From positions 1 to 64,000 of the forward strand of contig JAUSPT010000055.1 of the NCBI GenBank assembly GCA_030652805.1: a DNA stretch of 64,000 nt, read 5' to 3'. The translations under genes and the position numbers were made by a program. Positions within the stretch are counted from its first letter, which is position 1; each line of letters begins with the position of its first letter. This DNA is from a bacterium (GTDB taxonomy: Bacteria; JAHJDO01). The notes beneath the pieces were generated by a model. It was not told the DNA's origin and ran no database searches. It saw only the letters and a list, made by a program, of their open reading frames with translations. This document shows, in pieces, positions 1 to 64,000 of the stretch.

Positions 1-8
1 AGTAAAAA

Positions 9-140
9 CTAGCTGTCTTTCTCATTTGGCAACTCCTCCGATATGGTAGATTCTTGCTCCAAACATTGCTCGCTAGCTCGCAATGTTTGGATGTCTTCTA
101 TCATACCACGAGTGTTACCTATGTTTCTCAGCCTCCGCAT
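9..140 (-). other. in-frame tail peptide after gdhA (43 aa), function unknown
   Basis: A 43-codon open frame follows gdhA, in the same frame, just after its stop. It starts at an ATG without a visible ribosome binding site. It contains a stretch reading LRNIGNTRGMIEDIQTL. A related peptide, LKNMNSIHGIIEAIETL, lies at the same relative place after the PIN gene at 28228. The two DNA stretches are about 70% identical by eye. It may be a dispersed element rather than a gene. An SD-like GGAGG at 35-39 and an ATG at 25 on the same strand could begin another gene that leaves the window, but only eight codons are visible. Confidence 0.25.
59..90. repeat. perfect inverted repeat downstream of gdhA
   Basis: CCAAACATTGC (59-69) and GCAATGTTTGG (80-90) are perfect 11-base arms around a 10-base loop. 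The repeat lies about 75 bases after the gdhA stop on the minus strand. No T-run follows on that strand, so a canonical intrinsic terminator is not shown. It could stabilise or end the gdhA transcript. Confidence 0.5.
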
Positions 141-164
141 AGCTAAAAAACACCAACTTGTCTT

Positions 165-1415
165 TTACGATATCCAGCCTCTAAGTTTTACAGCCTCGGC
201 AACGCGGGAGACGGCAATCATATATGCAGCTAAACGCATATGAACATTCTTTTCCTTATGCATTTTATATACTGAGTGGTAAGCAGTAGTCATTTTGGCG
301 TCCAGCTGCTTATGCACATCATCCAGTGTCCAGTAATAGTTATATGTATTTTGAACCTGTTCAAAATAGCTAACAGTTACTCCTCCGGCATTGGCAAGAA
401 AGTCTGGTATAACATGAACGCCTTTTGCATAAAGTATTGCGTCTGCTTCAGGAGTTGTAGGCCCATTTGCAAGCTCACAGATTATTCTGGCTTTGATATT
501 ATGCGCGTTTTTCTCAGTAATAACATTCTCCATAGCTGCTGGATAGAAAACATCAACATCAAGCTCAATAATCTCTTTATTGCTGATAGGACTTGTTCCG
601 GGGAAATCGGCTACACTGTCTGTTTTTAGTTTATGATTTACCATATCTTCTGGATTAATTCCTGATTCTTTATATACTCCGCCTTTTGAGTCAGACACGG
701 CAATAAGTTTTCCTCCGCCAAGTATTTCCGGATGTAGCAGCGCTGCAAATTGTCCTGCGTTTCCAAAACCCTGAATTGCAAAGGTGCCTTTAGAATTAAT
801 ACCACGAGCTTTACACGCCTCTCTTACAGTAAAGACTCCTCCACGAGCTGTTGCGTCTCCACGTCCTTCACTGCCTCCCAATGACAGCGGCTTGCCGGTG
901 ATCATACCCGGATGAGATTCCCCAACTATAGCTTCGTACTCATCCATCATCCATGCCATAATCTGCGGCGTTGTGTAAACATCAGGAGCAGGGACGTCTT
1001 TGTGTACGCCAATGTGAGAAGCAATGGCTCTGATATAAGCCCTTGCAAGATATTCTTTTTCCCTTTCGGACATTGTCTTAGGATTGCAAATTATACCGCC
1101 CTTACCCCCTCCAAGAGGGATGTTTACAAGAGCGCATTTCCATGTCATCCACGCAGCTAGAGCGCGCACGGTATCTATAGTTTCTTCAGGATGCCAGCGC
1201 ACTCCTCCCTTTGTCGGGCCAAGAGCCGAATTGTATTGAATCCTGAATCCATGAAAGATCTTGGTAGTTCCATCATCCATCTTTACCGGAAGAGTGAACG
1301 TGAATTCCCGTTGAGGCCACCGAAGAAGCTCGTGAGCAGCCTTATTGAGACCTAACTTCTCAACAGCTTCATCTAATTGGTTCTGTGTAATTTTAAATAG
1401 ATTTGTTTCGATCAT
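165..1415 (-). CDS. gdhA: Glu/Leu/Phe/Val dehydrogenase family, glutamate dehydrogenase
   Basis: This enzyme interconverts glutamate with 2-oxoglutarate and ammonia in the cytoplasm. The N-terminal dimerisation domain carries the substrate-site lysine region [11 protein letters not shown] and the GGGKGG loop. The C-terminal Rossmann domain carries [10 protein letters not shown]. At 416 aa it has the usual family length. The ATG at 1415 is chosen over an in-frame ATG at 1442 for two reasons: AAAGGAG lies 7 bases upstream of 1415, and the sigma-54 promoter at 1458-1472 would start RNA near 1446, leaving almost no leader for 1442. A sigma-54 activator gene lies directly upstream on the same strand, which suggests nitrogen-responsive control. 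Substrate preference within the family cannot be fixed by eye. Confidence 0.93.
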
Positions 1416-1457
1416 GTTTTCGCTCCTTTTGTTTATTGTCATTCAAGCTATAGTAAA

Positions 1458-1472
1458 GCAAATAATATGCCA
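1458..1472 (-). promoter_or_regulatory. sigma-54 (-24/-12) promoter of gdhA
   Basis: Read on the minus strand the sequence is TGGCATATTATTTGC. It has the GG and GC dinucleotides 12 bases apart and fits TGGCA-N5-TTGC. The predicted start near 1446 leaves about 30 bases of leader with a good SD before the ATG at 1415. The gene upstream encodes a NifA-like sigma-54 activator. Confidence 0.7.
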
Positions 1473-1603
1473 AATATCAAAGAGAATGAACTAATGCTCT
1501 GTGTTACATGTCGCAGCATTACATTCACGGGTTGGAAAATTTTAAATTGCAGGATTTGAAATTATATATCTAATCAGAAATTGGGAAATCCGCATTGTAC
1601 TAT

Positions 1604-1619
1604 CCTACAGTATTGTATC
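1604..1619. promoter_or_regulatory. imperfect CCTACA-N4-TGTAtc site upstream of gdhA
   Basis: CCTACA-GTAT-TGTATC resembles the perfect palindrome CCTACA-TAAT-TGTAGG at 3255-3270 in front of the NifA-like gene. It lies about 135 bases upstream of the gdhA sigma-54 promoter, a usual distance for an activator site. It is offered as a candidate upstream activating sequence. The similarity is short and could be chance. Confidence 0.3.
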
Positions 1620-1667
1620 TCTTTATTAAATATCATACATATTGGTAGGATTTGTATTTGTAATATT

Positions 1668-3233
1668 TCAGGATTGTGAATTGGAACGAAATTGCTTGAT
1701 ATCAATTACGTGTTTTTTTACCCTGAGTCCCATGAGTCTTTCAGTAATTCCAAGCATGCGGGAAGACTTTGCCATATTTCCTCTTGTGCTGTGAAGTGTA
1801 TCCAGTATCAGCTCTCTTTCAACATTGTCCAGAATAGCCTGTAACGTGCTGTTCTCCTTTGCATTGAGTTTGTATGGCTGAAGATTTGGTGGCAGATGAT
1901 ACACATGGATTACCTCATCCTTGCTGAGTAAAACTGAGCGTTCAATGTAATTTTCAAGCTCTCTCACATTGCCAGACCATCTGTAGTTTACAAGCATATC
2001 AAGAGCTTGAGGTGATATGCGTTCTATAGGTTTATTGTGAATTTTACTGTATTTTTCTGCGAAAAAGTTTGCCAGAAGTATAATATCTGTTTTGCGCTCT
2101 CTCAGAGGTGGTATATGGATAGGGAATACATTTAAGCGATAATAGAGATCTTCTCTGAATTTACCTTGTTTAATTAATTGTTCCAGGTTTTTGTTCGTAG
2201 CTGTAATAATTCGGACATTGATTTTAATAGGGCTGGTTCCGCCTACACGCTCAAACTCCTTTTCCTGAAGTACTCTTAGAAGCTTTATTTGGATGGCAGG
2301 AGATAGGTCTCCAACTTCATCCAAGAACATGTTTCCATTGTTTGCAAGTTCAAACCTTCCCTTTTTCATACTGATTGCGCCGGTAAATGCTCCCTTTTCA
2401 TGCCCAAACAGTTCACTTTCAATTAGTGTCTCAGGCAATGATGAACAATTGACCTTTATAAACGGCTCATTAGCGCGAAGGCTGTTATAGTGTATTGCCT
2501 GCGCAACAAGCTCTTTGCCAGTACCGCTTTCCCCACAGATTAAAACAGTGGTATCTGTGTTTGATATCTGAGCAATAAGATCATAGACCGATTGCATGGA
2601 TTTTGTTTTTCCAATAATATTAGAGGGGCAAAAACGATCTTTAAGCTCATTCTGGAGACGGAGATTTTCTTCAACCAACCGCTTACGCTCTTCTTGAAGG
2701 GATTGTCTGAGCCGAACAGCTTGAGCGATCATTGAAGCAATAATGGAGAGAAGCCGTACATCCTCTTCAGATGATATAGTATTATCGAATAGCTGGTCAG
2801 CGCTTAGCGCGCCTATTATTTCATTACCCAGTTTAATTGGAACACAGATAAATGAAATATCTTTTTTACGCAGCAGTTTCCTGGCACCGGTCTTGTTTAG
2901 AAATAACGGGTTCTCGGATATTCGTGGTACTACCGCAGGCTTTCCAGTTTGCACTACTTTCCCCGTAATGCCTTCACCAAGTTTGTATCTGCCCTTTTCC
3001 TTTTGGCTTATCGAAAGCCCATAAGCGGCTTCTATTCCTATCTCCTCTGTGTCCCTGTTTAAGAGAGTAATAGTTCCCCGCGACATTCCCATATGCTCAG
3101 CTAAAGATTTTAAGACCGGATTCACCACATCTCTAAGATCCATACTGCGGTCAAGTATCTGGCTGATCTCAAAGAGCATGGATAACTCTTCTACCTTACG
3201 TCTTACTTCCGGATGTTTTCTTTTACTCTTCAT
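1668..3233 (-). CDS. NifA-like sigma-54-dependent transcriptional activator
   Basis: This 521-aa protein has a GAF sensor domain (about residues 15-175), a linker, a sigma-54 AAA+ domain (about 205-435) and a Fis-type helix-turn-helix at the C-terminus. Walker A is GESGTGKE and the sigma-54 contact loop is GAFTGA. The C-terminal TERLMGLRVKK is typical of NifA. It drives RNA polymerase-sigma54 from enhancer sites. No nitrogenase genes are in the window. The gdhA sigma-54 promoter directly downstream is the evident local target. A perfect palindrome upstream (3255-3270) may serve autoregulation. The gene is divergent from ruvB. Confidence 0.88.
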   Translation of the reverse strand: MKSKRKHPEVRRKVEELSMLFEISQILDRSMDLRDVVNPVLKSLAEHMGMSRGTITLLNRDTEEIGIEAAYGLSISQKEKGRYKLGEGITGKVVQTGKPAVVPRISENPLFLNKTGARKLLRKKDISFICVPIKLGNEIIGALSADQLFDNTISSEEDVRLLSIIASMIAQAVRLRQSLQEERKRLVEENLRLQNELKDRFCPSNIIGKTKSMQSVYDLIAQISNTDTTVLICGESGTGKELVAQAIHYNSLRANEPFIKVNCSSLPETLIESELFGHEKGAFTGAISMKKGRFELANNGNMFLDEVGDLSPAIQIKLLRVLQEKEFERVGGTSPIKINVRIITATNKNLEQLIKQGKFREDLYYRLNVFPIHIPPLRERKTDIILLANFFAEKYSKIHNKPIERISPQALDMLVNYRWSGNVRELENYIERSVLLSKDEVIHVYHLPPNLQPYKLNAKENSTLQAILDNVERELILDTLHSTRGNMAKSSRMLGITERLMGLRVKKHVIDIKQFRSNSQS

Positions 3234-3254
3234 AACTTTTCTCTCTGTCTAGAA

Positions 3255-3270
3255 CCTACATAATTGTAGG
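3255..3270. promoter_or_regulatory. perfect palindrome CCTACA-TAAT-TGTAGG, candidate operator
   Basis: Six-base perfect arms around a 4-base centre lie in the 118-bp divergent region between the NifA-like gene and ruvB, 22 bases from the activator's start codon. A degenerate copy lies at 1604-1619 upstream of gdhA. This is consistent with binding by a dimeric regulator. Which one is not shown. Confidence 0.4.
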
Positions 3271-3314
3271 ATATTTTGCTAAACAAATCAACAGTCTTCT
3301 CATCGACAATCTCG

Positions 3315-3343
3315 TTGTATTTTTCTGATAAATTGATTATAGT
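3315..3343 (+). promoter_or_regulatory. ruvB promoter, probably leaderless
   Basis: TTGTAT and TATAGT are separated by 17 bases. The -10 ends 8 bases before the ruvB ATG at 3352, so the transcript should begin at or next to the start codon. No SD precedes ruvB, which fits. Confidence 0.4.
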
Positions 3344-3351
3344 TATATTAT

Positions 3352-4374
3352 ATGGAAAACAAAATAACAACTCCAAATCTGCGGGACGAAGATAAAGAGT
3401 TTGACGTTACTCTGCGACCTGAAAGGTTTGAGGAATTTGTTGGTCAAAATAAAATCAAGGAACATCTTCAGATTTGCATTCAAGCTGCAAAAAAGAGAAA
3501 CGAATCGCTTGACCATGTCCTTTTATATGGACCGCCTGGACTTGGAAAAACAACACTTGCAAACATAATTGCCAGAACTATGGATGTAAATATTAGAACC
3601 ACTTCCGGGCCCGTTATTGAGAGAGCTGGTGATCTGGCTGGCGTTCTCACAAATCTGGACGATGGAGATGTTATATTTATAGATGAGGTGCATCGGCTAA
3701 GTCACGTCGTAGAAGAATATTTATATCCTGCTATGGAAAGCTATAAGATAGACATTATGATTGACAAAGGTCCAAGCGCAAGGTCAGTAAAGCTCGATCT
3801 TCCTTCTTTTACACTTATTGGAGCAACAACGCGTGCCGGGCTCCTTACTTCCCCTCTAAGGTCGAGATTTGGTATTGTGTCCAGATTGGAGTTTTACGGA
3901 CAGGATGATCTATATGATATTATCATTCGCTCTGCAAAGATTCTTCGTGTTGAGATAACAGCTGAAGGAGCTATGGAGATTGCAAAAAGGTCACGCGGTA
4001 CACCAAGAATAGGCAACAGATTGCTTAGACGTGTAAGAGACTATGCACAAGTGAAGGCAGACGGGAAGATTACTAATGAAGTTGCTGATAAGGCTTTAGT
4101 GATGCTGGAGGTAGATAAATACGGATTAGATGATATGGATAAAAAAATCCTGGAAACAATCATCCATAAGTTTAATGGAGGACCTGTGGGAGCAGGAACA
4201 ATTGCTGTTGCTATAGGGGAAGAACAGGATACAATCGAAGAAATTTATGAGCCATATCTCATACAGCAGGGATTTATCAAACGCACACCAAGCGGTAGAA
4301 AAGCAACTACGCTTGCATACAAACACCTTGGCGTCAAAGCAGGTCAACAAACTCAGCAAAAAGAACTATTTTAA
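3352..4374 (+). CDS. ruvB: Holliday junction branch-migration helicase RuvB
   Basis: RuvB is the hexameric ATPase motor that, with RuvA, moves Holliday junctions during recombinational repair. At 340 aa it has full family length. Walker A is GPPGLGKTT, Walker B is FIDEVHRL, and GATTRAG and the arginine finger region SPLRSRFG are present. A C-terminal winged-helix domain follows, with the usual [10 protein letters not shown] signature. The next gene begins 7 bases after the stop. No ruvA or ruvC is in the window. The start has no SD and a promoter -10 just upstream. Confidence 0.98.
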
Positions 4375-4381
4375 TTTAATT

Positions 4382-4798
4382 GTGAAAATATTTTTTTCTA
4401 TAATTTTTATTTTTATCTCAGCTTTTGCATATGCAGAGACAAATACTTCTGAAACATCCATTCCTGAAATAGCAGTATTCCAGAAACCACCTCTTGTGAA
4501 AAGGATAGATAAAGAACTTGAGAGAATAGAGCCAGAGGAAGCAAAAGGTCCGAATGCAAAGTTAACGATTATCAGCACATGGAAGGAAGGGACAAACTAC
4601 ACTGTTAATATGAGCATCAAAAATCTTAATAAAGAACAGGGATATAGAACTGTATATCTATTAAGCTATGACAATGATGGAAGAATTGTAGCTGTATCTT
4701 CTGACAGAAAGTATTTTCAATCATATCAGGAATACTTTACGCAGTATAAGTTTACAAAATCATCTTCTATAATCAGATGGAGGTTTTATGTTAAATAA
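4382..4798 (+). CDS. small exported protein of unknown function
   Basis: I start this 138-aa protein at GTG 4382. An earlier in-frame ATG lies inside ruvB, while the GTG gives MKIFFSIIFIFISAFAYA, a clear signal peptide with an AYA|ET cleavage site. The mature part is hydrophilic, with a compact domain at the end (TIISTWKEGTNYTVNMSIKN and on). I do not recognise a family. It overlaps the following secretin gene by 11 bases, so the two are probably translated together. It may be an accessory or pilotin-like partner of the secretin, but this is inference from position. Confidence 0.7.
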   Translation: MKIFFSIIFIFISAFAYAETNTSETSIPEIAVFQKPPLVKRIDKELERIEPEEAKGPNAKLTIISTWKEGTNYTVNMSIKNLNKEQGYRTVYLLSYDNDGRIVAVSSDRKYFQSYQEYFTQYKFTKSSSIIRWRFYVK

Positions 4799-6320
4799 AA
4801 ATGTTCTTAGGATATTAGTTCCGATATTCATCGGAATGGTTGCTGTTATATCGGGCGGAATTTGTTTCTCTGAGGATTTATGGACAGGAGCTATATCAAA
4901 AATAACAGTAACAGATATTGATAGCGAGACATCAAAAATAGATATTGTGCTTGATAAAAACGAAGAAAATAATATTTCATTTGATCAATCAAAAACAATA
5001 TCCATAGAAACTGGTCAATTAGAGAGAAAAACAAAAATCTATCTGGACGGAGTGAATCCAGCAAAGAAAACAGGTTTTTGTCATAAAAAAGATAAGCTTA
5101 TATCTGAGCTAAAGATATCCAGAATTTCCGGAAGCATTTCAAATCCGAGCATACAGGCAACGAATGATGGAGCTCCTGTATATTCTACGCTGATTGATAT
5201 AATCACAAATAAAACGGTAATTGTTAATACTGTTAGCAAGGAGAAAAACGGAGATGTTGAAATTACAATCACAATTACAGCGTCTAAAGAACAAGATCTA
5301 AGCTTACAAACTCCCAGCATTATTGATATAACTTCTCAGGAGTTCGACAATCCTTTATCAAAAGGGACCGGGACAAATATTGATGAAAAAATGCTGAAGA
5401 AGATGTCGCCTGATGATTTTATCACAGCCGTATTTCCCTTACAGCATATTGACCCCGCTACAGCGAAAACAATTGTTGAAAATGAGCTTTCATCAAGAGG
5501 AAGAGTACAGGTCTATCTGGACAAATCCCAGCTTATAGTAACCGATACAGTTTCATACATTAGAAGCATAAGGAAGCTTATTGAAAATATTGATATAAAA
5601 GTGCCTCAGGTGCTTATTGAAGCGCGGATATTCGAGGTTAGCTATGATAAGGAAACTGAAATAGGGATTGACTGGAGCCTTACTCGTCCGTCCGTAACTG
5701 CAACCATCGGACATGGATTAAATACAGCAGTAAAAGAAACAAGAGGAACAGAACTTATAGTAAGAGGCCTTTTAGGAGACCGCTACAAAAGAGATGCTCT
5801 TTTTGCAACAATAGATGCTCTTGTCAGCGAAGGTAAGGCAAAGATAGCCGCAAGACCAAAGGTGGTTGTTCTAAACAATCAGAAAGCAGTTATTATATCC
5901 GGAGATAATATTCCTTACAGAAAAGAAAACTATGATAATAGAGCAGCAGGAGTAGGAGCAGGGACACGATATTTTATAACTGATTTTCTGCAGACAGGTA
6001 TAACCTTAACTGTTACCCCGCATGTCAGAAATAATGATCTTATTGTTTTAAATGTGAAACCAGAAGTAAAATATATCATTGGATATAAAGGTGAATATGA
6101 TATGCCTGTTTTCAGCACAAGATCAACGGACACAGTTGTTAGCGTGAAAAATGGTGATACTCTGGTTATAGGCGGTCTCTTTAAAGAGGGCAAAAAAACT
6201 ATTGAACACGGTATTCCTCTATTAAAAGATATTCCAATACTGGGATATTTGTTTAAGCATAAAAGAGATATTAATATTAAGACAGAAGTAGTCATATGCA
6301 TAACAACAACGCTGATTTGA
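4788..6320 (+). CDS. secretin-family protein (GspD/PilQ-like)
   Basis: Secretins form multimeric outer-membrane channels for type II secretion or type IV pili. The 510-aa protein has an N-terminal hydrophobic segment (about 10-27), an N-domain region around residues 200-270 and the secretin core at about 270-508. Family hallmarks are VLNNQKAVIISGDNIPY, the ITLTVTPHV strand region and the C-terminal GDTLVIGGLF...IPLLKDIPILGYLF. It overlaps its neighbours at both ends, with gltX starting 25 bases before its stop. No inner-membrane or ATPase partners are adjacent. One pilin-like gene lies far away at 36056. Which machine it serves is open. Confidence 0.88.
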   Translation: MLNKNVLRILVPIFIGMVAVISGGICFSEDLWTGAISKITVTDIDSETSKIDIVLDKNEENNISFDQSKTISIETGQLERKTKIYLDGVNPAKKTGFCHKKDKLISELKISRISGSISNPSIQATNDGAPVYSTLIDIITNKTVIVNTVSKEKNGDVEITITITASKEQDLSLQTPSIIDITSQEFDNPLSKGTGTNIDEKMLKKMSPDDFITAVFPLQHIDPATAKTIVENELSSRGRVQVYLDKSQLIVTDTVSYIRSIRKLIENIDIKVPQVLIEARIFEVSYDKETEIGIDWSLTRPSVTATIGHGLNTAVKETRGTELIVRGLLGDRYKRDALFATIDALVSEGKAKIAARPKVVVLNNQKAVIISGDNIPYRKENYDNRAAGVGAGTRYFITDFLQTGITLTVTPHVRNNDLIVLNVKPEVKYIIGYKGEYDMPVFSTRSTDTVVSVKNGDTLVIGGLFKEGKKTIEHGIPLLKDIPILGYLFKHKRDINIKTEVVICITTTLI

Positions 6321-7765
6321 AGAACGCAAGAGTTCGTTTTGCTCCATCCCCAACAGGTTCCCTTCACCTTGGCAATGTAAGAACTGCTATATTCAACTGG
6401 CTCTTTGCAAGACACGCAAAAGGCACCTTCATACTGCGCATGGAGGACACTGACAAAGAACGTTCAACACCTGAATCAGTAAGTTTAATACTTGAAAGCT
6501 TAAGATGGCTTGGACTGGACTGGGATGAGGGACCTGATGTTGGAGGAGATTTTGGCCCTTATTATCAGATGCAAAGACTGGATAAGTATAAAAAGTACAT
6601 AGATATATTGATTAAGGGAAATATGGTTTATTCCTGTTTCTGCACTCCTGAGAGACTTGCAGAGATGAGACTACAGATGCAAAAGAAAAAATTACCACCC
6701 AGATATGACGGCAAATGTAAAAATTTAAGTGCAGAAGAAATAAAGCATTTAACCTCGCAAGGGATAAAACATGTTTTGCGCTTTAGAGTTCCTACTACCG
6801 GCATTACAGAATTTAATGACCTCATTCACGGGAAAATATCCATTGAGAACTCAGTTCTGGATGATTTTGTTATTGTTAAATCCGATGCTGGCCCGACGTA
6901 TAACTTTGCGTGTGTAGTTGACGACATTGAGATGAAGATAACACATGTTATAAGAGGAGACGACCATATCTCAAACACACCGAAGCAGATTGCTGTATAC
7001 AAGGCACTTGGTTGCAATTCACCTAAATTTGCGCATATTCCTTTGATTCTCGGACCTGATAAGGCAAAATTGAGCAAACGCCACGGAGCAGCTTCCCCTC
7101 TTGAATATAGAGACATGGGCTATCTTCCTCATGCATTGCTTAACTTTCTTACCCTGCTGGGCTGGGCGCCTGGAGATAACCGTGAAGTTATGAGCAGGGA
7201 TGAAATTATAGAGAGCTTTTCAATAGAAAAGATAAATGACAGAAATGCTGTTTTTGACAGCCAGAAGCTTGATTGGATGAATGGTATATATATAAGAAAG
7301 ATGCCTCTGGAAAAACTTGTAGGTATTGCTTTGGAGGAGCTAAAAAAAGCGAAACTTATAAAAGATACCAAGGAAGTTGGTATTGATAAAATTTCCAAAA
7401 TAGTTGGATTAATCCAGGAAAGGCTTAAAAAATTCTCTGAAATTCCCCAACTTATAAATTACTTTTTTATGGATACTCCGATATATGAAGAGAAAGCAGT
7501 TAATAAGTTTTTAAGGAAGGATGGTATCCCACAAATGCTGCAAGAACTGTGCAATGTAATAGAAGGAGTAAAATCATTTGATATAGAAACACTTGAGAGC
7601 GTAGTAAGAGCATTTATTGAGAAAAAAGGACTGAAGCCGGGAGACGTTATTCATCCTGTAAGAGTTGCGCTCACCGGCCGCGCAGCAAGCCCGCCGATAT
7701 TTGATGTTATGGAAGTTCTGGGAAAACAAACCTGTCTGGAAAGAATCCAAAAATTTTCAACATAA
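6296..7765 (+). CDS. gltX: glutamyl-tRNA synthetase
   Basis: This class I synthetase charges tRNA-Glu (and tRNA-Gln in organisms using the amidotransferase route). At 489 aa it has family length. The HIGH-type motif is SPTGSLHLGN near the N-terminus and the KMSKS-type motif is KLSKRHG. The C-terminal anticodon-binding part ends normally with HPVRVALTGRAASPP. The start overlaps the upstream secretin by 25 bases and I see no strong SD. ATG 6296 leaves about 13 residues before the catalytic core. Confidence 0.96.
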   Translation: MHNNNADLKNARVRFAPSPTGSLHLGNVRTAIFNWLFARHAKGTFILRMEDTDKERSTPESVSLILESLRWLGLDWDEGPDVGGDFGPYYQMQRLDKYKKYIDILIKGNMVYSCFCTPERLAEMRLQMQKKKLPPRYDGKCKNLSAEEIKHLTSQGIKHVLRFRVPTTGITEFNDLIHGKISIENSVLDDFVIVKSDAGPTYNFACVVDDIEMKITHVIRGDDHISNTPKQIAVYKALGCNSPKFAHIPLILGPDKAKLSKRHGAASPLEYRDMGYLPHALLNFLTLLGWAPGDNREVMSRDEIIESFSIEKINDRNAVFDSQKLDWMNGIYIRKMPLEKLVGIALEELKKAKLIKDTKEVGIDKISKIVGLIQERLKKFSEIPQLINYFFMDTPIYEEKAVNKFLRKDGIPQMLQELCNVIEGVKSFDIETLESVVRAFIEKKGLKPGDVIHPVRVALTGRAASPPIFDVMEVLGKQTCLERIQKFST

Positions 7766-7778
7766 AAAGGAAAATATT

Positions 7779-8609
7779 ATGAAGGACAAGACCTTAGCTG
7801 TCTTTGAGAATTTCAAAATCCGTAGACTTTATAATGAAGAAACTGAAACATGGCTTTTCTCGGTTGTGGATATTATTGCAGCTTTGACAGAACAAACGGA
7901 ACATAAAAAAGCGCAAAGTTATTGGACGACTTTAAAAAACAGGCTAAAGGAGGAAGGAAGCGAGGTCGTCACAAAATGTGACCAACTGAAATTGAAAGCC
8001 TCAGACGGGAAAAAATACTTAACAGATGTTGCAAGTCCAGAAACTCTTCTCCGTCTCATTCAGTCTGTACCAAGTCCAAAGGCGGAGCCAATTAAACTCT
8101 GGCTTGCTAAAGTCGGTTACGAGCGGATGCAGGATATGGCAGACCCTGCAAGATCACTTGATAGAGCCAGAGAAACTTGGCAAAAATACGGGCGCAGCGA
8201 AAAATGGATTCAACAGCGAATGATGGGGCAGGAAACACGCAACAAGCTCACTGACTATTGGAAAGATCATGACATCAAAAAAGAGAAAGAATACGCCATA
8301 CTGACCAATATCATCCATCAGGAATGGACGAGCCTAACGGTAAAAGAGCACAAGAACATTAAAGGTTTAAAGACCCAGAACCTGCGCGACCACATGAGCG
8401 AAGCAGAACTTATTTTTACAGCGCTAGCCGAACTCTCCACTCGACAGATAGCCGAAACAATGACAGCAACCGGAATGGAAGAGAATAAAGTTGCAGGCAA
8501 AAAAGGCGATGGTATTGCCAAAAAAGCAAGACTGGAACTGGAAGGAAAGACTGGTAAGAAGATTATCACCACAGATAATTATCTCCCTCCCAAAAAAATC
8601 ATACATTAA
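7779..8609 (+). CDS. Bro-N domain protein, DinD/antirepressor-like
   Basis: The 276-aa protein begins with a Bro-N domain (about residues 5-110, with TWLFSVVDIIAAL and YLTDVASPETLLRLIQSV), known from phage antirepressors and DNA-damage-inducible DinD. A conserved C-terminal part follows (RMMGQETRNKLTDYW, LRDHMSEAELIFTALAE). ATG 7779 has AAAAAGGA upstream; the open frame extends 38 codons further up into gltX. It opens a small accessory island between gltX and the heat-shock operon and is followed by a palindromic repeat. Such genes spread horizontally. The exact function is unknown. Confidence 0.8.
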   Translation: MKDKTLAVFENFKIRRLYNEETETWLFSVVDIIAALTEQTEHKKAQSYWTTLKNRLKEEGSEVVTKCDQLKLKASDGKKYLTDVASPETLLRLIQSVPSPKAEPIKLWLAKVGYERMQDMADPARSLDRARETWQKYGRSEKWIQQRMMGQETRNKLTDYWKDHDIKKEKEYAILTNIIHQEWTSLTVKEHKNIKGLKTQNLRDHMSEAELIFTALAELSTRQIAETMTATGMEENKVAGKKGDGIAKKARLELEGKTGKKIITTDNYLPPKKIIH

Positions 8610-8658
8610 AATCCATATGTAGGGGCACAATATCTTATTCCCTTAATGATGGCGGAAA

Positions 8659-8722
8659 ACATCCCCCTAGTTTCGCCTGTGGCAAAACTATTCCCCCTTT
8701 GAAGGGGGATTCAGGGGGATGT
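8659..8722. repeat. palindromic dispersed repeat, copy 1
   Basis: Perfect 10-base arms ACATCCCCCT / AGGGGGATGT enclose a second hairpin CCCCCTT-TG-AAGGGGG. A second copy lies at 36640-36701 with almost the same sequence. It follows the Bro-N gene and may act as a transcript end. Elements of this CCCCCTT...AAGGGGG kind occur between genes in many genomes. Confidence 0.8.
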
Positions 8723-8826
8723 GAAATTAAATTTATTGAGGTTTTAGGTAATTTGAGGTAGGGTAGTATTAAAGAGTGACTGTTTGATGGTTGGTGTTAT
8801 GTGTCTCAAAAATGGGGGAAATTAGT

Positions 8827-8991
8827 ATGAAAATAGCAATAAAACTGATTAGATTCTTCTTTGTTTTTATAGTGCTTTCAATAGCGTGTACAATTATTAT
8901 GGAAACCAAACCACAATTAATTTCTTTGTGGGTCTTAGTTGCAGGTGGTTATGTGTTATGGGAGTTTAAAAGCATATGGAAAAAGAAATAA
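8827..8991 (+). CDS. small two-helix membrane protein, unknown function
   Basis: A 54-aa protein with two hydrophobic segments (about 7-25 and 31-45) and a basic C-terminus ending WKKK. ATG 8827 has a strong GGGGGAA site 8 bases upstream and is preferred over an in-frame start at 8791. I do not recognise a family. It sits between the Bro-N gene and a zinc-ribbon/deoxyribosyltransferase-like gene on the same strand, in what looks like an accessory island. Confidence 0.55.
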   Translation: MKIAIKLIRFFFVFIVLSIACTIIMETKPQLISLWVLVAGGYVLWEFKSIWKKK

Positions 8992-9064
8992 TTTGCGTAA
9001 CTAAGTTCCTGTGCTACATTTCAAAAATATCAATGAAGAATAAGAGGGGATTGTGGAAGTGATA

Positions 9065-10039
9065 ATGAAATGTCCAATATGTAAAAAGATAGCCGACTAT
9101 ACCAAAGAAGCAGGTGATATTATAGTTGATTGTCATAGATGTGGAGAATTTTTCACGAACCAAGAACTGATTAATAATATTGACTTCTTTTTAAAAGAAC
9201 TAAAGAAAGAAAGCTATATATTATCTGCAATTTTGAGGGAAATAAATGTATTTAGTGGAATAAACGACGAACTCCCTAGACTTTACCCAGTCGATATCAA
9301 AGGCTTTTTTGATTTACATAAAGTACCTGAAACGGTATCTGAAAAGATAGACAAGTTTTTGTTGTATCTTGAGAAAAGGAGCGACTTTCTTGGAAACGAT
9401 GTCACTATTTCATTTGAAAATGATTATCCTATTGTATATGTTAGCAGGTCTGAGGAAATAAGATATTTATTAAATTTATTAGGGGATTTACAGTATGTTA
9501 TACTTGGCCCAGAGGTTAACTCAGGACTTGTAAAGGGTTGTTTTATAAAATGTCGTATAGATATAGCCGGTTGGAAAAGATTGGAAGAAATAAAAAAAAT
9601 AAACCCGGACTCAAAAATATGTTTTACAGCTATGTCTTTTGAAAAGGAAGATGAGCCTATATTTAAGAAAGGAATCAAGCCTGGAGCAAAGTTAGCTGGA
9701 TACGACGCTAAACGCTCCGATATGGTTGAACATAATGATATGATCATGGATAAGATAATAAATCTAATTAAACAGAGTAAATTTATTATAGCAGATTTTA
9801 CTAATTCCAATAAAAAGGGTGGGATTTATTATGAAGCTGGCTTTGCCAAAGGATTGGGATTGCCTGTGATTTTTACATGTAAAGAGTCATATTTTAAGGA
9901 AGATAAGGGAGACAAGATACATTTTGATATTAAACAAGAGAATCATATACTTTGGAAGAATACAGAAGATTTAAAGAAAAGACTTGGAGAAAGAATAAAA
10001 AACACAATACTATTTTATGGCAATCTACAAAAGAGGTAA
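9065..10039 (+). CDS. zinc-ribbon protein with NDT/TIR-like C-terminal domain
   Basis: The 324-aa protein opens with a zinc ribbon (CPIC...CHRCG). A long helical middle follows. The C-terminal domain (about 180-300) resembles the nucleoside 2-deoxyribosyltransferase/TIR-like fold: FTAMSFEKEDEPIF, a central IIADFT strand and YYEAGFAKGLGLPVIF, where the Glu of YYEAG is the likely catalytic residue. Domains of this type degrade nucleotides or NAD in several phage-defence systems, so a defence or nucleotide-sensing role is possible. That is inference. ATG 9065 is chosen over GTG 9053 because GGAAG lies 5 bases before it. A restriction-enzyme remnant follows directly. Confidence 0.7.
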   Translation: MKCPICKKIADYTKEAGDIIVDCHRCGEFFTNQELINNIDFFLKELKKESYILSAILREINVFSGINDELPRLYPVDIKGFFDLHKVPETVSEKIDKFLLYLEKRSDFLGNDVTISFENDYPIVYVSRSEEIRYLLNLLGDLQYVILGPEVNSGLVKGCFIKCRIDIAGWKRLEEIKKINPDSKICFTAMSFEKEDEPIFKKGIKPGAKLAGYDAKRSDMVEHNDMIMDKIINLIKQSKFIIADFTNSNKKGGIYYEAGFAKGLGLPVIFTCKESYFKEDKGDKIHFDIKQENHILWKNTEDLKKRLGERIKNTILFYGNLQKR

Positions 10040-10042
10040 AAT

Positions 10043-10164
10043 TTGACTCATCGCCCTTTCCCCCAAATACCTCAACAACATTTGTTGATCTCGTTGACAA
10101 AATTCTTGCTCTCACCAAATCTACAGATAACCGCCAGCTAAAGCAGGCGGTTGCGATGGAGTGA
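10043..10164 (+). pseudogene. remnant of type IIG restriction enzyme C-terminus
   Basis: After the stop of the previous gene, a different frame encodes about 40 residues including FVDLVDKILALTKSTD. This strongly recalls the C-terminal helix (VDKILALKK...) of Eco57I/TaqI-type restriction-modification proteins. The normal continuation is lost, and the frame ends soon after with a 7-base hairpin (AACCGCC 10129-10135, GGCGGTT 10146-10152). No start or upstream part remains. It looks like the scar of a lost restriction system. Confidence 0.4.
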
Positions 10165-10174
10165 TTTTTTCGGC

Positions 10175-10203
10175 TTGACAAAAGTCACTTCAATTGCTAT
10201 TTT
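10175..10203 (+). promoter_or_regulatory. sigma-70-type promoter of hrcA operon
   Basis: TTGACA (10175-10180), 17 bases, then TATTTT (10198-10203). The predicted start lies at the left arm of the CIRCE element, as expected for HrcA repression. Confidence 0.65.
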
Positions 10204-10213
10204 ATGCTTAAGT

Positions 10214-10240
10214 TTAGCACTCTCGGCTTTAGAGTGCTAA
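10214..10240. promoter_or_regulatory. CIRCE operator
   Basis: TTAGCACTC-N9-GAGTGCTAA is an exact match to the CIRCE consensus. HrcA binds this element to repress chaperone operons at normal temperature. It lies between the -10 box and the hrcA start codon, 13 bases before the ATG. Confidence 0.97.
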
Positions 10241-10253
10241 AAAAGGAGCAGGA

Positions 10254-11306
10254 ATGATTGGAAAAGCAGTAGATGGCAACAGAGAAGCAAATATCTTAAG
10301 GGCAGCAATTTATTCATATATTAATACTGGAGAGCCTATTGCTTCACAAAAACTGGTTAGGAATTGTAAATTAAATGTATCATCAGCTACTGTCAGGAAT
10401 ATTTTGGTGAAGTTGGAGGAGCAAGGGTATTTGATACAGCCTCACACTTCTGCAGGCAGAGTCCCTACTGATAAAGGGTACCGCTTTTATGTTAATTTTC
10501 TTATAAAGACAGAACTGCTTACGGATGAAGAAAAAAACTTTATAGACGATGCATATTCAAGTCTTAATTACGATATTGAGTCAATAATTAAAGAGACAAT
10601 AAAGCTGTTGTCTTTTACAACCAGTTATATGGGATTTGCAGAACTGCCAAGATTTCATGATAGCGGAACATTCAAGCATTTGGAGCTCATAGCTCTTCAA
10701 GGTCACAGAATTATGATTATTATTATTATGCGTTCAGGGGACATGAAAAAAAAGGTGGTTTGTTTCAGGGATGAAGTATCTGGTGCTGATCTGCAAAGAA
10801 TATGTGCATTCCTGAATGAGAACCTGGAAGGGCTTGACTTTATTCATATACGCTTGGATTTCAGAGAGATTTTTAAAGAGAAATATTCCCATCTTGATGA
10901 AACAGTATATGACTGTGTGATGGATATACTGGATGTAATTCTTTCTTTTGAGGAAGAAAAAACGGTTTTCATTGACGGCTATGAATATCTTATGCAGTAT
11001 CCTGAATTTAGTGATATTAATAAAGCACAGGCTATGTTCAGGGCGTTGAATACAAGATATTTATCTAAAATCCTCAATATGCCCATTGACAGAAACGGGA
11101 TAAAAGTTCTTATTGGCAGGGAAACAGCGGACAGCGACATAGAAAATTGTAGTTTGCTTACTATAAGGTATGGCCTGTTTGGATCTCCAATGGGATCATT
11201 AGGTATAATAGGTCCAAGAAGGATGGCATATTCAAGAGTAATAAGTAAATTAAATTATACTGCGAGTAAACTTGGCGATATTATGAAAAAGCTCTTGCTT
11301 GAATAG
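10254..11306 (+). CDS. hrcA: heat-inducible transcription repressor HrcA
   Basis: HrcA binds CIRCE and represses the class I heat-shock operon. The 350-aa protein has an N-terminal winged helix (about 1-75, with SSATVRNILVKLEEQGYL and HTSAGRVPTDKGYR), a GAF-like domain and the C-terminal family signature (GPRRMAYSRVI). An AAAGGAG site precedes the ATG. The gene heads hrcA-grpE-dnaK-dnaJ and its own CIRCE element makes it autoregulated. Confidence 0.97.
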   Translation: MIGKAVDGNREANILRAAIYSYINTGEPIASQKLVRNCKLNVSSATVRNILVKLEEQGYLIQPHTSAGRVPTDKGYRFYVNFLIKTELLTDEEKNFIDDAYSSLNYDIESIIKETIKLLSFTTSYMGFAELPRFHDSGTFKHLELIALQGHRIMIIIIMRSGDMKKKVVCFRDEVSGADLQRICAFLNENLEGLDFIHIRLDFREIFKEKYSHLDETVYDCVMDILDVILSFEEEKTVFIDGYEYLMQYPEFSDINKAQAMFRALNTRYLSKILNMPIDRNGIKVLIGRETADSDIENCSLLTIRYGLFGSPMGSLGIIGPRRMAYSRVISKLNYTASKLGDIMKKLLLE

Positions 11307-11320
11307 GCAGGAAGAAAAAA

Positions 11321-11821
11321 ATGAAGACACGGAAAAAAACAAAATATACCGAAAAAGAGCTGAGGAAGCTGGAAGAAAAATCCGGTTTATGCGATGAAAG
11401 GCATGATCAGCTTTTAAGGCTGCATGCAGAGTTTGATAATTTCAAGAAGAGAACTGCAAGAGAATATGAATCTCTTGCTAAATTTGCAAATGAGAAATTA
11501 ATCAATGAGATATTGCCTGTTGTTGATAATTTTAAAAGAGCAGTAGACTCAGCAGATAAGGTAAGTAATATCAAAGATCTCAAAAAGGGTATTGAATTAG
11601 TTCTAAAGCAATTTGAGGATATTTTGAGACAAAATGGGCTGGAAGAAATCAGGTCTCATGGTACTCAATTTAATCCTGATAAGCATGAAGCGATTATGCA
11701 GGTAGAAACTGATAAATATCCTGAAGACACGGTAGTTGAAGAAGTTAGTACAGGTTACAAGCTGCATGGAAAGGTTATAAGGCCGTCTCTTGTAAAGGTG
11801 TCAAAAAAACAAAATAAATAA
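11321..11821 (+). CDS. grpE: nucleotide exchange factor GrpE
   Basis: GrpE releases ADP from DnaK. The 166-aa protein has the long N-terminal helix (AEFDNFKKRTARE) and the beta domain ending with a family-typical YKLHGKVIRPSLVKVSK. It starts 14 bases after hrcA and ends 24 bases before dnaK. The charged N-terminus is short. Confidence 0.96.
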   Translation: MKTRKKTKYTEKELRKLEEKSGLCDERHDQLLRLHAEFDNFKKRTAREYESLAKFANEKLINEILPVVDNFKRAVDSADKVSNIKDLKKGIELVLKQFEDILRQNGLEEIRSHGTQFNPDKHEAIMQVETDKYPEDTVVEEVSTGYKLHGKVIRPSLVKVSKKQNK

Positions 11822-11845
11822 TGGAATAAAAAAGGAGGACTAGTA

Positions 11846-13705
11846 ATGGGTAAAGTAATAGGTATTGATTTAGGAACAACTAATTCCTGCATGGCAGTTA
11901 TGGAAGGGGGGAAACCTGTTGTCATTGCTAATGCAGAAGGAAGCAGAACTACTCCGTCTGTTGTAGCAATATCTAAAACAGGGGAGAGGTTAGTTGGACA
12001 AATTGCTAAAAGGCAAGCAGTGTCAAATCCGGAGAATACAATAAGCTCAATAAAAAGGAAGATGGGTCAAAAAGTAAAGGTAAAAGCCGGTGATAAGGAA
12101 TATACACCTCCTGAAATCTCTGCCGCAATACTTCAGAAATTCAAACATGACGCAGAAAGTTATTTAGGAGATAAAGTTGAAAAAGCGGTTATTACTGTTC
12201 CCGCATATTTTGATGATAGCCAGAGACAGGCTACCAAGGATGCTGGAAAGATTGCAGGCCTTGAAGTACTTAGAATAGTAAATGAACCGACTGCGGCTGC
12301 TCTGGCATATGGGCTTGATAAAAAAAAGGAACAGATTATTGCAGTGTACGATCTCGGCGGCGGAACATTTGATATATCCATACTTGATATTGGAGATGGA
12401 GTTTTTGAGGTTAAGGCAACCAATGGTAATACGAAATTAGGCGGAGATGATTTTGATCAGAAAATCATTGACTGGCTGGTCAGCGAATTTAAAAAGTCCA
12501 ATGGTATGGATTTGAGTAATGATAAGATGGCGATGCAGAGATTGAGAGAAGGCGCTGAGAAGGCAAAAGTAGAGCTTTCTACTGCTCAGACAGCAAACAT
12601 AAACCTTCCATTCATAACAGCGGATCAAAGCGGACCAAAGCATCTGGATATAACACTTAGGCGTGCACAGTTGGAAAAACTGACACAGGAGCTTGTAGAC
12701 AGCACGATTGGTCCGTGTAAACAAGCGCTGGCTGATGCAAAAATGGAAACAAAGGATATTGATCATGTAATATTGGTTGGCGGGCAGACAAGGTCTCCAA
12801 AGGTTCAGGAAGTCGTAAAGAAGTTTTTTGGCAAAGAACTTTATAAGGGTGTTAACCCGGACGAGGTTGTTGCTGTTGGAGCTGCTATACAGGCCGGTGT
12901 GCTTTCAGGAGATGTTAAAGATATAACGCTTCTTGATGTTACTCCTCTTTCTCTCGGGATCGAGACATTGGGGGGAGTTTGCACAAGACTTATAGAAAGA
13001 AACACAACTATTCCAACAAAGAAATCTCAGATATTCAGCACTGCTGCGGATAATCAGCCTGCTGTAAACATACATGTGCTGCAGGGAGAGCGGGAAATGG
13101 CGCAGTATAATAAAACTCTTGGCAGGTTTGATCTGGTAGGTATTCCTTCTGCTCCGCGCGGAGTGCCTCAAATAGAAGTAAGTTTTAATATTGATGCAAA
13201 TGGAATAACACATGTGTCTGCCAAGGATTTAGCTACAAGTAAGGAACAGTCAATTGTAATAAAATCCTCTGGGGGTTTGAGTGAAGAAGAGGTGGAAAAA
13301 ATGGTTAAGGATGCAGAAGCTCATGCAGAAGAGGATAAGAAGAAAAAAGAGGCAGTTGAAGTTCACAATCAATTGGATTCCTTGATTTATACAACAGAGA
13401 AATCTCTGAAGGACCATGGAGACAAGATAGATTCGTCTGAGAAAGACAAGATACAATCTGCTCTGGACGAAGCTAAAAAGGCTTTGGAGGCTAATGATAT
13501 TGAGCAGATGAAAAAGACTTCTGAAAGCCTGCAGCAAGCTGCTCATAAGCTGGCTGAGGTTATGTATCAGCAAGCTGCAAAACAGCAGCAGGCAGGAGCA
13601 GAAGACCAGGCTCAGACAGGACCAAAGCAGGAAAAGAAAAAGTCTGATAAAGAAGAGGATGTAATAGATGCGGACTATAAGGTAGAGGATGAGAAAAAGC
13701 ACTAA
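11846..13705 (+). CDS. dnaK: chaperone DnaK (Hsp70)
   Basis: This ATP-dependent Hsp70 chaperone has 619 aa, the usual length. The ATPase domain starts [17 protein letters not shown] and contains [10 protein letters not shown] and the linker region [14 protein letters not shown]. The substrate-binding domain and helical lid follow, and the end [17 protein letters not shown] is the common DnaK tail. AAAGGAGG lies 7 bases before the ATG. A palindromic repeat separates it from dnaJ. Confidence 0.98.
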
Positions 13706-13816
13706 ATTCGAAGCACGAAATACGAAACAATATCGAATTACCAAAATACAAATGTTCAAAACAATGTTTAGAATTTTAAATTTGTTTCGAGTTTCGGATT
13801 TAGAATTTCGGATTTT
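13706..13816. repeat. large imperfect palindromic repeat between dnaK and dnaJ
   Basis: The left part (with CACGAAATACGAAACAA) is largely the reverse complement of the right part (TTGTTTCGAGTTTCGGATT), forming a long AT-rich stem. It fills most of the 149-bp dnaK-dnaJ gap. Sequences built from TTTCG/CGAAA words like this recur between genes in several uncultivated-phylum genomes as far as I recall. No open frame or SD belongs to it. It could attenuate dnaJ transcription. Confidence 0.6.
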
Positions 13817-13854
13817 ACTTTTAATCTAAGCTTAGGATTGAGAGGTAATTAGTA

Positions 13855-14988
13855 GTGGCTGGTAAAAGAGACTATTATGAAATACTTGGTGTTGACAAGC
13901 ACGCTGCAATAGATGGGATAAAGCGCGCTTATAGGAAACTCGCACATAAATATCATCCTGACAAGAATCAGGGGAATAAAGAGTCTGAAGAAAAATTCAA
14001 AGAAGCATCTGAAGCTTATGCAGTACTGAGTGATCCTCAAAAAAGGGCAACCTATGATCAGTTTGGTCACAGCGGGTTAGAGGGAGGAGGTTTTAGCGGA
14101 TTCAGAAATGCCTCAGATATATTCAGCAGTGATGTATTCAGTGATTTTGGGGATATATTTGAAGGATTTTTTGGCAGAGGCTCTCAAGGCACAGGGGGAA
14201 GAGGAGCACATAACAGAGGAGAACATCTTAGATATGACCTGCAGATTACCTTAAAGGAAGCTGCCTTTGGTATAGATAAAAGGATACGTATCTCCAGACC
14301 ACAAACATGTGAGGTGTGTAATGGATCTGGCGCCAAAAAAGGAACAAAACGCATCAATTGTCTTCAATGTGGAGGCGCGGGACAGGTAAGCTATTCTCAG
14401 GGATTTTTTAGTATAAATAGAACATGTGATAGATGTGGCGGAGAGGGCACGATAATAACGAATCCATGTGAGGCTTGCAGAGGCACTGGAAGAGTAAATA
14501 AACCTCGTGAACTTACTGTTAAGATACCTTCTGGAGTTGATACAGGTTCCCAATTAAAGGTCAGAGGAGAAGGGGAAGCAGGCACAAGAGGTGGAAGCCC
14601 GGGAGACCTATACGTAGTAATTCATGTAGAGGATGATGAATTTTTCACTCGGCATGATGATGATATACTGTGTGAAGTTCCTATAAGCATAACGCAGGCA
14701 GCACTTGGTGCAGAGATAGAAGTTCCTACTCTTAAAGGTAAGGCAAAGATGAAGATTCCCCCAGGCACACAGTCTGGAAAAGCATTCCGCTTGCGCGGAC
14801 AGGGTATTCCAAGTCTGCACGGATATGGTAAAGGAGATGAACTCATTAGAGTTATAGTTGAAATACCTGTAAAACTGAATAATGAGCAGCAAGGACTTCT
14901 CAGAAAGTTTGCTGAGATAAGCGGCGAGCATTTAACTCCTATACGCAGGAGCTTTATAGAGAAGCTTAAATCTAAGTTTGGCGGGTAA
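13855..14988 (+). CDS. dnaJ: chaperone DnaJ (Hsp40)
   Basis: The 377-aa co-chaperone stimulates DnaK ATPase. The J domain carries the HPD motif (KYHPDKNQ). A Gly/Phe-rich stretch follows at about 70-110. Four CxxCxGxG zinc motifs are present: [24 protein letters not shown] and CEACRGTG. The start is GTG at 13855. Fourth gene of the CIRCE operon, set apart by the palindromic repeat. Confidence 0.97.
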
Positions 14989-15078
14989 GCTTACTGCTCC
15001 AATAAAAACTATTCTTGCCATGATTTTTCTCTCAACAGTTAACTTACATTCTTATCTTGTGCTCATAATATTATGAAA

Positions 15079-15996
15079 CTAGATTGTTGTAAATAATTTT
15101 ATTTTATCCAAAGAGGAACTATCTATTTTAACAATCTTTACATTCTCGCCTCTTTGTCCCCAGATATTTGGATCTGTTGGGCCAAAAAGCGCTACTGTTT
15201 TAACACCAACTGCTGCAGCAAGATGAGTAATGCCTGAATCATTTCCTATGTACCAGTTACATCTGGCAATTAATGAAACTAGATTAACCAGTTCAATATG
15301 TTTAGCAATCACAAACTTTTCATCAAGCAAAAGGTTTTTACATTCTCCTATAATTTGTTCATCTGCCTCTCCACAGATAATTAAAACTTTACCATATTTA
15401 TCCATCCACCAGTTTATTACGTCTGCAAAGTTCTGAACATTCCAGCATTTTGCTATAGAACCACTACCAGGATGAACAGCTAACACTTTATCCACCAATT
15501 TATTATCAGCAAAAAAACTGTTTGCCCAGTTCTTGTGTTCATCTTTTAAGAATATTTGTGGACGATTAATATCAATTTTTATTCCGAGGTTTTTTACAGG
15601 GATTAATAGATAATCTATGATATGCTGTTTTGTTTGAGTATCAGGAAAAGGCTTATGAAAAACAATTTTCTTTTTATTTACTCTTTCTAAATTTTTCTGA
15701 AAGATACCTTCTTTATCAGGGATGTAGGCTAATATCAAATCAAAAGATTTAAAATAATCTTTCATTATGCTAACGTTACCTCCCTGCAGGAAAAATTGAC
15801 TTATAGCAGCCTGATCTATAGAACATGCAGAATTTGCATAAAACTCGTTTTCTACCAGTTTAAAAAATCTGGGATGCGTCATTACTTCAATATAGGAGTT
15901 TGAGTAGCGTTTTCGGAGAGCATATATGGCGGGTAAAGCTAATACAAAATCCCCAATCCCTCCACCTCTTATGATGAGGATACGGCCAGAATTCAT
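15079..15996 (-). CDS. GT9 glycosyltransferase (heptosyltransferase family)
   Basis: This 305-aa protein transfers a sugar, probably a heptose, onto lipopolysaccharide core. It has the N-terminal RGGGIGDFVLALPAI motif and the C-terminal donor site GNDSGITHLAAAVGVKTVALFGPTDP. It is the last gene of a three-gene unit yjbQ-lipoprotein-GT9 and starts 6 bases after the lipoprotein gene. Its acceptor is not known. A second GT9 member is at 35030. Confidence 0.85.
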   Translation of the reverse strand: MNSGRILIIRGGGIGDFVLALPAIYALRKRYSNSYIEVMTHPRFFKLVENEFYANSACSIDQAAISQFFLQGGNVSIMKDYFKSFDLILAYIPDKEGIFQKNLERVNKKKIVFHKPFPDTQTKQHIIDYLLIPVKNLGIKIDINRPQIFLKDEHKNWANSFFADNKLVDKVLAVHPGSGSIAKCWNVQNFADVINWWMDKYGKVLIICGEADEQIIGECKNLLLDEKFVIAKHIELVNLVSLIARCNWYIGNDSGITHLAAAVGVKTVALFGPTDPNIWGQRGENVKIVKIDSSSLDKIKLFTTI

Positions 15997-16002
15997 GTTT
16001 TT

Positions 16003-16605
16003 TTAACCGTCTTTTCTCCAAACCCTCTTCAATAAATCGGCAAAAGAAGTAATTATTTCTCTTGCATCTTCTTTTATAAGGAAATTTGGGTCTCCACCTG
16101 CTATAGATTCCCAACCTGTTCCCATTAGAAAGTCTTTATACTTTGAGACGATAGTATTTGTTTTTGCATCCTTTAATTTTATTTCCAACAGGATTTTTGT
16201 TTTGCCAAAGCCCAGAAAACCAAGATGAGATCTCCATGACTGGTTTCCATAATCAACGGCGAAATTGGATGTAACTTTTAACACATCAGGTTTGTTTAGC
16301 ACATTTTTATCGTATGTAACACGTTTGAAAAGACCGGCTCTCTCAAAAACTATACCAATTTGGCCTTTTATATATTTCTGAATTATTTGATCGTCCGCTG
16401 TTAGGTTTTCACCGTTTTTTTCTGGCCTCTGTATATATGCTATTTCATAATTTTTAAGCTTAACGCGTGGATTTATATAGAATTTTGCATCTGGCTTATA
16501 GGAATTTCTAATAAGACATCTTTGCGTGGAACATCCAGAGATAAATACGGCAGGCAATAAAAGACACAGACAAAGAAGAAAAGTCCTGAATCTGAAATTT
16601 ATCAT
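16003..16605 (-). CDS. lipoprotein of unknown function
   Basis: The 200-aa protein has a basic N-terminus, a hydrophobic segment and the lipobox ISGC (Cys25), so it should be lipidated after export. The remainder has a domain with QIGIVFERAGLFKRVTYD and an alternating strand pattern reminiscent of envelope lipoproteins with DUF4410-like folds. The family is not certain. It overlaps yjbQ by 4 bases (ATGA) and precedes a GT9 enzyme, suggesting an envelope role. Confidence 0.7.
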   Translation of the reverse strand: MINFRFRTFLLCLCLLLPAVFISGCSTQRCLIRNSYKPDAKFYINPRVKLKNYEIAYIQRPEKNGENLTADDQIIQKYIKGQIGIVFERAGLFKRVTYDKNVLNKPDVLKVTSNFAVDYGNQSWRSHLGFLGFGKTKILLEIKLKDAKTNTIVSKYKDFLMGTGWESIAGGDPNFLIKEDAREIITSFADLLKRVWRKDG

Positions 16606-16994
16606 TTTATTTTAACCAGTACTCTCCTTGTTCTTGGCCCATCAAATTCGCAGAAATAGATAGACTGCCATGTCCCAAGCACAAGGTGTCCATCATCTAT
16701 AAAAACTGTTTTGTTGCAGCCTACTATACTTGACTTTATATGAGCTGGAGAATTGCCCTCCATATGGTGATATCTACCTTCATAAGGAACACATCTGTCC
16801 AGCCCGTATTCTAGATCCCTCAGAACATCCGGATCAGCTCCCTCGTTTATAGTAACACCAGCTGTAGTATGAGGAATAAATATATGACAGAGTCCACTAC
16901 TTATTCCAGATTCTTTAACTCTATTTTCAATATCTGAAGTAATACTAATAAATTCTTCCCTTTTATGACTCTTAACAGATAATTCAAAAATCAT
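16602..16994 (-). CDS. yjbQ: YjbQ/UPF0047 family protein
   Basis: A 130-aa protein of the YjbQ family, which is reported to have secondary thiamine-phosphate synthase activity in some bacteria. Family motifs are HTTAGVTINEGADPDV, HHMEGNSPAHIKSS and GTWQSIYFCEFDGPR. I start at ATG 16994, which gives the usual MIFELSV beginning and removes 12 unconserved residues. A promoter lies right before it (-10-like TATGTT 6 bases upstream). A thiamine operon is in the same window, but no direct link is shown. Confidence 0.88.
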   Translation of the reverse strand: MIFELSVKSHKREEFISITSDIENRVKESGISSGLCHIFIPHTTAGVTINEGADPDVLRDLEYGLDRCVPYEGRYHHMEGNSPAHIKSSIVGCNKTVFIDDGHLVLGTWQSIYFCEFDGPRTRRVLVKIK

Positions 16995-17000
16995 AAAATC

Positions 17001-17053
17001 AACATAACACACAAGTAATTGTTTTTGCAAATTCTTTGCAGCATTGGTAGAAT
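17001..17053. promoter_or_regulatory. divergent leaderless promoters sharing one -35 (pcrA / yjbQ)
   Basis: The self-complementary hexamer TTGCAA (17025-17030) lies exactly midway between the two start codons (16994 and 17061). Rightwards, 17 bases lead to TAGAAT, then 7 bases to the pcrA ATG. Leftwards, 18 bases lead to TATGTT, then 6 bases to the yjbQ ATG. Neither gene has an SD. Both transcripts would start at their ATG, and one -35 would serve both directions. Confidence 0.45.
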
Positions 17054-17060
17054 TGCGAAT

Positions 17061-19220
17061 ATGGATACAGTCTTAAGTTCCTTAAATCCTGCTCAAAAAG
17101 AAGCTGTTATATATCATAATGCTCCGCTTCTTATACTGGCTGGGGCCGGCAGCGGCAAGACACGCGTACTGACTCATAGAATTGCATACTTTATTAAGAA
17201 AGGTGTAAGTCCCTCTACCATAATAGCAGTAACATTTACAAATAAGGCTGCAGAGGAGATGCGGAAACGTATCAGCTCTCTTGTAGAATCTTTTAAAAGG
17301 GAATTGTGGATAGGCACATTCCATTCTGTTTGTCTTAGAATTCTGAAGAGCGAAAAGATAGTGCCGGATTTCATAATATATGATGAAGCAGACCAAACTA
17401 ATCTCGTAAAGGAATGCATTAAAAGATTGAATTTAAGCGATAAACAATTTCGACCTAAAGCCGTTCTGGAAAAGATAAGCAGAGCAAAGGATGCACTTCT
17501 TGATATTGATGAATATAGCGAATTTTGCGGGAATTTTTATGAGAAAAAAGTTGCTGATATTTACAAAGAATATCAAATACGCCTTAAAGAAATAAAAGCC
17601 CTTGATTTTGGAGATCTTATAATGAACACAGTTAAGATATTTAATGACTTTCCTGATATTCTGGATAAGTATCGTAGTAAATTCAGGCATATTTTTGTTG
17701 ATGAATATCAGGATACAAACCATGCTCAATATGAACTAATTCGGCTTCTTGCTGTTGGATGCGCAAGTATATCTGTTGTAGGAGATCCTGATCAATCAAT
17801 ATATAAATGGCGAGGAGCAGATATTTCTAATATCATGAATTTTGAAAGGGATTTTGCAGGAGCTAAGATAATAAAGCTTGAGGAGAATTATCGTTCAACA
17901 CAGGCGATTTTATCTGCAGCAAATAGTGTGATTAAAAATAACACAAATAGAAAAGAAAAAAGTTTGTGGACTCGTAATCTTGAAGGAGCTAATCCAATAT
18001 ATTATCAAGCGTATGATGAAATAGAAGAAGCAAAGTTTATCTCAGAACAAATAAAAAATTTGCTTATAAACAACAATAAAACCTATAAGAATATTGCAAT
18101 ATTCTATCGTGTACACGCATTATCAAGACTGCTCGAAGATAGTTTCAGACGCGAAGGCATACCATATAAAATAATTGGCGGAGTAAGATTTTATGATAGA
18201 AAAGAGGTTAAGGATATACTTGGATATTTGAGAATGATATCCAACCCGAACGATTTGATTAATATAAAAAGAATTATCAATCTGCCTCCAAGAGGTATTG
18301 GAGACACAACGTTAAAAAAGCTGGAGAAGTCTGCGAAAGAAAAGAAGCTACCCCTATTCAGCATCTTGGATAAGATTGCTAACGTTTCTGATCTAACTTC
18401 AGGAACAAAGAACAAGATAAAAAATTTTGTGAATATTATTAAAAAATATCAGACTTTTAAAGGAAGTATCACTAAAATGGCAAAAGATCTAATAGCAGAG
18501 ATAAATTATACAGGTTACCTTCATAGTACAGACCCAAGCACTGCGAATGAAAGAGAGGAGAATGTCTTTGGGGTTGTTTCTGCAATTGCAGAATATGAGG
18601 AAAAAACACAGAATCCACTGCTTAGAGATTTTTTAGATCAGGTTGCACTTCTCTCTAATGTTGATAACTGGGATTCTGAAAGTAATGCAATTACATTAAT
18701 GACTGTTCATGGCGCTAAGGGATTGGAATTTCCAGTCTGTTTTATGGCAGGAATGGAGGAGGATATTTTCCCGCATATAAATTCTTCACTCGAGACAAGT
18801 GACCTTGAAGAAGAAAGACGTCTTTGCTATGTAGGTATGACAAGAGCAAAGGAAAAGCTGTATCTCTCGTCAGCTTTAAGAAGAAGGCTTCACGGCACAT
18901 GGAGAAATACCGTAACATCAAGATTTATAGACGAAATTCCTGACAATTTATTGGTTAAAACATATAAAAGAACCAGTTTAGATAAATCTGCTTTCTCCTC
19001 TCAGAATAACTTCACAGATAATAGTCTAAGATATGAAAGCTTAGAAGATGATGCCTATGCATATAAGGTAGGGCAGAGAATTATGCATCCAAAATGGGGA
19101 CGAGGAACAGTTGTCAGTAAAACCGGGCGTGGAGATAAGACAAAGCTTACAGTTCATTTCTGGAAGGAAAATATTAGAAAAACCTTATTAGTTAAATATG
19201 CGAATCTGAGGAATGAATAG
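17061..19220 (+). CDS. pcrA: UvrD/PcrA family DNA helicase
   Basis: This 719-aa 3'-5' superfamily 1 helicase acts in repair and in clearing protein-DNA complexes. Motif I is AGAGSGKT, motif Ia TFTNKAA, motif II VDEYQDTN, motif III VGDPDQSIYKWRGAD, motif IV NYRST and motif VI YVGMTRAK. The C-terminus (YKVGQRIMHPKWGRGTVV) is the Tudor-like tail typical of PcrA. The start at 17061 is supported by a promoter with its -10 just 7 bases upstream. The end overlaps a convergent glycosyltransferase by 29 bases. Confidence 0.95.
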   Translation: MDTVLSSLNPAQKEAVIYHNAPLLILAGAGSGKTRVLTHRIAYFIKKGVSPSTIIAVTFTNKAAEEMRKRISSLVESFKRELWIGTFHSVCLRILKSEKIVPDFIIYDEADQTNLVKECIKRLNLSDKQFRPKAVLEKISRAKDALLDIDEYSEFCGNFYEKKVADIYKEYQIRLKEIKALDFGDLIMNTVKIFNDFPDILDKYRSKFRHIFVDEYQDTNHAQYELIRLLAVGCASISVVGDPDQSIYKWRGADISNIMNFERDFAGAKIIKLEENYRSTQAILSAANSVIKNNTNRKEKSLWTRNLEGANPIYYQAYDEIEEAKFISEQIKNLLINNNKTYKNIAIFYRVHALSRLLEDSFRREGIPYKIIGGVRFYDRKEVKDILGYLRMISNPNDLINIKRIINLPPRGIGDTTLKKLEKSAKEKKLPLFSILDKIANVSDLTSGTKNKIKNFVNIIKKYQTFKGSITKMAKDLIAEINYTGYLHSTDPSTANEREENVFGVVSAIAEYEEKTQNPLLRDFLDQVALLSNVDNWDSESNAITLMTVHGAKGLEFPVCFMAGMEEDIFPHINSSLETSDLEEERRLCYVGMTRAKEKLYLSSALRRRLHGTWRNTVTSRFIDEIPDNLLVKTYKRTSLDKSAFSSQNNFTDNSLRYESLEDDAYAYKVGQRIMHPKWGRGTVVSKTGRGDKTKLTVHFWKENIRKTLLVKYANLRNE

Positions 19221-20367
19221 TTCTGTAAATCTCCAAAATGCGCTTTGCATTGTGTTCCCATGTATAAGAATTTGATACCTTATACCTTGCATTAGAGCCC
19301 AATCTTTTCCTGAGCGCAGGGTCGCTAAAGAGTTTTGTAATGTTGTTTGCAAGCTGTTCTTGATCCCCGGGTTTGATTAATAATATTTCTTTTTCATTTT
19401 CAAAGAATCTATTCATTTGTCCTTGTGCTGGGGCAATAGTAGGTTTAGCCATTGCCATATATTCAAAAATTTTAACGGGGGAGCTATAAATACTCATATT
19501 GGGAAGAACTGTTATATCCATTGCTGCAATATATGCCGGTATATCATTATGTGAAACAGCGCCAGTAAAAGTAACAATATTCTCTAATTTATTATTTTTA
19601 ACAAAATTTTTTAATTTATGTTCTTCAAATCCCTCTCCAACTATAAGGAAGTGAATATCCGGTATTTGCTGTTTGCATTTTTCTGCTGCATCAAGAAATA
19701 GAGAGAGGCCCTGTCTTTTACTGAGACTTCCAACAAATCCAACAATTTGTTTTTTTTCAAGTTTATATTTTTTTCTAATGGGACTTCCAGATATCTCTGG
19801 ATTGAATTTTTCGGAATCTACACCATCAGGGACTTCAAAAACCTTGCTTTTATCTACCCCTTTTCTGATAACATAGTCTCTAAGATTATCTGTCGTTATA
19901 ATTATTGCTCCAGCACTTCTGAATATATTGTTTTCCACATATCTGGCTAAAGGTCTGAAATTTAATCTCCGCTTAGGACCCCACAAAAGTGCTGCATTAA
20001 CCTCTAATATAAAAGGTATGTTGAATTTTTGAGCTAACTTCATCCCTGCGCTTCCATAAAGCTCATATCGTTCATAGATTAAATCAGGCTTTGCGTTGTT
20101 AAATAGGATCCTGGCTTTTTTGTAGAGCTTGCTGCTTGTAAAGGTCATTCTTAGATCAGAACCCAATTTCTTTGATGTAAATGGTGATACTTCGTGGATC
20201 GTATATTGACCATTTTCATGGTTTTTCGCGCCCTTATTTGTTGTGATCGCAAATACTTCATGATTCAATTTAATTAAAGCATTAATAACTTCGCGTATAT
20301 GAATGGAAGCGCCCTTTACTCCCATTAATGGAATTTGGCTGTCTTCACAGATGTATGATATCTTCAT
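19192..20367 (-). CDS. GT4 family glycosyltransferase
   Basis: The 391-aa enzyme has a GT-B fold with the N-terminal loop GVKGASIHIREVINAL. The C-terminal donor domain has IVGFVGSLSKRQG and the E-x7-E type region SPVKIFEYMAMAKPTIAP. It should transfer a nucleotide-activated sugar to a lipid or polysaccharide acceptor. It is the last gene of a minus-strand group with fxsA, a PilZ protein and another GT4, and overlaps pcrA tail to tail. Confidence 0.87.
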   Translation of the reverse strand: MKISYICEDSQIPLMGVKGASIHIREVINALIKLNHEVFAITTNKGAKNHENGQYTIHEVSPFTSKKLGSDLRMTFTSSKLYKKARILFNNAKPDLIYERYELYGSAGMKLAQKFNIPFILEVNAALLWGPKRRLNFRPLARYVENNIFRSAGAIIITTDNLRDYVIRKGVDKSKVFEVPDGVDSEKFNPEISGSPIRKKYKLEKKQIVGFVGSLSKRQGLSLFLDAAEKCKQQIPDIHFLIVGEGFEEHKLKNFVKNNKLENIVTFTGAVSHNDIPAYIAAMDITVLPNMSIYSSPVKIFEYMAMAKPTIAPAQGQMNRFFENEKEILLIKPGDQEQLANNITKLFSDPALRKRLGSNARYKVSNSYTWEHNAKRILEIYRTIHSSDSHI

Positions 20368-20371
20368 ATAA

Positions 20372-20764
20372 TCAGAACCTGTTTATTTTAAACCTTCCTT
20401 CATCTATCATTTGAGCAAGTTTTTTCTTCACTAGATACTTTATCCATTTTCTTGTAACGGGCACTATAGCCACTAATCCAATAAAGTCTGTGATTAAGCC
20501 AGGGGTGAGCAAGAGAAGTCCTCCTGCCAGTATCATTATTCCATCCAAAATTTCTTCCTTTGGCATAATACCAACAGAAAGCTGGTTTTGAACCTCTCTA
20601 ATTACTGTTAATCCCTGCCATCTTGCAAGTGAAGCGCCGGAAATACCTGTTGCAATAACAATTAAAATTGTATTTAAGAGACCAATGTGATGACCGATTT
20701 TTATTAGCAAAACCAGCTCCGTCATCGGAAGCAACGTAAAGAGCAGAAGCAGGTAGAAGAACAT
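20372..20764 (-). CDS. fxsA: FxsA family membrane protein
   Basis: A 130-aa cytoplasmic membrane protein with three or four hydrophobic segments and the family pattern LPMTELVLLIKIGHHIG and LLLTPGLITDFIG. E. coli FxsA affects phage exclusion, but the general function is unknown. It lies between a PilZ gene and a GT4 gene with gaps of 4 to 9 bases. Confidence 0.88.
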   Translation of the reverse strand: MFFYLLLLFTLLPMTELVLLIKIGHHIGLLNTILIVIATGISGASLARWQGLTVIREVQNQLSVGIMPKEEILDGIMILAGGLLLLTPGLITDFIGLVAIVPVTRKWIKYLVKKKLAQMIDEGRFKINRF

Positions 20765-20773
20765 AACTAGAGG

Positions 20774-21196
20774 TCATCTTTTATAGTTTTCAAAGTATTC
20801 ATCTCTAACATAGTTGCGGATTTTCAGACGGTCTTCATACAAAATAGATATAAATTCTATCCCGCATACATCTCTTTTGAAGTCTATCCAGGCAACTTTG
20901 CCAACAGTGTTAATGTCTTCCTTCTTTTCGCCATGAATTGAAATTATTAGTTTTAATTCCGTTTCTTCTTTTATGCTTGTCTTTAAAAGTTCTTTCAAAT
21001 CCTCGTTTTCCATGCATAGTCCTCCTTCACAGATGTCTTTTGTATGCCCACTGTATTTTAATTCAACAGAATCTAACAGGTCATATTGAACAGGAATTTC
21101 TTTATCAAGCTTAATAATCCCATATTTTACCCTAAAGGCTTTCTCAAGTCTGATATACTCTCTTCTATTTTTTTGTGTATCTTTTCTCCAAAACAT
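20774..21196 (-). CDS. PilZ domain protein
   Basis: A 140-aa single-domain protein. PilZ binds cyclic di-GMP through an RxxxR motif (here RREYIR, residues about 11-16) and D/NxSxxG (here DICEGG). The Ser of the second motif is Cys, which may weaken binding. It is 4 bases from the upstream GT4 gene and 9 from fxsA. The neighbourhood suggests that it tunes polysaccharide synthesis or export in response to cyclic di-GMP. Confidence 0.8.
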   Translation of the reverse strand: MFWRKDTQKNRREYIRLEKAFRVKYGIIKLDKEIPVQYDLLDSVELKYSGHTKDICEGGLCMENEDLKELLKTSIKEETELKLIISIHGEKKEDINTVGKVAWIDFKRDVCGIEFISILYEDRLKIRNYVRDEYFENYKR

Positions 21197-21200
21197 ATAT

Positions 21201-22349
21201 TTATCCTATTTTATCTAACTTAACTCTCCTAAGTAAAAGAGTGTACAAATTCTCCGTTTTTTCAACCATTCTGTCAATACTAAAGTTTAGCACTCTTTTC
21301 TCTGCCTCTTCTCCCATCTTTTTTGCCAGTTCTTGATTATTAATTAGATTGAGACTATATAAAGCCAGGTCCTCAGGAGATTGAGGCGGGATGATAAAGC
21401 CTGTTTCTCCATGTTTTACAACTTCACTATTACCTCCAACGTCTGTTACAACAACAGGTTTTCCAGCAGCCATTGATTCTAGAACTGTTATTGAGAATCC
21501 CTCTCTTAAAGAAGTCAGAACAGATATATCAGACATTGCAAGAATTTGTGGAATGTCCTCTCTCAAACCTGTAAATATTACATTTTTGCTAATCCCTAAA
21601 TCGTCTGAGGCAGTTTTTAACTGGCTTTCTAATGGGCCGTCACCTACAACTAAAAATTTTACGTTTGGTTTTTTCTTTCTTATTATTTGAGCTGCCTTTA
21701 AAAAGTAAACGTGTCCTTTCTGCTGCTGCAAGCGTCCTATTATAGTTATAATTTTTTCATCTGGTTTTATCCCAAATTCTTCCCTTTTTTTGTTTATATT
21801 CACATAAGTTTGAAATTTTGAAATATCAACTCCATTATAAATTGTAATAATTTTATCTTCAGATATCCCTATTTTTTTAACATAAAAATCTTTGACTGCA
21901 TCAGACACAGCAATAATTTTATTTGTAATTCCTGCTAATACTCTGTCACTCAATCTCTGGGGAAATTTCTTCCATGAATCAATATTGTGTTCATTAGTTA
22001 TTATTACTGGTATTCCTGCTAATTTAGCAGCAATTCTTCCTGCAAGGTTCGCTCTATACAGATGAGTATGAACAATGTCTATTTGCATCTTTTTCATAAG
22101 GCGTGCCAGTCTCAATATACCTGCTATGTATTTCCCGTCAAAGTCCAGTCGTGCTCTCATTCTAAACTTGATAATAGGAATACCTAAAGATTCCATAATA
22201 TCTGCCAGTTTATCCCGTTTAAAAAGACAGCACAGATAAACCTTATATTGACACTTATCTAATCTTGGAAGTATGGATGTCAGTGTTCTTTCAACACCAC
22301 CCATTTCAAGAGAAGGGACTATGCGGAGAATTCTAACTGGCTTTTTCAT
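21201..22349 (-). CDS. GT4 family glycosyltransferase
   Basis: The 382-aa protein has the N-terminal acceptor domain signature PSLEMGGVERTLTSILPRL and HTHLYRANLAGRIAA. The donor domain has IIGRLQQQKGHVYFLKAA and the REGFSITVLESMAAGKPVVVTDVGG stretch with its catalytic glutamates. It is typical of polysaccharide and cell-surface glycan enzymes. It heads the run GT4-PilZ-FxsA-GT4. Confidence 0.9.
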   Translation of the reverse strand: MKKPVRILRIVPSLEMGGVERTLTSILPRLDKCQYKVYLCCLFKRDKLADIMESLGIPIIKFRMRARLDFDGKYIAGILRLARLMKKMQIDIVHTHLYRANLAGRIAAKLAGIPVIITNEHNIDSWKKFPQRLSDRVLAGITNKIIAVSDAVKDFYVKKIGISEDKIITIYNGVDISKFQTYVNINKKREEFGIKPDEKIITIIGRLQQQKGHVYFLKAAQIIRKKKPNVKFLVVGDGPLESQLKTASDDLGISKNVIFTGLREDIPQILAMSDISVLTSLREGFSITVLESMAAGKPVVVTDVGGNSEVVKHGETGFIIPPQSPEDLALYSLNLINNQELAKKMGEEAEKRVLNFSIDRMVEKTENLYTLLLRRVKLDKIG

Positions 22350-22443
22350 AGCAGCGTCATTGTATAGACAAGTACTAATTTGGTCAAGCCAAGTGATAAA
22401 CTGAAGTAAAAATGGATATCGATAAAAGAATGTGTCTTGAAAT

Positions 22444-23286
22444 TTAAGAAGAAGTTTTTATTTCATCAATAAATCGAGAAAGAGCGGTTTCTGTTTCCTT
22501 ATCGTTTGAGATAAATTGTATCCCAATATTGTAATCTTCTTTTTTCTGTAAGCGCCAGACTGTCTGTCCATTTATTTCTAAATATTTTTTGACATCCAAC
22601 ACAGGAATTCTTACTTGAAGTTTTATATCTTCTTTTATTTCGGAGTCATTTGTATCCTCATGCTTTGGTAGCGTTATACAGATCCCACCAAGGCTTATAT
22701 CTTTTGTATAGCCATAGTATACAACCAGATGTTTTTCCGAATCTTTTTGCAATCTTAACTCAACAGCTTCATCAACGGCATATCGCGAATATTTCCTTCG
22801 CTCTTGATTCATATCACTTTCTTTCTCAGGAGGTTTTTCCTCCATAGCAATTAGTTTTATTATGTCTTCTGAAGATGTAGCACTCATCAAGTCATCCCTG
22901 AAAGCTTTTTCTCCAAGAAGGCGGGATATTCTGGCTAGAGTTTTCAAGTGCGGACAAATTTCTCTATTTGGAGAAATAATCATAAAGAAAAGATTTACAG
23001 GCTTATTATCAATTGCATCAAAGTTTATGCCTTTTTTTGATCTTCCAAAAACGATAATTTTTTCTTTAATAGAAGATGTTTCTGCATGCGGGATAGCAAC
23101 TCCATTCCCTACCGCAGTGCTGCCATGTGCTTCTCTCTCTAAAATAGCTTTATGCAGTGTATTTTCTGAATTGGCAAACCCTTTTTTTATTATCGGAGAT
23201 ATTAACTCTTTAATTGCATCTTCTTTTTTATCAGATGAAAGATCAAGAAGAACTAACTCTTTTCGCATGTAATCAGAAAGACTCAC
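22444..23286 (-). CDS. PTS EIIA (fructose/nitrogen type) fused to PilZ
   Basis: This 280-aa protein joins two signalling domains. Residues 1-150 are a PTS EIIA-2/PtsN-like domain with the phosphorylatable His in GVAIPHAET and the following SKKGINFDA, FFMIISP and HLKTLARISRLL. Residues about 160-275 are a PilZ domain with RRKYSR (RxxxR) and DISLGG (DxSxxG), both intact. It could read a phosphorelay signal and cyclic di-GMP together. The EIIA could receive phosphate from HPr or be used purely for signalling. No PTS permease is nearby. Flanking genes are glycosyltransferases and a PAS-HTH regulator. Confidence 0.88.
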   Translation of the reverse strand: MSLSDYMRKELVLLDLSSDKKEDAIKELISPIIKKGFANSENTLHKAILEREAHGSTAVGNGVAIPHAETSSIKEKIIVFGRSKKGINFDAIDNKPVNLFFMIISPNREICPHLKTLARISRLLGEKAFRDDLMSATSSEDIIKLIAMEEKPPEKESDMNQERRKYSRYAVDEAVELRLQKDSEKHLVVYYGYTKDISLGGICITLPKHEDTNDSEIKEDIKLQVRIPVLDVKKYLEINGQTVWRLQKKEDYNIGIQFISNDKETETALSRFIDEIKTSS

Positions 23287-23387
23287 TTATTCTCCTGCTT
23301 TCTTATGTTACACATTTATTCTAAGTTTATAAGAAGATATCAACAACAGGAATTATATGGGTAGGTAATGGGTATATAAAATACCCG

Positions 23388-24737
23388 TTAAATGGTTTGG
23401 AGGAAAGAAACTAAGTTAATATCTTTTTTACGTATTCCCATTTTATGTCTGATATTTTTGCGGTGTTTTTCAACTGTCTGGTAAGAAATATTTAAAAGCC
23501 CGGAAATCTCTTTGCTTGTGAGCCTGCCTTTTATCATATTGCAGATTTCAATTTCCCTTGGAGTCAGATTAAGTCTTTTCCCTCTTATTTTACGGCCAAA
23601 CGAAGACACCAATTCCCCTAAATGGTTTTTTAATAAATCAACATATTTACCGGCGGTCTTCTCTAATTTAAGTTTTTCTAAAATCGGAAACAATAATTCA
23701 TTTACATTAGCCGCTATATCATTTTTTATTTTTCTTTTTTCCACTTCAATCTGCGCTATGATTTCGCTGAGCGCAATGTTTTTTTGTTCTAAAGCCGATT
23801 TTTGTCTCTGCAATTTTGCTGCCGTCTCTTTCAACGTCTTCTCTGTCCCCTTACGCTCGGTGATGTCCCAAGAAATACCCAATAGCCCAACGATGTTGTC
23901 CCGTTCATCCCTAGCAGGACACTTGACTGTGTATTCAATGCATTCTTTTCCATTTATGACACGTTTATCTTCTATTTCTTCTGTTTTTCCGGATTTGATA
24001 ATCCTTTCATCATCTGCTCTATATTTCTCAGCTAGTTCCTTTGGAAAGAAATCATAATCTGTTTTTCCTGCGATTTCTTCACGCCTGATTTTTTTGTCTC
24101 GTACAAAGCTTTCGTTACAAGAGATAAAAACCAAATTGCTGTCCAATAAAAATACCTTCTGAGGAAGATTCTCAAGAAGTGTTTTGTACTTGTTTTTACT
24201 ATTACGCAGCTCCTCCTCTGTGAGTTTGCGTTCAGTGATTTCCTTTTCAAGTTCTGCTGTACGACTATCGACTATGTCTTCCAGATGATCGCGGTACTTT
24301 TTTAATTCCTTCTCTATCCTCTTGCGTCCTGTAATATCTCTGACTGTCGCCTGCAGGAAAGTTTTTTCTCCGATAGTCATTCTTGTCAGCAAAACGGAGC
24401 AAAAGAAGTCCTTGCCATTCCGCTTTTTGTGCGTCCACTCAAAAAAGTTTGACCCTTTTTTCATTGCTATGCCAATCATTTTTTTTGCTTTATTTGCGGA
24501 GGTTTGTCCGTCCGGCTGAAACTCTGGAGAGTACTTCCACGGAGGCGCAGAAATAAACGTTTCTTCATCTTTCACGCCAAACAGTCCAAGCGTGGCAGTA
24601 TTCCCTGAAGTAAAATTCCAAGATGGCGGAGCAAGTGTCATTATTGCGTCACGTGAAGTTTTAAATAAGAGCCGATATCTTTCCTCGCTTTCCCGCAGAG
24701 CTTCTTTCGCACTTTTTAATTCGAATATATTCGTCAT
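23388..24737 (-). CDS. PAS-PAS LuxR-type transcriptional regulator
   Basis: The 449-aa soluble protein has two PAS domains (about 15-140 and 180-295) joined by a coiled coil, a second coiled coil and a C-terminal LuxR/FixJ helix-turn-helix (LTPREIEICNMIKGRLTSKEI and TVEKHRKNIRHKMG). It has no histidine kinase or receiver domain, so the PAS domains would feed the DNA-binding domain directly. It overlaps the upstream GT4 gene by 4 bases (ATGA), tying the regulator to glycan genes. Confidence 0.85.
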   Translation of the reverse strand: MTNIFELKSAKEALRESEERYRLLFKTSRDAIMTLAPPSWNFTSGNTATLGLFGVKDEETFISAPPWKYSPEFQPDGQTSANKAKKMIGIAMKKGSNFFEWTHKKRNGKDFFCSVLLTRMTIGEKTFLQATVRDITGRKRIEKELKKYRDHLEDIVDSRTAELEKEITERKLTEEELRNSKNKYKTLLENLPQKVFLLDSNLVFISCNESFVRDKKIRREEIAGKTDYDFFPKELAEKYRADDERIIKSGKTEEIEDKRVINGKECIEYTVKCPARDERDNIVGLLGISWDITERKGTEKTLKETAAKLQRQKSALEQKNIALSEIIAQIEVEKRKIKNDIAANVNELLFPILEKLKLEKTAGKYVDLLKNHLGELVSSFGRKIRGKRLNLTPREIEICNMIKGRLTSKEISGLLNISYQTVEKHRKNIRHKMGIRKKDINLVSFLQTI

Positions 24738-25849
24738 CGATACACCTCCGCTGTTAGCTGTGCAAGTCTCGTTTCTGAGAATTCATTAATGATAACTTGT
24801 TTTCCTTTTCTTGCCATTTCTAAGGCTTTCTCCATATTGTTTATTGCTTCAAAAATAGCATTGGCTAAAGCTTCAGGATTATGAGGAGGAACTAATACAC
24901 CGGTAATTCCGTCCTGAACAATTTCAGGAATACCGCCTGCGTTAGTTGAAACAACAGGTTTTTCCATAATAAGTGCTTCCTTGATTACAGCAGGGGATCC
25001 TTCAACAGAAGACGAGAGTACAAATATATCAATCCCTGAGAGAATTTGGGGTATACTCTCTCTTTTACCTGCGAATATAACGTAATTACTTAATTTCATT
25101 TTTTGAACCATGCTTTTAAGTTGCGATTCAAGAATTCCATCTCCAACAATCAGCAATTTAATATTCCTGAATTTTTCAATAATAATCTTTAGTGCCTCAA
25201 ACATATTAGGATAATCTTTATGCTCTCTTAATCTTCCTACCATTCCTAAAACAACAGTATCAGGTAAGATTCCAAACTCGTTACGTATTTTCCCACTATC
25301 AAACTCGCCCTTAAACTTTTTTGTGTCTATAGAACTATGAATAGTGATGATTTTATTCTCGGAAATGTTATTTTCATCAATTAGCTGTCTTTTTATTACT
25401 TCAGCCACTGCTATTATTCTATCTGTCCATTCTTTATAAAGTTTATTGTTTATCCAGTTGTTTTTTATTCTTGTGAAATTATGGCGTGTGCGGATAATTT
25501 TGCATTGACCGGACAAGCCAAATAATCTAACAGCCAAGACACCAATCCAGTGGTCTGATGAACGGTGTGTGTGCAAGATATCAACTTTATGAGTTTTTAA
25601 AAACCGTGACAGTTTCCATATAACTACCGGGTTAAATTTCCATCTGCCTATTTTAAGAGACAATAACGGGATATTATACGAACCTGCTTTTTTACATAAT
25701 GGACTTGACGGAGATACAGCTAAAATTATTTTAAACTGCTTACTGTTAAGCGATCTGCTGATTGAGAATATTCTCTGCTCTATCCCGCTCCAAACCTCAC
25801 CTGCGTCTATGTGTAAGACAGTTCGTAATTTAGACAAAACTTTCAGCAT
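24734..25849 (-). CDS. GT4 family glycosyltransferase
   Basis: The 371-aa GT-B enzyme has VWSGIEQRIFSIS and HTHRSSDHWIGVLAVRLFG in the acceptor domain. The donor domain carries VLGMVGRLREHKDYPNMFEA and SVEGSPAVIKEALIMEKPVV. It begins 5 bases after the YhcG-like gene and overlaps the PAS-LuxR gene. The acceptor is unknown. Confidence 0.88.
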   Translation of the reverse strand: MLKVLSKLRTVLHIDAGEVWSGIEQRIFSISRSLNSKQFKIILAVSPSSPLCKKAGSYNIPLLSLKIGRWKFNPVVIWKLSRFLKTHKVDILHTHRSSDHWIGVLAVRLFGLSGQCKIIRTRHNFTRIKNNWINNKLYKEWTDRIIAVAEVIKRQLIDENNISENKIITIHSSIDTKKFKGEFDSGKIRNEFGILPDTVVLGMVGRLREHKDYPNMFEALKIIIEKFRNIKLLIVGDGILESQLKSMVQKMKLSNYVIFAGKRESIPQILSGIDIFVLSSSVEGSPAVIKEALIMEKPVVSTNAGGIPEIVQDGITGVLVPPHNPEALANAIFEAINNMEKALEMARKGKQVIINEFSETRLAQLTAEVYR

Positions 25850-25854
25850 CTATT

Positions 25855-26883
25855 TTATTTTTCCCCTTCTAATTCTTTCAATTTGTTTTCTATAACAGAT
25901 GGAGATGGTAATTGCTTTAATAATTTAGCAGGTAACTTTCTTGTTAAATAATACTTTGCTACACCTACAGGCTTTTTTATGTTCCTTAATGAGTACTCAA
26001 CAACAATATTGTCTTTCTTTTTGCAGAGAATAAGTCCTATAGACGGATTTTCATCTTGCAATTTAACTTTATCATCCAGAAGATTAAGATAAAAATTCAT
26101 CTTTCCAGCATATTCTGGAATAAATTTGCCTATTTTTAAATCAATAGCAACCAGACATTTTAAATAGCGATGATAAAATAGTAAGTCAATGAAATATTCA
26201 CTTTCGTTAAGCATAATTTTGTATTGGCTTCCGATAAAAGCAAACCCAATTCCAAGTTCCAATAAAAAACTTTTAATATTTTCTAAAAGTTTTTTCTCTA
26301 ATTCTTTTTCTTTAATATCATCAGATATTTCAAGAAAATCAAGCATGTAGGTATCTTTTATGATAGGCTCAGCTTTCTTCAATATCTTAATTGGTAGCGT
26401 GCTATCAAAATTATGAGCTTTTTTATCTATCAAAAATCGTTCAAAGGATTTTGATTCTATTTGATGAACTAGAATGCTTCGACTCCACGAACTTCTAATA
26501 CCCATTCGCAAATAATATTCTCTCTGATAATTGTCATTAAGTTTTTCTAGAATGACAATATTCTGTCCCCAGTGAATTTCTCGCACAAGTTGTGCGAGTT
26601 TTGGATTATTCTTGTAGGTAAGGTAAAACTTCCTCATTCGATCTAAATTTGCATAAGAAAAACCGCTATTTTTGGGGAACTCCTTTTGCAAATCTTCCGC
26701 AAGTTGCTGAATTATTTTTTGCCCCCAGCCTAATTTTTTTTGTTTGTCAACAATAGATTTGCCTATGTCCCAATAAAGACTGATAAGTTCCTTATTGACT
26801 GCTCTATATGTCTGATACTGAGTTTGCTTTATCTTGCTTTTTAAATCATTAAGAAACTTAATATATTCTTTGTTTTTAGTCAT
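25855..26883 (-). CDS. YhcG/DUF1016 PDDEXK nuclease-like protein
   Basis: The 342-aa protein has the N-terminal DUF1016 domain (NKELISLYWDIGKSIVDKQ, WGQKIIQQLAEDLQKEFP, SYANLDRMRKFY) and a C-terminal PDDEXK-type nuclease fold (YFIDLLFYHRYLKCLVAIDLKIGKF, with the D...E/D-x-K pattern seen as IDL...DLK). Members are common in mobile and defence regions and often accompany restriction systems. No partner methylase is here. A truncated palindromic repeat follows upstream. Confidence 0.88.
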   Translation of the reverse strand: MTKNKEYIKFLNDLKSKIKQTQYQTYRAVNKELISLYWDIGKSIVDKQKKLGWGQKIIQQLAEDLQKEFPKNSGFSYANLDRMRKFYLTYKNNPKLAQLVREIHWGQNIVILEKLNDNYQREYYLRMGIRSSWSRSILVHQIESKSFERFLIDKKAHNFDSTLPIKILKKAEPIIKDTYMLDFLEISDDIKEKELEKKLLENIKSFLLELGIGFAFIGSQYKIMLNESEYFIDLLFYHRYLKCLVAIDLKIGKFIPEYAGKMNFYLNLLDDKVKLQDENPSIGLILCKKKDNIVVEYSLRNIKKPVGVAKYYLTRKLPAKLLKQLPSPSVIENKLKELEGEK

Positions 26884-26908
26884 TGTTTTTTACCTAAAAT
26901 ATTCCTTC

Positions 26909-26952
26909 TGTCATTGCGAGTCCCGATAAATATCGGGGTGAAGCAATCTCAT
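26909..26952. repeat. TCATTGCGAG...GAAGCAATCTC repeat, copy 1
   Basis: The element reads TGTCATTGCGAG, a hairpin CCCGAT-AAAT-ATCGGG (26922-26937), then GAAGCAATCTC. An inverted copy of the same ends lies at 29488-29518. Elements with these end words are widespread intergenic repeats. The two copies bracket the genes at 27030 and 28228. Confidence 0.75.
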
Positions 26953-27029
26953 CTTTTGGAACTGTCTTGTTGTTCCATATTTGAGACTCCTCGCAATATC
27001 ATTCGTTCTTCTTTGTGCTAACTTGTATT

Positions 27030-28085
27030 TCATTGCCTACTCGCCCATAGCCAAAGAGCAGGTAAAGCAAAGAATAAACCAATTTGTTTTAGTAAAAGCA
27101 AAATTAATCCAAATTGACCCATTTCTATACCTGCCGATGGTGTAACAAGAGGAACGTTTCCAACAAGTCCAAACATACGAAACGTTCTCTTTTCATAAGT
27201 TTTCTTAATATAATCGACAAATGTATAACTTTTGGATATAGGTTCTTTTTTTACCTTTGTGATTTCTTTTCCAATATTACCACGATTAAACTTATCTACC
27301 AATGTGTTTACTTCGTTGATACTTACTTGATAGCGACTGTCTAATTTCTGTGCGCTTTTAACATCTGCATTGTGCTTGGGTATTAAACTATTATACTGCA
27401 AAACAAGGTTTTTGTGCTCTTGTTGGTCTACAGTAAGTCCCGATTTCGCCTTCTCTTCCGTCTGATTAATTGTTGACTTAATTCTTTGAAGCTTATTGGA
27501 AGAACGTTCAATTGAAGAATGGAGGCTATGGAGTGTGTCTTCCATTTGTTTTATTTTAGACTGGCCCTGTTTTAGCTCTAGCGGGGCTATTCGCGAGACA
27601 TAATTAACTGTTATAGTTCCCGTAGAATAAACAATGTATTGACTCAGCCAGAATGTAAAAAGAGCAATTGAGCCCGATATCAGAATAAGAAGCAACATAG
27701 GATAATTTATTTCTCTTGTCCTTAAAAAAGCCAAAGTAGCGACAAATCCAGTATTTGCTATTAACCCCAGTGCTATGGCTCCGACAGGAATAATAAAGAA
27801 GAGATAAAAGCCGGTTATATCATAGAAGCGATTCAAATATGCTATCAAGAGTCCACATAAGGCTCCTCCAATTAATAACAGAGGAAATCCTAAACTTTTT
27901 TTAAGTAATAAATGTGGTGAATAACAAAATATATACTTACACTTTGAGCATGTAACTTTTAAATTACCTTTATTTGTAGGGACCCTTATTCTTTGCTTAC
28001 AACCAACACATTTTATGATTGTTTCATAATTGTCAAACCATCTTCCCATAAAAGATTCTACAAAAGCCGATTTATACCCCATCAT
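27030..28085 (-). CDS. zinc-ribbon, multi-pass membrane, coiled-coil protein of unknown function
   Basis: The 351-aa protein has an N-terminal MJ0042-like zinc ribbon (C26/C29 and C46/C49). About three membrane segments follow (roughly 63-85, 90-112, 126-155), then a long coiled coil (about 170-270) and a last membrane segment at 320-346. The coiled coil would lie outside or inside as a loop between membrane anchors. I do not recognise a family. It is bracketed, with the next gene, by inverted repeats. Confidence 0.6.
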   Translation of the reverse strand: MMGYKSAFVESFMGRWFDNYETIIKCVGCKQRIRVPTNKGNLKVTCSKCKYIFCYSPHLLLKKSLGFPLLLIGGALCGLLIAYLNRFYDITGFYLFFIIPVGAIALGLIANTGFVATLAFLRTREINYPMLLLILISGSIALFTFWLSQYIVYSTGTITVNYVSRIAPLELKQGQSKIKQMEDTLHSLHSSIERSSNKLQRIKSTINQTEEKAKSGLTVDQQEHKNLVLQYNSLIPKHNADVKSAQKLDSRYQVSINEVNTLVDKFNRGNIGKEITKVKKEPISKSYTFVDYIKKTYEKRTFRMFGLVGNVPLVTPSAGIEMGQFGLILLLLKQIGLFFALPALWLWASRQ

Positions 28086-28139
28086 AAAATTCTCATTTTA
28101 TTAAAAAAACTCTCAAAAATAGAAATAAAACTCATAACT

Positions 28140-28215
28140 TACATCTTCTATTATTGAGTGTCTCGATAGCTTCTATTATGCCATGAATGCTATTCATGTT
28201 TTTTAGATAATTTTG
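28140..28215 (-). other. tail peptide region after PIN gene, related to 9-140
   Basis: In frame with the PIN gene, just after its stop, the sequence encodes LKNMNSIHGIIEAIETL. It matches LRNIGNTRGMIEDIQTL found after gdhA (8 of 17 identical, several conservative). A second frame begins with an ATGA overlap and gives a 13-residue peptide. I cannot tell a translated element from a DNA-level repeat. Confidence 0.25.
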
Positions 28216-28227
28216 AAACAAATTCTT

Positions 28228-29391
28228 TCATACTTCTTTTAAATTCCAAATTTTTTTATCTTCTTCCGAAGGATGGAAAAGTGAATTTTCTGTCATTCTC
28301 ACACCTATGTATTGCAAATCACTAAATCTTGCCGTATTAGACACTCTTGCTCTCCATTCCACTTCAAATCTTAAGACTAATATCTTATATTGAGCAAAAC
28401 CAAGTTCAGTAAGACTTTGCTTAATATATTGCTCAACGTAAGCTATATTACTTGACCATCTATAAGATTTATTTGTGTCTGAGTCTATAAATTGAGCATT
28501 TGAGATCCAAAAAGTTCCTTGACTTACCTTGTTCCACTTTTCAGGAGAAGATGAAAGCAAGGCTAGAGTTAATGGACTCTCAGAGGGCTTTTCTGAAAGT
28601 CTAACCTTCGTGAAATATTCATCGTACTTTTCTACTATTTTCCTTCGGATATTTTCTTTATGATATAAGCAATCCTCTCTTTTTTGAGTAAAAAACTTAT
28701 GTGTTGCTTTCTTCATAATTGATTTAATAAATTTATCCTCTAAATGTTTTCTGATTAGTTTTAGATATGATTCAAAATCTTCGTAATCCTCATAAACTGT
28801 TATCTTCGTGATGTCTCTGAACTCTCGTTCTGCTGTATCTCTTAATAACTTATCTTTACATATGAAAACAATAGGGTAATTCTTTATGGCGGTCTCTAAG
28901 TAGCTCCGTATTGTTTCAAGTATCATTGAGTCACGAAAACCTTTTTCTGCTTTTTTGGGATCATTGTCGAATGGAGGCAACCTCCAAATTGCCCGATTAA
29001 CTATGTCTTTCCAATCAATATTGTCAAGAGGCGTTGGAAGTATTTCTCCGCCCTTTTTCTCTAACCATATCTTAAAATTATTTTTTAAAGAGCTTTTTAT
29101 TCTCTCTTTCGTCAATCTGTAGGAATAATTTTTTTTAGTTAGCTCATTTATTTTGGCAAAATGGCCTGAAATTGTTTTTAACGCAGAGACCCCATGACTA
29201 AATTGTTGGTATAAAATCTCCCCCACAACTACTTCTGGCAATTTTAACTCAAACTGAAAATCCACAATGTACTTATTCCAAAATGTATCAAAATACGGAC
29301 TAGTTAGTTCGCACTCATTTTTTGCTCGAAGAATATTTGTATCTAAAATCACGACATGTGTGTCTGAAAATTCTTTTTTTACCATGGCCAT
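28228..29391 (-). CDS. PIN-domain protein (DUF4935-like)
   Basis: The 387-aa protein starts with a PIN nuclease-like domain. VVILDTNIL supplies the first acidic residue (D17). LPEVVVGEIL and the later RDSMILETI and FICKDKLLRDTAERE supply others. The C-terminal half is a separate domain of unknown kind. Single PIN proteins of this size act as ribonucleases, often in toxin or defence roles. No small antitoxin gene is next to it. Met3 could be the true start. Confidence 0.72.
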   Translation of the reverse strand: MAMVKKEFSDTHVVILDTNILRAKNECELTSPYFDTFWNKYIVDFQFELKLPEVVVGEILYQQFSHGVSALKTISGHFAKINELTKKNYSYRLTKERIKSSLKNNFKIWLEKKGGEILPTPLDNIDWKDIVNRAIWRLPPFDNDPKKAEKGFRDSMILETIRSYLETAIKNYPIVFICKDKLLRDTAEREFRDITKITVYEDYEDFESYLKLIRKHLEDKFIKSIMKKATHKFFTQKREDCLYHKENIRRKIVEKYDEYFTKVRLSEKPSESPLTLALLSSSPEKWNKVSQGTFWISNAQFIDSDTNKSYRWSSNIAYVEQYIKQSLTELGFAQYKILVLRFEVEWRARVSNTARFSDLQYIGVRMTENSLFHPSEEDKKIWNLKEV

Positions 29392-29487
29392 AATTTATTC
29401 ATCTAACTCATTTACATCCGAATTGTCTTTGTAAAAATCTGTCCGCATTATAACAAAACCCAACTATTATACGAAGTCATCTAAAAC

Positions 29488-29518
29488 GAGATTGCTTCAG
29501 CTGCGCTTCGCAATGACG
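29488..29518. repeat. TCATTGCGAG...GAAGCAATCTC repeat, inverted copy 2
   Basis: GAGATTGCTTC-AGCTGCGCTT-CGCAATGACG is the reverse complement of the ends of the element at 26909-26952, with a different, shorter centre. It lies between the PIN gene and the CCA-adding enzyme gene. Confidence 0.7.
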
Positions 29519-29542
29519 GTGATTGATTATGAGCATGAACAT

Positions 29543-30916
29543 TTATTTCTTGCCAGAAATTTCAGATGCGAATGCCTTCTTAATGTATTCAAAGTATATC
29601 TCTTTATTCTCACTATTCTCTGGTAGGGTCTCGCTTGTAATAGCTTCCAGTATCTTATTTTTCATTTTTCCTATTAGAGGTGATGGGGAAAGATTAAATT
29701 TATCCATTAACTCATCTCCGGTGATTGGAAATTTGGATTCTTTTGCTGAAATCAGCTTCTCACATCTCCCCTCAAGTTCAGATAATTCTTGCAGCTTCCT
29801 GGCAACTCTCTCCTTCTTGTATGATGTTATATCTGCCTTAGAAATACTGAGAATATCTGAGAGCTTATCCCCCATCTTGGTTGCAAACCGTCTCACTGCA
29901 GTGTCTGTCCATAGAGAAGTATAAAGATTTGCTCGCATATGCTTCCTGATTAAAAAGCATATGTGCTTGCGATCCTGATTGGAGAATCTGAGTCTTGTAA
30001 GGATTCCCCATGCCATCTTAGCGCCTAAATCTTCATGTCTATAAAAATGCACATTTTTCTCGCCTATTGTTCTTACGTATGGTTTCGCTATGTCGTGAAG
30101 CAGTGCAGTCCATCTGATTTTCTCATCTAAAGGGCAATTTTTAACAACTTTTACTGTATGCATCCATACGTCCTTATGATGAAGCTGGCTATCTTCATGC
30201 AGGTTCTTCAGAGGAACAAGTTCTGGTATGAAGTAGTTAATCACTTCGTTTTTCATCAAATTTTCCAGCGCTAGTTCCAAATGATTGCCAAGTAATAGCT
30301 TAGTCATTTCATCTCTTATTCTTTCACTCGAGAGGTTCAGCAGTCTGTAAGCGTTCTTTTTTAAGGATGAGCGAGTCTTCTCTTCAATCTCAAATCCTAA
30401 TTGAGATTGGAACCTTAATGCTCTTAGAATTCTCAGAGAATCATCTGCAAATGCAGTGTCTGGATTCTTAGGTGTTCTGATTAATTTTTGCTCTAAATCT
30501 TCCCTTCCTTTAAAAGGATCAATTATTTTTGAGTCAGAGCCTATCGCTATCGTATTTATTGTAAAATCCCTGCGCTCTAAGTCCTCCATTATATTGCTTC
30601 CAAAATCCACATCCGGTTTTCTGCTAATACCTCTGTATATCTCTTTTTTCCTGAATGTTGTAATATGCAATTCAACTTTGTCTATGAATGCGCCGACTGT
30701 TCCAAAATTTATGCCGACAGGATATGTTTTTATCCTGCTATTTCGTAGAATTTTGATAATTTCGGAAGGTGTTGCAGAGGTAGCAAAATCGTAATCATTG
30801 AGAGGTTTTTCCATTAACAGATCGCGCACTGAGCCCCCAACAAGATATACGGATTTCCCTGCCTGGCTGAAGATTCTAAAAATACTCTGTATTATTCTAT
30901 TTTCTATTTTTAGCAT
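29543..30916 (-). CDS. cca: CCA-adding tRNA nucleotidyltransferase with HD domain
   Basis: The 457-aa enzyme adds or repairs the 3' CCA of tRNAs (poly(A) polymerase family). The nucleotidyltransferase head has GGSVRDLL and the metal-binding DYDFA. The neck has ERRDFTINTIA and ADDSLRILRALRF. An HD domain follows (LLHDIAKP, with HHKDVWMH), as in bacterial enzymes with phosphohydrolase activity. The start codon overlaps the stop of the AsmA-like gene by one base. A pure A-adding or CC-adding role cannot be ruled out by eye. Confidence 0.92.
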   Translation of the reverse strand: MLKIENRIIQSIFRIFSQAGKSVYLVGGSVRDLLMEKPLNDYDFATSATPSEIIKILRNSRIKTYPVGINFGTVGAFIDKVELHITTFRKKEIYRGISRKPDVDFGSNIMEDLERRDFTINTIAIGSDSKIIDPFKGREDLEQKLIRTPKNPDTAFADDSLRILRALRFQSQLGFEIEEKTRSSLKKNAYRLLNLSSERIRDEMTKLLLGNHLELALENLMKNEVINYFIPELVPLKNLHEDSQLHHKDVWMHTVKVVKNCPLDEKIRWTALLHDIAKPYVRTIGEKNVHFYRHEDLGAKMAWGILTRLRFSNQDRKHICFLIRKHMRANLYTSLWTDTAVRRFATKMGDKLSDILSISKADITSYKKERVARKLQELSELEGRCEKLISAKESKFPITGDELMDKFNLSPSPLIGKMKNKILEAITSETLPENSENKEIYFEYIKKAFASEISGKK

Positions 30917-32016
30917 TACTTTGTCTTTATATATTCCATAATAGGAGTCATCATCTTTAACGGCAAATTTAACAACCGCTGAAATAATCCTAATGTCATG
31001 TCTTCCAGTAATTCATGCGGAACCACTGTTGCCTTTAAATGTCCGCCTTTACTTCTTTTTAATCTGACATAGAAAGCAAGTAAGTTCCCATCCTCTCCTG
31101 TTATAATATAACCCAAAATTGGTATTTTATTCAACACCTCATCAACAATCTGCATCAGCTCAATTCCAAAAATCATATCTGTTGACTCTTTAACCATATC
31201 AATATCGCCTTTGCCTGAAATTCTCATTCTCTCGCCGTCAATATATAGACTTTCTACATTAATTACTCCAGAATTTATTACTGCTTTAGCCGTGGCTGTA
31301 CTATATTTTATTCCCTCCTCATCCATTTTAGGCAGTCTTAATTTTATTACATCATACATATTAATAAGAGTGAACATTCTAACGAATATATGTTGTTTAG
31401 TTAAATATCCATTATTTAATATTATATCTAAATTTCCGTTCAGGTTCTTTTTTATTTCATCAATAGACTTGCCGCGGCTTCTTATATTACCTTCGCAGTC
31501 CAGAGTTCCGCTAAATGCAAGATTTTTAATGCCGAACTTTGCAGCCAGTTTTTGGATATTAGCATTTTTTATTTTATATATTGAATCAAATTCAATGCCA
31601 TATGGGGGAAAAAAATTAAGTTTGCCTGAAAGCTCAGCTTCCCCCTCTGCTAGTCTTAATTTTACCCTATGGATATGCAGTATCCTGTCTTTTATATAGA
31701 GTGGCAGATGTGGCGTAACGATTTTTATGTCATCATATATGCCCTTTTCTATTTCAAAGCTTGTCATGTTATTCTCCAAGATAACTTTACCTGTAAAATC
31801 AATAGGAATGGCAGGGGTTGAATTTTTGATTGAGACATTTGCAGAGTGAAGATCAAATCCTATCTGTACTCTCTCAACATGAACTCTATTCTGCGAAATT
31901 TTATTAACAGCTCTCTTAATATACAAGCTTCCGATTACTCCAATCAGTCTGTAACATATAAATAGGCTAATGAAGATAGAAAATACAATATAAAGAGCTT
32001 TCTTAAATTTGGGCAT
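30916..32016 (-). CDS. AsmA-like envelope protein
   Basis: The 366-aa protein has one N-terminal membrane anchor (about 7-33) and a periplasmic part rich in beta strands. The region LAFSGTLDCEGNIRSRGKSIDEIKKNLNGNLDIILNNG... matches the AsmA C-terminal pattern (xxxGNLDIxLxNGxL). AsmA-family proteins help move or place lipids between membranes. It lies in the polysaccharide/LPS operon after the deacetylase and before cca. Confidence 0.65.
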   Translation of the reverse strand: MPKFKKALYIVFSIFISLFICYRLIGVIGSLYIKRAVNKISQNRVHVERVQIGFDLHSANVSIKNSTPAIPIDFTGKVILENNMTSFEIEKGIYDDIKIVTPHLPLYIKDRILHIHRVKLRLAEGEAELSGKLNFFPPYGIEFDSIYKIKNANIQKLAAKFGIKNLAFSGTLDCEGNIRSRGKSIDEIKKNLNGNLDIILNNGYLTKQHIFVRMFTLINMYDVIKLRLPKMDEEGIKYSTATAKAVINSGVINVESLYIDGERMRISGKGDIDMVKESTDMIFGIELMQIVDEVLNKIPILGYIITGEDGNLLAFYVRLKRSKGGHLKATVVPHELLEDMTLGLFQRLLNLPLKMMTPIMEYIKTK

Positions 32017-32035
32017 TTCGATTCTCTCTAGCGGT

Positions 32036-32755
32036 TTATTTATTTATGTACTTAAGCATAATAGAAAAAACAAATTTCAGCATATTTGTATTTTCCTTTA
32101 CAGGTATTCTTCGCAGCTCAAATATGGTCTCAGTTGTATGATTCATACCTCTTTTTGTTGCACATGCTCCTTTGTACCCGGCTTGAGCAAGAAAATTTTT
32201 TGTATTTTCATTGTAATCACCGTATGGATAGCAAAAGTATTTTACCGGCTGGGACAGATTTTCTTCAATAATTTGTTTTGATTTTGTTATTTCGTCCCAT
32301 GCATCCTCATCTGTTAATCCAGTCATACGTTTGTGTGTACATGAATGAGACCCGAAACTAAATCCAAATGCCATCATCTTCTTTGCATTTTCCCATGACA
32401 TAAATTTCTCGGGAACCTTTTCTTTGCTTTCATCAAAAGCCATAGTTTTGCCAATTACATCTGTTGTTAAGAAAACCGTACCTGTAAATCCCAGATTTTT
32501 CATAATGGGAAATGCGTATGTATAATTGTCAAGATAGCCATCATCAAAGGTTATTACAACAGGTTTTTGAGGAAACTCTTTATTTCTTTTAGTGCTCGCA
32601 ATGACCTCATCAAGGGAAACGGTCATGTAGTTCCATTTTTTAAGAAGATTCATCTGTTTTTCAAAATCCTCCGGCCTTACGTACAGGCATTGTTCTGTGG
32701 CTTTAGAATTGGGATAATTAATTTTATGATAGAAAAGGATTGGTATTCTACTCAT
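32036..32755 (-). CDS. polysaccharide deacetylase (NodB family, CE4)
   Basis: The 239-aa protein has the NodB motifs TFDDGYLDN (metal and catalytic Asp pair), SHSCTHKRM (metal His residues) and YFCYPYGDYNENT. It removes N-acetyl groups from a surface glycan or related sugar polymer. It lies 3 bases after a glycosyltransferase and 19 before the AsmA-like gene. No signal peptide is visible, so it acts on a cytoplasmic intermediate or is exported otherwise. Confidence 0.92.
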   Translation of the reverse strand: MSRIPILFYHKINYPNSKATEQCLYVRPEDFEKQMNLLKKWNYMTVSLDEVIASTKRNKEFPQKPVVITFDDGYLDNYTYAFPIMKNLGFTGTVFLTTDVIGKTMAFDESKEKVPEKFMSWENAKKMMAFGFSFGSHSCTHKRMTGLTDEDAWDEITKSKQIIEENLSQPVKYFCYPYGDYNENTKNFLAQAGYKGACATKRGMNHTTETIFELRRIPVKENTNMLKFVFSIMLKYINK

Positions 32756-32758
32756 AGG

Positions 32759-33832
32759 TTATTCCTCCATGCTATTATTATTCCAGAATTTGTTTTTTAA
32801 TATTTCTGCAAGTTTTTCTCCAGCAACACGTATGGAGTATTTTTCTTCAACAGTTTTTCTTCCGTTTATAGCTATTTGCTCCTTAAGTTGGTTGTTCTCA
32901 ATTAAAACTCTGAGTTTAGTTTCCCATTCATCAGAGGTTCTTGCCAGAAGTCCGTCTTTTTCATCTTCTATAAAATACTTGTTTTCACCTACATCGCTGC
33001 ATACAGCAGCAATACCTGCGGACATATACTCCAGGGCTTTAAGCCCGCATTTCCCCTTATTCCATTCATTGTCCAGCAAAGGATACACCCCTATATCAAA
33101 TGTTGTCAATTCAGATGCTATCTCATCGGGTTCCATCCAATCAATCATCTCAACTTTTAAATGCTCACATTTCTTGTAAGCTTCCTTTAGTTTATGGCAA
33201 TCTTTGGTGCCTATTATTTTAAACATTATATTATGGGTTCTTGCAAGTGATATTAACGGTTTCTTCAACATTATGAGATCATCCTGATATGTTTTTCCGT
33301 CGCCAACCCATCCTATTTTAAATTTAGCTCTTTTCTCTGGGCGCGCAGGCTTAAATTTATCTGTATCAATAGCTGTTGGTACAATGTAAACATTATCATT
33401 ATACTTTTGAGCATACTCAGCCAGAAAGTGACTTCCAACAATAACAACATCCGAAATCTTTAACATGCGGTCTGTGCGCTGCTTACGTCTCAAGAATATT
33501 GAATCATCAAAATCAAAAACTACATTTATATTAAACAGTTTTTTATATACCCATAGAAACCTTATAAAGTCTGACTGATAAACAGTTCTTTGAGCATAAA
33601 TAATAGTATTTTTACGACTTTGGCTTAATTCCCCTATGGTCTTCCTTGCTTCTCTGTATCGTTCAATGCATATGTTTTTTTTGAGTATTGAGCGGGGAGG
33701 CATTATGGAAGTAAAAAATCCATGCTTTTTCAATTCCCTGGCATAAAACACACATCTATATCTCGTGCTTGGTATGTTGTAATTGCCCTTTGGGAAAAAT
33801 ACAATTCTGTTAGGCTTATCTTTCTTTTTCAT
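32759..33832 (-). CDS. glycosyltransferase (GT-B, GT4-like)
   Basis: The 357-aa protein starts with FFPKGNYNIPSTRYRCVFYARELKKHGF (only part of it is diagnostic), as in GT4-like enzymes acting on surface glycans. The donor domain has KIGWVGDGKTYQDDLIML and LKALEYMSAGIAAVCSDVGEN. It overlaps the O-antigen ligase gene by 17 bases. Acceptor and sugar are not known. Confidence 0.82.
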   Translation of the reverse strand: MKKKDKPNRIVFFPKGNYNIPSTRYRCVFYARELKKHGFFTSIMPPRSILKKNICIERYREARKTIGELSQSRKNTIIYAQRTVYQSDFIRFLWVYKKLFNINVVFDFDDSIFLRRKQRTDRMLKISDVVIVGSHFLAEYAQKYNDNVYIVPTAIDTDKFKPARPEKRAKFKIGWVGDGKTYQDDLIMLKKPLISLARTHNIMFKIIGTKDCHKLKEAYKKCEHLKVEMIDWMEPDEIASELTTFDIGVYPLLDNEWNKGKCGLKALEYMSAGIAAVCSDVGENKYFIEDEKDGLLARTSDEWETKLRVLIENNQLKEQIAINGRKTVEEKYSIRVAGEKLAEILKNKFWNNNSMEE

Positions 33833-35027
33833 TAATTCCTATACCCATGGACATAGCCATATACAACCAAAACATAAGCCCTATTCTATCTTCGTAAAAG
33901 TATCCGGAAATACTGCAAGCTAAAAACCCAATAACTGTCAGAAGAATTGTGAATAATATGTCCTTTTTAAAATAGTCTTCTGTATGTACGTACGACTTGT
34001 AAGCACATTTTGCATATCTTGCTAAAAGATACATAAAGGCTAGAAGTCCCACTATTCCGGTCTCTATAAGGATCTGCAAATAGAGATTGTGCGCATCTGA
34101 TTGCTGGAAATTGCCATGAGGATCAGTAAGATAGAATTTATATTCTGGATGTAGATACATTTTTCTGAATATATTTGGACCGTATCCCACACCTAGAACA
34201 GGATGTTTTTTTATAATCTGAAGACTATTATGCCATAATGTTAAGCGGCCAGATAAAGCTCGGTTAATACCTTCTTTAACCTCAAATGTAAATTTTATTC
34301 TTTCAGTAACCGGGCCACAAAAAATGGCCAAAAGCAGTAATGCTGCTAAAAATGCTGTTAACATCTTCTTGCTTTTTTTGAACAATAGCATCAAAAGAGT
34401 ACCAAATAGTATTACCCATGGCCCGCGAGTGAAAGTTAACACTAATAATATACCTGTTAAGAGGGCAGATAAAACTAGACCAAGTTTTATATATTTGTTT
34501 TTAGTATGGAAAAACACTATTAGAATTAAAGGGATAACAAGTATACAGTACATTGCTGAACGGCTATAACTGCCAAAGGCGCCTGTAGCTCTTCCATACT
34601 CTGTTAATGTGCTATTAAAATAGCCACATATGCCATATATAGAAAAGACGCATGCTGAAATAGCTAACATGTATACTATTTTCAGCATCTGTTTTTTGGT
34701 CTTTATATTATTTATTACAATAAAAAACAGGATGATTTGTTTAAGGAACTGGGACCTGAATTCATAGAAACTATATGAAGGAGCTATTGAGCCAACGGAA
34801 GCCAGGATAATAACAATTCCCCAATACATGATAGGGAGATTCAGAGGTGTTTTTATAAAACGCGCATCAGGAACACATCTTAGCTTCACTATCCATGCAA
34901 TGAGAGGGATAAGAAGAGCCGTTGATTCAATAGATGCAGTATGCTTAAACGGCAGAATAAAAACTAAAAGGAGTATGCTGTACTCAATAATTCTGTTACA
35001 TATAGTAGATATTTTTGAGCTGTTCAT
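33816..35027 (-). CDS. O-antigen ligase/polymerase (WaaL/Wzy-like)
   Basis: The 403-aa protein has about ten hydrophobic segments and the Wzy_C region with TRGPW and GVGYGPNIF...DAHNLYLQILIETGIVGLL (H and R residues of the periplasmic loop). It joins polysaccharide to lipid A-core or polymerises repeats in the inner membrane. I start at ATG 35027, just after the stop of the preceding GT9 gene. A longer frame to 35057 overlaps that gene by 28 bases. Confidence 0.87.
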   Translation of the reverse strand: MNSSKISTICNRIIEYSILLLVFILPFKHTASIESTALLIPLIAWIVKLRCVPDARFIKTPLNLPIMYWGIVIILASVGSIAPSYSFYEFRSQFLKQIILFFIVINNIKTKKQMLKIVYMLAISACVFSIYGICGYFNSTLTEYGRATGAFGSYSRSAMYCILVIPLILIVFFHTKNKYIKLGLVLSALLTGILLVLTFTRGPWVILFGTLLMLLFKKSKKMLTAFLAALLLLAIFCGPVTERIKFTFEVKEGINRALSGRLTLWHNSLQIIKKHPVLGVGYGPNIFRKMYLHPEYKFYLTDPHGNFQQSDAHNLYLQILIETGIVGLLAFMYLLARYAKCAYKSYVHTEDYFKKDILFTILLTVIGFLACSISGYFYEDRIGLMFWLYMAMSMGIGINEKER

Positions 35028-35029
35028 TT

Positions 35030-36052
35030 TTATTTCGTCACGAGTAGTTTCATACACGCTTCAAATACTTCGTCAACGGATATATTCTTCATGCAATCAA
35101 TTCTATCACATTTCCTCTTCCAGCATGAGGCACATGGTATATCTTTCTGAATAATAATATTCTTTGTTCCATACGGGCCATTTCTTTTAGGGTCCGACGG
35201 ACCGTACAGGCCAACAACAGGAACTTCTAATGCAGCTGCAAGATGAGTAGGGCCTGTGTCAGAGCCAACAAAAAGATCACAGCTCTTAATTATTGCTGCA
35301 AGTTGTTTTATAGTGGATTGAGGCATTATTGCAATTCTGTTGTTCTCGTTGCTTTTAATGTTTTCTATTAAACCTTTTTCTTGAGGGCCCCATGAGATAA
35401 TTACCTTTGCATTAGCATTGCTATTAGCACTGCTATCTTTTGTTAATTTATCTGCAAGACGCGGAAAGTTTTCAGCTGGCCAGCGCTTTGTTGGCCATCC
35501 GGCGCCAGGATTCAACATAATGATTTTATCCCTCTTTGGAACTAGTTTCTCTGATGTAAAAAAATCTTTCGCAAATCTTAAATCCTGCGCGGATATAGGA
35601 ATTTTAAAATCATATATATATTCAGATATGCCCAGTGGTTCAAGTAAGCTTAGATTTTTATCCACTACATGAACAGCTTTTTGAGGCGGAGTTACTTTAT
35701 GATTGTAGAATATATGACTCAATTCGCGACTGTTAATCTTACTGAAGCCGATCCTGCGGCTTGCCTTACTGAAATAAGCTAAAATTCCGCTTCTGAATAA
35801 TCCCTGAAGGTCCAGCGCTACATCAAACTTCTTTTTGCGCAGTATGTTGATTAATTGTAAAAAACTGTTGTTATCAAAGGGAATGACATCTGTTAGATCA
35901 GGATTCTCTGCTAATAAACCAGAGAATTTGTTTTTAACAATCCATGCGATTTCTGCTTTAGGATAGTGTTTTCTCAATGTTGCAAGTACCGGCAGAGCGT
36001 GAATAATATCACCCATTGAGGAGGGTTTGATGATTAAGATTTTTCTCCCCAA
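35030..36052 (-). CDS. ADP-heptose--LPS heptosyltransferase (GT9)
   Basis: The 340-aa enzyme has the family start KILIIKPSSMGDIIHALPVL, then FDVALDLQGLFRSG, NPGAGWPTKRWPAENF and the donor site GSDTGPTHLAAALEVPVVGLYGPSDP. It adds heptose to the LPS inner core, as in WaaC/WaaF. A cysteine cluster CASCWKRKCDRIDC lies near the C-terminus. It is first in the operon GT9-ligase-GT-deacetylase-AsmA-cca, after a pilin-like gene with a 3-base gap. Confidence 0.92.
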   Translation of the reverse strand: MGRKILIIKPSSMGDIIHALPVLATLRKHYPKAEIAWIVKNKFSGLLAENPDLTDVIPFDNNSFLQLINILRKKKFDVALDLQGLFRSGILAYFSKASRRIGFSKINSRELSHIFYNHKVTPPQKAVHVVDKNLSLLEPLGISEYIYDFKIPISAQDLRFAKDFFTSEKLVPKRDKIIMLNPGAGWPTKRWPAENFPRLADKLTKDSSANSNANAKVIISWGPQEKGLIENIKSNENNRIAIMPQSTIKQLAAIIKSCDLFVGSDTGPTHLAAALEVPVVGLYGPSDPKRNGPYGTKNIIIQKDIPCASCWKRKCDRIDCMKNISVDEVFEACMKLLVTK

Positions 36053-36055
36053 TCT

Positions 36056-36565
36056 TTACGGCCCCTGTAAATATATATTCCCTGCGTTTGTTTCATTCTT
36101 TGCAGAGTATTCGGTTTTAAGAAGATCACCACTGGGATTCACAAAATCACTATAAGCTGAACCCTCAGGGACTTTGTCCGGTCCAACACTAAAAAGCACC
36201 CATGCTGTTGCTGTATCATAGGTTGCATCCACTTCATCGTTACAATAATACTTATAATAACTACTGGAATCAAAAGGGTCTGTTGGAACACTGCTCATAT
36301 AGGATTTTGTATCCTCTGTTAACTTATTTAATCCCTTATTAGCTGTAACTCTCATATTTGTCGGATAAGTTGAATAATCCGCGTAGTACTGCTCTATAGA
36401 AACCCTGATATTCAGCATTTCAGCCTTAGCCTTTGCAACCCTTGCCCTTATCCGCGCCTTTGATAAAGCTGGAAGCAGCATGCCTGCAAGCAGAGCTATT
36501 ATTGCAATTACAGCAAGCATCTCAACAAGTGTAAAACCCGTTCTTTTGCGAAAAAACTTTATCAT
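36056..36565 (-). CDS. type II secretion/type IV pilin-like protein (pseudopilin)
   Basis: The 169-aa protein has a short basic leader and the prepilin cleavage motif TG|FTLVEM with a 20-residue hydrophobic helix. The globular part (EQYYADYSTYPTN, VPTDPFDSSSYYKYYC) is GspG-like, but two Cys and Gly-Pro rich pieces differ. I start at ATG 36565 because GGAGGTG lies 6 bases upstream; another ATG 15 bases up has no such site. It could be a component of the same machine as the distant secretin, though no others are nearby. Confidence 0.85.
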   Translation of the reverse strand: MIKFFRKRTGFTLVEMLAVIAIIALLAGMLLPALSKARIRARVAKAKAEMLNIRVSIEQYYADYSTYPTNMRVTANKGLNKLTEDTKSYMSSVPTDPFDSSSYYKYYCNDEVDATYDTATAWVLFSVGPDKVPEGSAYSDFVNPSGDLLKTEYSAKNETNAGNIYLQGP

Positions 36566-36639
36566 ATCAATCACCTCCATTAATTACATTTTAATATACC
36601 AAATAGTTAGGTTGAATTTCAAGGCAAATCAATTTGAGA

Positions 36640-36701
36640 ACATCCCCTAATTTCGCCTCAGGCGAAACCGTCCCCCTTTGAAGGGGGATTCAGGGGGATG
36701 T
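36640..36701. repeat. palindromic dispersed repeat, copy 2
   Basis: It matches 8659-8722: ACATCCCCTA at one end and AGGGGGATGT at the other, with the inner CCCCCTT-TG-AAGGGGG hairpin. The middle differs (GCCTCAGGC against GCCTGTGGC), and one C is missing at the left end. It lies between the exported protein gene and the pilin gene. Confidence 0.8.
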
Positions 36702-36706
36702 AAAAA

Positions 36707-37414
36707 CTATTTCGGAATGTGATAAATAGGAATGGTGGTATTTCCCTCTGATTTAACAACAATTCCTCCAAGCTGAGAGGAAAATATTCTTTTTATGTTT
36801 TGATCTGGTTTGCTTTTATCTATTACTTCTCTCAAGACAAAATCTGCATTCTTGATCGGTTTCCAATCCTCATCAAAATTCTTGAACGTATAAATATCAA
36901 ACCTCCTGAACGCAAAATTCTTCCCCATGGAAGTTTTTCTATCCCTGTGTTTTTCTACAAGGACTTTTGCAGTATTGATATTTCCCTGAAACATTATCAC
37001 TTTTTTTGAATCGAAAAAGTCTTTTTCCTCTTCTATTTTCTTACTGATTGCTCTTTTCTCAAATAAGCTCAAAGAAACTCCATCTCCCTCCACTCTAAGA
37101 TTCACTCCCTCAATAATTAGATCATGTGTTACTACAGAAATATCATATGTTCCTGAATGGATGTTTTCTATAGAGAATCTGCCTGTAGTTTTGTCGAAAT
37201 CGGCTTTGTATCTATTTTTCTTGCCGTCTTTGTTAAAAGGCCCTGTTGCTCTAACCAATGCATAGATACTGACTACTTTTTCTTTTGGCTCTATTGTACC
37301 TGATATTGAGCCTGTAGTTTGTGCGAAACTAGTTCTAATTAACAATAAGGACAGCAAAATAGAAACAGGAATTATTTTAAATGGATTATTGCTTTTTGAA
37401 ATGGTCATATCCAA
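36707..37414 (-). CDS. exported protein with carboxypeptidase-regulatory-like domain
   Basis: The 235-aa protein has a signal peptide (hydrophobic PVSILLSLLLIRTSFA, cleavage before QT). An N-terminal beta domain follows, with TGSISGTI and TGRFSIENIHSGTYDISVV typical of carboxypeptidase-regulatory (CarboxypepD_reg) folds. The rest is unassigned. It overlaps the end of thiL by 29 bases, so it is probably cotranscribed with the thiamine genes but is likely unrelated in function. Confidence 0.65.
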   Translation of the reverse strand: MDMTISKSNNPFKIIPVSILLSLLLIRTSFAQTTGSISGTIEPKEKVVSIYALVRATGPFNKDGKKNRYKADFDKTTGRFSIENIHSGTYDISVVTHDLIIEGVNLRVEGDGVSLSLFEKRAISKKIEEEKDFFDSKKVIMFQGNINTAKVLVEKHRDRKTSMGKNFAFRRFDIYTFKNFDEDWKPIKNADFVLREVIDKSKPDQNIKRIFSSQLGGIVVKSEGNTTIPIYHIPK

Positions 37415-38330
37415 ACTTCGTGAGTTTTGTTAGTCTATTGTCTTTTTTCAGATAAATACCCTTACCCTTAGTAATTTCGCCGACACAGTAGCCGTATGCT
37501 TTTTTGCTTCTTTCTTTTGAAACAGTATAAACAAGCTCAAAATCCTCTCCTCCATAAAGAGCAAAATCCAAAGCGCTTTCCCCGCAAGCCTGAGCAGCCA
37601 TATAAGTCTGCTTATCTATGGGAACTTTATCTGCATATATAATAGCTCCGCATTTGCTCTGCTCGGAGATATTTCTGAGCTCAGAGGCAAGCCCGTCACT
37701 TATATCCTCCATTGCATTGGCATAGCCTGCAATCTCCCACGATACATCCAGCCTTGATTGAGGGGTAGTGTGGCATCTTTTAGTCACTTTAAATCCATTT
37801 ATTCCTTTTCTAAAGAGATGCAAGCCTGCTGTTGATGCGCCAAGAAGTCCTGTTACAAATATGAGGTCACCCGACTTTGCATCTTTTCTCATACAAAGAT
37901 GCTTTTTATCTGTTTCACCTATCAAAGTTATAGTAATAACATTCGCATTTCCGTGTGTAGTGTCGCCTCCTATTATATCGACATTATGCTTTTTGCACCT
38001 ATTTCTCATCCCCTTGTATATTTCCTCAACCATATGCATTGTTGAATCAGATTTTAATACAAGAGAAACCAATACATACAAAGGCACACCTCCCATTGCA
38101 GCAATATCGGAAAAATTACTTTCAATGGCTTTTATGCCAATCTGCTCAGGCGTAAAATAGGAAAAAGAAAAATGATCATGTTCAACAATAGTGTCCGTTG
38201 TTAATAAAAGAAACTTGTTACCATATTTTATTACAGCAGCATCATCTCCTATGCCGCAGATTACTTCCTTTCTTACTGCGCGAGCAGCAATATGTTTTAT
38301 TAACTCAAACTCTCCGCTAAGCTTTGTCAC
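37386..38330 (-). CDS. thiL: thiamine-monophosphate kinase
   Basis: ThiL phosphorylates thiamine monophosphate to the active cofactor TPP. The 314-aa protein has GIGDDAAVI near the start, TTDTIVEHDHF, SNFSDIAAMGG, VDIIGGDTTHG and MEDISDGLASEL, all family motifs. It overlaps thiC by 14 bases. The operon is under the TPP riboswitch at 40421-40507, so TPP represses its own last step. Confidence 0.95.
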   Translation of the reverse strand: MTKLSGEFELIKHIAARAVRKEVICGIGDDAAVIKYGNKFLLLTTDTIVEHDHFSFSYFTPEQIGIKAIESNFSDIAAMGGVPLYVLVSLVLKSDSTMHMVEEIYKGMRNRCKKHNVDIIGGDTTHGNANVITITLIGETDKKHLCMRKDAKSGDLIFVTGLLGASTAGLHLFRKGINGFKVTKRCHTTPQSRLDVSWEIAGYANAMEDISDGLASELRNISEQSKCGAIIYADKVPIDKQTYMAAQACGESALDFALYGGEDFELVYTVSKERSKKAYGYCVGEITKGKGIYLKKDNRLTKLTKFGYDHFKKQ

Positions 38331-39576
38331 GTTGCCAGTCCTTCATTACACAAAACTCTCCACACATTGTGCACTCTTCATCTTTACCTATTCTGCTGTG
38401 TTTTCTATATTCCCTTGCTTTTTCAGGATCTATTGAAAGAGCTATCATGCCTTCCCAATCCAGTTTCTTCCTGCTTACAGACATTCTCCTATCCCAGTCC
38501 AAAGCTTTTTTATGTCCCCTTGCCACATCCGCTGCATGCGCAGCTATCTTTGTGGCAATTACACCTTCTTTTACATCGGCTTCTGTCGGCAGGCTCAAGT
38601 GTTCTGCAGGAGTAACATAACATAAAAAAGATGCTCCATAATATGCAGCAAGGGTTCCTCCTATTGCGCATGTTATATGATCGTATCCCGGCGCAATATC
38701 TGTTACAAGCGGGCCAAGAACATAAAACGGCGCATTCTTGCAATATTTTTTCTGAAGCTTTATGTTCTTCTCAATCTGATTCAATGGAATATGTCCGGGC
38801 CCTTCTATCATTGCCTGAACCCCTCTATTCCGAGCTCTTTCAGCTAATATACCGAGATTCTTAAGTTCTTTTATCTGTGCTTTATCTGTTGCATCTGCAA
38901 TGCATCCAGGCCTCAGGCCATCCCCAAGACTCAGAGTCATATCATATTCTTTTGCTATGTCCATGACCTCATCATAATACTCAAATAACGGATTTTCCCT
39001 GCCGTGATACTGCATCCATCTCATTATAAAAGTTCCTCCTCTGGACACAACACCGGTTATTCTGTTTTTCAACAGAGGAATGCAATCTCTTGTGAATCCG
39101 CAGTGAACAGTTATAAAATCAACCCCCTGCTCACCGTGTATTCGAATTGTATTTAATATATCTTCTTTGCTTATCCTAGCAATATGCTTTTTTTCTACCA
39201 TTACCTGATAAACAGGGACAGTTCCCACTGGTACGCTTGATTCTTTAATAATTGTCCTGCGTATCTTATTCAGATCGCCTCCTGTGCTTAAATCCATGAC
39301 TGCATCAGCACCAGACTTAATTGCAACACGGAGTTTTTTCAACTCCTTTTTAATATCTGCATCCTTTGGAGACGTACCTATATTTGCATTTATCTTTACC
39401 ATTAAACCAGATCCAATACCTATTGGAGAAAATTTATGCTTTTTGCTTTTAGGAATAACTATTTCTCCTGCAGCAATTCTTTGAACTAATCTATTTGCGT
39501 CTATTCCTTCTTTTTTAGCTACTATTTTTATATCTTTTGTAATGATACGCTTCTTTGCCGCCTCAAGTAATGTCAT
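38317..39576 (-). CDS. thiC: phosphomethylpyrimidine synthase ThiC
   Basis: ThiC is a radical SAM enzyme that converts AIR to HMP-phosphate. The 419-aa protein lacks the N-terminal extension of the E. coli form and has motifs SVPVGTVPVYQ, GVDFITVHCGFT, GDGLRPGC and EGPGHIPLNQIE. The C-terminal iron-sulfur motif is CTMCGEFC (C-x2-C-x3-C), one residue shorter than the common C-x2-C-x4-C. This spacing also appears in some archaeal and short bacterial ThiC, as far as I recall. It overlaps thi4 by 4 bases and thiL by 14. Confidence 0.95.
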   Translation of the reverse strand: MTLLEAAKKRIITKDIKIVAKKEGIDANRLVQRIAAGEIVIPKSKKHKFSPIGIGSGLMVKINANIGTSPKDADIKKELKKLRVAIKSGADAVMDLSTGGDLNKIRRTIIKESSVPVGTVPVYQVMVEKKHIARISKEDILNTIRIHGEQGVDFITVHCGFTRDCIPLLKNRITGVVSRGGTFIMRWMQYHGRENPLFEYYDEVMDIAKEYDMTLSLGDGLRPGCIADATDKAQIKELKNLGILAERARNRGVQAMIEGPGHIPLNQIEKNIKLQKKYCKNAPFYVLGPLVTDIAPGYDHITCAIGGTLAAYYGASFLCYVTPAEHLSLPTEADVKEGVIATKIAAHAADVARGHKKALDWDRRMSVSRKKLDWEGMIALSIDPEKAREYRKHSRIGKDEECTMCGEFCVMKDWQRDKA

Positions 39577-40355
39577 ACGTTTCCCCTTAGTTTCTTAATT
39601 ATCATCTCTGATGCTTTTTTACCAGATAGCAGCATTCCTCCAAAAATGGGCCCCATTCTGGGTCCTCCAAATGCCGCATTTGCTGCCATGCCAACCACAA
39701 ATAATCCGGGATATATCTCCTTTGTATTCTTTATTGTATCCTTTTCCGCTTTATCTGCATTCATGGGCATTTCTCCCATTATTTTACCTGTCTTTGTTCC
39801 TAACTTTACACGGGCTTTTTTCTCAAGCACGGTCAATACTTCAAGAGGATGCCCTGTTGCCTCTATGGCATATTTGCTTTTAACAGTTAAAGGATCAACA
39901 TGCAGGTTGGCAATATCTACAGGAGACCAGTTAATGACAAATCCTTTTACAGCATTGTCAACAATCACAGTATCCTCTACAGATATACAGTTAAATATTT
40001 TTACACCTGCAGACATTGCTTTTGCCAGAAGCTTTGATGTTGCTTCAACTGAATCAGCTACGTAATAATTCTTTTGATATTCTTTATATGAAATATCAAA
40101 CTCATCAAGCACCCCTAACGCGTTTGCCTGCACAACGATCTGGTTAAACATCATACCTCCTCCCCACATACCTCCGCCGGGTGAGAGCTTTCTTTCGAAT
40201 ATTGCGACATGCAATCCTTTCCTTGCCATATAATAGGAAGCTACTATGCCTGCAGGTCCTGCGCCAGCAACTGCAACGTCAAGATTCAGGCAATCTATAA
40301 GTTTCTTATTGTATGTTTCCAGTATAGCTTTTGATATTATTGTTTCATCCAGCAT
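39573..40355 (-). CDS. thi4: Thi4-type sulfide-dependent thiazole synthase
   Basis: This 260-aa enzyme makes ADP-thiazole from NAD and glycine. The Rossmann motif is VAVAGAGPAGIVASYYMARKG and the GGGMWGGGMMFN loop follows. The residue that is a sacrificed Cys in yeast Thi4 is His here (LHVDPLTVKS), so it should use free sulfide catalytically, as archaeal Thi4 enzymes do. I start at ATG 40355 with GGAGGG 7 bases upstream. The gene leads the riboswitch-controlled thi4-thiC-thiL operon. No ThiG, ThiF or ThiS is in the window. Confidence 0.93.
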   Translation of the reverse strand: MLDETIISKAILETYNKKLIDCLNLDVAVAGAGPAGIVASYYMARKGLHVAIFERKLSPGGGMWGGGMMFNQIVVQANALGVLDEFDISYKEYQKNYYVADSVEATSKLLAKAMSAGVKIFNCISVEDTVIVDNAVKGFVINWSPVDIANLHVDPLTVKSKYAIEATGHPLEVLTVLEKKARVKLGTKTGKIMGEMPMNADKAEKDTIKNTKEIYPGLFVVGMAANAAFGGPRMGPIFGGMLLSGKKASEMIIKKLRGNV

Positions 40356-40370
40356 TTTTCTACCCTCCAT

Positions 40371-40401
40371 AAAAAAATCTGTTCCGTTCAGGAACAGATT
40401 T
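40371..40401 (-). terminator. intrinsic terminator of the TPP riboswitch
   Basis: On the minus strand AAATCTGTTCC and GGAACAGATTT form an 11-base stem with the 5-base loop TGAAC, followed by a run of T (to 40371). It lies between the riboswitch aptamer and the thi4 SD. TPP binding should favour this hairpin and end transcription before thi4. Confidence 0.88.
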
Positions 40402-40420
40402 AAACTAATTCTAACTTATT

Positions 40421-40507
40421 TTCCGTTCCCTACGCGGGTATTATCCCAACAGGTTCAAGGGGTCTTCCGAACACTTTCGGAACTCTCAGCTCTACGCTCC
40501 CCCAGAT
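40421..40507 (-). promoter_or_regulatory. TPP (THI-box) riboswitch
   Basis: On the minus strand the aptamer carries GGGGGAGC, the core GCTGAGAG, then ACCCCTTGAACCTG and GGATAATACCCGCGTAGGGA. These are the conserved thi-box words in the right order. It lies in the leuS-thi4 gap. Together with the terminator at 40371-40401 it forms a transcriptional OFF switch for thi4-thiC-thiL. Confidence 0.96.
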
Positions 40508-40524
40508 TTTCCATTGTAACTCTT

Positions 40525-42990
40525 TTACGTCTGGATTACAATATTAACTAATTTTCCAGGAACTACAAATATCTTCCGAATTGTTTTATTGGCTATAATT
40601 TCTTTTATACACTGATTATCCAGAGCAAGTTTTTTGATTTCTTCTTCGCTGAGATTCGTGCTTATTTGCATTCTGCTTTTTATCTTCCCATTGATCTGCA
40701 CAACGATCTCAATTTCATCAACTTTTATTGCACCCTCATTATACTCAGGCCACTTCTGCTTGTGGATACTATTCTGATGCCCCATAACATGCCACAGTTC
40801 CTCTGATAGAAAAGGAGTAATGGGAGATAATAATCTTAGCAATGTTTCCAAAGCCCATGTCCACAGCTTAGAGGATGTAACTTCTTTATCCTTTTTAATC
40901 TCATATAAATAGTTGATATACTCCATTAAAGCAGCAACAGCAGTATTAAACTGAAGACGTTCAATATCAGCGGTAAACCTCTTGATCGTCTTGTGTATCC
41001 ACATGTTTAATGTTTTATCTTTCTTGTTATCCCTTCTTTGTGCCTCTGTGCCTTTGTGCCTTTGTGCTTCAAGCACGATATCCCATACTCTGTTAAGAAA
41101 ACGAGATACTCCCTTTATTCCCCTTTGTTCCCATTTTACTTCCTGGTCAAATGGACCCATGAACAGAATATACGCTCTGAGAGCATCTGTTCCAAATTCT
41201 TCTGCCACACTGTCCGGAGTTATAACATTGCCCTTTGACTTTGACATCTTCTGATTATCATAGGAAAGCATCATCCCCTGATTTTTTAAGACTTTAAACG
41301 GCTCATCAAATTCTATCAAACCCTCGTCATACATCACTTTTGTCCAGAATCGCGCATATAGAAGATGCATAACTGCATGCTCTGCGCCGCCAACATATAG
41401 GTCTACAGGCAGCCAATACTTGACCTTTTCTTTATCAAAAGGAGCTCTTGAAGAATCCGGATTTGGAAATCGCAGAAAATACCATGAAGAACACGCAAAG
41501 CCGTCCATTGTATCAGTTTCTCTTTGCGCAGGCCCTCCGCACTTTGGGCATTTAGTATTTACAAAATCATCTGCCTTTGCCAGAGGCGAACGTCCTGTGC
41601 CTGTTGGCTGAAAATCCTCAATCTCCGGGAGCAATACAGGGAGTTCATTCTCCGGCACAGGGACTATGCCGCATTTTTTACACTGAACTATGGGGATAGG
41701 CGCTCCCCAATATCTTTGACGGGATATGAGCCAGTCTCTGAACCTGTACGAAATTTTTTTACCGCCAAATCCGTGTTCTTTAGCAAATTCACTAAGCTTT
41801 TCAAGCCCCTCTTCTGATGATAAACCATTAAACTGATCTGAATTTATCATTATTCCATATTCAACATATGCATCCCCTAACACATGTTCTTTCCCATCAG
41901 GGCTTATAACCTCTTTAATGGGAATATTATATTTTTTAGCAAAAGCAAAGTCTCTCTTGTCATGCGCAGGTACTGCCATTACTGCGCCAGTCCCATAGGA
42001 AAGAAGAACATAATCCCCGATCCAGATAGGTATTTTATCTTTATTGAATGGATTTTCTGCATACGAGCCTGTAAAAATGCCTGTCTTTTCCTTCTCTGTA
42101 GATAGACGTTCTATCTCACTCTCTCTGCGCGATTTTTCAACATATGCTTCAACCTTGTTTTTTTGTTCGGATGTAGTTAGCTTTTCTACAAGAGGATGTT
42201 CCGGAGCAAGCGTCATAAATGTAGCGCCATATATGGTATCAACCCTTGTTGTAAAAATAGGAATATTATGTTTGTTTCCACCGGTATCAACAGTCTTGAA
42301 TATTATTTCCGTCCCTTCACTGCGGCCAATCCAGTTGCACTGCATCATTTTTATAGATTCAGGCCAGTCAACATTGTCCAGATCATTAATAAGACGGTCT
42401 GCATAATCTGTTATTTTAAAATACCACTGCTTTAGGGCCTTTCTTGTAACATCCGAATTACAACGCCAGCATTTTCCTGCTTCTACCTGTTCATTTGCCA
42501 GGATTGTTTTGCATGAGGGGCACCACCACTGGGACCCCATAGCCTGATATGCAAGCCCTCTTTTGAAAAGCAGTAAGAAAAACCACTGTGTCCAGCGATA
42601 ATAGGCAGGATCCGTAGAATTGATTTCCTTTGTCCAATCATAGCTTGCTTCAATCAGATTAAATTGGCGTTTATAGTTTGCTGCATTTTGAGCAGTAGTT
42701 TTTGCCGGATGCATCTTCATCTTTAACGCATAGTTTTCTGCCGGAAGGCCAAAACCATCCCATCCCATTGGATGCAGCACATTATATCCTTGCATTCTTT
42801 TTAGTCTGGTTACAACATCTGACGGGATATAATTGCGGCAATGCCCAACACTCAGACCATCACCAGAAGGATAAGGGAAAAAGTCCAGACAGTAAAACTT
42901 TGGCTTATCTTTATCTCTACCTGTGGCATACAAATTCATCTCCTGCCACACAGTCCGCCACTTTTTTTCTATTTCCTTAAATGGATACAT
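40525..42990 (-). CDS. leuS: leucyl-tRNA synthetase
   Basis: The 821-aa class I enzyme has HIGH-type GLSVGHCRNY within the N-terminal PYPSGDG region, zinc cysteines (CPSC...CWRC), the CP1 editing domain, the second catalytic part and KMSKSKGNV. The C-terminal anticodon and editing support domains follow. An odd stretch EAQRHKGTEAQRR at about residues 639-652 comes from a dispersed repeat inserted in frame (41034-41070). The enzyme otherwise looks intact. It is followed by the thi4 riboswitch. Confidence 0.96.
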   Translation of the reverse strand: MYPFKEIEKKWRTVWQEMNLYATGRDKDKPKFYCLDFFPYPSGDGLSVGHCRNYIPSDVVTRLKRMQGYNVLHPMGWDGFGLPAENYALKMKMHPAKTTAQNAANYKRQFNLIEASYDWTKEINSTDPAYYRWTQWFFLLLFKRGLAYQAMGSQWWCPSCKTILANEQVEAGKCWRCNSDVTRKALKQWYFKITDYADRLINDLDNVDWPESIKMMQCNWIGRSEGTEIIFKTVDTGGNKHNIPIFTTRVDTIYGATFMTLAPEHPLVEKLTTSEQKNKVEAYVEKSRRESEIERLSTEKEKTGIFTGSYAENPFNKDKIPIWIGDYVLLSYGTGAVMAVPAHDKRDFAFAKKYNIPIKEVISPDGKEHVLGDAYVEYGIMINSDQFNGLSSEEGLEKLSEFAKEHGFGGKKISYRFRDWLISRQRYWGAPIPIVQCKKCGIVPVPENELPVLLPEIEDFQPTGTGRSPLAKADDFVNTKCPKCGGPAQRETDTMDGFACSSWYFLRFPNPDSSRAPFDKEKVKYWLPVDLYVGGAEHAVMHLLYARFWTKVMYDEGLIEFDEPFKVLKNQGMMLSYDNQKMSKSKGNVITPDSVAEEFGTDALRAYILFMGPFDQEVKWEQRGIKGVSRFLNRVWDIVLEAQRHKGTEAQRRDNKKDKTLNMWIHKTIKRFTADIERLQFNTAVAALMEYINYLYEIKKDKEVTSSKLWTWALETLLRLLSPITPFLSEELWHVMGHQNSIHKQKWPEYNEGAIKVDEIEIVVQINGKIKSRMQISTNLSEEEIKKLALDNQCIKEIIANKTIRKIFVVPGKLVNIVIQT
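41034..41070. repeat. 8-bp tandem repeat inside leuS
   Basis: TTTGTGCC, TCTGTGCC, TTTGTGCC and TTTGTGCT follow one another on the plus strand. The unit is 8 bases, so one turn of three units is 8 codons. On the coding strand this reads EAQRHKGTEAQRR. Tracts of CACAAAGG/CACAGAGG words are a known kind of dispersed intergenic repeat. Here one sits in frame in an essential gene. Confidence 0.75.
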
Positions 42991-43111
42991 ATCAACAGCT
43001 AATTATTAATTTTAAATTCTTAATTTTTAATTGATTTGGAACTAGAATTAAGTATATTGTCAGAAGCCGAAAAGGTCAAGCGGAGTTTTGCCAGCAAAAG
43101 ACATCGCAATG

Positions 43112-44140
43112 TCAACGCAGTTCCTTCTTGAGTTCATGCTTTCCGGCTGGAGTAAGGCGTCTGGTTTTTTCTCCGTATTTCACATGCACACGCCGTCCGT
43201 CATAGTCTATTGAGATATTGGAGTTGGGGGAGGTCTTTCCATAATTCAAACTTACTTCTCGAGCAGCAATAGTCCTGCCGCAAGTATATACACCGCCGTA
43301 GCTCAAGTGAAGCACACCGATATCTGCTGACGACTTTGTCCCGCCATAAACTTCACACCAGCTCCCTCCTCCGTCTTTTATGAAAGGGAGACCTCCGTCA
43401 TGGGCTTGAGGAAACCGAAGCCGTCCAATCTTCGTCCACTTCTTTTTTTGATGGTCGCATATACGCATCTCGTACCATGTACCGGCCTCGTCCGTATTTC
43501 GCATCATCAAATGAACTGTATATGTTCCCTTGCCCCACTTATACGGATAACGAATGCCGACAAAATCACCCTCATAACCTGCTGACTCTATCCATCCGCC
43601 TTTCTGAACCCAGGCGTTTGCTTTGTCGCGCGTTCCCCAACGAGACCATACAAACTTCGTCTCCAACCGTACATTCTTATTGAATGAGTATTGAAATCCA
43701 AAGTACTGACCTGTTTTCCCTATATGAAAATCGTACAACTGAATGTATACAGCTGCTGGGGGCTGTGGCTTGGTATGAAATGTGATGTCAATAGACAGAT
43801 CGATCAGTTTTTCAAGTCCTAGCTTCCAATTAACATACGTCATGCCTCCATGACCTCGTCCGGTTTCCGGCAGTTTACATTTGCTGATATCAAACGGATA
43901 CATCAGCGTTTTTGGTGCCACTGCCTTGGGATAATGTGGATACACCGTCCCTTTCGCACCAAGCATCTGCTTGACACGCTGACTGATAGTAGATGGCCAT
44001 TGCCATAGAGCCGGATTTCCCTTTGGGATGGGCAGACTGGCAAAATAAGCTGCTCGCTTCTGGACATCTGAAGATTTATCTGCATGAGCTGATGGCACCA
44101 AAGCCACGACGAGCATCAGACCTAGAACAATCTTTTTCAT
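43112..44140 (-). CDS. secreted protein, possible DUF3472-like
   Basis: The 342-aa protein has a signal peptide (MKKIVLGLMLVVALVPSAHA) and a domain rich in Trp, Gly and Tyr with YFGFQYSF, TYTVHLMMRNTDEAGTWYEM and GGGSWCEVYGG. It resembles DUF3472-type domains of surface or lectin-like proteins, but I am not sure. GAGGATGAGG precedes the ATG. Its base composition is visibly GC-richer than its neighbours, suggesting recent acquisition. It is alone between leuS and the SemiSWEET gene. Confidence 0.7.
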   Translation of the reverse strand: MKKIVLGLMLVVALVPSAHADKSSDVQKRAAYFASLPIPKGNPALWQWPSTISQRVKQMLGAKGTVYPHYPKAVAPKTLMYPFDISKCKLPETGRGHGGMTYVNWKLGLEKLIDLSIDITFHTKPQPPAAVYIQLYDFHIGKTGQYFGFQYSFNKNVRLETKFVWSRWGTRDKANAWVQKGGWIESAGYEGDFVGIRYPYKWGKGTYTVHLMMRNTDEAGTWYEMRICDHQKKKWTKIGRLRFPQAHDGGLPFIKDGGGSWCEVYGGTKSSADIGVLHLSYGGVYTCGRTIAAREVSLNYGKTSPNSNISIDYDGRRVHVKYGEKTRRLTPAGKHELKKELR

Positions 44141-44244
44141 GCCTCATCCTCTATTCTTTAGACAGCGAACAACTAATACACAAACTTATATTATTAAAAT
44201 TATCTTCTAAATTTTATCATGCTTTTCTGGACAAAAAAAGCACA

Positions 44245-44523
44245 TTATGAATTTCGATAATGCCAAAACTGAAATAATAGAATAATAATACAAACAAAGC
44301 CCGGCAGGTTAGCGCTAAAAATAAACCAATCCTTTGGGGTTTTAACCCATGCATAAACTGACCATAGAAAAAGCGTTAAGCTCATAAATGATATCATAAA
44401 CAGGGATAGACCTGATGTGGATTTCCTTTTATAGTTTTTGTATACCTGGACAGGTATCCCAAAACAGGTGTACGTAATTGTTGCAACTAACGCAAGCCAA
44501 CCAACAATTTTATAGATTTCCAT
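44245..44523 (-). CDS. SemiSWEET/PQ-loop sugar transporter
   Basis: The 92-aa protein has three membrane helices and the PQ-loop-like motif FGIPVQVYKNYKRKSTSGLSL in its first half (half-transporter). Two copies would form a sugar uniporter. A triple 11-bp repeat that looks like a minus-strand Pho box lies about 75 bases upstream (44599-44631), with TAAATA at a suitable -10 distance, so it may belong to the phosphate regulon next door. Confidence 0.85.
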   Translation of the reverse strand: MEIYKIVGWLALVATITYTCFGIPVQVYKNYKRKSTSGLSLFMISFMSLTLFLWSVYAWVKTPKDWFIFSANLPGFVCIIILLFQFWHYRNS

Positions 44524-44598
44524 TATGTTTCTATCTCATGCGACGGACTTACAGGCACTTTTAGAAGTCTATCTGTGATTGTATATTTAGGCTGAAAC

Positions 44599-44631
44599 AT
44601 AATAGACGTATAATAGACGATTTATAGACAA
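44599..44631 (-). promoter_or_regulatory. candidate Pho box, three 11-bp repeats
   Basis: On the minus strand the repeats are TTGTCTATAAA, TCGTCTATTAT and ACGTCTATTAT, each 11 bases and like the E. coli Pho box half CTGTCATAAAT. A TAAATA lies 10 bases beyond, toward the SemiSWEET gene. The region also lies upstream of phoB on the plus strand and could serve both. Confidence 0.55.
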
Positions 44632-44680
44632 TTATCAATTTCTGTTTTTCGCAGAGATTGCTTCGTCTGGAGATGTATTT

Positions 44681-44854
44681 TTGGTTTTTCTTGTATTTTA
44701 AATTCAATTTATATAAAGTATTGATATGGATAACCGTACAGCGCTTCTAATTTTGAATTTAATTCCAGGATTAGGGCCAATTGGCATACAAAACTTGATA
44801 GATAAACTTAGAGATACACAATATCGCAAAAAGATGAGGGAAAACAATGTCTAG
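44681..44854 (+). pseudogene. duplicated dprA promoter and truncated dprA 5' end
   Basis: Positions 44681-44814 repeat 54917-55050 (dprA promoter plus the first 30 codons) in direct orientation, without gaps and with 11 mismatches in 134. The frame opens at ATG 44726, runs 28 residues of DprA sequence, then unrelated codons, and stops at 44854, overlapping the phoB ATG (44847) by 8 bases. The dprA-type promoter therefore now lies before phoB. The 44524-44680 part of this gap holds the Pho box and nothing else that I recognise. Confidence 0.9.
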
Positions 44855-45539
44855 CGAAAGAATTTTAACAGTTGAAGATGATAAGCATATTTTAAAGCTT
44901 GTTAAATATAATCTAGAAAAAGCAGGTTTCCAATGTACTGTTACAATAACAGGGGAAGAAGCCTTAGAGATTTTGGATAAAGAGCCTGTTGATTTAATTA
45001 TATTGGATATAATGCTTCCTGAAATGGATGGACTTCAGGTCTGCAAACAGATAAAACAGGACAAAAAACTTTCCGCTATTCCAATAATAATGTTAACAGC
45101 GAAAGGTGAAGAAGTAGATAGAATTGTCGGATTTGAGCTGGGCGCTGACGATTACGTCGTTAAACCGTTTAGCCCGCGAGAACTAGTTTTGAGGGTGAAA
45201 GCAATCTTAAAACGCAGGAAATCTCCAGAAGCTGCCAAGGATATTTTGGATGCTGGTAAACTTATAGTAGATATTACCCGTCACAAAGTAACTGTTGATA
45301 AAAAGGAAATAGAATTAACTCTAATGGAATTTAAGCTCTTAGTCACACTTATGCAGAGAAAAGGCAAAGCTCAATCAAGGGATAAATTGTTAGAAGATAT
45401 ATGGGATATAGCCGCTGATGTTACTACCCGTACCATAGATACTCATATCAAACGTTTGAGACAGAAATTAGGAAAAGCAGGAAAATCCATTGAGACGATA
45501 AGAGGAATTGGTTATAGATTCAGTGAAGAGGAATTATAA
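44847..45539 (+). CDS. phoB: phosphate regulon response regulator PhoB
   Basis: The 230-aa OmpR-type regulator has a receiver domain with the phosphorylated Asp in LIILDIMLPEMDG and the K in VVKPFSPRE. A winged-helix domain follows (LTLMEFKLLV, TRTIDTHIKRLRQKLG). Phosphorylated by PhoR it should bind the Pho boxes found here. GATGAGGG is the likely SD. A truncated dprA frame overlaps its start. It is followed after 2 bases by phoR. Confidence 0.94.
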   Translation: MSSERILTVEDDKHILKLVKYNLEKAGFQCTVTITGEEALEILDKEPVDLIILDIMLPEMDGLQVCKQIKQDKKLSAIPIIMLTAKGEEVDRIVGFELGADDYVVKPFSPRELVLRVKAILKRRKSPEAAKDILDAGKLIVDITRHKVTVDKKEIELTLMEFKLLVTLMQRKGKAQSRDKLLEDIWDIAADVTTRTIDTHIKRLRQKLGKAGKSIETIRGIGYRFSEEEL

Positions 45540-45541
45540 GT

Positions 45542-47362
45542 TTGAGAATAAATATCCATTATAAGATTACGCTCCTCTTTGTAATGATTATTGCTGTCAT
45601 GCTTTTTGGAATCTATCTTTATCTTAACAAAAGCCTACGCAAGTACTCCTACCAGCGTATTGAAACAAACCTAATAAAGCAAACATCATTTGCTAAATCA
45701 TACATTGAAGAAAATTTTACTAAGAAAATTCAATCTTATGAATTAGATAAAATAGCTGATAAGATTGGCAGGGACTTAGGTTTGCGCGTTACTATTATTG
45801 GTATTGATGGCACAGTCTTTGGCGATTCAGAGCTAGACGGGAAAAAACTTATTGAGGTTGAAAATCATCTTTATAGACCTGAAGTCCAACAGGCGCTTAA
45901 GGGGTTTTCAGCAGCCAAGTCCGGAATTGGGAAAAGCAGACGTTTTAGCGCCACGATAAAAAAGGATATGCTTTACATTGCTTCTGTTTTTGGCAAAGAA
46001 AAGCTACAAGGTGTAGTAAGATTGTCAATGCCGCTTTCCGAAATTGAATTAATATCAAGCCACTTAAGGGAAACGTTAATTCTTTCTCTTTTCCTTGCGT
46101 TCATTCTGGCAGTTATTGTTAGTTTTGCCGCCTCATTATTTATATCAAAACCGACAAAAGAAATGTCTTTGGCAGCTAAAGCAGTAGCTGATGGTGATTT
46201 CTCTAAAAGGATTTCAATCTCAACAAAAGATGAAATAGGAGATCTTGCAAAGGCATTTAATTTCATGTCTCGTCAAATTAAAACGCGGATTGAAGAGGTT
46301 ACTACGAATAAATCCCGATTGGAAGCGGTGCTTTTGAGCATGTCTGAAGGAGTAATGGTTGTTGATATAAAAGGAGCAATCTTATTGATGAATCAATCCC
46401 TTAAAGATTTTTTGCTTGTAAAAGGAGACCCTGTAGGTAAAAAACCTCTTGAAATAGTACGTAACATTGAGATTCAGGAAATTGCAGATAACAGCTTAAG
46501 ATTAAAGCGTGGGGTTGAATCTCGCGAAATATCTGTTTTCCTCCCAGAGGAGAAAATTCTATTACTACACGCAACACCAATTATTCGAGATAGCAAAATA
46601 GAAGGTGCTGTTTTTGTATTTCACGATATAACAGAACTGAGACATCTTGAAAGAATTCGCCGGGAGTTTGTAGCCAATGTTTCTCATGAACTAAGAACAC
46701 CTGTATCGAGCATTAAAGGTTATGCTGAAACCTTGCTGGAAGGAGCAATGGATGACAAAGAGAATGCCATGGATTTCTTGAAAATAATTCATTCCGATTC
46801 TGAGCGACTGGCAAGATTGATTGATGACCTTCTGGACTTATCTAAAATAGAATCAGACAAGCTTAAATCGACTTTAAAGCAATGCGCTATTGAACCTATC
46901 ATCAAAAGAGTGGTTTTCAGCTTAAATAAACAGGCAAAAGATAAATCAATTAAAATTCAGACAGATATTCCTAAAGATATATCTGATGTTTTAGCTGATG
47001 AAGCAAGAATTGCTCAAGTTCTGTTGAACCTCATAGATAATGCCGTAAAATATACTCAAGAAGGAGACGAAGTTACTATATCTGCTAAAGAGAAGGATGG
47101 GTTTGTTCAAGTTGATGTCACTGATACAGGTATTGGTATTCCAGAAAAAGACATTTCTCGACTCTTTGAACGCTTTTACCGTGCAGATAAAGCTCGTTCC
47201 CGCGAATTGGGCGGAACTGGTTTAGGGCTTTCAATTGTTAAGCATATTGTTCAGGCCCATAACGGGCAGGTTTCCGTTCAAAGCGTATTAGGTAAAGGCT
47301 CCACTTTTAGCTTTACTATTGCAAAAGTTAAAAAGAATGGCAAGAAATTTACTAAAATTTAA
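45542..47362 (+). CDS. phoR: phosphate regulon sensor histidine kinase PhoR
   Basis: The 606-aa kinase has a membrane helix at about 9-31, an extracytoplasmic region to about 175, a second helix, HAMP, a PAS domain (about 255-360), HisKA with the His in FVANVSHELRTPVSSIKG and a HATPase domain (LLNLIDNAVKYT; DTGIGIPEKD; GGTGLGLSIVKH). The large extracytoplasmic domain is as in Gram-positive-type PhoR. It begins at TTG 45542 with GAGGAA upstream, 2 bases after phoB. Confidence 0.94.
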   Translation: MRINIHYKITLLFVMIIAVMLFGIYLYLNKSLRKYSYQRIETNLIKQTSFAKSYIEENFTKKIQSYELDKIADKIGRDLGLRVTIIGIDGTVFGDSELDGKKLIEVENHLYRPEVQQALKGFSAAKSGIGKSRRFSATIKKDMLYIASVFGKEKLQGVVRLSMPLSEIELISSHLRETLILSLFLAFILAVIVSFAASLFISKPTKEMSLAAKAVADGDFSKRISISTKDEIGDLAKAFNFMSRQIKTRIEEVTTNKSRLEAVLLSMSEGVMVVDIKGAILLMNQSLKDFLLVKGDPVGKKPLEIVRNIEIQEIADNSLRLKRGVESREISVFLPEEKILLLHATPIIRDSKIEGAVFVFHDITELRHLERIRREFVANVSHELRTPVSSIKGYAETLLEGAMDDKENAMDFLKIIHSDSERLARLIDDLLDLSKIESDKLKSTLKQCAIEPIIKRVVFSLNKQAKDKSIKIQTDIPKDISDVLADEARIAQVLLNLIDNAVKYTQEGDEVTISAKEKDGFVQVDVTDTGIGIPEKDISRLFERFYRADKARSRELGGTGLGLSIVKHIVQAHNGQVSVQSVLGKGSTFSFTIAKVKKNGKKFTKI

Positions 47363-47367
47363 CTTTC

Positions 47368-47401
47368 CTGTAACGTTACTGTAACAATTCCAGAGTATAT
47401 T
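47368..47401 (+). promoter_or_regulatory. Pho box and -10 upstream of phosphoesterase gene
   Basis: CTGTAAC-GTTA-CTGTAAC is a direct repeat at 11-base spacing, near the E. coli Pho box CTGTCATA-based consensus. TATATT (47396-47401) lies 10 bases downstream as -10. The operator takes the place of a -35, as in phosphate-regulated promoters. Confidence 0.6.
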
Positions 47402-47445
47402 TGTAACTGGATGAAAGCAAATAGAACCAACATGAGAGGAGAGGT

Positions 47446-48207
47446 ATGAACAAAGGGGAAAAAGAGCAAATTCGTAAAAAGAAGATTGTTCACATATCAG
47501 ATCTGCATTTAGGTTCCGCTCAATTTCTGCCAGCGGTGCTGGAGGATGCTATGAATGAGATAAAATCTCTTAGCCCTGATATTGTAATCGTGACAGGTGA
47601 CTTGACATCGGAAGGTTATCCATTTCAGTTTGAGAACGCAAAAGAATATCTTAAGAAAATCTCGGATACAAAAGTTCTTATCGTTCCAGGCAATCATGAC
47701 TCTTACAATGTTGGCTATCTGCATTTCGAAAAAATATTCGGATATCGTTATGTCACACTCCATTATGATGGAATTACTATTTTAGGAATGGATTCCAGTG
47801 AGCCTGATTTGGACGACGGGCATATCGGTCGTGAACACTATAAGGAGATTGAATTTACATTTAAAGAAAATCCCGGCAATTTCAAAATCTTTTTTCTTCA
47901 TCACCATCTTTTACCTGTTCCTCTAACTGGCAGGGAGAAAAACATCCTTGTTGATGCAGGAGATGTTCTTGAACTATTGATTAGGTCGGGAGTTAATCTT
48001 GTCCTTAGTGGTCACCGACATGTCCCGCATCTGTGGAAATTGAATAATATGTACCTGCTTAATGCAGGAACTGTTTCCACAAACCGTCTGCGAGGCAGCT
48101 CAAAACCTTCATACAATATTATTGAAATTGGCAGGAATCTAGTTATTAAACGAAAATATGTGGGAGCGGAAGATGATTACATTCTTGACGTACCTCTTGA
48201 GACTTAA
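47446..48207 (+). CDS. calcineurin-like metallophosphoesterase
   Basis: The 253-aa protein has the five-motif metallophosphatase pattern: HISDLHLGS, VTGDLTSEG, PGNHDSYN, HHHL and SGHRHVPH. It hydrolyses phosphodiesters or monoesters. The Icc/CpdA-like fold includes cyclic-nucleotide phosphodiesterases. Its Pho box suggests that it scavenges phosphate or controls a nucleotide signal under starvation. GAGAGGAG is a good SD. No signal peptide is seen. Confidence 0.9.
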   Translation: MNKGEKEQIRKKKIVHISDLHLGSAQFLPAVLEDAMNEIKSLSPDIVIVTGDLTSEGYPFQFENAKEYLKKISDTKVLIVPGNHDSYNVGYLHFEKIFGYRYVTLHYDGITILGMDSSEPDLDDGHIGREHYKEIEFTFKENPGNFKIFFLHHHLLPVPLTGREKNILVDAGDVLELLIRSGVNLVLSGHRHVPHLWKLNNMYLLNAGTVSTNRLRGSSKPSYNIIEIGRNLVIKRKYVGAEDDYILDVPLET

Positions 48208-48228
48208 CAAAATTTATAAGGTGTACTA

Positions 48229-49143
48229 ATGCCAAAACTTAATAAAACAGGTTCAATGATGACAAAGAGCGTTGTTACCATAAGTCCTGACAGCAATGTT
48301 ATAGAGGCGGTTAAGTTAATGCGGGACAATAGACTAACCTATATCGTTGTTGTAAGCAGTAATTTACCTGTTGGAATAATTACGGAACAGGATATTGTGA
48401 AGATGGTGGCGAATGGGGAAAGCTTTAAGAAGCCAGTTTCAGAAACAATGTCGCATCCTCTTATAACAGCAAGCCCAGGAACATTGTTAAAAAAAGCTTT
48501 GAATATTATGAGAACCAATCATATTCGCCGTCTGCCGATCATTAAGAACGGATATTTAGTGGGACTTGTGACTGAGACACATTTATTGGTTGCTTCAGGA
48601 AGAGCAATGGTAGAAATAGAACAAAAACAGCACAAAATGGAAAATCTGGCTATGAAAGATAAGCTCACAGGACTGTACAATCGCCGGTATTTTCACAGTG
48701 TTATGAAGAAGGAACTAAGCAGAGCAAGAAGATATGGGGCGCTTCTGTCTTTGATATTAATAGATATAGATTATTTCAAAAAAATTAATGATACTTTTGG
48801 TCACTCGGTTGGCGATGCTGTTCTAAAAAAACTTTCTAAGATTTTTAAAGACAGCGCTCGTAAGGTTGATATTGTTTTTAGATATGGCGGTGATGAATTT
48901 GCCATTGTCTGTCCTATATCCGGAACACGCTCTGCGCGGATTTTTGCAGAGCGATTAAGAAAAACTATTGAAAAGAAGCAGCTCAGATATAACGGGAATA
49001 AACTCGTCGTTACAATAAGCGCAGGTATATGTAAATATACTTCTGTGTACTCCAGTATAGAAAAGATAGTGGAAGGAGCTGATGAGGCTCTTTACCTAGC
49101 CAAACAAAACGGCAGAAATCAAGTCTGCGTGGCAGAAGAATAA
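48229..49143 (+). CDS. CBS-pair diguanylate cyclase
   Basis: The 304-aa protein has two CBS domains (about 8-65 and 70-125) and a GGDEF domain with the active site RYGGDEF. An RKVD inhibitory I-site lies 5 residues before it, so product feedback on cyclic di-GMP synthesis is likely. CBS domains sense adenine nucleotides. It is 21 bases after the phosphoesterase, in the same unit. This ties phosphate starvation to cyclic di-GMP; two PilZ proteins are in the window. Confidence 0.92.
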   Translation: MPKLNKTGSMMTKSVVTISPDSNVIEAVKLMRDNRLTYIVVVSSNLPVGIITEQDIVKMVANGESFKKPVSETMSHPLITASPGTLLKKALNIMRTNHIRRLPIIKNGYLVGLVTETHLLVASGRAMVEIEQKQHKMENLAMKDKLTGLYNRRYFHSVMKKELSRARRYGALLSLILIDIDYFKKINDTFGHSVGDAVLKKLSKIFKDSARKVDIVFRYGGDEFAIVCPISGTRSARIFAERLRKTIEKKQLRYNGNKLVVTISAGICKYTSVYSSIEKIVEGADEALYLAKQNGRNQVCVAEE

Positions 49144-49155
49144 CCTCCGCAACAT

Positions 49156-49208
49156 TTCACAAATACTTCACTTGTTCGTAATCCATTCTTCATACTCATC
49201 CTATATTC
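49156..49208 (+). promoter_or_regulatory. Pho box (four 11-bp repeats) and -10
   Basis: TTCACA, TTCACT, GTAATC and TTCATA start every 11 bases from 49156 to 49194. TATATT at 49203-49208 is a suitable -10. The hexamers are like the TTCACA-type direct repeats of PhoP/PhoB boxes. It lies in the gap before the small membrane protein and the porin genes. Confidence 0.5.
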
Positions 49209-49262
49209 TCTAATCAAAGAAAAATCAAAAGTGTTGAATATGGGAAAAACAGGAAATACAAA

Positions 49263-49418
49263 ATGAAGATTGTTTTAGGAATGCTAATTCTAATATTTCT
49301 AGCTTTTCTTGGTTTTATGCATTACCGCTTTTCAAAGAGAACAGCGGATAGATTGGAAAAAATATTGAAAGGAGGTGAGTTAAGGGGAATAGAGATAGAA
49401 GACGAAGGAGAGGCGTAA
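49263..49418 (+). CDS. small membrane protein in the phosphate regulon
   Basis: A 51-aa frame with one hydrophobic helix (IVLGMLILIFLAFLGF) and a charged, acidic tail ending IEDEGEA. ACAGGAAA is the likely SD. It is the first gene after the Pho box and sits 46 bases before the porin. It is too short to assign a family. The helix, SD and placement support a real gene. Small membrane proteins often regulate transporters or kinases, but nothing is shown here. Confidence 0.55.
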   Translation: MKIVLGMLILIFLAFLGFMHYRFSKRTADRLEKILKGGELRGIEIEDEGEA

Positions 49419-49464
49419 AGAAACAAAGCAAAGTAACTAAAATAAACGAAAGGAGATTTTAAAA

Positions 49465-50697
49465 ATGGGGAAAATGAGTAGGTTTCTACTAAGTGTTGTT
49501 GTCTTTCTAGTGGTAAGTTTCTCAAGTGTATCCTTTGCAGGTGAAATTGACATTCTTGTTGAGAAACTTATAGCAAAAGGGATTCTTACGCCGGTTGAGG
49601 GACAGGTTATTCTGGAAGAAACAAAGCAGGAGGTTACCAAAAAAATAGCGCAGGGTAAATCTTACGCTGTTCCTGAATGGGTTCAGAATACGAAGCTCAA
49701 AGGAGATTTAAGGTTGCGTTATCAATGGGAAGATCCTACAGATGCGATTGATCGGAGCAGAGAAAGGTATAGACTTAGACTTGGCGTTGAGTCAAAGATT
49801 AATGATAACATGAAGGTACATGCAGGGATAGCTTCTGGAAGTAATGATCCTCGCTCTACTAACGAAACTCTGGACGATACCTTTGAGACCAAGGGCGCAA
49901 TGCTGGATTACGCCTATGCCGAGTGGCTGGCTGCGCCTTGGGCAACAGTTAAAGCAGGAAAGATACAGGGCGTAAAAAATTGTCTTTTTACAACCTCTGA
50001 TCTTCTCTGGGATGGCGATATTAATCCTGAAGGAGTTTCGCTCCTGTTAAACAAAAAGATAGGAAACCTAGAGCTATTTGCGAATGCAGGGTACTGGATC
50101 CTTGATGAATGGAGCGCTTCGGCGCATGATCCATCTATGTATGTGATTCAGCCGGGATTTAAGTATAAATTCAATGGAAACACTCATTTAAAGGCGGGAG
50201 TGGCATGCTACAACTTTGAGAATATCGTAGGAAACAGCCAATTAGAACACTCTTCAGCAACTAACACTACTACAGGCGGCAAACTGAAGTATAGTTACAA
50301 TAGTATCAATCCAAACATAGAATTCGGTATGAAGCAGCCATTAAATGGATTGGTTCCTTACGCGGCTATTTTTGGCGAGTATGTTGTAAATCCGGATCGT
50401 AGTGAGGCAAATGAGGGATATCTATGCGGAGTCAAATTCGGAGCTGAAAAGGTTAAAAAACTCCATGATTGGCAGTTCAAGTATATGTACAGAGAGCTTG
50501 AGAAAGATGCGTGGCTGGATACATTTCCTGATTCCGATGCAATGGGCGGAGGAACTGACATAAAATGCCATGAGCTGGTTCTTGCCTATGGATTAGGGAA
50601 AAACACGGCGTTGGGGCTTGATTACTACTACGGAGACAGCATTGGAGGCGTGGAAGCGCACCATATTTTCCAGGTTGACTGGACATTGAAGTTCTAG
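49465..50697 (+). CDS. putative outer-membrane porin (phosphate-regulated)
   Basis: The 410-aa protein has a signal peptide (LLSVVVFLVVSFSSVSFA|GE), a short coiled-coil/SLH-like start, repeated amphipathic beta strands and a C-terminal Phe (VDWTLKF), all typical of porins. It resembles the Porin_5 putative porin family. It is likely to let phosphate or phosphate esters through the outer membrane. AAAGGAGA precedes the ATG. It lies between a Pho-box small protein and pstS. Confidence 0.83.
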   Translation: MGKMSRFLLSVVVFLVVSFSSVSFAGEIDILVEKLIAKGILTPVEGQVILEETKQEVTKKIAQGKSYAVPEWVQNTKLKGDLRLRYQWEDPTDAIDRSRERYRLRLGVESKINDNMKVHAGIASGSNDPRSTNETLDDTFETKGAMLDYAYAEWLAAPWATVKAGKIQGVKNCLFTTSDLLWDGDINPEGVSLLLNKKIGNLELFANAGYWILDEWSASAHDPSMYVIQPGFKYKFNGNTHLKAGVACYNFENIVGNSQLEHSSATNTTTGGKLKYSYNSINPNIEFGMKQPLNGLVPYAAIFGEYVVNPDRSEANEGYLCGVKFGAEKVKKLHDWQFKYMYRELEKDAWLDTFPDSDAMGGGTDIKCHELVLAYGLGKNTALGLDYYYGDSIGGVEAHHIFQVDWTLKF

Positions 50698-50720
50698 GAA
50701 ATCACAGAATGTTTTCAATT

Positions 50721-50752
50721 TTGTCACACAATTGTCACAAATGAAATAAATA
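50721..50752 (+). promoter_or_regulatory. Pho box and -10 before pstS
   Basis: TTGTCACACAA and TTGTCACAAAT are adjacent 11-base repeats matching E. coli Pho box halves (CTGTCATA-type). TAAATA (50747) or TAATGA (50751) follows at -10 distance. This is the clearest of the four boxes. Confidence 0.72.
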
Positions 50753-50784
50753 ATGAATTAAAAAACAAAAGGAGGAATAGTCAA

Positions 50785-51609
50785 ATGAAAAGAATGATTT
50801 TACAAGGATTGTTAGGACTGTCTATTTTGGGACTAATGACACAGGGTGTCTGCGCAGGAAGCAATGACCGGCTTGTTATTCAGGGCTCAACTACTGTCCT
50901 GCCAATTGCCCAGAATTGCGCTGAAGTATTTATGCAAAAACATCCGAAAGCGGATATTTCAGTTAGGGGCGGCGGCTCAGGAACAGGTATTGCTGGTTTA
51001 ATTGACGGAATATGCGATATTGCTGATTCTTCACGGCCAATAAAGAGCAAGGAACTAACTAACGCGGTAAACAGAAAAGTTGATCCTGTTGCTCATATAG
51101 TTGCTATGGATGGAATCGCGGTAATTGTGCATATTTCAAATCCAGTTAGCAAGCTCTCTCTTACTCAGCTTAAGGATATCTATACTGGCAAGGTATCTAA
51201 CTGGAATCAGCTTGGAGGAGAAAATAAAGAAATAGTTGCGATCTCAAGGGACGTTGCGTCCGGAACTTATGAGTGTTTCAGCAAATTAGCCCTGAAGAAA
51301 GAGCGTGTTCGTCCTGACGCGCTTCTGCAGGCATCAAACGCGGCTGTTGTCTCAACAGTTAAACAAACGAAAGGCGCTATTGGTTATGTAGGGATGGGAT
51401 ATTTAAGCTCTAATGTTAAAGGGCTGGCTGTGGAGGATATTCAACCTTCAATTGAGACTGTGCAAAAAGGAACATATCCTATTTCCCGTCCGCTGTTTAT
51501 GTACACGAACGGCAAGCCAAAGGGATTGGCTAAGGATTTTATGGATTTTGTTTTAAGCGAAGATGGACAGGAAATTGTTAAGAAACAGGGTTTTGTTTCC
51601 TTAAAGTAG
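50785..51609 (+). CDS. pstS: phosphate ABC transporter substrate-binding protein
   Basis: The 274-aa periplasmic protein binds phosphate for the PstCAB transporter. It has a signal peptide (MKRMILQGLLGLSILGLMTQGVCA is longer than shown here in motif form), then the family opening GSTTVLPIAQ and the GGGSGTGIAGL anion loop, IADSSRPIK and SRDVASGTYECFSK. GGAGG precedes the ATG. It heads pstSCAB-phoU. Confidence 0.95.
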   Translation: MKRMILQGLLGLSILGLMTQGVCAGSNDRLVIQGSTTVLPIAQNCAEVFMQKHPKADISVRGGGSGTGIAGLIDGICDIADSSRPIKSKELTNAVNRKVDPVAHIVAMDGIAVIVHISNPVSKLSLTQLKDIYTGKVSNWNQLGGENKEIVAISRDVASGTYECFSKLALKKERVRPDALLQASNAAVVSTVKQTKGAIGYVGMGYLSSNVKGLAVEDIQPSIETVQKGTYPISRPLFMYTNGKPKGLAKDFMDFVLSEDGQEIVKKQGFVSLK

Positions 51610-51616
51610 GTTAAAA

Positions 51617-52495
51617 ATGAGAAGAGAGCAGAAGGAAAATCTAATCAGAAGACTGTTTTGCCTGTTTTCCCTGCTCTCTATTCTCTTTCTTCTGGGAATA
51701 GTAATAGTTTTATTTAAAGAAGGTCTGCCAATTTTTAGGAAAATTTCTCTGGCAAGATTTTTGTCAGGGAAACTATGGTATCCTACCTACGAACCCCCTG
51801 ATTTCGGGATTCTGCCTTTGCTTTTAGGTTCTCTCTGGGTTACCTTGGGAGCATTGATTATTGCCGTCCCATTGGGTATTGCTTCAGCTATTTACATCTC
51901 AGAAGCGGCTCAACCAAAGATAAAAACGTTTATAAAACCGATAATAGAACTCCTTGCTGGTATCCCTTCCGTGGTTTACGGCTTCTTTGGAATGGTAATT
52001 GTAGCTCCTTTAGTACAGAAGGTATTCGGATTGCCTGTGGGCTTGAATGCATTTACGGCCTCCATTCTTTTGGGTATTATGGCTATCCCCACTATAACCA
52101 GTATTTCCGAAGATGCAATTTCGGCGGTTCCCAAGAGTTTTAAAGAAGCCTCTTATGCCTTAGGAGCAAATAAATGGGAGACGACTATTAGGGTAACTGT
52201 TCCTGCCGCCGCAGGAGGAATAAGCACCGCCGTTATTTTGGGCATGGGCAGGGCTATTGGCGAAACAATGACCGTGTTAATGGTTGCTGGTGGAGCGGCA
52301 GTTATTCCTCATTCTTTTTTCCGACCAGTACGTACGATGACTGCTACTATTGCTGCTGAGATGGGGGAAACAGTTGTGGGAGGCGATCACTACCACGCCT
52401 TATTTGCTATTGCTATAGTTCTTTTTCTAATGACCTTAACTTTTAATATTGTTGCTGACCTTTTAGCTCAGAGATTCAGGAGGAGATTACGTTGA
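51617..52495 (+). CDS. pstC: phosphate ABC transporter permease PstC
   Basis: The 292-aa inner-membrane permease has six membrane helices. The ABC coupling (EAA) loop is EASYALGANKWETTIRVTVPAAAGGI in part, followed by GMGRAIGETMTVLMVAGG. It starts 7 bases after pstS and overlaps pstA by 4. Confidence 0.95.
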   Translation: MRREQKENLIRRLFCLFSLLSILFLLGIVIVLFKEGLPIFRKISLARFLSGKLWYPTYEPPDFGILPLLLGSLWVTLGALIIAVPLGIASAIYISEAAQPKIKTFIKPIIELLAGIPSVVYGFFGMVIVAPLVQKVFGLPVGLNAFTASILLGIMAIPTITSISEDAISAVPKSFKEASYALGANKWETTIRVTVPAAAGGISTAVILGMGRAIGETMTVLMVAGGAAVIPHSFFRPVRTMTATIAAEMGETVVGGDHYHALFAIAIVLFLMTLTFNIVADLLAQRFRRRLR

Positions 52496-53346
52496 AACTA
52501 AGAAAGATTAGAGAATTTTTAGGTTTTGCGATATTAAGATTGGCTACAGTAATTATTCTGTTAACACTTTTTATTATCATTTATTTTATCGCTGTCAGGG
52601 GATTTAAAGTAGTTAATTGGCAATTCTTAACTCAGATGCCTCGTTCGGGAATGACTGCGGGAGGAATTCTGCCGGCGATTTTAGGCACATTTTACCTCGT
52701 TGTTTGCGCAATCTGCTTTGCCTTGCCTTTGGGAGTAGCAGCGGCAATATATTTAACTGAGTACGCAAGACAGGGTCTGTTAATAAGAATAATCCGTATT
52801 GGAATAAATAATCTTGCTGGGGTTCCTTCAGTGGTATTTGAGCTTTTTGGATTAGCGGTATTTGTTAAATTCTTCGGGTTTGGTATATCTATTTTATCAG
52901 GCGGTCTTACTCTTGGAATATTAATCCTGCCCACAATTATCCGCGCTAGTGAGGAATCGCTATTTGTTGTTCCGCAATCTTTTCGTGAGGCTTCTCTTGC
53001 TCTGGGCGCAACCAAATGGCAGACTATTCGCAAAGTGGTATTGCCAAATGCTGTCTCAGGAATATTGACAGGTTCAATATTAGGTATTGGCAGAGCTGCT
53101 GGAGAAACTGCGCCAATACTCTTTACAGCAGTAACATTCTATAGCATGAGACTACCTCGTTCAATATTTAGCGAAGTGCAAGCGCTTCCCTATCATATCT
53201 ATGCTCTGATGACCGAAGGCACACATCCTGAGGCTCAAATCTCTATTGCTTACGGCACAGCTTTAGTTTTGATATTTTTGGTTTTAGGAATAGATTTAGT
53301 CGCAATTATTATACGTAATCGATTTAGAAGGAGGAAGAAGTGGTAA
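52492..53346 (+). CDS. pstA: phosphate ABC transporter permease PstA
   Basis: The 284-aa second permease subunit has six membrane helices and the EAA loop [20 protein letters not shown] followed by [13 protein letters not shown]. It starts with TTG overlapping the pstC stop and ends overlapping pstB by 7 bases. Confidence 0.95.
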
Positions 53347-54098
53347 TTAAAATTTCCATTCGTAATCTAAGTGTTTGGTATCAGGATATCCAAGCAGTAA
53401 AAAATGTAAGCCTTGATATCGAGAAAAACAAGGTTACTGCTATCATTGGTCCGTCGGGATGCGGTAAATCCACGCTTATTAGATCTATTAACAGGATGAA
53501 CGATATCATTTTTGGAGTAAAAGTCAAAGGAGAGATTATACTTGATGGAGAAAATGTTTGCGGGGAAGAGATTGATGTGGTTGATGTAAGAAGAAGAATT
53601 GGAATGGTTTTTCAAAAATCCAACCCCTTCCCAAAATCTATCTTTGAAAATGTTGCTTACGGGCTTAAAGTCAACGGGTACACTAATAGAAGAGAAGAAG
53701 TCATGCAAAGGGTTGAACAATCCCTGAAAGGCGCAGCTCTCTGGAATGAGGTTAAGGACAGATTGAATGATTCAGCGTTGGATTTATCAGGCGGTCAACA
53801 GCAGCGCCTATGTATTGCCCGCGCATTGGCAGTTGAACCCGAGGTAGTTCTTTTTGATGAGCCCTGTTCCGCATTGGACCCGACTGCTACAGCAAAAATT
53901 GAGGAACTTATTCAAGAGTTAAAAAAGAAATATACCATTGCCATAGTAACCCACAATATGCAGCAGGCAGCCAGAATCTCCGATTTTTGTGCTTTTCTCA
54001 TGCTTGGAGAATTGATAGAATTTGATAAGACCGATAAAATGTTTACAGCTCCTTCCAAAAAGGTTACTGAGGATTACATTACGGGAAGATTTGGATAG
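53340..54098 (+). CDS. pstB: phosphate ABC transporter ATPase PstB
   Basis: The 252-aa ATPase has Walker [10 protein letters not shown], the signature [15 protein letters not shown] and Walker [13 protein letters not shown] with the H-loop VTHNMQQA. Its length and motifs are as for PstB. The start is GTG, overlapping pstA. An SD AGGAGGA lies in the end of pstA. Confidence 0.97.
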
Positions 54099-54121
54099 TT
54101 TTAATAAAAAAGGGGTATAAA

Positions 54122-54796
54122 ATGAAGAGACATTTTGATGAGGAATTGAAGGAATTAAATAACCAGTTATTAAGGATGGGCGCTTTTGTTGAGGAAGCTA
54201 TCGTCCTGTCAGTAAAGGCATTGGTAAATCGCGACGCCGATCTGGCAGAGAAAGTTATCAAATCCGATGAAGCAATAGATATGTTGGAGATGGAAATAGA
54301 TGAGCTATGTCTTAAGCTTTTGGCGCTTCATCAGCCGGCAGCGGTAGATTTGAGGTTTATTACTTCAGCAATGAAGATTAATAATGACCTTGAACGTATA
54401 GGTGATCAGGCAGTTAATATTGCTGAACGTACTCATGAGATAATTAAGCAACCACTCCTTAAACCTTTAATAGATATCCCGCGTATGGCAACATTAGCTC
54501 AGAAGATGACAAAAGATTCTATTGATGCCTTAGTAAATAAAGATGAGGCGTTAGCCAGAGATGTATGCAAGAGAGATAAGAAAGTAGATATCTTAAATGA
54601 TCAAGTATTTAGAGAACTCCTAACTTATATGATGCAGGACACTAAGACGATTACAAGAGCGGTAGAACTTGTTTTGGTGGGAAGGCACTTGGAGCGCATA
54701 GCTGACCACGCTACAAACATTGCTGAGGACGTTATTTATTTTGTGAAAGGTAAGACAATAAAACATCATATAGAAAATAAAAAAGAGCAAATGTAG
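54122..54796 (+). CDS. phoU: phosphate transport regulator PhoU
   Basis: The 224-aa protein is two related all-helical repeats. It holds down PhoR activity when phosphate is ample, through contact with PstB and PhoR. Marks are FDEELKELNNQLLRMG, DEAIDMLEMEIDELCL, DLRFITSAMKINNDLERIGDQAVNIAER and the second repeat HLERIADHATNIAEDVIY (each part of a longer match). It ends the pst operon. Confidence 0.95.
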   Translation: MKRHFDEELKELNNQLLRMGAFVEEAIVLSVKALVNRDADLAEKVIKSDEAIDMLEMEIDELCLKLLALHQPAAVDLRFITSAMKINNDLERIGDQAVNIAERTHEIIKQPLLKPLIDIPRMATLAQKMTKDSIDALVNKDEALARDVCKRDKKVDILNDQVFRELLTYMMQDTKTITRAVELVLVGRHLERIADHATNIAEDVIYFVKGKTIKHHIENKKEQM

Positions 54797-54835
54797 GATT
54801 ATAGGTAAAAATAACCAGTCCAAAATGCTCTCTTG

Positions 54836-54873
54836 CTTCAAGAAGAAAATAATAATGTAGTTGATTCTTGAAG
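54836..54873. repeat. inverted repeat between phoU and dprA
   Basis: CTTCAAGAA (54836-54844) and TTCTTGAAG (54865-54873) are perfect 9-base arms with a 20-base loop. It may end the pst transcript although no T-run follows. It lies just outside the dprA 5' repeat at the right end of the phosphate cassette. Confidence 0.45.
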
Positions 54874-54916
54874 TATCAGTTTAACGAACTAACCGAAAGT
54901 CTAAAACATTCATAAT

Positions 54917-55050
54917 TTGGTTTCTCTTGTATTTTAAATTCAATTTATATAAAGTATGAGTATGGATAACCGTACAGCGCTTCTAATTTTAAATCTAATT
55001 CCAGGCTTAGGTCCAATTGGCATAGGAAACTTGATAGATAAACTTGGAGA
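54917..55050 (+). repeat. dprA 5' direct repeat, right copy (intact)
   Basis: This 134-bp stretch covers the dprA promoter region and first codons. It is 123/134 identical to 44681-44814 with no gaps, by hand comparison. The repeats face the same way and flank about 10 kb. TATAAA (54948-54953) lies 8 bases before ATG 54962 and is a probable -10. Confidence 0.9.
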
Positions 55051-56068
55051 GCCAGGAGCAATATTAGAAACATCAGAGAGTGAGTTAAGGAAAACCAGCG
55101 GTCTAAGAAAAAGCCTTTTAGAGAACATAATACACTGGGAAAAGTTTGTTGATATAGAGCGGGAACTAGCATTAATTAAAGAGAAAGGAATAAAAATTAT
55201 TACAATTCTTGATGATGAGTATCCTTTTTATCTAAAGAATATCCATTCTCCACCAGCAGTACTCTATATTAAAACCTGTTCTCCTTTTGAATTCATTCCG
55301 TCAATAGCTATAGTTGGAACAAGAAAAGCCTCTCCTTATGGCGAAAAGATCACAAAAGAGCTAAGTATGGAGCTTACCTCGCGAGGCTTTATAATTGTGA
55401 GTGGAATGGCAAGAGGAATAGACTCCATTGCTCATAGAGCAGCTCTTAATGCGGGAGGTAAGACCATTGCTGTTTTAGGCTGCGGAGTTGACATTGTATA
55501 TCCAAAAGAGAATGGGGAACTTGCTGAGCAAATTCAGAAACAGGGAGCTCTGATTTCAGAGTTTGGCATGGGAACCTCTCCATCAAGAGAGAACTTTCCA
55601 AGAAGAAACAGGATAATTAGTGGACTTTCTCTCGGGGTAATTGTTACTGAGGCTTCCTCACGCAGCGGCTCACTTATTACAACCAGATTTGCTTTAGAAC
55701 AAGGTAGAGAGATTTTTTCTGTGCCGGGAAAAATCAATGCGCAAAATTCAGAGGGAGTGAATGGATTAATAAAGCATGGTGCAAAACTGGTGCAGAGTGT
55801 CGAGGATATACTTGCTGAACTCCATCCAGCAATGTATACGAACAAAATAATGCGCAAAAAAACCAGAGAGAGCGTACCTCTAAAGCCAGCGAATCTATCT
55901 TCGGAAGAGAAAAAGATATATGATACTCTGTCTGATGAACCTGTTCATATAGATAAGATCATGGATAAGACGCAATTCTCAATAGGCACTCTATCGCAGA
56001 TTCTCTTGACCTTGGAGCTTAAAAAGATTATAAGGCAAGTTCCGGGTAAAATGTTCATAAGGATATAA
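54962..56068 (+). CDS. dprA: DNA processing protein DprA
   Basis: DprA loads RecA on incoming single strands in transformation. The 368-aa protein has a helical start, the Rossmann-like core (GTRKASPYG, IVSGMARGIDSIAHRAAL, GGKTIAVLGCGVDIVYP, FPRRNRIISGLS, SRSGSLITTRFALEQGR) and a C-terminal winged helix. I start at ATG 54962 because the truncated copy keeps that ATG but not the one at 54956. TATAAA is 8 bases before it and no SD is visible. topA follows after 3 bases. Confidence 0.95.
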   Translation: MDNRTALLILNLIPGLGPIGIGNLIDKLGEPGAILETSESELRKTSGLRKSLLENIIHWEKFVDIERELALIKEKGIKIITILDDEYPFYLKNIHSPPAVLYIKTCSPFEFIPSIAIVGTRKASPYGEKITKELSMELTSRGFIIVSGMARGIDSIAHRAALNAGGKTIAVLGCGVDIVYPKENGELAEQIQKQGALISEFGMGTSPSRENFPRRNRIISGLSLGVIVTEASSRSGSLITTRFALEQGREIFSVPGKINAQNSEGVNGLIKHGAKLVQSVEDILAELHPAMYTNKIMRKKTRESVPLKPANLSSEEKKIYDTLSDEPVHIDKIMDKTQFSIGTLSQILLTLELKKIIRQVPGKMFIRI

Positions 56069-56071
56069 AAC

Positions 56072-58177
56072 ATGCCTAAATCACTTGTCATTGTTGAATC
56101 GCCTGCAAAAGCAAAAACAATCAACCGATATTTAGGTTCTGATTTTGTTGTAAAAGCATCCATGGGTCATATTATAGACTTGCCTGCAAAAGAATTCGGC
56201 GTAGATATCGAGCATGATTTTGATCCCAAGTATGTTGTCATAAAAGGCAAGCAAAAAATTCTGAAGGAACTGGCTGCGCAAGCGCAGAAATCTGATGTAG
56301 TCTATCTTGCAACTGACCCGGACAGAGAAGGCGAAGCAATATCATGGCACCTGAAAAACTCAATATGCAAGGGCAAAAAAGTTTTGCGCGTCCTTCTTCA
56401 TGAAATCACAGAATCTTCGGTAAAAACCGCTTTTAATAATTCCTCAGATATTAAAATGGATAAAGTCAATGCTCAGCAGGCAAGAAGAATTCTGGACAGG
56501 GTCGTAGGGTATAAGATTAGTCCTGTTTTGTGGAAAACAGTGGGAAGGAACTTAAGCGCGGGAAGAGTTCAGTCTGTTACGGTGCGAATTATAATTGACA
56601 GAGAAAGAGAGATTGAAAAATTCAAGCCTGAAGAGTATTGGGCAATAATAGCTGATCTTAAGACTTCTGCCGGCGAAAATTTGAAAGCGAAGTTATCTAA
56701 GATTAAGGTTACAAACAAAGCGCAGGCGGACAAGATATCTGAGGATATTAAAAATGAGGAATTTGTCGTATCAAAGACAAATATAAAAACTCAGGAAAGA
56801 TCCGCTTCTCCTCCATTCACAACAAGCAGGCTTCAGCAGGAGGCAAGTTCAAAATTGCATTTTTCATCTACAAGAACTATGAGAATTGCACAGCAACTCT
56901 ATGAAGGAGTGGAAACAACTAAAGGAACAGCAGGATTGATCACGTACATGCGTACAGATTCTGTGCGTATATCAGCGGAAGCTATTAATGCAGTAAGAAA
57001 TTACATAAAAAATAAATACGGAGAGCAGTATGTGCCGCCCAAACCTAATTTTTATAAAAGCAAAAAGACAGCGCAAGATGCGCATGAAGCAATTCGTCCG
57101 ACAAGCGCTTCAAGGAATCCTGAAGCAATAAAAAAATTCCTTACAGATGATCAGTTTAAATTGTACAAGCTTATATGGAATAAATTTGTTGCAAGCCAGA
57201 TGGCGCCTGCAGTCATTCAGTCCACAACAGTAGAGATTAAAGCAGGCGACTATATCTTTACTGCTTCAGGCTCAACTGTATTATTCCCGGGATATATGGC
57301 AATTCACGGAAATGACACTAAAGAAGACGAGACAAAACTCCCTTTGCTAAAAGAAGGTGATATATTGAAACTGCTAAAGCTATTACCTGAACAACATTTC
57401 ACAAAACCGCCTTCCCGATATACAGAAGGCACTTTGATACGCGTATTGGATGAGAAAGGAATAGGAAGACCTTCAACTTATGCGCCGACAATTAATACTA
57501 TACAAAACAGAAAATACGTAATAAAGGTAAAAGGATTCTTTCATCCTACAAATACCGGAGTACTTACAAATAATTTTTTAATTGAAAAATTCTCTGACAT
57601 CCTTGATATAAAGTTTACCGCAGATATGGAATCACTTCTGGATCTGATTGAAAACGGCAAAAAAGACTGGCTTAATGTACTTAAGCAGTTTTATGTGCAT
57701 TTTGAAAAGGACCTTACACAAGCTGAAACTCCGGAAAAGACCAATGTGAAATGTGAAAAGTGCGGGAGTCCTATGGTTATTAGATGGAGATTCGGCAGAA
57801 AATTCTATGCATGCAGCTCATTTCCAAAGTGCAAAGAAACAAAAGCTATTGAAAATGATGATCCATTGATAAAAGATGTATCGCCGCAGGAGACAGAATA
57901 TAAATGCGAGAAATGCGGGAGCTCTATGCTGATAAGAACATCCAGAGGCGGGCAATTTCTGGCATGCAGCGGATATCCTAAATGCAAGAACACAAAGAGT
58001 CTTGATAAGGAAGGAAAGATTGTAGAAAGAAAGCCTCCTGAAGAATCGGATCAGGTTTGCGAAAAGTGCGGAAACAAAATGCTGATAAAAATGAACCGGC
58101 GAGGACAGAAATTCTTAGCATGCAGCGGCTATCCTAAATGCAGAAACGCAAAACCTCTACCAAAATCACAAGTATAA
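56072..58177 (+). CDS. topA: DNA topoisomerase I
   Basis: The 701-aa type IA enzyme relaxes negative supercoils. The TOPRIM domain has VIVESPAKAKTINRYLG and TDPDREGEAI. The active Tyr is in GLITYMRTDSVRIS. Three C4 zinc ribbons end the protein (CEKCGSPM, CEKCGSSM, CEKCGNKM, each closing with PKC). It follows dprA by 3 bases, a common pairing. Confidence 0.98.
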   Translation: MPKSLVIVESPAKAKTINRYLGSDFVVKASMGHIIDLPAKEFGVDIEHDFDPKYVVIKGKQKILKELAAQAQKSDVVYLATDPDREGEAISWHLKNSICKGKKVLRVLLHEITESSVKTAFNNSSDIKMDKVNAQQARRILDRVVGYKISPVLWKTVGRNLSAGRVQSVTVRIIIDREREIEKFKPEEYWAIIADLKTSAGENLKAKLSKIKVTNKAQADKISEDIKNEEFVVSKTNIKTQERSASPPFTTSRLQQEASSKLHFSSTRTMRIAQQLYEGVETTKGTAGLITYMRTDSVRISAEAINAVRNYIKNKYGEQYVPPKPNFYKSKKTAQDAHEAIRPTSASRNPEAIKKFLTDDQFKLYKLIWNKFVASQMAPAVIQSTTVEIKAGDYIFTASGSTVLFPGYMAIHGNDTKEDETKLPLLKEGDILKLLKLLPEQHFTKPPSRYTEGTLIRVLDEKGIGRPSTYAPTINTIQNRKYVIKVKGFFHPTNTGVLTNNFLIEKFSDILDIKFTADMESLLDLIENGKKDWLNVLKQFYVHFEKDLTQAETPEKTNVKCEKCGSPMVIRWRFGRKFYACSSFPKCKETKAIENDDPLIKDVSPQETEYKCEKCGSSMLIRTSRGGQFLACSGYPKCKNTKSLDKEGKIVERKPPEESDQVCEKCGNKMLIKMNRRGQKFLACSGYPKCRNAKPLPKSQV

Positions 58178-58182
58178 AAAAC

Positions 58183-59163
58183 TCAAACCAGAACTCTTCC
58201 TTTAGATTCTATCGATTTTAGTTCAGCAGTTACTATTTTTATTGTATCTCGAGTGCTTTTGGGAGTAACTATTTCAGGCTCTCTGTCTTTTTCTATACAG
58301 TCTGCAAAATATGATAGCTCTTTTTCGTATGCATCTTTTGTCCCAAGTTCAGGAACGAATGAATCCTTGCCTTTTGGATATACTGTAACTTTGGGATTGT
58401 TCTTGGAAGAGAAAATAATAGTGCCTTCTTCAAAACATGCTCTGTAACTCATCTCGAATCCAAATCCTCCCTCGACAACCCAGTTGCAATCCACTGTTGC
58501 TACAATATCCTTATCGTATAAGTACTGTGTTGACAATATATCAATTCCGCCGCCCTCTATTGCATTTGCTCCAACACTATAGACAGCTTCTGGCATACCT
58601 AATAGATAATTCACCATATCCACATCATGAACGTGCAAATCCAGTATTGCCCCGCCGCTCTTACTTCCTTGTGCCAGCCAATTATTCCACGACCAGGAAG
58701 GGGTTTGGCATGCCCGAAGCAGATATAATGACAGAAGCCTGCCAAACTTGTTCTGGGAAACGTAATCCTTAAGTATTTCATATTCCGGCCAGAATCTGAG
58801 GCATTGTGCAATCATGAGAAATTTATTGCTTTTTTTCTGGGCTTCAATCATTGCGTCACATTCCTCAACATTCATAGCCATGGGTTTTTCACAAATTACA
58901 TGCTTACCTGCGTCAAGCGCTTTAATTGTATATTCCCTGTGAAGAAATGTGGGCAGGCATATGTCAACAAAATCAATACATTCGTCATTCAGTAAATTCT
59001 CAAATTTTTCGTATGTTTTAATCCCTTCAAGATCAAACTTCTTTTTTAATTCATTAATCCGCACATCATTAACTGCATTAACCTCTACATTATCTATATT
59101 CTTGTAGCTATTAATGTGTCTTTCTCCCATATGTCCCATACCAACTATTCCGACTTTAAGCAT
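58183..59163 (-). CDS. Gfo/Idh/MocA family oxidoreductase
   Basis: The 326-aa enzyme binds NAD(P) through GIVGMGHMGERH and carries the CEKPMAMN motif of the family. These enzymes oxidise sugars or inositols, often in sugar nucleotide synthesis. The substrate is not known. It is convergent with topA (5 bases apart) and divergent from the TrpF-like gene. Confidence 0.9.
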   Translation of the reverse strand: MLKVGIVGMGHMGERHINSYKNIDNVEVNAVNDVRINELKKKFDLEGIKTYEKFENLLNDECIDFVDICLPTFLHREYTIKALDAGKHVICEKPMAMNVEECDAMIEAQKKSNKFLMIAQCLRFWPEYEILKDYVSQNKFGRLLSLYLLRACQTPSWSWNNWLAQGSKSGGAILDLHVHDVDMVNYLLGMPEAVYSVGANAIEGGGIDILSTQYLYDKDIVATVDCNWVVEGGFGFEMSYRACFEEGTIIFSSKNNPKVTVYPKGKDSFVPELGTKDAYEKELSYFADCIEKDREPEIVTPKSTRDTIKIVTAELKSIESKGRVLV

Positions 59164-59213
59164 TTTTATCTCTCCTCAAATTTTTTAATTCCGAATCCTA
59201 ATTCTACCATAAC

Positions 59214-59243
59214 TTGACAGGGAATAGAACTATTTGCTATAAA
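59214..59243 (+). promoter_or_regulatory. leaderless promoter before trpF-like gene
   Basis: TTGACA (59214-59219), 18 bases, TATAAA (59238-59243), then 5 bases to ATG 59249. No SD is present, and RNA should begin at the ATG. Confidence 0.6.
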
Positions 59244-59248
59244 AATCT

Positions 59249-59959
59249 ATGTTTACAACCCCTAAAATTAAAATTTGCGGCATTACAAATCTTAAGGATA
59301 TAGAACTAGTTTCATCCTCAGGTGCTGATTATGCAGGGATTTTGCTCAATGTTGCTGCTTCTTCACGTAGCGTTGACGGGGAAAAAGCGGAAAGTTTATG
59401 CAGAAAAGCGAGAATACCCATTGTTGTTCTTTTATGGCAACCTACATTCAAAGAAATTGAAATTGCATATAATAGATTGAAGCCGTATGCATTTCAACTG
59501 CTCAGTCAGGAAGAACCAGAACTGGTGACAGAGATAAAATCAAAAATCCCGGATGTAATGGTATGGAAATCCATACATCTGCCGTCTTCAGAACAGGGCA
59601 TTTCCCAGGGCATTGATATCAATATCGGAGATATGAGAACAAGAATAGAGGCTTATATAGATAGTGGTGTTGATGTAATTCTTATCGATACAGTTTATAG
59701 ATCTAATAATGGTATTCAACATGGTGGAACAGGCAAGATTTCCAATTGGAACACAGTAGTTGAGCTCTTTAAAAATCTGGATGTACCTCTGTTCCTTGCA
59801 GGAGGAATAACGCCTTCTAATGTCAAGGATGCTATAAACCAAGTCAATCCCTATGGTATTGATGTTGCAAGCGGTGTGGAAAAAGAAAAAGGAATAAAAG
59901 ATCCTGTGAAAGTCAGGGAATTAATAAAAATAGTGAGGAGGATTGAAGAACATGGCTAA
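59249..59959 (+). CDS. trpF: phosphoribosylanthranilate isomerase-like (TrpF)
   Basis: The 236-aa TIM barrel has the TrpF opening KICGIT and the phosphate-site DVASGVE. In the family this performs the third step of tryptophan synthesis. The rest is more divergent than typical, and no other trp gene is in the window. It overlaps the YhaM-like gene by 8 bases. A paralogous role is possible. Confidence 0.75.
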   Translation: MFTTPKIKICGITNLKDIELVSSSGADYAGILLNVAASSRSVDGEKAESLCRKARIPIVVLLWQPTFKEIEIAYNRLKPYAFQLLSQEEPELVTEIKSKIPDVMVWKSIHLPSSEQGISQGIDINIGDMRTRIEAYIDSGVDVILIDTVYRSNNGIQHGGTGKISNWNTVVELFKNLDVPLFLAGGITPSNVKDAINQVNPYGIDVASGVEKEKGIKDPVKVRELIKIVRRIEEHG

Positions 59960-60911
59960 GCAGTATGCAGTTGAACTCATGATTGACGATAAGATTGACA
60001 GTGTATTTGTCGTGCGAAATAAGCACATGAGAATAACAAAAAACAATAAATCCTATCTTGCATTTGAACTTGTAGATAAATCAGGAGAGATCGTGGGAAG
60101 GATTTGGGATAACGCAGAAGAAATGTCCCAGCTATTTAGGGATAATGATTTTGTAAGGGTTATTGGCATAGTGGAAAGTTTTCAGAATATGTTACAGATA
60201 AATATTAAACAGATTCAAAGAGTGGACCAGGATAAAATAGATATTGATGATTTTCTGCCAAAAACTGACAAGGACATAGACCTAATGTTTAATCAGCTCA
60301 CTGAGATAATTAACAATATCAAAAATAAATGGCTTAAGAATTTGCTGCATGCAGTCTTTGCAGTTAAGGAATACAGGGAATTATTCAAAAAGGCACCAGC
60401 ATCTGTAAAAATGCATAATTACTATATTGGCGGATTGCTGGAACATACTTTGTCAGTGGCCAGTATGTGCATGGAAATAGATAAGTATTATAAAAACATT
60501 AATAAAGACCTTCTCCTAACAGGTGCCATTTTACACGATATTGGCAAGATATATGAGTATGAATATTCGCATGCCTTTGATTATACGGATAGGGGCAGAT
60601 TGATTGGCCATATTGTGATAGGAACACAAATGGTAAAGTCGAAGATAGCTGAAATTTCCCAGTTTCCAGCGGAATTGGAAATGCTGCTCGAACATATGCT
60701 GCTCAGTCATCATGGACAGTATGAATGGGGCTCACCCAAAAAGCCTAAAGTATTAGAAGCAGTTATACTTCATTATCTGGATGATATGGATGCAAAGATA
60801 TCGGGCTTTCAAGGAATGGTAGAAAAGTCTCAGGAGCCGGATAAAAAGTGGACAAGCCGCAGTTTTATGTTTGATAATAAAATGCTCTACAAAGATAGTA
60901 ATATTGGCTGA
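59952..60911 (+). CDS. yhaM: YhaM-like 3'-5' exoribonuclease (OB + HD)
   Basis: The 319-aa protein has an N-terminal OB-fold (about 15-95) and an HD domain with metal ligands in LLEHTLSVAS and ILHDIGK, then HHGQYEWGSPKKP. This layout is that of YhaM-type exonucleases and nucleases of the HD superfamily. I start at ATG 59952, 10 bases after AGGAGG. It overlaps the TrpF-like gene end. Confidence 0.88.
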   Translation: MAKQYAVELMIDDKIDSVFVVRNKHMRITKNNKSYLAFELVDKSGEIVGRIWDNAEEMSQLFRDNDFVRVIGIVESFQNMLQINIKQIQRVDQDKIDIDDFLPKTDKDIDLMFNQLTEIINNIKNKWLKNLLHAVFAVKEYRELFKKAPASVKMHNYYIGGLLEHTLSVASMCMEIDKYYKNINKDLLLTGAILHDIGKIYEYEYSHAFDYTDRGRLIGHIVIGTQMVKSKIAEISQFPAELEMLLEHMLLSHHGQYEWGSPKKPKVLEAVILHYLDDMDAKISGFQGMVEKSQEPDKKWTSRSFMFDNKMLYKDSNIG

Positions 60912-61129
60912 CAGAGAGCCCAATCTCAGGATTATACTGTAATACACAAAGTATAACGGCTTTCATACAGAAGGTTGGGCTGCTTCAGTATCATAGAATG
61001 GGAATCAATAAATGGAAAGCTCTTGGAAGACACTATTCATTGGAGCATGTTATTCCTCCTGCAGAGAAAGAGCTTTCAAGATCTGGTAACATATTTGCAC
61101 AATATGGATTGTGTGTAGTAAAAACTTAA
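60908..61129 (+). pseudogene. remnant of a pyruvate formate-lyase-activating-type radical SAM protein
   Basis: A frame of about 73 codons without a usable start encodes QYHRMGINKWKALGRHYSLE, then HVIPPAEKEL and FAQYGL. This matches the C-terminal end of glycyl-radical-activating enzymes (LPYHRMG.xKWxxLGxxY...PP). The catalytic CxxxCxxC part is missing. It is a truncated relic after the YhaM gene. Confidence 0.7.
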
Positions 61130-61150
61130 ATTACTTTAAGGAGAATTGCG

Positions 61151-61834
61151 ATGAAAAGGTCAGAAGTAAATATGATATTGAAAGATACTATCGAATTTCT
61201 GGAGCAAAGAAATTTTTATCTTCCTCCTTTTGCATTCTGGACTTCAAAGGATTGGAAAAGTAAAGGTCATGAAGTAGACGAGATAAGAGATAATCTCATG
61301 GGATGGGATATTACAGATTTTGGAAGAGGTAATTTTAGCAAGTTTGGACTCGTTTTATTTACACTTAGAAATGGGAACGATAGCAATCCGAAATATACAA
61401 AACCATACGCAGAAAAAATAATGATTGTTGAAGAGAACCAGGAAACCCCAATGCACTTTCATTCTAAGAAAATGGAAGATATTATAAATAGAGGGGGAGG
61501 TAATATTTTACTTAAACTGTACAATTCCACTGATGATAAACAATTAGACAAGAATGCATCTGTTAGGGTTTCTTTGGATGGAGTTATAAAACAATTTTCT
61601 CCTGGAGAAATAATAACACTTACTCATGGAGAGAGTATAACCTTACCACAAAGGCTATATCACACTTTCTATGCAGAAAATGGCAGAGGGAAGGTTCTTA
61701 TGGGAGAGGTCTCAAAAGTAAATGACGATAAGATAGATAATCATTTCCTTGAAACAATAGGCAGATTCCCTGAAATAGAAGAAGATGAAGAAGCGCTACA
61801 TTGCCTTTGCTTTGAATATCCAAAGCTTGACTAA
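61151..61834 (+). CDS. D-lyxose/D-mannose isomerase-like cupin (DUF1498)
   Basis: The 227-aa protein has the cupin metal motif MHFHSKKMEDIINRGGG, then a GESITLPQRLYHTFYAE strand, as in D-lyxose isomerase (YdaE) family sugar isomerases. It would interconvert an aldose and a ketose in the cytoplasm. TTTAAGGAG lies 7 bases before the ATG. It overlaps mutL tail to tail by 4 bases. Confidence 0.85.
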   Translation: MKRSEVNMILKDTIEFLEQRNFYLPPFAFWTSKDWKSKGHEVDEIRDNLMGWDITDFGRGNFSKFGLVLFTLRNGNDSNPKYTKPYAEKIMIVEENQETPMHFHSKKMEDIINRGGGNILLKLYNSTDDKQLDKNASVRVSLDGVIKQFSPGEIITLTHGESITLPQRLYHTFYAENGRGKVLMGEVSKVNDDKIDNHFLETIGRFPEIEEDEEALHCLCFEYPKLD

Positions 61835-63537
61835 GCCCTCTTAAACTTTTTTTCTAATTCATACTTTGACAGCTTGATCATTGTAGGTCTTCCATGCGGG
61901 CAGGTATATTTATTTTCTGAACTGGATAGTTGTCTCAAAAGGGATTTTATCTCTTCTTCCTTGAGCTTAGCCCCTGCTCTGATGGCACTATGACAGGCTA
62001 TTAACTTGATTATCTCTTCTGTTAAATCTCCTATCTTTTTGACTTTCTCGCTTTCTATAAGCTCATCCAGAACATCAGAAATCACCTGTGTGATATTAGC
62101 GTTTTTTAAAATCGCTGGTATTGAGCGTATGCTGAAAGTATTTTTTCCAAAAGGCTCTATCTGAAAACCAAGGGATTTAAAATAATCCAGATATTTCTCA
62201 AATACCACTGCCTGCCTGTAATTAAGATTAAGAGTTAGAGCAATTAAAAGCCCCTGGGATTCTACCCTGGAAAGAGAGAGATCTTTAGTTAATTTCTCAT
62301 AAACAATGCGTTCATGAGCAGCATGCTGGTCGATAATTACAAGATTTCCCTCAAATTGAGTGATTATATAAGTATCGAATATTTGGAGGCTACCTGGTAA
62401 AACCTCATACAAACTAGTAAATTCTTCCTGCTCGCAAGTCTTTTGCTTATAAAGATACTTTCCAATTGCTTCTTTAATTTCGCTCTCCTGATTTTTCTCT
62501 GAAGCTTTTGAAGTTTGGATGTTGAATAATCCAGGGCTTAAATCATGTGTACTTAGTGCCTGTTTTATTGCCTCCTCAATTAATTCATGAACAATCTTCT
62601 CCTTAAAGAATTTTACTTCATCCTTTGTAGGATGGATATTCACATCAATAGCAGCAGGGGGTGTATCTACAAAAATAAACACTACTGGGAATCTGCCTCT
62701 TGGTACTAGTGTGTGATAGGCTTCGTATATGCTGTGAGATATAGATTTATTATGAGCGCATCGTTTGTTTATGAATATCAGCTGGCTGTTTCTATTGGCA
62801 CGTGTTTCCTCTGGTTTGGAAATAAATCCATAGATATTTAAAAGGTCGTTTCCTCCTTCTATTGGTAGAAGATTGTTTGATACTTGTTCTCCAAAAATGG
62901 AGGTTATTCTTTTTAAGAGATCATAAGACGGCCCTATATTAATAAGCTCACGTCTATCATGAACAAGCCTAAAGTATATATCAGGCCTAGCGAGCGCTTC
63001 AAATGTTACAACATTTACGATATGTCCTGTCTCTGTAGCCTCTGATTTTAGAAACTTGCGTCTGGGAAGTGTGTTAAAAAACAGATCCTCAACCCTCACT
63101 GTTGTTCCATCAGCCCGTCCTGTCTGGTGAGATTTTATTATTTTACCTCCAACTGTTTTTATTAAAAAACCAAAAGGGCTATCCTTGGATTTGGTTATAA
63201 GTTCTAATCTTGAAACCGAGGCTATACTAGGCAAAGCCTCCCCTCTAAAACCGAGTGTATTTATTTTGAAGATATCATTGACACTACTAATCTTACTTGT
63301 TGAGAAACGTTCTAAAGCAAGTACAGCATCATCAGACACCATTCCTGTTCCATTATCAATTACCTCTATTAATTTTTGTCCGCCAGCTTTGATATTTATT
63401 ACAATTCTTGTTGCTCCGGCATCTATAGAATTTTCTATGAGTTCTTTTACTGCTGATGCAGGCCTTAAGACAATCTCACCTGCTGCAATTTTATTGGAAA
63501 CATGTTCAGGAAGGATTTTAATTAAATTAAGGCCCAT
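61831..63537 (-). CDS. mutL: DNA mismatch repair protein MutL
   Basis: The 568-aa protein has the GHKL ATPase head (AAGEIVLRPASAVKELIENSIDAGA in part, NGTGM, TLGFRGEAL) and a C-terminal endonuclease domain with DQHAAHERIVYEKL, ACHSAIRAGAKL and CPHGRPTMIKL, so it is a nicking MutL as in bacteria lacking MutH. I start at ATG 63537. TTG 63540 would also be possible. It is 3 bases after lpxD. Confidence 0.95.
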   Translation of the reverse strand: MGLNLIKILPEHVSNKIAAGEIVLRPASAVKELIENSIDAGATRIVINIKAGGQKLIEVIDNGTGMVSDDAVLALERFSTSKISSVNDIFKINTLGFRGEALPSIASVSRLELITKSKDSPFGFLIKTVGGKIIKSHQTGRADGTTVRVEDLFFNTLPRRKFLKSEATETGHIVNVVTFEALARPDIYFRLVHDRRELINIGPSYDLLKRITSIFGEQVSNNLLPIEGGNDLLNIYGFISKPEETRANRNSQLIFINKRCAHNKSISHSIYEAYHTLVPRGRFPVVFIFVDTPPAAIDVNIHPTKDEVKFFKEKIVHELIEEAIKQALSTHDLSPGLFNIQTSKASEKNQESEIKEAIGKYLYKQKTCEQEEFTSLYEVLPGSLQIFDTYIITQFEGNLVIIDQHAAHERIVYEKLTKDLSLSRVESQGLLIALTLNLNYRQAVVFEKYLDYFKSLGFQIEPFGKNTFSIRSIPAILKNANITQVISDVLDELIESEKVKKIGDLTEEIIKLIACHSAIRAGAKLKEEEIKSLLRQLSSSENKYTCPHGRPTMIKLSKYELEKKFKRA

Positions 63538-63540
63538 CAA

Positions 63541-64000
63541 TTAGCCCAGTTTTTTCTCTAAGGCTTTTACTTTTTGAGAAAGCTCTTGAATGCTTTTATA
63601 CATTTCCGGCAGACGATTGCGATATACTTTAATCTTTTGCTCTTCTTTGAGCGGTATAGCAGGATAACCGGATACGCACATGTCAGGACTGATGTCTTTA
63701 GTCACTGCGGATTGTGCGGTTATTATTGCATTATCACCAATTTTTATATGTCCTGCAAGTCCGGCTTGCCCTGCAATAGTAACCTTATTTCCTAGTGTTA
63801 CGGATCCTGATATGCCAACTTGAGCAATAATCACACAATGCTCGCCAATGTCTACATTATGTGCAATTTGAACAAGATTATCAATCTTAGTCCCCCTGCC
63901 AATTCGCGTTCTTCCAGCTGTAGCTCTATCAATAGTAACATTAGCTCCAATTTCAACATCATCTTCAACAATTACTGTGCCAAGCTGTGGAACCTTCTTA
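63541..64000 (-). CDS. lpxD: UDP-3-O-acylglucosamine N-acyltransferase LpxD, partial (C-terminal part)
   Basis: The frame runs off the right edge. It shows left-handed beta-helix repeats of the LpxD type ([52 protein letters not shown]). The catalytic His lies in QIAHNVDIG. It continues past an internal ATG at 63834 to the window end. LpxD adds the second acyl chain in lipid A synthesis. mutL follows after 3 bases. Confidence 0.93.

Follow-up and report, generated by a model that had tools for sequence, protein, structure and literature searches.

A PilZ domain joined to a PTS EIIA domain in one bacterial genus: a candidate two-input adaptor for PTS and c-di-GMP signals

We identified a gene encoding a PTS EIIA domain and a PilZ domain in a single 280-aa protein within a 64,000-nucleotide stretch of bacterial DNA (hereafter, the window). 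Judging from the sequence and the modelled fold, we lean toward the view that this protein is a soluble two-input adaptor in which PTS phosphorylation and c-di-GMP would jointly set the output. Both halves belong to known families, and their combination is known only from five related genomes within the scope of our searches.

The fusion gene occupies positions 22444 to 23286 of the minus strand and begins with a GTG start codon with AGGAG just 5' of it. Read on the plus strand, the same interval contains stops throughout, and the coding ORF lies on the minus strand with exactly these coordinates. A Pfam search of the protein returned PTS_EIIA_2 and PilZ and no further domain. A first-pass annotation, which did not state the strand, had described a PTS EIIA fused to PilZ here, with a phospho-His site, GVAIPHAET, kept in residues 1-150 and both PilZ motifs kept in residues 160-275; the minus-strand ORF, the motifs and the Pfam scores given below bear out this description. 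The methionine within ESDMNQERRKY is a candidate internal start that would yield a separate PilZ protein; however, this residue is missing from the fused relatives L022 and L023.

The EIIA half (22837 to 23286, minus strand; residues 1-150) matched the PTS_EIIA_2 profile at residues 6-147 (135.2 bits, E 2e-39; cut-off 27) and scored 118 against TIGR00848 (cut-off 103.5). The histidine of GVAIPHAET is the predicted phosphosite H67. In an alignment to the EIIANtr structure 1a6j, H67 falls on H73 and H113 on H120, the second active-site histidine; these 1a6j residue numbers follow the alignment and established knowledge. H67 and H113 are invariant in six of six aligned fused proteins (five genomes, with two copies in G002). 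Foldseek matched the modelled first half to EIIANtr structures with TM scores of 0.81-0.92 on the target, 2a0j reaching 0.92. We rejected orthology with PtsN (EIIANtr) because the equivalog cut-offs were missed (TIGR01419, 86.1 vs 138.7; NF008145, 85 vs 221). A separate EIIA is encoded in the hpf-hprK cluster of the same genome.

The PilZ half (22447 to 22806, minus strand; residues 161-280) matched the Pfam PilZ profile at residues 162-274 (56.1 bits, E 5e-15; cut-off 22.5). It carries the ligand motifs RKYSR (RxxxR at 164-168, with R164 and R168) and DISLGG (DxSxxG at 196-201, with D196, S198 and G201), and RxxxR and [D/N]xSxxG are kept in all 14 related PilZ modules that we aligned. Foldseek matched the second half to the c-di-GMP-bound PilZ domain of YcgR (5y6g), to the PilZ domain of a cellulose synthase of the BcsA type (4i86) and to Alg44 (4rt0); against these three and 4xrn, the AF2 model of the PilZ half gave TMt values of about 0.65-0.75. 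A PDB sequence search with the PilZ half retrieved no close relative. The protein was also considered as a YcgR flagellar brake, and this was rejected on its Pfam content, which is PTS_EIIA_2 and PilZ with no YcgR_N.

An AlphaFold model of the 280-aa protein, built from 54 sequences, had a mean pLDDT of 83.5 and a pTM of 0.56. The EIIA block was confidently modelled (pLDDT mostly 84-96) and the PilZ blocks with moderate confidence (60-85), while the linker was disordered, with pLDDT below 50 at residues 154-163. This linker (22807 to 22836, minus strand; about residues 151-160) lies just N-terminal of the PilZ RxxxR motif. In an alignment of the fused relatives it is gapped and poorly conserved, and it varies in length and sequence.

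The EIIA-PilZ fusion was present in all five genomes examined from the phylum-level group, which together represent one genus. Relatives of the genus include the MAGs CSMAG_2459, CSMAG_1431 and CSMAG_1337; CSMAG probably stands for 'cold seep MAG', and the host, an uncultured bacterium, is probably from a cold seep. The fused relatives are 91, 88, 81 and 69% identical to the window protein, and a second copy in G002 is also 69% identical; all six proteins retain H67, H113, RxxxR and [D/N]xSxxG. Pairwise dN/dS was 0.17-0.26 for the EIIA half and mostly 0.20-0.33 for the PilZ half, with a value of 0.56 in one pair that has few synonymous changes. Both halves are under purifying selection. We rejected an assembly or frameshift artefact because all five genomes carry the intact fusion and dN/dS lies well under 1. 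Between G000 and G002, dS was 0.08 in the PilZ half and 0.36 in the EIIA half (window positions 22447 to 23286), a difference suggesting that the PilZ module may have recombined.

Outside the genus, the closest EIIA among the matches listed came from an Omnitrophota MAG (L057) and was 65% identical over residues 1-150. It ends as a stand-alone protein of 151 aa and clusters with the fused clade in a tree (support 97/94). Among 384 Omnitrophota, 392 Planctomycetota-group and 16 Elusimicrobiota-group genomes, no match listed covers both halves, in a scan that scored the best candidates per genome and that rare independent fusions could escape. We read sampled long open frames around EIIA genes from both Omnitrophota and Planctomycetota; most reflected read-through from upstream or fusions of another kind, and none contained PilZ. 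Two Planctomycetota-group loci (L177; G744:C41:5869-6330 and G578:C3:132372-132833) place EIIA inside 1096-aa open frames; the stretch after EIIA in L177 resembles, by eye, the N-terminus of a cation-transport P-type ATPase, and may represent an EIIA-ATPase fusion. No plasmid record gave a match over 80% of the query, and a viral origin was rejected on finding viral contigs without relatives of the EIIA-PilZ protein. A search of open-licence papers for EIIA or PtsN with PilZ found no such fusion described. The first-pass annotation had called the architecture unusual, a claim that a common and already described fusion would have undone; the literature search and genome scans turned up no other EIIA-PilZ fusion, and within the searchable genomes the architecture is conserved in the genus and rare in the phyla covered.

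The nearest relatives of the PilZ half are found at the C-termini of Hanks-type Ser/Thr kinases (in G000, G001 and twice in G002) and in small stand-alone proteins. The PilZ part of one kinase-PilZ protein (G000:C70) shares 58-67% identity with the PilZ half of the window protein, and in G002 the second EIIA-PilZ gene is followed directly, in tandem, by a kinase-PilZ gene. The occurrence of the same PilZ on a kinase and on EIIA is consistent with a transferable sensor module. In a PilZ tree the fusion partners were not firmly separated, except that the five main EIIA-PilZ copies formed a clade (99/98). Two of the kinase-PilZ genes (L104:3411-4601, on G000:C70, and L025:1984-3138) retain the catalytic motifs of Hanks-type Ser/Thr kinases. 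We also observed a further EIIA-PilZ and kinase-PilZ pair in G002 (L030, G002:C88), in which the EIIA is intact and the PilZ is broken by stops, indicating that the PilZ half can be lost.

Partners for both proposed inputs are encoded in the genome. A cluster with the order hpf-EIIA-hprK-tpiA-HPr-EI lies on contig C24 (G000:C24) and supplies EI, HPr kinase and an HPr with its phospho-His motif. We counted seven EIIA_2 domains, 12 PilZ domains and four confident GGDEF diguanylate cyclase domains (one of them in the window), plus one sub-threshold GGDEF match. A profile search limited to the PF02378 family found no EIIC of this family in any of the five genomes, so the PTS looks regulatory; it looks as though EIIA is a reader that has been joined to several outputs. 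Other EIIA fusions occur in the same genome, namely an HTH_17-EIIA protein encoded next to a tandem pair of EIIAs and an amino-acid permease that ends in an EIIA domain (L100:5343-6053, L101:2969-4894). As a tentative account of its origin, which we hold to be possible but short of probable, the single-protein junction of PTS and c-di-GMP may have been made in this lineage when a mobile PilZ joined an EIIA of a regulatory PTS without PF02378 permeases; a sister event on a Ser/Thr kinase would let c-di-GMP feed both a His-phosphorelay branch and a Ser/Thr branch.

In the two-input adaptor that we favor, phosphate would pass from PEP through EI and HPr to His67 of the EIIA half, and phosphorylation of His67 would report on PEP and on energy state. 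On the other side, c-di-GMP would bind to the PilZ half via RxxxR and DxSxxG. Because RxxxR stands at the C-terminal end of a short flexible linker, we expect bound ligand to hold the linker fast and reorient EIIA relative to PilZ, in the manner of YcgR-type proteins. Both inputs would then shape the output, which is probably the binding of a partner protein. That one protein could combine PTS state with c-di-GMP had been suggested at first pass, and the suggestion is plausible to the extent that the architecture is real and partners for both inputs are encoded, with phosphotransfer and binding read from motifs and the predicted fold. Several observations weigh against this adaptor. The linker is variable and poorly predicted and the pTM is 0.56, so rigid coupling stays a proposal; c-di-GMP binding is absent or barely detectable in some PilZ proteins, according to one report (PMC3131395); and the G002:C88 copy has an EIIA with a broken PilZ.

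It may instead be that the protein is a one-way device, in which EIIA serves purely for interaction, PilZ does all of the regulatory sensing and c-di-GMP decides if EIIA acts, or where, with no true integration. PilZ modules of the same family on a kinase and as stand-alone proteins do give PilZ the look of a plug-in sensor. However, with both EIIA histidines invariant and EI and HPr encoded, phosphorylation probably still occurs, and we regard this arrangement as unlikely.

The gene neighborhood bears on a further alternative. Immediately upstream of the fusion lies a gene for a PAS-PAS-LuxR (GerE) regulator (23388 to 24737, minus strand; identified by Pfam), which holds this place in all five genomes. 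Immediately downstream is a group 1 glycosyltransferase gene (21201 to 22349, minus strand; Pfam), followed by a gene for a stand-alone PilZ protein (20774 to 21196, minus strand). This small protein keeps RxxxR, and its second motif is altered to DICEGG, in which Cys replaces the motif Ser. Further glycosyltransferases are encoded nearby at 24734 to 25849 and 19192 to 20367. A glycosyltransferase gene follows the fusion in G000, G001 and G004, other genes follow it in G003, and the G002 contig stops soon after the fusion gene. The glycosyltransferase and PilZ neighbors first noted for this locus are thus present in the window, but this setting is only partly conserved, holding in three of the genomes. 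Gaps of about 94-101 bp with promoter-like matches inside flank the fusion gene and disfavor a tight operon, though the gene may still be co-transcribed.

c-di-GMP often controls polysaccharide output. This common mode of control, the glycosyltransferase gene adjoining the fusion in three genomes and the small PilZ gene beyond it would suit a PilZ effector gated by the PTS, in which EIIA phosphorylation controls whether PilZ can reach c-di-GMP or a surface-polysaccharide target. Against such gating stand the different downstream region of G003 and the spacing and promoter-like matches that speak against a tight operon, and we consider it decidedly unlikely. Least probable, and very doubtful in our judgment, is a PilZ half that serves for dimerization or docking and does not bind c-di-GMP: the barely detectable binding of some PilZ proteins (PMC3131395) and the lack of a close PDB sequence relative would fit it, but the ligand motifs are kept across 14 modules and the modelled fold agrees with PilZ structures solved with c-di-GMP bound.

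Among bacterial control networks, the PTS and c-di-GMP are two of the most widespread, and the cross-talk described in the literature that we examined depends on separate proteins in contact with one another or on transcription. If the adaptor is real, a compact and natural single-chain link would offer a clean system in which to ask whether and how the two signals combine. The EIIA-PilZ protein could sense lifestyle signals together with energy status, and it supports the idea that evolution can turn a PTS without a sugar permease of the PF02378 class into a signalling hub whose outputs are swappable.

Comparison with known systems places the protein among several familiar designs. It resembles EIIANtr (PtsN) and fructose-type EIIA proteins in fold, in H67 and H113 and in its predicted phosphorylation by HPr, but it bears a C-terminal PilZ and falls under the PtsN equivalog cut-off. 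As in YcgR-type effectors, an RxxxR hinge connects its PilZ to a preceding N-terminal domain, but here that domain is EIIA. The permease-EIIA and HTH_17-EIIA proteins are encoded in the same genome, which has no PF02378 EIIC, and also join EIIA to an output module, but they have no second-messenger receptor domain. The Ser/Thr kinase-PilZ protein (G000:C70) shares the C-terminal PilZ module of the fusion and differs in its N-terminal Hanks-type kinase. Finally, EIIAGlc and PdeS of Vibrio cholerae, an example of PTS-to-c-di-GMP cross-talk between separate proteins, also tie PTS phosphorylation state to c-di-GMP (PMC6877527); that system, in contrast, is split over two proteins: its EIIA is of the glucose type and belongs to a different family, and the partner is a c-di-GMP phosphodiesterase, not a receptor.
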